IMG/VR virus record: IMGVR_UViG_3300020213_000131
Span: 1-20,785 of that record
Reading direction: 5' to 3' (one strand)
Source: a virus
DNA: 20,785 nt
This document shows positions 1 through 20,785 of this stretch, piece after piece. The stretch's first letter is position 1, and each line of letters begins with the position of its first letter. The notes beneath the pieces were generated by a model. That model did no database searches. It had not been told where the DNA came from and saw nothing but the letters and a program-made list of their open reading frames with translations. A program made the translations under genes and the position numbers.

Positions 1-157
1 CGCGCTTGCCTGTTTTCTTCCTTACACTCTGCTCGTTAGCCGCAAGCCCCGCTCCCGCAAGCCCACCCCCCTGGCGCGTAAAAGGATCCACTGGTAGCCC
101 AAAGCCGGTAGGTGTTTCTTTTTGCCTACAGTGTGTATCCTCAATGATGCAGTTCAC
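1..157 (-). CDS. Partial hypothetical protein, C-terminus beyond window
   Basis: Read on the minus strand, a GTG at 157-155 shares a GTGA overlap with the stop codon of the 61-residue gene before it. The frame then stays open for 52 codons to the window edge. The product begins MNCIIEDTHCRQKE, continues through a Gly/Ala-rich stretch and ends in a basic RKKTGKR run. The same 4-base overlap joins the two genes upstream, so this looks like the next member of the operon. I recognise no family. Without the C-terminus the call rests only on the coupling and the open frame; a chance open frame is possible because the segment is GC-rich. Confidence 0.5.
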   Translation of the reverse strand, partial: MNCIIEDTHCRQKETPTGFGLPVDPFTRQGGGLAGAGLAANEQSVRKKTGKR

Positions 158-339
158 GCTCCCCACGGTCTCTCCCGCATCGTGGCCATGTCAGGATTTA
201 TTTTGCTCGGCTCGAGGATCTCCGCACTGTCCTCGCCGCCGTCGATTTCAAATATCTTGGCGGCTTCACTCCAGCTGTCCGCGCTAGTAATCAGCCGCAC
301 CTTGCCACTGTAAACGCCCTCGACTGTATAGGTCTTCAC
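154..339 (-). CDS. Small hypothetical protein coupled to helicase
   Basis: This 61-residue protein starts with GTG at 339-337, inside a GTGA overlap with the helicase stop codon, so translation is probably coupled. The N-terminal half (YTVEGVYSGKVRLITSADSW, then SEAAKIFEID) has a strand-strand-helix look, common among tiny phage accessory proteins whose helix begins with an S-x-x-EA pattern. The C-terminal half is acidic and ends RERPWGA. No catalytic motif or membrane segment is visible. Its function is unknown; position suggests a role in early or replication metabolism alongside the helicase. Confidence 0.65.
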   Translation of the reverse strand: MKTYTVEGVYSGKVRLITSADSWSEAAKIFEIDGGEDSAEILEPSKINPDMATMRERPWGA

Positions 340-1769
340 AAGAGATCCCTCATCTTAAGTATGTCAGTGGCCAAATTCTCTTTTCTCTCCAGTGCTCCGA
401 GGATCACCTCGTCGATTGTGGCTGTCGCAACGATGTCGATACGGGTGATCTTGTCGTGGATCTCTGAACCCCCACGGTGGCACCGAGCCTCACTCTGTAG
501 GTCATGCTCAAGTCCAAAGCCCCTGGAGTAATAGATCATGTAGCTCGCGGCGGTCAGCGTAATGCCTACGCCTCCAGCGGCGGGGTTAGCCACCATGACC
601 CTTACATCAGGATTGCCCTGGAACTCATCAATGGAGGTCTGGCGCAATTTGTCTGTCATGCCACCATACAAACTGACCGCACAGAGCTTTAGCTTCTCGC
701 ACAGCTCCAATATGGGCTTGTAGCTGTGCCGAAAGTTAGTCCACACGATCACTTTGCTGGTGTGGCCAATGTCCGCTAGCAGCTCTCCTAACGCCTCAAG
801 CCGTGGGTTCTCCTTGAACCCATGCTCACCGCCGTCCTCGTCTACCCAAAAACCTGACACCATCTGCTGGAGCCTAAGCCCCTTGGTCAAGGCAATGGAA
901 GCGACACACGCCTTGTCGTTTAAATAGGCAACGTAGTCATTTTTCATGGACTGATACATTCTGAGCTGCTCACTGGAGAGCTCGACATCAGCCCGTTGCC
1001 TGACAATCGGAGGAAGGTCTAAGCAATCTTTCTTCAGAACCCTGGTGGCTTTGCGGTAAATCATATCGTTGAAGATCTTTTCTAGGCCAGGGATCGGACG
1101 CCAGTCGGGGAACTTCTTTAGACCAGTCATTCCCGCATTCTTGTCGATGAAGTAGCGAGCTCTGAAGGCGTAGAAGTTACGGTCAAACGTATCGCCGCCG
1201 TCCATCACCCTAAACTGTGCCCAGATGTCCATAGCTGAGTTTAGGATCGGGGTACCTGTCAAGATCATTTTGTAGCTGGCCAAGTCTGCTAGCTCTATTG
1301 TTAGCTTAGTCCTCTTAGCCTTGATGTCTTTTACACGCTGGGACTCATCAACAATCATTACTTCGGGATTCCATTTCTTTAAAAGGGCAAAGAGTTTGGG
1401 CATCGACAATGCTTCATAATTGGTGATAAAGATTTTGCCAAGTGCTAGCACCTTGTCCTTGTCAAACGCTTCGGTCTGAAATAGCCTTTCCCTGTCTTTC
1501 CCGACACCCTCAAGAACCACCACGTTTTCTTTTTTGATCGTGGAGTGCATGGCAAACTCGCGTTGCCAACTTCTGCGAACGACTGGTGGGCAAAGCACCA
1601 AAGTGCGGAGAAGACGTTTAGAAGTAGTACACCTGTAACGAAGGGCCGTGATCGCTGTGGCAGTTTTTCCACAACCCTGCTCAAAAAAGAGACCATACCC
1701 GTTGCTAGATGCTGCCTTTAAAGCTGCGTCTTTTTGGTGTCGCCAAAGTGGAATGAGTTCTTTCACCAT
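336..1769 (-). CDS. SNF2-family DEAD/DEAH-like helicase
   Basis: This 477-residue superfamily 2 ATPase is of the compact phage SNF2-like type. The motifs appear in order: an N-terminal LWRHQKDAA Q-motif-like patch; Walker A QGCGKTATA (residues 31-39); motif II DESQ (141-144); motif III TGTP (171-174); and, in the second RecA lobe, VWTNFRHS, the ANPAAGGVGITLTAA motif V and the QSEARCHRGG motif VI with its arginine finger. Such proteins remodel or translocate on double-stranded DNA; in phages they sit near replication and recombination genes. Its first codons overlap the end of a small membrane-protein gene (ATGGTGA), and its stop overlaps the next start. No strong Shine-Dalgarno precedes its ATG, consistent with coupled translation. 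Confidence 0.93.
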   Translation of the reverse strand: MVKELIPLWRHQKDAALKAASSNGYGLFFEQGCGKTATAITALRYRCTTSKRLLRTLVLCPPVVRRSWQREFAMHSTIKKENVVVLEGVGKDRERLFQTEAFDKDKVLALGKIFITNYEALSMPKLFALLKKWNPEVMIVDESQRVKDIKAKRTKLTIELADLASYKMILTGTPILNSAMDIWAQFRVMDGGDTFDRNFYAFRARYFIDKNAGMTGLKKFPDWRPIPGLEKIFNDMIYRKATRVLKKDCLDLPPIVRQRADVELSSEQLRMYQSMKNDYVAYLNDKACVASIALTKGLRLQQMVSGFWVDEDGGEHGFKENPRLEALGELLADIGHTSKVIVWTNFRHSYKPILELCEKLKLCAVSLYGGMTDKLRQTSIDEFQGNPDVRVMVANPAAGGVGITLTAASYMIYYSRGFGLEHDLQSEARCHRGGSEIHDKITRIDIVATATIDEVILGALERKENLATDILKMRDLL

Positions 1770-1918
1770 AAATTTAACACTCGAAACAAAGGGATGAACA
1801 CAGTCAAGGTCCCCAGGGCTGTCAGTGCAAAGTCTTTATCTTCTTGAATGGCTGCTCTAAACAGCTGCACGATAAGTAGGACTACTAGTATCGCTGCTAC
1901 CCACTGCACAAAATCCAC
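1763..1918 (-). CDS. Small two-helix membrane protein
   Basis: A 51-residue ORF starts at GTG (1918-1916), preceded by a good GGGAGG Shine-Dalgarno eight bases upstream, and ends in TGA at 1765-1763 after running into the helicase start (ATGGTGA). The product starts MDFVQWVAAILVVLLIV, a clear transmembrane helix. A short charged loop, RAAIQEDKD, follows, then a second hydrophobic stretch, FALTALGTLTVFIPLF, and the tail RVLNLW. Two short helices with a charged turn is also the shape of class II holins and other tiny phage membrane proteins, but its place beside a helicase argues as much for an early membrane factor. The function is not assigned. The strong ribosome site and the helicase overlap make it very likely real. 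Confidence 0.72.
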   Translation of the reverse strand: MDFVQWVAAILVVLLIVQLFRAAIQEDKDFALTALGTLTVFIPLFRVLNLW

Positions 1919-1986
1919 GCAATCATCCTCCCAGAAATTTGGACTTGCAGACTAAGTAGCATCACTGATAGCACTAACGCAAGCAT
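1897..1986 (-). CDS. Possible 29-residue hydrophobic leader ORF
   Basis: An ATG at 1986-1984 opens a 29-codon frame encoding MLALVLSVMLLSLQVQISGR, followed by nine more residues up to TAG. A modest GGA site lies about eight bases upstream of the ATG. The ORF overlaps the ribosome site and first codons of the 51-residue membrane protein in another frame, so it could be a coupling leader, a second tiny membrane peptide or chance. Nothing else supports it. Confidence 0.28.
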   Translation of the reverse strand: MLALVLSVMLLSLQVQISGRMIAWILCSG

Positions 1987-2061
1987 TTTTTAGTTCCACT
2001 TGACAGCCCTCTTCCGTAGGGGGGAGACTCAAACTTCCACTTCACAACTCGGAGATAGCCT
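1987..2061. promoter_or_regulatory. Divergent intergenic region with repeated TTCCACTT
   Basis: This 75-bp gap separates the leftward and rightward operons and should hold promoters for both. The octamer TTCCACTT occurs at 1994-2001 and 2035-2042. Each copy is followed by a related extension (GACAGC and CACAAC), so a 14-base unit recurs 41 bp apart, close to four helical turns. A TTGACA lies at 2000-2005 on the plus strand, but no acceptable -10 follows at the right distance. Whether the repeats are operators or replication-protein sites cannot be told from one copy pair. Confidence 0.4.
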
Positions 2062-4440
2062 ATGATCCAAATTCTTGGACTGAGATCCTTCACCCCAAAT
2101 GGCGAAACAGTAAACTTTGACAAGATCTTTGACACGGGCCTCTGCATTGAAACGGTGCAGGAACTATTCTCCAGGTTGCCTGAAGTTCTTTCTCGAATTA
2201 GTCCTTCCGAACATTGGAACCTTTTCTACACGCTCGCAAATTGTGGCGAGAAAAAGCGTGCGTTTGAATCCACCGCCGCCTTGGCGTTTGACATCGACGG
2301 TTTTGAAAGAGAGCGTGGCAAAGAGTATGAACCGATTATTCGCGCCTTGCTACAAGTAGACCCAGAGCAACTCGCAGTGGTGTCGTCAGGCAACGGCCTA
2401 CACTTTGTCATGCAACTAGAAACTCGCGTCACTGACCGGAATTTTTTCACCGAGCAACGCCCGCACTACAAAGCCGTAGCGGCTAAGATCAACGCGGCGC
2501 TGCTCGCGGCTGGTCTACCAGGCAAAGCTGACACCGCCATCTTTGACGCCAGGCGGATTCTCAGACTGCCCGGCACTAAGAACATCAAGCCGGGGAAACC
2601 CGAGCGTATGTGTAAGCTCATACGCACCATGACCCAGCCCGTGGACTTTTGTTTGGCTACTATCTCTGGTCTGCCCCTGCTCAAAAAAACTGATTCCCTG
2701 CCCCCGGCTGTCACCAAGAGGCAGACTCAAAACTTCCCCAGTGCCGTCCTGGAAGGCTGCTCTTTTCTTTCCCACTGCTACACCTCCGCTGCCTCACTTG
2801 ACGAGCCCACCTGGTACGCCGCCCTCTCCGTCGTAGCTAGGTTAGATGGGGAAGGAGCCACAGGTAGGGAGCGGGCACACCAGCTCTCCAGTGGCCACCC
2901 TGGCTACTCAGTAGAAGAGACCGACAAAAAGATTGACCAGGCCCTAAACGCCAGCGGCCCTCGGACCTGTGACTACATCAAGAACATGTGGGATGGATGT
3001 CCCAAGTGCCCTAACTTTGGCAAGGTCAGCAGCCCGATCATGCTCGCACCGAAGGATGCCATCGGCACTGAGCACACAGGGTTTCACACGGTTGGCGTGG
3101 ATAGTAAGGGGAAGCCTAAGAGCACACCAAACTATGAGGATCTGATTTCATTCTTTTCAAGGGAGCACAAGTTCAAGGTACTAGCTGATTCCCGCCAGGT
3201 GTGCGTGTGGAACAAGCACCACTACGAACCCATGCAAAAGCCGAGCATGGAGGCATTCTCCCGGAAGTATTTTGATCCCAAGCCCGAGGTCAAGGTAATG
3301 GAGGAGTTTAGAAAGCGTCTGACCGTCGCCAACATCGTCCCCATGGTGTGGTGGCAGGACTCCATTAAGAGGAAAATGAACTTTCTTAACGGCTACTTAG
3401 ACATAGACAGCATGGAGTTCAGACCCCACGACATTGACCTCGCCTTTCGCAACATCCTGCCCTACGAGTATGACCCCACGGCCCGCGCACCGCTCTTTGA
3501 ACACATGCTCGGGCAAGTAACGGCTGGTAATAACGACCTTCAGAAGATTCTTATGGAGTTTGTTGGGTATGCCCTTAGCAATGACGACTGCTGGGCGCAA
3601 AAGGTTTTGGTTTTGGTGGGAGATGGGGCGAATGGAAAGAGTACTTTTCTTAATATTGTCAAAGATTTAGTTGGCTGGGGCAACTACACCAGCATATCTA
3701 TGCCAGATCTGGCCAAGTCGGAATACTCCAGGCACATGCTTGATGGGAAGCTGTTTAACATTTCAGACGAAACGCCCACCAAGGCTTTGCTAGATAGCTC
3801 GATTTTTAAGTCCCTCGCCACGGGGGGCGAGGTGCAGGCCAGGCCAATCTATGGCTCGCCATACACAGTGCGAAATAAAGCCAAGCTGTTTTTTAACTGC
3901 AACGACATGCCCGAGTCGTCGGACAGCTCCTACGGATTCTTTAGAAGGCTAATCATCGTCCCATTCACTCAGGTCTTCACCAAAGACCAGGGGGGGTATG
4001 ACCCCCATATCGAGGCCAAGCTCAGGGGGGAGCTCGCTGGGATATTTAACCTGGCCATGACTGGCTACCATCGGCTCGTGCGCCAAGGGGCATTTACTGA
4101 GAGCGAGGTGGTCAAAAGGACCGTTGATGAATACCAGACGGAAAGCGACTCGGTGCTTTACTGGGCTAAAGAGTACTTGGTGGTCCACACCAACGGGGGG
4201 TTTGATGCTCACTCGGCCCCGATAGGCGACATGTATAAAGCTTACGCAGACATAATGAAGGCCGAACAAAGGTATCCAATCACCAAGAGCAAATTTGAAA
4301 AAAGGCTCTCCAAACTGAGCGGCGAAGTTTGGGGCGAGCACCCGTATCGGGAGCGAGCTACCAAGATTTATGTGGATCAAAAAGGAAAAAAGAAACAAGT
4401 ACGGGCACTTAAGGGTGTTGAGATTGAAAGTATCAACTGA
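2062..4440 (+). CDS. Primase-helicase (AEP primase plus SF3/D5-type helicase)
   Basis: This 792-residue replication protein initiates and unwinds at the phage origin. The N-terminal archaeo-eukaryotic primase-type domain shows AFDID (D77, D79; metal ligands), SSGNGLHF (108-115, with H114) and DTAIFDARRILRLPGT around D162. A middle helical region resembles a PriCT linker and ends in a cysteine cluster, TCDYIKNMWDGCPKCPN (about 302-318), probably zinc-binding. The C-terminal superfamily 3 helicase has Walker A GDGANGKST (520-528), a Walker B/ISDE-type acidic segment and FFNCNDMP, with the sensor asparagine, followed by the FFRRLIIVPF motif. The ATG has GGAG seven bases upstream. The combined layout is typical of P4/D5-like phage and plasmid primases. 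Confidence 0.93.
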   Translation: MIQILGLRSFTPNGETVNFDKIFDTGLCIETVQELFSRLPEVLSRISPSEHWNLFYTLANCGEKKRAFESTAALAFDIDGFERERGKEYEPIIRALLQVDPEQLAVVSSGNGLHFVMQLETRVTDRNFFTEQRPHYKAVAAKINAALLAAGLPGKADTAIFDARRILRLPGTKNIKPGKPERMCKLIRTMTQPVDFCLATISGLPLLKKTDSLPPAVTKRQTQNFPSAVLEGCSFLSHCYTSAASLDEPTWYAALSVVARLDGEGATGRERAHQLSSGHPGYSVEETDKKIDQALNASGPRTCDYIKNMWDGCPKCPNFGKVSSPIMLAPKDAIGTEHTGFHTVGVDSKGKPKSTPNYEDLISFFSREHKFKVLADSRQVCVWNKHHYEPMQKPSMEAFSRKYFDPKPEVKVMEEFRKRLTVANIVPMVWWQDSIKRKMNFLNGYLDIDSMEFRPHDIDLAFRNILPYEYDPTARAPLFEHMLGQVTAGNNDLQKILMEFVGYALSNDDCWAQKVLVLVGDGANGKSTFLNIVKDLVGWGNYTSISMPDLAKSEYSRHMLDGKLFNISDETPTKALLDSSIFKSLATGGEVQARPIYGSPYTVRNKAKLFFNCNDMPESSDSSYGFFRRLIIVPFTQVFTKDQGGYDPHIEAKLRGELAGIFNLAMTGYHRLVRQGAFTESEVVKRTVDEYQTESDSVLYWAKEYLVVHTNGGFDAHSAPIGDMYKAYADIMKAEQRYPITKSKFEKRLSKLSGEVWGEHPYRERATKIYVDQKGKKKQVRALKGVEIESIN

Positions 4441-4663
4441 GGCACTCCTTTACCACCAGAGGGTGTGTCTCATACTGTCCGGATTGGAAAAAAAATAATA
4501 TTTATAGGTAGTTATAAGAATAAGACAGTAAAGACTTTATATATATATAAACATTATATATATATTCTGTATATATACATCCATCCCTCAATGCGCTCTA
4601 TACAAAAACTGTTGGAACCCCTAGCGTCTTTTGGTTTTACTGTCCTGGAGTGGAGAAAATACG
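4441..4663. other. AT-rich intergenic region with nested palindromes
   Basis: No convincing gene lies in this 223-bp gap. From about 4485 to 4580 the composition turns very AT-rich, unlike the balanced neighbours. It contains the perfect palindromes TTTATATATATATAAA (4536-4551) and TGTATATATACA (4568-4579), with another TA-run between them. Its place right after the primase-helicase gene and right before a ribbon-helix-helix gene suits a DNA-unwinding element of a replication origin, an operator-promoter, or both. No clear -35/-10 pair or oriented iterons could be chosen among the repeats. Confidence 0.5.
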
Positions 4664-4822
4664 ATGGTTAATACAGTCATATCAGCCAGATGCGGAGTGG
4701 AGGTGTCCAAGACTCTAGAGAGGTACTGCGCGCGGAACCGACTTACTAAGAGCAAGGTGGTTGGAGAGATGCTCGCTGAGTGGGCAGAGGCGAGAATAGA
4801 GGAGAGTGTAAGAAACAGTTAA
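4664..4822 (+). CDS. Ribbon-helix-helix (Arc/CopG-like) DNA-binding protein
   Basis: This 52-residue protein reads as a short beta strand (NTVISARCGVEV), helix A (SKTLERYCARN), a turn and helix B (TKSKVVGEMLAEWAEARIEE). That is the ribbon-helix-helix pattern of dimeric repressors that bind palindromic operators through the strand pair. I chose the ATG at 4664 rather than an in-frame upstream start at 4631 because TGGAG sits eight bases before it and the fold begins there. The palindromic AT-rich block 85-130 bp upstream is an obvious candidate target for autoregulation; that is inference. Next gene is 21 bases away. A plasmid-type copy or partition control role is an alternative. Confidence 0.72.
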   Translation: MVNTVISARCGVEVSKTLERYCARNRLTKSKVVGEMLAEWAEARIEESVRNS

Positions 4823-4843
4823 GCGAAGGGGAGGAGAAGTGAA

Positions 4844-4879
4844 ATGAGAACTGAAATGAGAACTGAAATGAGAACTGAA
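4844..4879 (+). repeat. Three tandem 12-bp units at a gene start
   Basis: ATGAGAACTGAA is repeated three times without a mismatch, each unit carrying its own ATG in frame. Copy-number change by slippage would add or remove four residues (MRTE) and shift the start-to-ribosome-site distance without breaking the frame. Confidence 0.95.
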
Positions 4880-5143
4880 GGAGATCTAGCGCGGGTGGAG
4901 TTTGTGAGGCAGTGGCACTCAGATGCCGAGAGTGGTCACGCTATAGACAAGCTGGAGTATGCCCTAAGCGTTATCGAACCAAGGTACACCAAGAGGAAAA
5001 TAGATGACGCCATACCTGGGTTATTGTCCCATGCCGAACTCTATTGGGCATTGAAGGAGGGGCTGGCGGCAGCAAAGAAGCTTGCAACGCTGGGTTATGT
5101 TCAAATGGACAATAAGCCGATAGTGTTAGAAGAGAATCGGTAG
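4844..5143 (+). CDS. Hypothetical protein with MRTE repeat N-terminus
   Basis: This 99-residue, mainly helical protein has no recognised family. A GGAGG site lies nine bases before the first ATG. The first 36 coding bases are three exact copies of ATGAGAACTGAA (4844-4879), giving MRTEMRTEMRTE and three possible in-frame starts. After that come a charged region (FVRQWHSDAESGH) and helices around YALSVIEPRYTKRKIDDAI and AELYWALKEGLAAAKKLATL. The first start is best placed for the ribosome site. The gene follows the ribbon-helix-helix gene closely and probably shares its transcript. Confidence 0.7.
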   Translation: MRTEMRTEMRTEGDLARVEFVRQWHSDAESGHAIDKLEYALSVIEPRYTKRKIDDAIPGLLSHAELYWALKEGLAAAKKLATLGYVQMDNKPIVLEENR

Positions 5144-5217
5144 CACTGCGCTCGCTTTGAACGGGTCGGCGCTTTCTTTTGTCTAAAAAATAAACATAGT
5201 ACGATGGAAGTAGGGCT

Positions 5218-5715
5218 ATGGATAGCAATAGAAACCCAGATGGAACTTGGAAGCCAGGCTACGCGCCGAATCCAGCGGGGCGCGTGCCGATGTCACCCGA
5301 GCTCAAGGCGATCAAGAAGCTCTCGCCTGGCTATTTAAAGCTAATCATAGCGAAGCTGGCGAGGATGACGCCGCAAGAGTTAATTCTGAGCGCGAAGGAT
5401 CCGGGCAAACTGAACAACCTGGAGATGATGGTGGCGAGCATCGTGTCGAGAGCTATTCAGGATGGCGACCACAGCAAGCTGAACTTTCTTTTGGACAGGT
5501 CCATTGGGAAAGTTGTGGAAGAACGCAGGGTGATCCTTGAGCCGGTAATTTATAAGACCACGATCCGTGGTGATGGTGCGTTGGTTCAAGAGGTGATGTC
5601 CGATGTTCTAGGGGAGGAATTCGTTGACATTGTTGCAGGTGACACTAAAAAGGAAGAGGAGGTGTTAGACTCTGAATTCATTAACATTGTTAATGGTGAT
5701 ACTACAAAGGGGTAG
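5218..5715 (+). CDS. Terminase small subunit-like protein
   Basis: This 165-residue protein lies six bases before the large terminase. Its N-terminus, PDGTWKPGYAPNPAGRVP, matches the KPG-x-x-x-NP-x-GRP signature (DUF5681-like) often found at the start of phage small-terminase proteins. The middle is helical (LSPGYLKLIIAKLARMTPQE) and includes NFLLDRSIGKVVEERR. This part would recognise DNA and load the packaging motor. The C-terminus carries a duplicated acidic element, EFVDIVAGDTKK and EFINIVNGDTTK. The ATG at 5218 follows GGAAG/AGGG sequences. Assignment as small terminase rests on the signature and position, since these subunits diverge strongly. Confidence 0.72.
   Translation: MDSNRNPDGTWKPGYAPNPAGRVPMSPELKAIKKLSPGYLKLIIAKLARMTPQELILSAKDPGKLNNLEMMVASIVSRAIQDGDHSKLNFLLDRSIGKVVEERRVILEPVIYKTTIRGDGALVQEVMSDVLGEEFVDIVAGDTKKEEEVLDSEFINIVNGDTTKG
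5617..5710 (+). repeat. Diverged 57-bp duplication in terminase small gene
   Basis: Two blocks beginning GAATTC at 5617 and 5674 encode EFVDIVAGDTKK and EFINIVNGDTTK. The period is 57 bp (19 codons), preserving frame. The copies differ at several bases, so the duplication is not very recent. Confidence 0.8.
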
Positions 5716-5721
5716 GCTTAG

Positions 5722-7110
5722 ATGTATGACGAGGAAGAGGAGGACGCGAAGCGGGAGCCCGTCGTCGTTGAGATTCACCCACCTGCCCCGCACACCAAGA
5801 AGCAACGCCTGATTATGGCAGCGTTTCAGATACCCACGTTGAAGAAGATTTATGTGGCATCGGGGACTAAGTACGGAAAATCACTGAGTGCTTCCGTCTG
5901 CATGGCGCAGCCCGCCCTGGCGCAGCCCACCACTAAGTGGAGGTGGATTGCCCCGATCTATGACCAGTCCAAGGTGGGGATGGATTACTTCCGAAAGCTC
6001 TTACCCCCTTCTCCCCACTCTGAGTTCAATGACAACCACATGAAGATCGCGCTCCCTTACACTGGGACCGAGATTCAGTTCTGGCATTGCAAGAACCCGC
6101 ACTCGCTTGAGGGTGCTGGGATCAACGGCAATATTTTCGATGAGGCAGCCAAGTGTCCCTATGCTGCTGTTGCAGCGGCCCTAACCACGACGACATTCAC
6201 TGGTGGACCAAACGGGTACTTCAGCACCCCCCTGGGCAAGAATTGGTTCTACAAGGAGTGCATGGAGGCGCAGGAGCATATGCGTTGGGCATTCAAGAAC
6301 GGCAAGAACCCAGAGAGGATCTTCCTAACCGCACCAACGACCGAGAACCCCTTTATCAAACAGGCTGTGATTGAGGAGGCAAGGCGGGCATTACCTGACC
6401 GACTCTTCAGGCAGTATTACCTTGCCGAGTTTCTTGATGATGGCTCCGTGTTTATTGGTTTCCGCGACTGTATCCAAGGCCCGCGACTGGACGTGTACGG
6501 TGCTACTCAATATTGGGTAGCACCAGATAGTTCTTCACGAGATGTGTTCTTGGGGATAGATTGGGCAAAGAAAGAAGACTACACTGTAATCACTGCACTT
6601 TCGGTAGCACTAGGCAAGCCCGAGCTCGTGGGATTTATTCGTTTCCACGGGATCGGCTACGTCGAGGCATTGAAAGAGCTGCATAAGTTCACAAAGAAGT
6701 TCAAGTCTATTGTGAACATTAAGCATGACCGGACAGGGGTAGGTGAGGCTATTGACGACATGATGGCTCAGCTGACCGTACCATTCGAGGGAGTAGTGTT
6801 CACAAGCGCGAGCAAAGCCGCAATGGTCAATCAACTCATGATGGCATTTGAAACTAAGGCGATCACGCTACCCGACTGGCCCGAGATGGTGAGCGAGCTT
6901 GAAAGTTATTCGGTCATCACCAACGAGCTGGGCAATGCGCGGTACTCGGCCCCGGCTGGACTGCACGATGACATTGTTTCAAGTCTCATGTTGGCGAATT
7001 GTGCAGCACAAGAATACTCAGGTGAGTTCAAACTCCATTTTCTTGAAGACTTACCGAATACTAAAATGACTGTCGATAAGTGGTACGCTGATATTCAAGA
7101 CGAGGATTAA
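5722..7110 (+). CDS. terL: Terminase large subunit
   Basis: This 462-residue packaging motor joins an ATPase that drives DNA into the prohead to an RNase H-like nuclease that cuts it. The ATPase part shows Walker A ASGTKYGKS (46-54), Walker B NIFDEAA with D140-E141, and the FSTPLGKNWFY coupling segment (about 166-176). The nuclease part has LGIDWAKKEDYT (D279), KHDRTGVGEA (D335) and AGLHDDIVSS (D415/D416), the three acidic metal-binding positions. The acidic N-terminal tail MYDEEEEDAK precedes the fold. The start is at 5722 after a weak TAGG; short spacing from the previous gene suggests coupling. The stop is followed at once by the portal GTG. Confidence 0.95.
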   Translation: MYDEEEEDAKREPVVVEIHPPAPHTKKQRLIMAAFQIPTLKKIYVASGTKYGKSLSASVCMAQPALAQPTTKWRWIAPIYDQSKVGMDYFRKLLPPSPHSEFNDNHMKIALPYTGTEIQFWHCKNPHSLEGAGINGNIFDEAAKCPYAAVAAALTTTTFTGGPNGYFSTPLGKNWFYKECMEAQEHMRWAFKNGKNPERIFLTAPTTENPFIKQAVIEEARRALPDRLFRQYYLAEFLDDGSVFIGFRDCIQGPRLDVYGATQYWVAPDSSSRDVFLGIDWAKKEDYTVITALSVALGKPELVGFIRFHGIGYVEALKELHKFTKKFKSIVNIKHDRTGVGEAIDDMMAQLTVPFEGVVFTSASKAAMVNQLMMAFETKAITLPDWPEMVSELESYSVITNELGNARYSAPAGLHDDIVSSLMLANCAAQEYSGEFKLHFLEDLPNTKMTVDKWYADIQDED

Positions 7111-9309
7111 GTGGCAGCTAAAATAACAAAGACAAAAGATCCTTCGCCACAGTTTGCCCGCGACCTTGACAGCTACATGCAAAAAAGCTTTGACATGGGC
7201 AGCAATGAGTCAGTTTCCAATGAGCTTTGGAGTAGCGAGAACAAAGCGTTCATGGACGCGAGCACCCTGAAGTCTCTGTTCTTCACAGAGGATTGGGTCT
7301 ACATCATATGTGATCTCATCGCGAACAAGATCAGCTCACAGCCGCTAAAAGTAATGCGCGCCGTGGTGTCAGGCGAGTCAGAGTCCGTCGAGCCGATGCC
7401 CGAGCACCCGCTCAACGCTCTCATCGAGCAGCCCAATGAGTGGCAAGACTATTCGCAGTGGATGTACAACACCGTTGTTGAGCTGTACCTCATGGGCAAC
7501 GCGATCATTTGGAACGCACCGAGGTCAGGGCAGCTCTTGACAATGCCCTCTGAGAACGTGGCGATGCAGTTTAACGAGAAGGGCAAGCTCACCACCTATT
7601 CGGTGTATGAGACTTCTGAGCTCCTCGCTATGCAAGACCTCGGGAGTAAGACGGACTTTAACCCAAGTAGCATCATCCATGTGCGTCGTCCCAATCCTTC
7701 AAGCCTTTTGTGGGGACTCTCTCCGTTTATTCCAGGTAAGCGGTCCATACTTTTCAACAGATATTCTACAGACTACCTCAATGCGTTTTATCTAAAGCAG
7801 GCTACTCCAGGCTTGGCCCTGTCCCTTGACCGCAATGTCAACGAAGACGTGGCGCTTAGGCAGCTGCGGAGCTTTGAGAGTTCCTATCAAGGACGGAAGA
7901 ACCAACGGCGCACGCTCATCTTGCCCAAGGGTGTAAGCGCCACGACGCTGACCCATACGCTTAGCGATCAAAAGCTCATTGAGCATATCAATCAGAACCG
8001 CGAGACGATTTGCGCGCTGCTTAAAGTGCCTAAGCACGAGCTCTCGCTGCAAACGGCGGGGAGTTTAGGTAGCGAGGAGTACAAGACCGCGATCAGAAAC
8101 TTCTGGGAAGCCTGCCTCATTCCTGGAATGCGGTTCATCGAAGGCGCGATGACCAAGTTCTTTCAGGTCCAGCTTGGTGAGGATGCTTTCTTTCAGTTTG
8201 ACCTAAGTAGCGTCGATTCACTCAAGGATGATCTTAGGAACAAAGCCGAGACCGCAGCCGTGATGCTTACTGCTGGACTGTCAATCAATGAAGTTCGTCA
8301 ACAGGTGTGGCAGCAAGAGCCGTCAGCCGCACAGGGGTCTAATGATCCTTATGTGCTAGTACAAAAAGCGGGGCAGGTGGCGACACTAGCTACTGGTTTT
8401 TCTTCTTTGTTGCAAGCACCAGAAGGCGAGGTCAAGGTCAACGCACCGAACGCCAAGATAAATATCACACCGCAGATCGAGAATTTTCGCGATCATGTGG
8501 TCAAGCAACTTATCGACGAGGAGAGCAGAACACTTTCCGAGTTAGGACGAGCGGCGACCGACTTGCTTGTGGGCATGACCGCAACAGCCATCGACGTGGT
8601 GGACAGGGAAAACAAGGCGACGGGGTTCATCAGCATGAAGGCCCTACCCACGAAGCGTGTTCTATCTAGGAAGATAAAGCAGGCGCTCACCGATAAGTTT
8701 GAAGAGGAGTGGCAGGGTCAAGTTGCTAAGACTTTGAAGGTGAGTGTTGACCTGGGCTACGACCAGCAGCTCCAGGTCATTTTCAATCCGAAGGCGAAGT
8801 TAGAAGTCGAGGCGCTCCGAGCTCGCGACGGGGAGAAACGTCGCTTGATACTCGAGGCAAGAGGGCTCGACTCGTTTCATAATATCAGTGATACGCACAC
8901 CGAGCGCATAATGGTTGCGATTACTGAAGGGCAAAAGAAGGGGCAGTCCGTCAGCACGATCATGCGCTCAGTGGCCGAGCTCCTTGGTACTCCGAAACAA
9001 TTGGCGGGGAAGGCTGAGACAATTGCTAGGACCGAGACCCTCACAGCTGTGTCCATAGGCCAAGCGGCTGCCTTGCGAAACGCCAAAGAAGTCATGCCAG
9101 GTCTAAAGAAAGCCTGGTTGACCGCAGGCGATAACCGTGTGCGCGATAGTCACCAGGCTTTGAACGGCGATGTCATTGACGCTGATGCGAAGTTCGCGAA
9201 CGGCCTAGACCACCCCCGCGATGTCGATGCCACCGAGCCTGGGAGCGTGGTGAATTGTCGGTGTAATTTGCTAATTATTCCTCCTAACGAGAAACTGGAG
9301 ATAACATGA
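7111..9309 (+). CDS. Portal protein fused to MuF-like minor head domain
   Basis: At 732 residues this is much longer than a usual HK97-type portal. The first part (about 1-430) has portal features: HPLNALIEQPNEWQDYSQWM, VVELYLMGNAIIW, FIPGKRSILFNRYSTDYLN and SLGSEEYKTAIRNFWEACL. It would form the dodecameric vertex ring for DNA passage. The last part (about 590-725) is a MuF/gp7-type minor head domain: TIARTETLTAVSIGQ, RDSHQALNGDVID (from about 677) and DHPRDVDATEPGS followed by NCRC. Start is GTG directly after the terminase stop, with GAGG five bases before it. The frame is open throughout, so this is a true fusion rather than two genes. Confidence 0.93.
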   Translation: MAAKITKTKDPSPQFARDLDSYMQKSFDMGSNESVSNELWSSENKAFMDASTLKSLFFTEDWVYIICDLIANKISSQPLKVMRAVVSGESESVEPMPEHPLNALIEQPNEWQDYSQWMYNTVVELYLMGNAIIWNAPRSGQLLTMPSENVAMQFNEKGKLTTYSVYETSELLAMQDLGSKTDFNPSSIIHVRRPNPSSLLWGLSPFIPGKRSILFNRYSTDYLNAFYLKQATPGLALSLDRNVNEDVALRQLRSFESSYQGRKNQRRTLILPKGVSATTLTHTLSDQKLIEHINQNRETICALLKVPKHELSLQTAGSLGSEEYKTAIRNFWEACLIPGMRFIEGAMTKFFQVQLGEDAFFQFDLSSVDSLKDDLRNKAETAAVMLTAGLSINEVRQQVWQQEPSAAQGSNDPYVLVQKAGQVATLATGFSSLLQAPEGEVKVNAPNAKINITPQIENFRDHVVKQLIDEESRTLSELGRAATDLLVGMTATAIDVVDRENKATGFISMKALPTKRVLSRKIKQALTDKFEEEWQGQVAKTLKVSVDLGYDQQLQVIFNPKAKLEVEALRARDGEKRRLILEARGLDSFHNISDTHTERIMVAITEGQKKGQSVSTIMRSVAELLGTPKQLAGKAETIARTETLTAVSIGQAAALRNAKEVMPGLKKAWLTAGDNRVRDSHQALNGDVIDADAKFANGLDHPRDVDATEPGSVVNCRCNLLIIPPNEKLEIT

Positions 9310-10847
9310 CCATCAAGAAGTTGAAGATCGACCTGAACCTAAAGAAGATCGCTTGCGCCGACACGTTTGATGTCAAGCAGGCGAGCACAGGTATTTCGAT
9401 TGAGGGCTTTGCCAACAAGGCGACCGTGGACCGTGGTGACGAGATGATCTCCACGGATGCTTGGGAGCTCGACAACTTCAAGAGAAACCCAATCATCCTT
9501 TTCAACCACGGTATGGATACCCTTGGCGGTACACCCGTGGGGCGCGCTACTGAGATCAAGCAGACGTCGGAGGGTCTTTACCTGAAGGTGAAGATGTCTA
9601 ACAGCAACGCGCCAGGTATCGCCATGGTGCGCGGCCTGGTGGAAGAGCGGATCCTTAAAGCTTTCTCTGTGGGGTTTAACCCAAAGCAGATGGACACTGT
9701 GCAGATCGACGGAAAATCCATCAAGAAGATCACCAAAGCAGAACTGTTTGAAGTATCCATCGTAGGCGTACCTATGAACCAGGACAGTCTTTTTGAGCTG
9801 TCTGAGAAATCCCTCACCACAAAAAGCTTTCATCAACTCAAAGGCGAGATCCTGAAAGCCAAGCAAGCAACGAAGGCACAAGAGATTGAAGAACTGCTCG
9901 CGCAAAGTCCTTGCCGTAAAGATGTCATTGCGGAAGTGGCCAAGTCTCAGAAGCTTGAGCATTCGGAGCTACTGGACATGCTGGCAGGTGACACAGATAT
10001 ACCCGATGCTGTCATCGCTGCTTTTCCATTGGCCATAAAGCAGGTGGATCTAAAACTTGTGCTCGAGGAAGCACTCTCGGCACTCGATGCTGGTGCTGAC
10101 CAGAGCGCGGTCCTAGCGGAGTTAACCGACAAACTAAAGGAACCGTCTGATGAAGAAAAACCAGCCGACCCGCCAGCCGACCCAGCGCAAGGCAGCAAAG
10201 AAGAAACTGCGGGGCAAGGAGAAACGGACCCAGCTGCTCAAGACCCAGCAACGCAAGAAGGCGATCCAAAAGCTGGTAAAGAAGATCCAAAACTTAAGGC
10301 AGACTTCCAATCCTGCGTAAATGAAATGGTCCCTATGCTCGTGGCTGAAGGCAAGCCGCAAGATGAAGCCGTCGCGATGGCAATTGCAAAATGCCAAGAG
10401 CAGGGTAAATGCCAGCTCACCCCCGCCTCCAAGCTGGCCGTATACGGTGAAGTGTTCGTGCGCCTCGCCGCAGGCGACTTGGTCTTGGTGGAGTCCGAGG
10501 TGATTGCGTTCAAAGCGGGTTCAGAAGTGAAGGAGGTCAGCCAGGAGGCTCAGGGAGATCAAGCGCCAACAACTCCAGTTAAGACGGATCCATCCGAAAA
10601 TGATTTTGGTAGCCCTTTTTTAGAAGCGGCTAACCAGACCAATGTACTTTTGGGAGCACTAATAAACGAGATACAGAAATTATCCAGTAAAATGGATGGA
10701 TTAACAAATCAAAGTTCCCTACAATCAAGTCAAGATACAAGTAAAGTTTCCGATGCAACCACCGATGCAATAGCAAGCGCGTCGAATGATCATGCGGAAA
10801 AGAGGCTAGATTCTTTGAATCAAAGGCTGAAGAATCTAGGTTATTAA
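9306..10847 (+). CDS. HK97-type prohead protease (S78) with scaffold-like C-terminus
   Basis: The 513-residue product starts at ATG in an ATGA overlap with the portal gene. Residues 1-170 are an S78 prohead protease: GFANKATVDRGDEM, FNHGMDTLGGTPVG with catalytic H68, RILKAFSVGFNP with nucleophile S121, and AELFEVSIVGVPMN. It would cleave capsid and scaffold during maturation. The rest is unusual in length. It has a helical part, a long Pro/Asp/Glu-rich linker (DEEKPADPPADPAQG onwards), a helical DFQSCVNEMVPMLVAEG to AIAKCQEQGKC segment with paired cysteines, and a Ser/Asn-rich tail ending HAEKRLDSLNQRLKNLGY. This suggests protease and internal scaffold made as one chain, removed after assembly. 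The last 250 coding bases are more AT-rich than the rest. Confidence 0.9.
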   Translation: MTIKKLKIDLNLKKIACADTFDVKQASTGISIEGFANKATVDRGDEMISTDAWELDNFKRNPIILFNHGMDTLGGTPVGRATEIKQTSEGLYLKVKMSNSNAPGIAMVRGLVEERILKAFSVGFNPKQMDTVQIDGKSIKKITKAELFEVSIVGVPMNQDSLFELSEKSLTTKSFHQLKGEILKAKQATKAQEIEELLAQSPCRKDVIAEVAKSQKLEHSELLDMLAGDTDIPDAVIAAFPLAIKQVDLKLVLEEALSALDAGADQSAVLAELTDKLKEPSDEEKPADPPADPAQGSKEETAGQGETDPAAQDPATQEGDPKAGKEDPKLKADFQSCVNEMVPMLVAEGKPQDEAVAMAIAKCQEQGKCQLTPASKLAVYGEVFVRLAAGDLVLVESEVIAFKAGSEVKEVSQEAQGDQAPTTPVKTDPSENDFGSPFLEAANQTNVLLGALINEIQKLSSKMDGLTNQSSLQSSQDTSKVSDATTDAIASASNDHAEKRLDSLNQRLKNLGY

Positions 10848-10885
10848 TTACATTAAAAGCCGTTATAAATTAGGAGGCTTCTTAG

Positions 10886-12244
10886 ATGACACCAGAAGAA
10901 ATTAAGGCTCTTGAAGCGCGTGTAACGAAAGCGGAAGACGCGGCCAAGAAAGCTGAACAAGATACGGTTACTGCTTTGGCAGCTGGCACCAAAGCAACTT
11001 CGCACGTCAACAGTGACGAGAGCCGCGCTCTCCGTTACTTCGGTGCAAGTTCCGTAAAACAACTTCTGGAAGTCAACACTGGGCACCCTGATTTCAAGGG
11101 CGTTCCTGAAGAACTGAAGACGCTTGTTGTTTCTCTGAAAAGAGATTTCGACATCTCGCGCCTCAACCAACAGATTTTCCACGGCGAGCAACGCGACAGC
11201 GGCGACATGCCTGGGCACGTCAAAGGTATCGTTGACGGGAGCTACTTCGCCAAGCATGTGCTTGCACCAAAGCTGAAAGCTTTCGGGTCCACCGTCGTGG
11301 GTGGCGGTGATGAGTGGGTACCAACGATGGTATCCAGCCAATTCATCGAAGAATTTGAACTCGACCGCCAAGTGGTCGATCAATTCAAAACGATCAACAT
11401 GCCTTCAAGTCCATTTGATGTGCCCATCCAAACCGCAGTTACCCAAGCGCGTATTCAGCCAGAGTCTTGCGACCCTGCTGACAACAGCGCTTCGGCCAGC
11501 TTCGGCACGAGCAAGCTAACCCTTCAGGCTACCAAGCTTGTAGAGTCGATGTGCTTGCCAGAAGAACTCAACGAAGATTCGGCTGTGCAGATCCTCGCAC
11601 TCGTGCGCGGTGAAGTCAGCACTGCTCAAGCACGAGCTTGGGAAGCAGCCATCATGAACGGCGACACCACTGGTCCTCACATGGACGCAGACGTTACCGC
11701 AGCGACCGATGCTCGCAAGGCTTGGAAGGGTCTTCGCAAATTGGCTTTGGCCAACTCTGCATCGGTCAACTTCTCAGCAGCCGCAGTCACGGTTGCTAAC
11801 CTTCGCGCCATGCGAGTCATGATGGGCAAGTTTGGTGTGTCTGAACGGAACTTGACCTGGTTGGTTTCCTCCAAGATCTATAACCAATTTCTCGCACTGC
11901 CTGAAGTCAGCACAGTCGAGAAGTTTGGCCCGAACGCGACCATCCTTCGCGGGGCACTCGCGGCTCTCGATGGTATCCCCATCGTCATCAGCGAGTATTC
12001 ACGCGACGACTTGACCGCAGCCGGTGTTAACGCAGCTTTGCTCAGCACTTTCTCCAGTGTTATGTTGGTCAACCGCAGCCGCTTCATGTGGGGCGTTCGT
12101 CGTCCCATCCGTGTTCGCGCCTCGATGGATCCAACGCCTCCAGGAGACCGCTGGTTGCTGGCATCCTGGTGGAGAGGTGATTTCAAGGGCTTGCCACAGA
12201 GTGCTTCGGAGACATCCGTTGTCCTCGGTAGGAACATCCTCTAG
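10886..12244 (+). CDS. Major capsid protein, HK97 fold
   Basis: This 452-residue shell protein has the best ribosome site of the window (AGGAGG, eight bases before ATG), fitting high expression. The N-terminal segment TPEEIKALEARVTKAEDAAK is a coiled-coil delta-domain-like scaffold region, likely cut off by the upstream protease. The body has GGDEWVPTMVSSQFIEEFEL, MPSSPFDVPIQTA, CLPEELNEDSAVQILALVRG and WEAAIMNGDTTGPHMDADV, features of the N-arm, spine helix and P-domain. The end shows LAALDGIPIVISEYSRDDL and NRSRFMWGVRRPIRVRAS, the usual A-domain close. A terminator lies 27 bases downstream of the stop. Confidence 0.92.
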   Translation: MTPEEIKALEARVTKAEDAAKKAEQDTVTALAAGTKATSHVNSDESRALRYFGASSVKQLLEVNTGHPDFKGVPEELKTLVVSLKRDFDISRLNQQIFHGEQRDSGDMPGHVKGIVDGSYFAKHVLAPKLKAFGSTVVGGGDEWVPTMVSSQFIEEFELDRQVVDQFKTINMPSSPFDVPIQTAVTQARIQPESCDPADNSASASFGTSKLTLQATKLVESMCLPEELNEDSAVQILALVRGEVSTAQARAWEAAIMNGDTTGPHMDADVTAATDARKAWKGLRKLALANSASVNFSAAAVTVANLRAMRVMMGKFGVSERNLTWLVSSKIYNQFLALPEVSTVEKFGPNATILRGALAALDGIPIVISEYSRDDLTAAGVNAALLSTFSSVMLVNRSRFMWGVRRPIRVRASMDPTPPGDRWLLASWWRGDFKGLPQSASETSVVLGRNIL

Positions 12245-12271
12245 GTAGAAAAGCTAATTATTACTTAGACT

Positions 12272-12308
12272 AGGGGGGCTCGGGGAAACCCAGCTCCCCT
12301 TATTTTTT
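12272..12308 (+). terminator. Rho-independent terminator after capsid gene
   Basis: AGGGGGGCT at 12272-12280 pairs with AGCTCCCCT at 12292-12300 with one G-T wobble. Inside, GGG and CCC pair around a GAAA loop. TATTTTTT follows directly. The stem is strong and GC-rich with a T-tract, in the gap between the capsid gene and the next one. It would cut down transcription beyond the capsid gene. Confidence 0.85.
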
Positions 12309-12318
12309 AAGGTGGGTC

Positions 12319-13161
12319 ATGGCTGAAACTCCTACCTCAGTCTTCCTTGGGGAGTTTGAAACAAAAGCTCTGCTGGACTTGGAAGTTCGTCCAGCCGGTA
12401 CATACATTGTCAAGATGATGGTGAGGTGCAACTCCCTTCTGTCCTCGGTGTTTATCAAGGCAGCTGGCGGCGGAACGGTAAAAGTAAACTACTTTGACAC
12501 CACGACGGGAGACACCAACTCTTCCGAGCGTTTTGATCTGGATAGCCATGTACTTCAGTCGGCCAGCGGGGTCACTGACAGGATTCTCGTCTCTCGGATC
12601 CACAACAAACCACACCTTGAGGTCATCGTTACAGGTGGCCCGGTGGAGTTTGGCGTGTACGTCACAGCGGTCACTTCTTCTGCATCGGATCTGGACACTA
12701 ATCTTGTCTTTGATGCAGAGGCATTCTTCACTAGTCAGAATAAGGGTCTGCCAGCCGTCACCCTTGATGATAGCGAGAACAAGCTATACTTTCTTCGTAG
12801 CAACCAGGGCAAGCTCACCATTGAGCAGGATTTCGGTACGATCAACCCCTTGCGGGGAAGCAACATGGTCGCCGCACTGGCGACGGTGGTACTTACTTCA
12901 GCGGTGGTCCCAGTCGGGAAGGTGTGGCGACTCAGAAGACTTGAGGGACAGTGCAGGGCACATGGTTTCTTTGAAGTTTTTGTAGATGCTTTGTTAGTCG
13001 CCAAGACCAATAGCTCGGCGGCTTGTGAGAACTCAAAATTTAGTTTTGACCCGTTCGGGGAAGCGGTGGCCGGGGAAACCGTTGAAGTACACTATACTAA
13101 TAGCCACGGGCCTACTGTCCCCGTTACCTCGTTTCTTTTCACTACAGAAGCGACAGCCTAA
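12319..13161 (+). CDS. Unrecognised beta-rich virion-type protein
   Basis: The 280-residue product has an AAGGTGG ribosome site seven bases before a clear ATG. It lacks a signal peptide or membrane helix and is dominated by alternating strands: YIVKMMVRCNSLLSSVFIK, LEVIVTGGPVEFGVYVTAV, and GKVWRLRRLEGQCRAHGFFE with FVDALLVAKTNSSA. That pattern suggests one or two beta-sandwich domains. Its place after the capsid gene and its composition suggest a capsid decoration or head-fibre protein. I cannot name a family. It starts a run of four such genes that ends at 15338. Confidence 0.75.
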   Translation: MAETPTSVFLGEFETKALLDLEVRPAGTYIVKMMVRCNSLLSSVFIKAAGGGTVKVNYFDTTTGDTNSSERFDLDSHVLQSASGVTDRILVSRIHNKPHLEVIVTGGPVEFGVYVTAVTSSASDLDTNLVFDAEAFFTSQNKGLPAVTLDDSENKLYFLRSNQGKLTIEQDFGTINPLRGSNMVAALATVVLTSAVVPVGKVWRLRRLEGQCRAHGFFEVFVDALLVAKTNSSAACENSKFSFDPFGEAVAGETVEVHYTNSHGPTVPVTSFLFTTEATA

Positions 13162-13233
13162 ACCATTCCGAAAACCGGACGACAAGGGGAAGGCTAGGCG
13201 GTTCTAGCTACCAAACACTTAGGAGATTTAGAC

Positions 13234-13782
13234 ATGGCTGACCCACGCACAAGTTTTACGATCCTCGAAGATTCAAGTTCCCAGGCCGGGCTACCCCTCC
13301 ACAAAGCCCTGGAAGGCGACGCCATTGCGTCGATCAACGCCCACGGCGCGTTGGTTGCAAAGAACGGTACTAACTTCGCATACCTGAAAGTGGACCCTTC
13401 AACGGGCGCCCTTCTTGTCACCGATGAAACGGCAGGCGTTTGCTTAAAAGCAAAGGGCGAAACAGCGGCTGGCTCAGCAACGCTTGTGGTTGTTACTGGG
13501 GCGACCATTACGCTGGCCGTCAGCATGGTCTATAATAAACTCGGTTTTCTTGTCTCATGCCGACGGGACGCTCTTTTCCAAATTATTTGGAACAATGGCG
13601 GCGTTGAAACTATTCTAGGTGAGATTGTGGTCGGCTCCGGTGCTTATACGGTGTCCAGTGAACTTCACTGCCTTCAATTCACCTCGGGCGCAGTGGGCAC
13701 CCAAGAACTTAAACTGAAGGCCATGAACTTTGAGGCATTGTCATCCTTGCGCGGCTCTTTAACCGTGGAAGAAGTTCAGTAA
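13234..13782 (+). CDS. Unrecognised virion-type protein
   Basis: This 182-residue protein follows an AGGAG site. It begins MADPRTSFTILEDSSSQAGL and has strand-rich segments such as HGALVAKNGTNFAYLKVDPS, SMVYNKLGFLVSCRRDALFQ and SSELHCLQFTSGAVGTQELK. The last third vaguely recalls the last third of the preceding 280-residue protein in strand order, which would suit a shared beta-sandwich, but I see no firm sequence match. A decoration or adsorption role is plausible from context; none is shown. Confidence 0.7.
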   Translation: MADPRTSFTILEDSSSQAGLPLHKALEGDAIASINAHGALVAKNGTNFAYLKVDPSTGALLVTDETAGVCLKAKGETAAGSATLVVVTGATITLAVSMVYNKLGFLVSCRRDALFQIIWNNGGVETILGEIVVGSGAYTVSSELHCLQFTSGAVGTQELKLKAMNFEALSSLRGSLTVEEVQ

Positions 13783-13794
13783 GGGAAGCGGTGA

Positions 13795-14883
13795 ATGGGT
13801 AAGCTAACAAAACTTCTAGCGTTGGGGGCGCTCCTTTTCTGGGGCGCTCCTTCCTTTTCCGTTGATTCTGAACCTGTCATGAAGACAAAGATTTGCAATC
13901 CGTCTGAACTATACTGTGCTGAAGTCTCTTCAATTAACGCTCTGAAGACTGACGCAACCATCACAAGTACGGTTGGTTCATACATCGACAAGGATGGGTT
14001 CACTTACGGTTCGGACAAATTCAACCCCACGGGTGGCATTTATCAGGACACTTCACCAGGGCTAACGACGGGGACGGTTGGCGTGTCACGGATGACAGCC
14101 AATCGGGCGCTACATGTGAACTTAAGGGATTCAAGCGGGACTGAGTTTGCCACAATTAACAATCCTCTGATTATTGCCCCTGCTAATTCGACCGGAGTAT
14201 TTAGAATAGGCGATGTGACCACGGCATCTACGGCCCTAGCGGTAGTGCGCCGGACGGCTTACACAGAGCCAGCTTCAAATGCACAACGCTCTATCGTCTC
14301 TGCCAGCGCAAATGACTCTTCAGCGGGGACCGGGGCAAGAACTGTGCAGATACAATATTGTACCGTTGCGGGGGTGTGTGGCCTTTTTGAAACGGTGACA
14401 CTGAACGGCACAACCGCTGTTAATACCGTAGCGACAAACATTTGTTACATCGAAAAGATGCTTGTCATGACAGTGGGAAGTACGGCTTCCAATGTCGGAA
14501 TAATCTCCCTTAAGGCAGCAACATCTGGCGGCGGTGTGACCGTTGGGACTATCGCGGCGACAGATAACAGAACTTTTTGGGGGCACCATTACGTCGATAG
14601 TGGAAAAACGATGAATATTTCGGGCGTGTCGGTTTCTCACAGTGGCACAACTGTAGGCTCGGGCGGCGTGTTTATCATCCGGGCCATACCTCTAAATGTG
14701 GCGAACCAAGTTGAGCAGCAAATTTCTGACTTCGTGCGCCTTTATGGTCAGTCGTCTACCTTCTCAAGAAACTACTCTTCCCCGATTCCTATTGTTGGAC
14801 CAGCGCGGGTGCTCATGTATGTGACGCCTGAAACTTCTACCTCTACGGTTTACCGTGGGGCGATGGACTTTTTTGAGCAATAG
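13795..14883 (+). CDS. Virion-module protein with secretion-type signal peptide
   Basis: This 362-residue protein begins MGKLTKLLALGALLFWGAPS: two lysines, a hydrophobic core and an APSFS-like cleavage region near residue 22, as in a Sec signal peptide. The mature part is rich in Thr, Ser, Gly and strands. It includes GTGARTVQIQYC, ETVTLNGTTAVNTVATNI and YIEKMLVMTVGSTASN, a pattern that I recall from other phage virion beta proteins but cannot assign to a named family. The end, FVRLYGQSSTFSRNYSSPIP to YRGAMDFFEQ, looks like a compact C-terminal domain. A signal peptide is odd for an internally assembled head protein. A short hairpin lies in the signal-peptide codons. Confidence 0.75.
   Translation: MGKLTKLLALGALLFWGAPSFSVDSEPVMKTKICNPSELYCAEVSSINALKTDATITSTVGSYIDKDGFTYGSDKFNPTGGIYQDTSPGLTTGTVGVSRMTANRALHVNLRDSSGTEFATINNPLIIAPANSTGVFRIGDVTTASTALAVVRRTAYTEPASNAQRSIVSASANDSSAGTGARTVQIQYCTVAGVCGLFETVTLNGTTAVNTVATNICYIEKMLVMTVGSTASNVGIISLKAATSGGGVTVGTIAATDNRTFWGHHYVDSGKTMNISGVSVSHSGTTVGSGGVFIIRAIPLNVANQVEQQISDFVRLYGQSSTFSRNYSSPIPIVGPARVLMYVTPETSTSTVYRGAMDFFEQ
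13825..13850 (+). other. 10-bp RNA hairpin within signal-peptide codons
   Basis: GGGGCGCTCC occurs twice (13825-13834, 13841-13850) around TTTTCT. In RNA one copy pairs fully with the other, using two G-U pairs. A pyrimidine-rich TTCCTTTTCC follows. The hairpin starts 27 bases after the start codon's last base. It may slow translation or attenuate transcription; that is inference. Confidence 0.6.
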
Positions 14884-14891
14884 AGGAAACC

Positions 14892-15338
14892 ATGCCACAA
14901 GATATTGACCCAGCAACAGGCAGACAAATCATTTTGATGGAAGCATTTGCCTACAAGGGGCAATACGAAGTCAAGGCAACGGGTTTTCGTGGGACAGCTT
15001 TACCGGGGCAAACAACTGCAATTGATTTTGCGGTAGGCAATGAAGACCGGCACATCAATGGTCTACACCTAATTTTAAAAGACCATGCCGAAGCCGATAC
15101 GCTCGGTCTACAAGTCGTGGACGTTGACAACGTGCTAGGCGACGGCGCTGGGCGGGTGCTTAAAACGTTCGGCCTTACCTGGAATGTGGACGAAACAAAG
15201 TCAGACCAGGGACGGGATATTTTTAACTTCGTGGCGCGGCTTCCGGCTGGCGTTTACATTCGGATAAACTACGTCTCCACCGGTGCGGTTAATGTCACAG
15301 TTAAGTTAAACGCTACGCTTCACAAAAAAATAGCATGA
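14892..15338 (+). CDS. Small unrecognised beta-rich virion-type protein
   Basis: This 148-residue protein has GAGG close to its ATG. Strand-rich segments include YEVKATGFRGTALPGQTTAI, DRHINGLHLILKD and the C-terminal LPAGVYIRINYVSTGAVNVT. The last motif resembles the closing strands of beta-sandwich adhesion or decoration domains. It has no cysteines, signal or membrane segment. Its stop overlaps the next ATG (ATGA), which ties it to the cysteine-enzyme candidate that follows. Function unknown. Confidence 0.7.
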   Translation: MPQDIDPATGRQIILMEAFAYKGQYEVKATGFRGTALPGQTTAIDFAVGNEDRHINGLHLILKDHAEADTLGLQVVDVDNVLGDGAGRVLKTFGLTWNVDETKSDQGRDIFNFVARLPAGVYIRINYVSTGAVNVTVKLNATLHKKIA

Positions 15339-15865
15339 GGCTTCTTTTCGTAACGTCAAACCTCATCGGGGCTCGCTTTATTAGGTGGGGGCTCGGGACT
15401 GATTGCAGTCATTTTGCAGTCTGTTTCGATGAAGACAGCCTGGGGCGCGGGATTGTTTTTCATAGCTATGGGGTCGGGGCTCAGCTTGAGTGGCTCGGTC
15501 ATTTCCAAAAGAAAAACATTACTGTGCATTCTTTGGAGTTTGTAGCAAAGCTGACCTTGCAAGAAGAAGAGGGCATCTACAAATCTTTGCTCAGTGAATA
15601 CTACGGGGAGGGCTACGACTATAAGGCTCTCCTCTATTGGACATGGCGAGGGATCCTAAACAAGTTTTTCAAGGTTCCGTTGCCACCTAAAAATAGGTGG
15701 GCCGTGGACGGCTACCAGCTTTGTACGGGTCTTGCCAAAGGTGTCCAGGTCATTGCAGAGCTCGCCAAGACCAGTGGCATGGATCTCGAGATGGTGAAGC
15801 CGCACGACCTTTACCACCTGCTACTTGATAGCGGATTTTTCAAGATACCTAGGGTGAAAATATGA
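15335..15865 (+). CDS. Permuted papain-fold (NlpC/P60-like) cysteine enzyme candidate
   Basis: The 176-residue product starts in an ATGA overlap. Near the N-terminus, GTDCSHFAVCFDED has a histidine (H26) in a strand, followed by VFHSYGVGAQLEWLGHF. Near residue 130 is DGYQLCTGLAKGV with C130 at the start of a helix. A histidine first and a cysteine in a Y-x-x-C-(S/T)-x-L-(A/V) helix later is the layout of circularly permuted papain-like enzymes (YiiX/LRAT-type NlpC/P60 branch), which cut peptide or amide bonds, often in cell-wall or acyl substrates. There is no signal peptide. It could be a wall-degrading virion enzyme, a maturation enzyme or a host-modifying protein. Confidence 0.62.
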   Translation: MRLLFVTSNLIGARFIRWGLGTDCSHFAVCFDEDSLGRGIVFHSYGVGAQLEWLGHFQKKNITVHSLEFVAKLTLQEEEGIYKSLLSEYYGEGYDYKALLYWTWRGILNKFFKVPLPPKNRWAVDGYQLCTGLAKGVQVIAELAKTSGMDLEMVKPHDLYHLLLDSGFFKIPRVKI

Positions 15866-16107
15866 GCGACGAAGTGGAGATGACCCTGTTTCAGCAAGCG
15901 GGAAGCATCCTGGGAACAATCCGCGCATCATTAATGGACGGTCGGCTCCTGGCGACCGAGGAAATGGTTCAGGCAAGGGCTACGGTCTGCATGTCTTGTG
16001 ACAAGCTTCGCCAGAAGCATAACAAGTTCTCGTGTGTAACTTGTGGCTGTGGGTTTAAGCGCAAGATTTCAATTCACGGATCGGCTTGCCCCCTAGGCAA
16101 GTGGTGA
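15862..16107 (+). CDS. Six-cysteine zinc-binding small protein
   Basis: This 81-residue protein starts in an ATGA overlap with the cysteine-enzyme gene. The C-terminal half has cysteines at 43, 46, 58, 61, 63 and 76: CMSCDKL, then SCVTCGCGFKRKIS and ACPLGKW. Two CxxC pairs about 12 residues apart make a rubredoxin-knuckle-like zinc site likely. The first 40 residues are helical. Similar CxxC...CxxCGC...CPxxKW proteins occur as small uncharacterised phage genes in head modules; I know no proven function for them. Perfect coupling with the upstream gene suggests the two products work together. Confidence 0.75.
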   Translation: MSDEVEMTLFQQAGSILGTIRASLMDGRLLATEEMVQARATVCMSCDKLRQKHNKFSCVTCGCGFKRKISIHGSACPLGKW

Positions 16108-16153
16108 TCTTCCTTGTAAGGTAGTCCAAACCCCCTTTTGGTGAGGACAAAAA

Positions 16154-16447
16154 ATGCAATTAAAACTCGTTTCCGCAGCCCGTCCAGGGCAGACCGATAT
16201 GATCGTGCAAACTAAATTCGGGACCAGGGCCTTTGAACTTGGTAAAGTAGCGGATGTCCCCGATGAAGAAGGCCAAGCCATTCTTGCGAGCACGTTTGGT
16301 AAGTGCTACCAGAATGTTGTCGGCAAGCCAGTTGAACCTAAGCTTTCAGAAGAAGCCGTGGCTATAGAGGATGAACCTAAGCTTTCACCTGAAGAAGACG
16401 CGGCTAAAGAGGCCACCAAAATGGTTTCCAGGTACAAAAACAAGTAG
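16154..16447 (+). CDS. Small acidic hypothetical protein with internal repeat
   Basis: This 97-residue protein follows a GTGAGGAC ribosome site. Its first 50 residues look like a small beta fold (LKLVSAARPGQTDMIVQTKF), the rest is acidic and helical. EPKLS occurs twice in 13-residue spaced copies, from a 16-base direct repeat TGAACCTAAGCTTTCA at 16333-16348 and 16372-16387. It ends with a basic SRYKNK. It sits between the zinc protein and the head-tail connector, so it may be a minor head or connector-associated protein, but nothing shows it. Confidence 0.65.
   Translation: MQLKLVSAARPGQTDMIVQTKFGTRAFELGKVADVPDEEGQAILASTFGKCYQNVVGKPVEPKLSEEAVAIEDEPKLSPEEDAAKEATKMVSRYKNK
16333..16387 (+). repeat. 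39-bp-spaced in-frame direct repeat
   Basis: TGAACCTAAGCTTTCA occurs at 16333-16348 and 16372-16387, exactly 39 bp apart. Each copy encodes EPKLS in the acidic tail of the small protein. The identity of the 16 bases suggests a fairly recent duplication or gene-conversion event. Confidence 0.9.
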
Positions 16448-16456
16448 GGGTAGATT

Positions 16457-17089
16457 TTGCCAGTTACGATCAGCCCATACGCATTGACAACGTTAGCTTT
16501 GGCGAAGGAACATTTAGGTGTCCCTCCGCTGAATGTGACTTTTGATGACCTCATTACGAGACTCATAAATGAAGCCACGGGTAGGATTGAAACGTACTGC
16601 GACCGCAAGCTCAAGCAGAGAACGGGTATTACCGAGTATCAAGACGGGTTCGCCAACGACCGAATTCTCCTGGATCAATGGCCGGTGGCGTTCCCTTCTG
16701 AGCTCTGGATTGATTCTACGGGCTTGTTCACAGATACGGTCTACAAACTCGCGACGACTGCATACGCTCTGGATAAGTCTGCCAAGGGAGAGGGTGTCGG
16801 CGTGGCGCTCACAAGTCGGAGCTTCTTTCCAAGAGGCATGAAAAATATCAAGATCATCTATGACGGTGGGTATGCGACGGTGCCAGACGAGATCGAGGGG
16901 GCTTGCATATGGACGGTGCAGTTTCTCTATGAAATGCGTACAGAACGCACCATTGGGCTAGAGTCCAAAGGCAAAAACCAAGAGAATACGAGCTATAGGG
17001 AAGACCTCCCCAAGTATGTACTGTCCACTTTGGACTCCTACAAGCGCACAGAGTGGCCCACGGGGGACCGTCCTTTGTCCACGAGGTAG
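16457..17089 (+). CDS. Head-tail connector, gp6-like
   Basis: This 210-residue protein resembles the HK97 gp6-type adaptor that rings the portal and joins head to tail. Typical features are the N-terminal LALAKEHLGVP, then FDDLITRLINEATGRIETYC DRKL, the strand FPRGMKNIKIIYDGGYATVP, and a helix before the end (GACIWTVQFLYEMRTER). The start is TTG with AGGGG six bases upstream; no better ATG leaves the conserved first helix intact. It lies 9 bases after the preceding stop and four bases before the gp10-like gene, in the usual connector order. Confidence 0.87.
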   Translation: MPVTISPYALTTLALAKEHLGVPPLNVTFDDLITRLINEATGRIETYCDRKLKQRTGITEYQDGFANDRILLDQWPVAFPSELWIDSTGLFTDTVYKLATTAYALDKSAKGEGVGVALTSRSFFPRGMKNIKIIYDGGYATVPDEIEGACIWTVQFLYEMRTERTIGLESKGKNQENTSYREDLPKYVLSTLDSYKRTEWPTGDRPLSTR

Positions 17090-17092
17090 CCC

Positions 17093-17572
17093 TTGGCCAA
17101 GAGAATCCCACTCACCAACCTGTCAGACGAGCTCGAGGCGCGGATCTATAGACGCCTGCGGGCGAATGAGCCTAACTCGCCTAAAATGCGGGAAGCATTA
17201 TTACGCATAGGCTTTATGGTAGAAAACCAAGCTAAGTTGAACGTCAGACGCCAGGGGGTCATTGATACGGGCAGGCTTTTTAACTCGATACGCAGTATAT
17301 TCTATCAACGCGGTGACCATGTTGGGATCTCAGTAGGTGCTTTCGGGGTTCCCTATGCCTCGATGCACGAATTCGGTGGCATTTACACGGCTCGCCAGCG
17401 CCGGGCAATGTTTGCCTCGCTCCGTGAGCGGGGAAAAATTGGCAAAGGGGGCTCGGGGATAAACAAGGGGGTGCTTGTCGGTGACCGGCTGATAGCGCGG
17501 CCCTACCTAAGACCTGCTGTGCTAACACAACGTAATAGAATCCTAGACATTATAAGGGACCTTTACCGGTGA
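17093..17572 (+). CDS. HK97 gp10-like head-tail closure protein
   Basis: This 159-residue protein matches the HK97 gp10-like family. A helical N-terminus (MREALLRIGFMVENQAKLNV) is followed by VIDTGRLFNSI, the hallmark GVPYASMHEFGGIYTA and the closing ARPYLRPAV. The family acts at the joint between head and tail. TTG at 17093 is the start; GAGG lies six bases upstream, and the next reliable codons follow in phase. Its stop overlaps the next GTG (GTGA), showing translational coupling. Confidence 0.88.
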   Translation: MAKRIPLTNLSDELEARIYRRLRANEPNSPKMREALLRIGFMVENQAKLNVRRQGVIDTGRLFNSIRSIFYQRGDHVGISVGAFGVPYASMHEFGGIYTARQRRAMFASLRERGKIGKGGSGINKGVLVGDRLIARPYLRPAVLTQRNRILDIIRDLYR

Positions 17573-18003
17573 GTATCGAGTCAGACATTGTGGACAAGAT
17601 TGTGACTGTCGTGGCGGCTGTGCCCGGTATCAATTACATTTCCTTCGACAAAATTCGCCTAGCAACGGGTGACTTCCTAGCCCACGAGCTACCCGCTGTG
17701 CAGGTTTGGGACAATGGGCAGCTAATTGTGCATGAGAGGGGCCGAGTCCGTAAGGACTGGGCACTTTCGCTCGAACTGATTATGAAGTCAGAAGTAACAG
17801 GATCGGTTGACCAGAAGCTTCTGTTTGAACTACGCAGAACCATTGAGCAAGCTTTGTGGCTTGTGCCTAACTTAGGTATTCCTGGTGTGGTGCATCTGAT
17901 CTATACTGGTAACATCTCTGACTTACATTTATTAGAGCCGTTTTACATTGCTCGTATAGACTTCACTATACAGTATTACGATAGTCTCACGGGCTCGTGC
18001 TAA
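17569..18003 (+). CDS. Tail terminator/completion protein candidate
   Basis: This 144-residue product begins at GTG in a GTGA overlap. It is a small alpha/beta protein: IVDKIVTVVAAVPG, ELPAVQVWDNG, then DWALSLELIMKSEV with VDQKLLFELRRTIEQAL, and FYIARIDFTIQYYDS at the end. That layout is like minor tail protein U-type tail terminators, which cap the tail tube before joining to the head. Genes between gp10-like and tail tube are usually this protein, so position supports the call more than any single motif. Confidence 0.7.
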   Translation: MSIESDIVDKIVTVVAAVPGINYISFDKIRLATGDFLAHELPAVQVWDNGQLIVHERGRVRKDWALSLELIMKSEVTGSVDQKLLFELRRTIEQALWLVPNLGIPGVVHLIYTGNISDLHLLEPFYIARIDFTIQYYDSLTGSC

Positions 18004-18027
18004 AAATATCCAAGGAGGATCTCTGCA

Positions 18028-19263
18028 ATGTCGAAGAACTACGCCTCAATCTATAACTCCACTAACGATTCTATAGCACTTGAGCAGAAGATCTTTATTA
18101 AAGAAGAAACTGCCCGTGGAGTTTTAATTGCACCGACCGGCGCAGACTTCCTCTTCACGCTTAACGGCGCGAGTGTCAACTTCTCGCAGCCTATTGAGAG
18201 CAGCCCGCACAAATCGGGACGCCACCACACCTCAGTCATCAAACAAAAAACCACCACCAGCTGGGCACTGCCAACCTTCTTCAACATCAATAGCCTGCTT
18301 GGCGCGGCTGGTGTTGCTGAAATTGACCCTGCCATGCGCGTTCTTTGGAAGTCCCTGATGGGCAAAGAAGATACAAGTGGGGGCAGTCCTGTCTACACGG
18401 CTGGTACTCCTCCAGATATCACCTTCTCAATCTTTGAAAACGGTGACCTTTGGGCAAAGCAAGCTCCAGGGTGCTTTGTTGACTCGGGCAATGCCACCTT
18501 TCCAGGTGATGGCCAGTCCCAAGTCGAGTGGGCAGGCATGGCAAAGACTTCTTTGCTAGTCGGTATCTCTAAATCCATCACTGCTAACGCGGCGAACGTC
18601 GTGACTGTAGCCGCGACTGAAGGCACCCGCTTTCCAGTCGGCTCTTTGGTTATGATCGTGAAGGCTGACGGTGTTACGCGGGCAACCGACACACCTACCG
18701 GCTCCCCGCGCACCGTTGTGTCAGCTACCTCCACCACTGTCACTCTAAGCGGTGCAGTTTTAAGTGACTCTGATGGGTCAGCCACCCCTGTCTATCTGTG
18801 CTACTACGAGCCAACCACTGCGGTTGCGATCAACGATCCCCAAACTGGTCTGGTCGGATCCATCACCATCGCGGGCCTTTCGTCTGCTGATTGTGTTCGC
18901 TCTGCCTCGCTCAACATGGTGAACAACCACGAGCCACAAGACTTCTGCTTTGGCGAAGAAGGTCTTGGCGGTCGGCTTTTCACTCCAGGCGGGCGCTTCA
19001 CTGCTGAGCTTAGCCTTGAACTGAACCTGAACCACGAGCTTGTGGAGTTTCTGAACCGTCAGAAGGATTTCACTGGGGAAAACATCACCATTATCCTTGG
19101 CGCTGCTGCTGGTCGGCACGTTCAAGTGGTGGTGCCAAAAGTAATCTTCCCTGTGCCAGAAATTGCAGTGCCAGACACCGGCACAATCCCAGTGACCTTT
19201 ACTGGTAATGCTTATCAGACGGCGCTTGACGCTGCTGATGAAGTGACTGTATCGTTCCTCTAA
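18028..19263 (+). CDS. Major tail tube protein
   Basis: This 411-residue protein has an AAGGAGG site nine bases before ATG. Position just before the frameshifted chaperone pair, high expression signal and strand-rich sequence identify the tail tube protein. Conserved-looking parts are IKEETARGVLIAPTGADFLF near the start, EWAGMAKTSLLVG in the middle, and GGRFTAELSLELNLNHELV to IPVTFTGNAYQTALDAADEV at the end. Between about 185 and 260 is a segment SITANAANVVTVAATEGTRF onwards to LCYYEP that looks like an inserted surface-exposed beta domain. That makes it longer than many tube proteins. No sheath gene follows, supporting a non-contractile tail. Confidence 0.82.
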   Translation: MSKNYASIYNSTNDSIALEQKIFIKEETARGVLIAPTGADFLFTLNGASVNFSQPIESSPHKSGRHHTSVIKQKTTTSWALPTFFNINSLLGAAGVAEIDPAMRVLWKSLMGKEDTSGGSPVYTAGTPPDITFSIFENGDLWAKQAPGCFVDSGNATFPGDGQSQVEWAGMAKTSLLVGISKSITANAANVVTVAATEGTRFPVGSLVMIVKADGVTRATDTPTGSPRTVVSATSTTVTLSGAVLSDSDGSATPVYLCYYEPTTAVAINDPQTGLVGSITIAGLSSADCVRSASLNMVNNHEPQDFCFGEEGLGGRLFTPGGRFTAELSLELNLNHELVEFLNRQKDFTGENITIILGAAAGRHVQVVVPKVIFPVPEIAVPDTGTIPVTFTGNAYQTALDAADEVTVSFL

Positions 19264-19298
19264 TACATAGCACTACTGCTAGCACTTAGGGGGATTTC

Positions 19299-19745
19299 AT
19301 GGGGTTTATTCTAAGCATGGACACGGATAAAACCGTGTCGGTAATCGTGAGCAAAGATTCTTCAATCCGTGACGTTACGGAAGAAGTCTACGAGCAATAT
19401 TTAAAAGATCTCGACGAGTCAAAGCTCCCTATCCAGGGAGAGAGCACTCGTTTCATTCTCAGGAAAACCCTGCCGTACAAAGACACCAAGAAGGTGATGA
19501 ACAGCCAGGTATCCTTTGACGACGGCAAAGCTAGCGTGAATGTCAGCTACATCATGGATGAAGTACGCTGTGCATTAACGGGCATGGAAGGTCCAGGATC
19601 CGAGTCATTTAAGAAAGACAAGGACGGGTACGCTTCCATGGATGTCGTCAACGCGCTGTATAACAGCGGGGTGATGATGGATCTTTACAACGCGAGGCGA
19701 AATGCGGCGGGTGAAGGCACCGATAACGTACCAAAAAAAAGTTAG
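19299..19745 (+). CDS. Tail assembly chaperone, upstream (G-type) product
   Basis: This 148-residue protein follows an AGGGGGA site. It starts MGFILSMDTDKTVSVIVSKD and is alpha/beta in character, with VEEVYEQYL-like helices (TEEVYEQYLKDLDESKL). Its place between tail tube and tape measure is that of the lambda gpG-type chaperone, which coats the tape measure during tail assembly. The gene ends CCA AAA AAA AGT TAG, so its last codons overlap a slippery A-run. The abundant product would stop here; a minority is expected to continue in the -1 frame. Confidence 0.85.
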   Translation: MGFILSMDTDKTVSVIVSKDSSIRDVTEEVYEQYLKDLDESKLPIQGESTRFILRKTLPYKDTKKVMNSQVSFDDGKASVNVSYIMDEVRCALTGMEGPGSESFKKDKDGYASMDVVNALYNSGVMMDLYNARRNAAGEGTDNVPKKS

Positions 19746-20182
19746 AAGCCCTCCTGGAGCTTCACTTTACGGACCATGCGAAACTAGAGAAAAAGGGTAG
19801 GACGTTTGACTGCAAACGCTGCCCCGTAGCCACCCAAAAACTAAGGAGATGTCGCGAGGATAGGTGGGACTACACGGCGAAGGACAGTAATGTCTTTCCT
19901 ATCAGAATTAGCGAAGGAGGTGGTCTCTATGGTTTTTGCCCAGCTAAGTCGACATGGGACCAAGAGGCCATTAGTTTATTTGAGACGATGGTGGTAGCTG
20001 CGGAGCAAAAGGCAATGCTCGTTGAGGGGGGGATTGGAGATCAGCCATCGTGGTTTATTAGTATGCTTTCCTGGTTTGTCCCTGCTTACGACACGCAAAA
20101 ATTTGTGTCTCGGGCTAAAATGATTCTGGGGGATGCAGGCGACAGCAAGCAGCCTCTCAAAGCGCAGCAGGGGACAAAGTAA
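19299..20182 (+). CDS. Tail assembly chaperone frameshift fusion (GT-type)
   Basis: A -1 shift on A AAA AAA at 19733-19739 joins the first 147 codons to a second frame open from 19739 to TAA at 20180, giving 294 residues. I read every codon of the second part and found no stop. It starts KLEALLELHFTDHAKLEKKG and holds a cysteine group: FDCKRCP, RRCRED and YGFCPAK (four Cys), a likely zinc site. Then comes a helical EAISLFETMVVAAEQKAML and a hydrophobic FISMLSWFVPAY. The fused form would be the lambda gpGT-like minor product. A 240-base open stretch without its own good start supports this reading. Confidence 0.85.
19733..19763 (+). promoter_or_regulatory. Programmed -1 frameshift site with hairpin
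   Basis: The run A8 at 19733-19740 gives heptamer A AAA AAA in the X XXY YYZ form, in frame with CCA AAA AAA. The zero-frame stop is two codons later. Five bases on, GAAG at 19745-19748 and CTTC at 19760-19763, with CTC/GAG inside, can form an imperfect hairpin at suitable spacing. Confidence 0.8.
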
Positions 20183-20187
20183 ATCAA

Positions 20188-20785
20188 ATGGCAAAAGAAG
20201 ACATTTTAATAAATATCGACGTTGACTCTAAACCCGCCAAGCGTGGCGTCGATGATCTTAATAAAAGTCTTAGCGACAACGCCAAGCAAACTAAAATGAT
20301 TCAGCGCGAGCTTCAGCGCCTAGAAAAAGAATACAAGTCTATCGCTACGGCGGTAAATAAACTTCCCGATGATCAGATAAGCAAGCTCAGTAAAGAAGTT
20401 AAAAAGACAGAGCGAGCCACCAGTAGACTCCAAGATCAATTTGAGCGTACAGCGGGCAAGCTCGACCGGGTTCACGATAGGACGGTGGGGGCAACGCAGG
20501 CTTTCTCCGTTTTGTCGGCTGCAATGCTTGCCCTAGCCACGCTGGATCCTCTCATTAAGTTTTCTCAGCAAGTCACCAACGCCACGCAGGCGATTCTTTT
20601 ATTCAATAAAACTGTCATACCTGTCATTACGAGTACGGTTGAGAAAATCCGCCTTGGCTTTGCCAATATATCGACATCCTTGACGGGATTTAGACAAACC
20701 TTTGCCCTGATAGGACCCGCGATCAAAGAGCAAGTGCTCCTTCTCCAAGGCTTTCAGCTTGCGGCTGTGCGGACTTCCCTATTCA
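20188..20785 (+). CDS. Tape measure protein, partial (5' end)
   Basis: The frame opens at ATG 20188, five bases after the chaperone-fusion stop, and stays open for 199 codons to the window end. The product starts MAKEDILINIDVDSKPAKRG, the usual opening of phage tape measure proteins. A coiled-coil follows (MIQRELQRLEKEYKSIATA and KEVKKTERATSRLQDQFER), then hydrophobic stretches (FSVLSAAMLALATLDPLIKF). Tape measures set tail length and help DNA entry. No strong ribosome site is seen, so translation may depend on the upstream gene. The C-terminus is outside the window. Confidence 0.85.
   Translation, partial: MAKEDILINIDVDSKPAKRGVDDLNKSLSDNAKQTKMIQRELQRLEKEYKSIATAVNKLPDDQISKLSKEVKKTERATSRLQDQFERTAGKLDRVHDRTVGATQAFSVLSAAMLALATLDPLIKFSQQVTNATQAILLFNKTVIPVITSTVEKIRLGFANISTSLTGFRQTFALIGPAIKEQVLLLQGFQLAAVRTSLF

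Follow-up and report, generated by a model that had tools for sequence, protein, structure and literature searches.

A tailed phage from an environmental sample, represented by an IMG/VR viral fragment of 20,785 bases (here called the window, meaning the whole stretch of DNA analysed), probably makes two versions of its tail chaperone through a ribosomal slip on a run of A residues. It is highly probable that the region encodes a lambda G/GT-type chaperone, in which a -1 slip on A AAA AAA adds a tube-recruiting domain built on four cysteines and most likely held together by zinc. Most ribosomes would produce a 148-aa zero-frame protein, and a minority, shifting by -1 on A AAA AAA, where both Lys-tRNAs could re-pair perfectly, would yield a 294-aa fusion. 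As in lambda, the short form, present in many copies, would coat the tape measure protein, and a few copies of the fusion would carry tube protein subunits to this complex via the -1 domain, which in this phage group appears to be built around four invariant cysteines. The slip mechanism itself is textbook knowledge, and frameshifted tail assembly chaperones have already been described in -1, -2 and +1 versions (PMC5009743). The new part seems to be the Cys4 variant of the -1 domain, which carries no annotation in family libraries; no description of it as a family-wide feature was found in the libraries and non-subscription papers searched.

The junction in its genomic setting

The window displays a siphophage gene order, comprising terminase, portal, capsid, connectors, a tail tube-like gene, the chaperone region and the start of a tape measure gene. 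Among the connector genes, an 81-aa ORF at 15862-16107 has cysteine motifs of its own (CMSCD, CVTCGCGF and CPLGKW). The gene directly upstream of the chaperone (18028-19263, plus strand) encodes a tail tube or major tail protein-like product with a match to phrog_290 (E 2e-12), a family named minor tail protein; the product is called tube protein here from its position and by analogy. On the other side, positions 20188-20785 (plus strand) encode the N-terminal part of a tape measure protein (phrog_58, tail length tape measure, E 8e-8), cut by the contig end. The chaperone region therefore has the major tail protein gene on one side and the tape measure gene on the other, which is the lambda G/GT arrangement.

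The zero-frame chaperone, a lambda gpG-like ORF of 148 aa called at 19299-19745 (plus strand), ends with the codons GTA CCA AAA AAA AGT TAG. The slippery heptamer A AAA AAA lies in the phase of this frame at 19733-19739 (plus strand), inside an 8-A run at 19733-19740, one of only two A8 runs in the 20.8 kb window. The zero-frame stop TAG (19743-19745, plus strand) is the second codon past the heptamer. From 19739 the -1 frame runs for 147 codons without a stop, up to a TAA at 20180-20182, and this lambda gpT-like part (147 aa; 19739-20182, plus strand) is expected only as a fusion. Its translation reads KLEALLELHFTDHAKLEKKGRTFDCKRCP...LRRC...LYGFCPAK..., and the segment stayed open in 6 of 20,000 base-shuffled trials of equal length. 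The preliminary description, made from the letters of the DNA, had read the heptamer, its phase, the stop two codons on and the stop-free 147-codon frame as programmed frameshifting, and all of these elements are present at 19733-20182.

The same description counted a hairpin five bases downstream as part of the signal. A hairpin does lie 5 nt 3' of the heptamer (19745-19763, plus strand), but a role as stimulator is not borne out, as it is no stronger than chance: its energy is what this base composition would give on average (z = +0.42), with 136 of 200 shuffles folding equally well or better. In the closest relative (L027), no favourable fold was found downstream of the slip site. Averaged over the family, with the L025 row left out, downstream folding energy has a mean z of -1.14 vs -0.15 in control segments; no stimulator is claimed on this basis, because the relatives share ancestry and the window shows no folding excess. 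An upstream Shine-Dalgarno sequence as stimulator of the slip was considered and set aside as inconsistent across the family.

Relatives of the junction and routes to the frame change

Environmental relatives were collected in two sets. Set 1 comprises 55 distinct viral contigs retrieved via the -1 part and partly selected by the FCP motif; because of this selection, a second search relied on the upstream tail gene alone and gave set 2, with 57 distinct loci carrying both parts. The two sets share many contigs, and their counts are not additive. Every contig of set 1 has a zero-frame ORF and an open -1 frame (55/55), with an in-phase A AAA AAA/G heptamer at the junction, within runs of A7-A9. 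The zero-frame stop follows the heptamer at 0 or 3 nt in most cases and at 69 nt at the furthest. The same -1 junction and heptamer recur in 56 of the 57 loci of set 2 (54 with A AAA AAA, 2 with A AAA AAG). The exception, L130, appears to have both parts in one frame with a stop between them at about 4190-4250, together with the usual A run and cysteine pair, and shows an apparent one-base frame break near the contig end. Stops in the -1 frame of homologues had been named as evidence that would speak against the frameshift, and these frames are open. In addition, substitutions between relatives concentrate at third positions of the -1 frame (for example 27/22/67 at positions 1/2/3), which indicates that this frame is under protein-coding selection.

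The surroundings of the junction are conserved as well. A homologue of the tail gene precedes the chaperone in all 55 loci, and in this 55-locus set the next ORF is long in every locus whose contig continues. Two loci (L160 and L164, about 3770-4560) carry a serine recombinase/resolvase-like ORF that separates the tail tube-like gene from the chaperone region, and two others (L118 and L133) have about 1 kb of extra sequence there. Among genome contigs scanned with profiles of the -1 part, no relative of bacterial or prophage origin turned up.

Relatives among cultured phages were reached with a consensus query, which matched Agrobacterium phage JP1 in the stretch separating a hypothetical ORF from the tape measure gene. 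Starting from JP1, the search reached Rhizobium phages L338C, RHph_I4 and RHph_TM16, Rhodobacter phages RcTiptonus and RcZahn, and Alteromonas phage P24. In all seven, the downstream part lies in the -1 frame, contains the four cysteines and is preceded by an in-phase canonical heptamer. When the cultured phages were aligned with the window family by hhalign, the T half scored a probability of 95% (E 2e-8) and the G half 67% (E 5e-5), both above all 100 column shuffles, confirming that each half is homologous, if remotely, to the cultured-phage proteins. Two of these proteins, RcTiptonus gp42 and RcZahn gp28, are annotated as tail assembly chaperones. The cultured relatives therefore resemble the window in their homologous halves, -1 heptamer, four cysteines and, where the record extends, the tape measure gene that follows. 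They differ in the heptamer, which is A AAA AAC in JP1, RcZahn, TM16 and P24, A AAA AAG in RcTiptonus and G GGA AAC in L338C and I4, vs A AAA AAA in the window, and their -1 parts are only 12-21% identical to that of the window and usually annotated as separate hypothetical proteins.

This distribution makes it extremely improbable that the split arose from a sequencing error or from decay of a pseudogene by a homopolymer indel. The junction is a homopolymer, as such an origin would lead one to expect, but the same -1 relation is found in more than 55 distinct contigs and also in cultured genomes with non-homopolymer sites.

It is likewise very unlikely that the two parts are separate genes, with the -1 part initiated independently, by reinitiation or coupling, once the zero-frame stop is reached. 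Separate ORFs are annotated in cultured relatives (for example JP1_032 and RcTiptonus gp43), and an ATG, GTG or TTG occurs between the upstream stop and the first cysteine in 29 of 55 loci. However, the other 26 loci have no such start, 42 of 55 have no ATG, and JP1_032 is annotated to start only after the conserved cysteines. The window has its first ATG, GTG or TTG of the -1 frame at about residue 83, past all four cysteine codons.

The third route, by which RNA polymerase adds an A on the homopolymer, alone or beside ribosomal slippage, would give the same fusion and deserves more weight, although it too is unlikely. The A run is longer than the heptamer requires (A8 or A9) in 50 of 56 loci, nine A/T residues are efficient for transcriptional slippage in bacteria (PMC5009743), and such slippage has been demonstrated at an A11 run in tssM (PMC4256274). 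On the other hand, the remaining 6 of the 56 loci have A7 only, each time phased as the canonical A AAA AAA, one locus (L025) has A AAA AAC with six A's, and cultured homologues use A AAA AAC or G GGA AAC; a homopolymer of about 9 or more is consequently not found at every junction. The comparison with Thermus dnaX and Citrobacter tssM leads the same way: these genes also give two length variants through a frame change on a homopolymer, but their runs are 9-11 bases long, whereas this family includes A7 and non-homopolymer sites. Since neither G GGA AAC nor A AAA AAC is a long homopolymer, the wider family is taken to share ribosomal -1 slippage as its mechanism, and RNA polymerase slippage may add to it in members with A8 or A9, including the window, because 9 A's suffice in bacteria (PMC5009743). 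We infer both the occurrence and the rate of the slip and, at the A8 run of the window, its ribosomal rather than polymerase origin. At 19 of 56 loci the slip site is read in the zero frame as AAA AAA AAA, a codon triplet found very rarely in genes of E. coli (PMC5009743).

Two relatives reach the same four-cysteine protein by another shift. In L087 and L088 (about 2975-3000), the junction needs +1 (or -2) at TCG/TCA AAA AGT, which indicates that the direction of the shift changed at least once within the family.

The four-cysteine domain

The -1 part contains the motifs CKRCP, RRC and YGFC, which supply Cys25, Cys28, Cys38 and Cys67. In an alignment of 57 sequences, 56 of which cover the first pair, the Cys25-x2-Cys28 codons (CKRC; 19811-19822, plus strand) are invariant in 56 of 56, and the codons of Cys38 (RRC; 19850-19852, plus strand) and Cys67 (YGFCP; 19937-19939, plus strand) in 57 of 57; all are also kept across the cultured relatives. 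The four cysteines are invariant in every complete homologue, including the loci of set 2 that were chosen without the motif. The loops between them vary: L117 and L127 gain 9 residues between the second and third cysteine, and L107 has YCPGK in place of FCP.K. Lambda gpT contains no cysteine. The cluster noted in the preliminary description, and its absence from the classic lambda example, accordingly hold, and the cluster proves to be a family-wide feature.

The Cys4 arrangement is predicted from sequence to be a likely zinc site, with the four cysteines most likely holding one structural zinc ion. Searches against zinc domain families returned only poor Pfam matches for single members (best E 0.045-0.067), and sequence and fold searches of the -1 part against the PDB gave no match. 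It is possible, but rather unlikely, that the cysteines are conserved for disulfide formation or redox activity, or as iron-sulfur ligands. The motif by itself does not identify the ligand, and around the cysteines the AF2 model of the -1 part has low confidence (pLDDT about 50-60), which leaves room for these options. Against them, a C-x2-C...C...CP pattern in which the cysteines stay fixed and the loops between them vary is what structural zinc sites typically show, and chaperones work in the reducing cytoplasm, an environment that argues against disulfide or redox functions.

Proposed tail assembly roles and comparison with lambda

Structure prediction points to a tail role for the zero-frame part. 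Its AF2 model has a pLDDT of 81.5, and the predicted fold resembles tail assembly chaperones: the named BFVD matches are mostly members of this class (best named probability 0.99, E 0.027). Among solved structures, the top Foldseek match is the HK97 tail assembly chaperone 2ob9, although the match is weak (E 0.5, TM 0.40 on target, 16% identity). Together with position, phase and stop-free homologues, this fold supports the original reading of the region as a -1 frameshifted tail assembly chaperone. Family searches were less informative. The zero-frame part had no Pfam or NCBIfam match and only a marginal PHROG match to an unnamed family (best E 0.0013). For the -1 part, a search against tail chaperone families had been suggested; nothing significant was found in Pfam, PHROGs or NCBIfam. 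No profile similarity to lambda G or T was detectable by hhalign, and none to PF06223 (Phage_tail_T) was found; this absence is not taken as defining, because low similarity between phages is usual for these genes (PMC5009743).

The system shares with lambda G/GT its position between tube protein and tape measure, a short product accompanied by a -1 fusion, and a slip site located shortly before the first frame ends. It differs in the slip site, since the A AAA AAA of the window is not that of lambda, and in its four invariant cysteines, vs none in gpT. In lambda, the tape measure is bound by G, both as the short form and as the first half of the fusion, and T, the other half, brings in the major tail protein (PMC5009743). 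This precedent makes the tube protein a likelier partner of the cysteine domain than the tape measure, so that of the partners first proposed, the tape measure or other tail proteins, the second now appears the better candidate. By the same analogy, the zero-frame part would act on the tape measure and the -1 part on the tube protein. Pairwise identity has its highest median in the tail gene (53%), followed by the -1 part (48%), the zero-frame part (37%) and the N-terminus of the tape measure (24%), a ranking that fits lambda-like roles but does not prove them. Co-evolution of the -1 part with the tube protein is not claimed, because the link between their pairwise identities is weak (rho 0.22).

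The Cys4 -1 domain offers a compact, testable model of how the fusion may recruit the tube protein through a predicted zinc-dependent domain. A broader proposal, which remains tentative and on balance doubtful, is that the -1 part forms a separate class of zinc-held, tube-recruiting Cys4 domains unrelated to gpT and spread across a large group of environmental siphophages. In this proposal, one lineage with A8 or A9 runs would slip by both ribosome and RNA polymerase, and another (L087 and L088) would make the same protein by a +1 shift.

The four-cysteine -1 domain is present in dozens of phages, and gene annotation usually overlooks it. Its absence from Pfam, PHROGs and NCBIfam is probably explained by the frequent lack of a start of its own, which leads gene callers to miss or truncate it, even in cultured phages. 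With the C-x2-C...C...CP signature, annotators can find the frameshift again in many genomes, of which RcZahn is one example. The authors of that genome reported no clear frameshift signal (PMC8601537); in its record (MW677529; L091:2456-2462), gene 27 has an A AAA AAC heptamer close to its end, phased so that a -1 shift would lead into the frame of gene 28.
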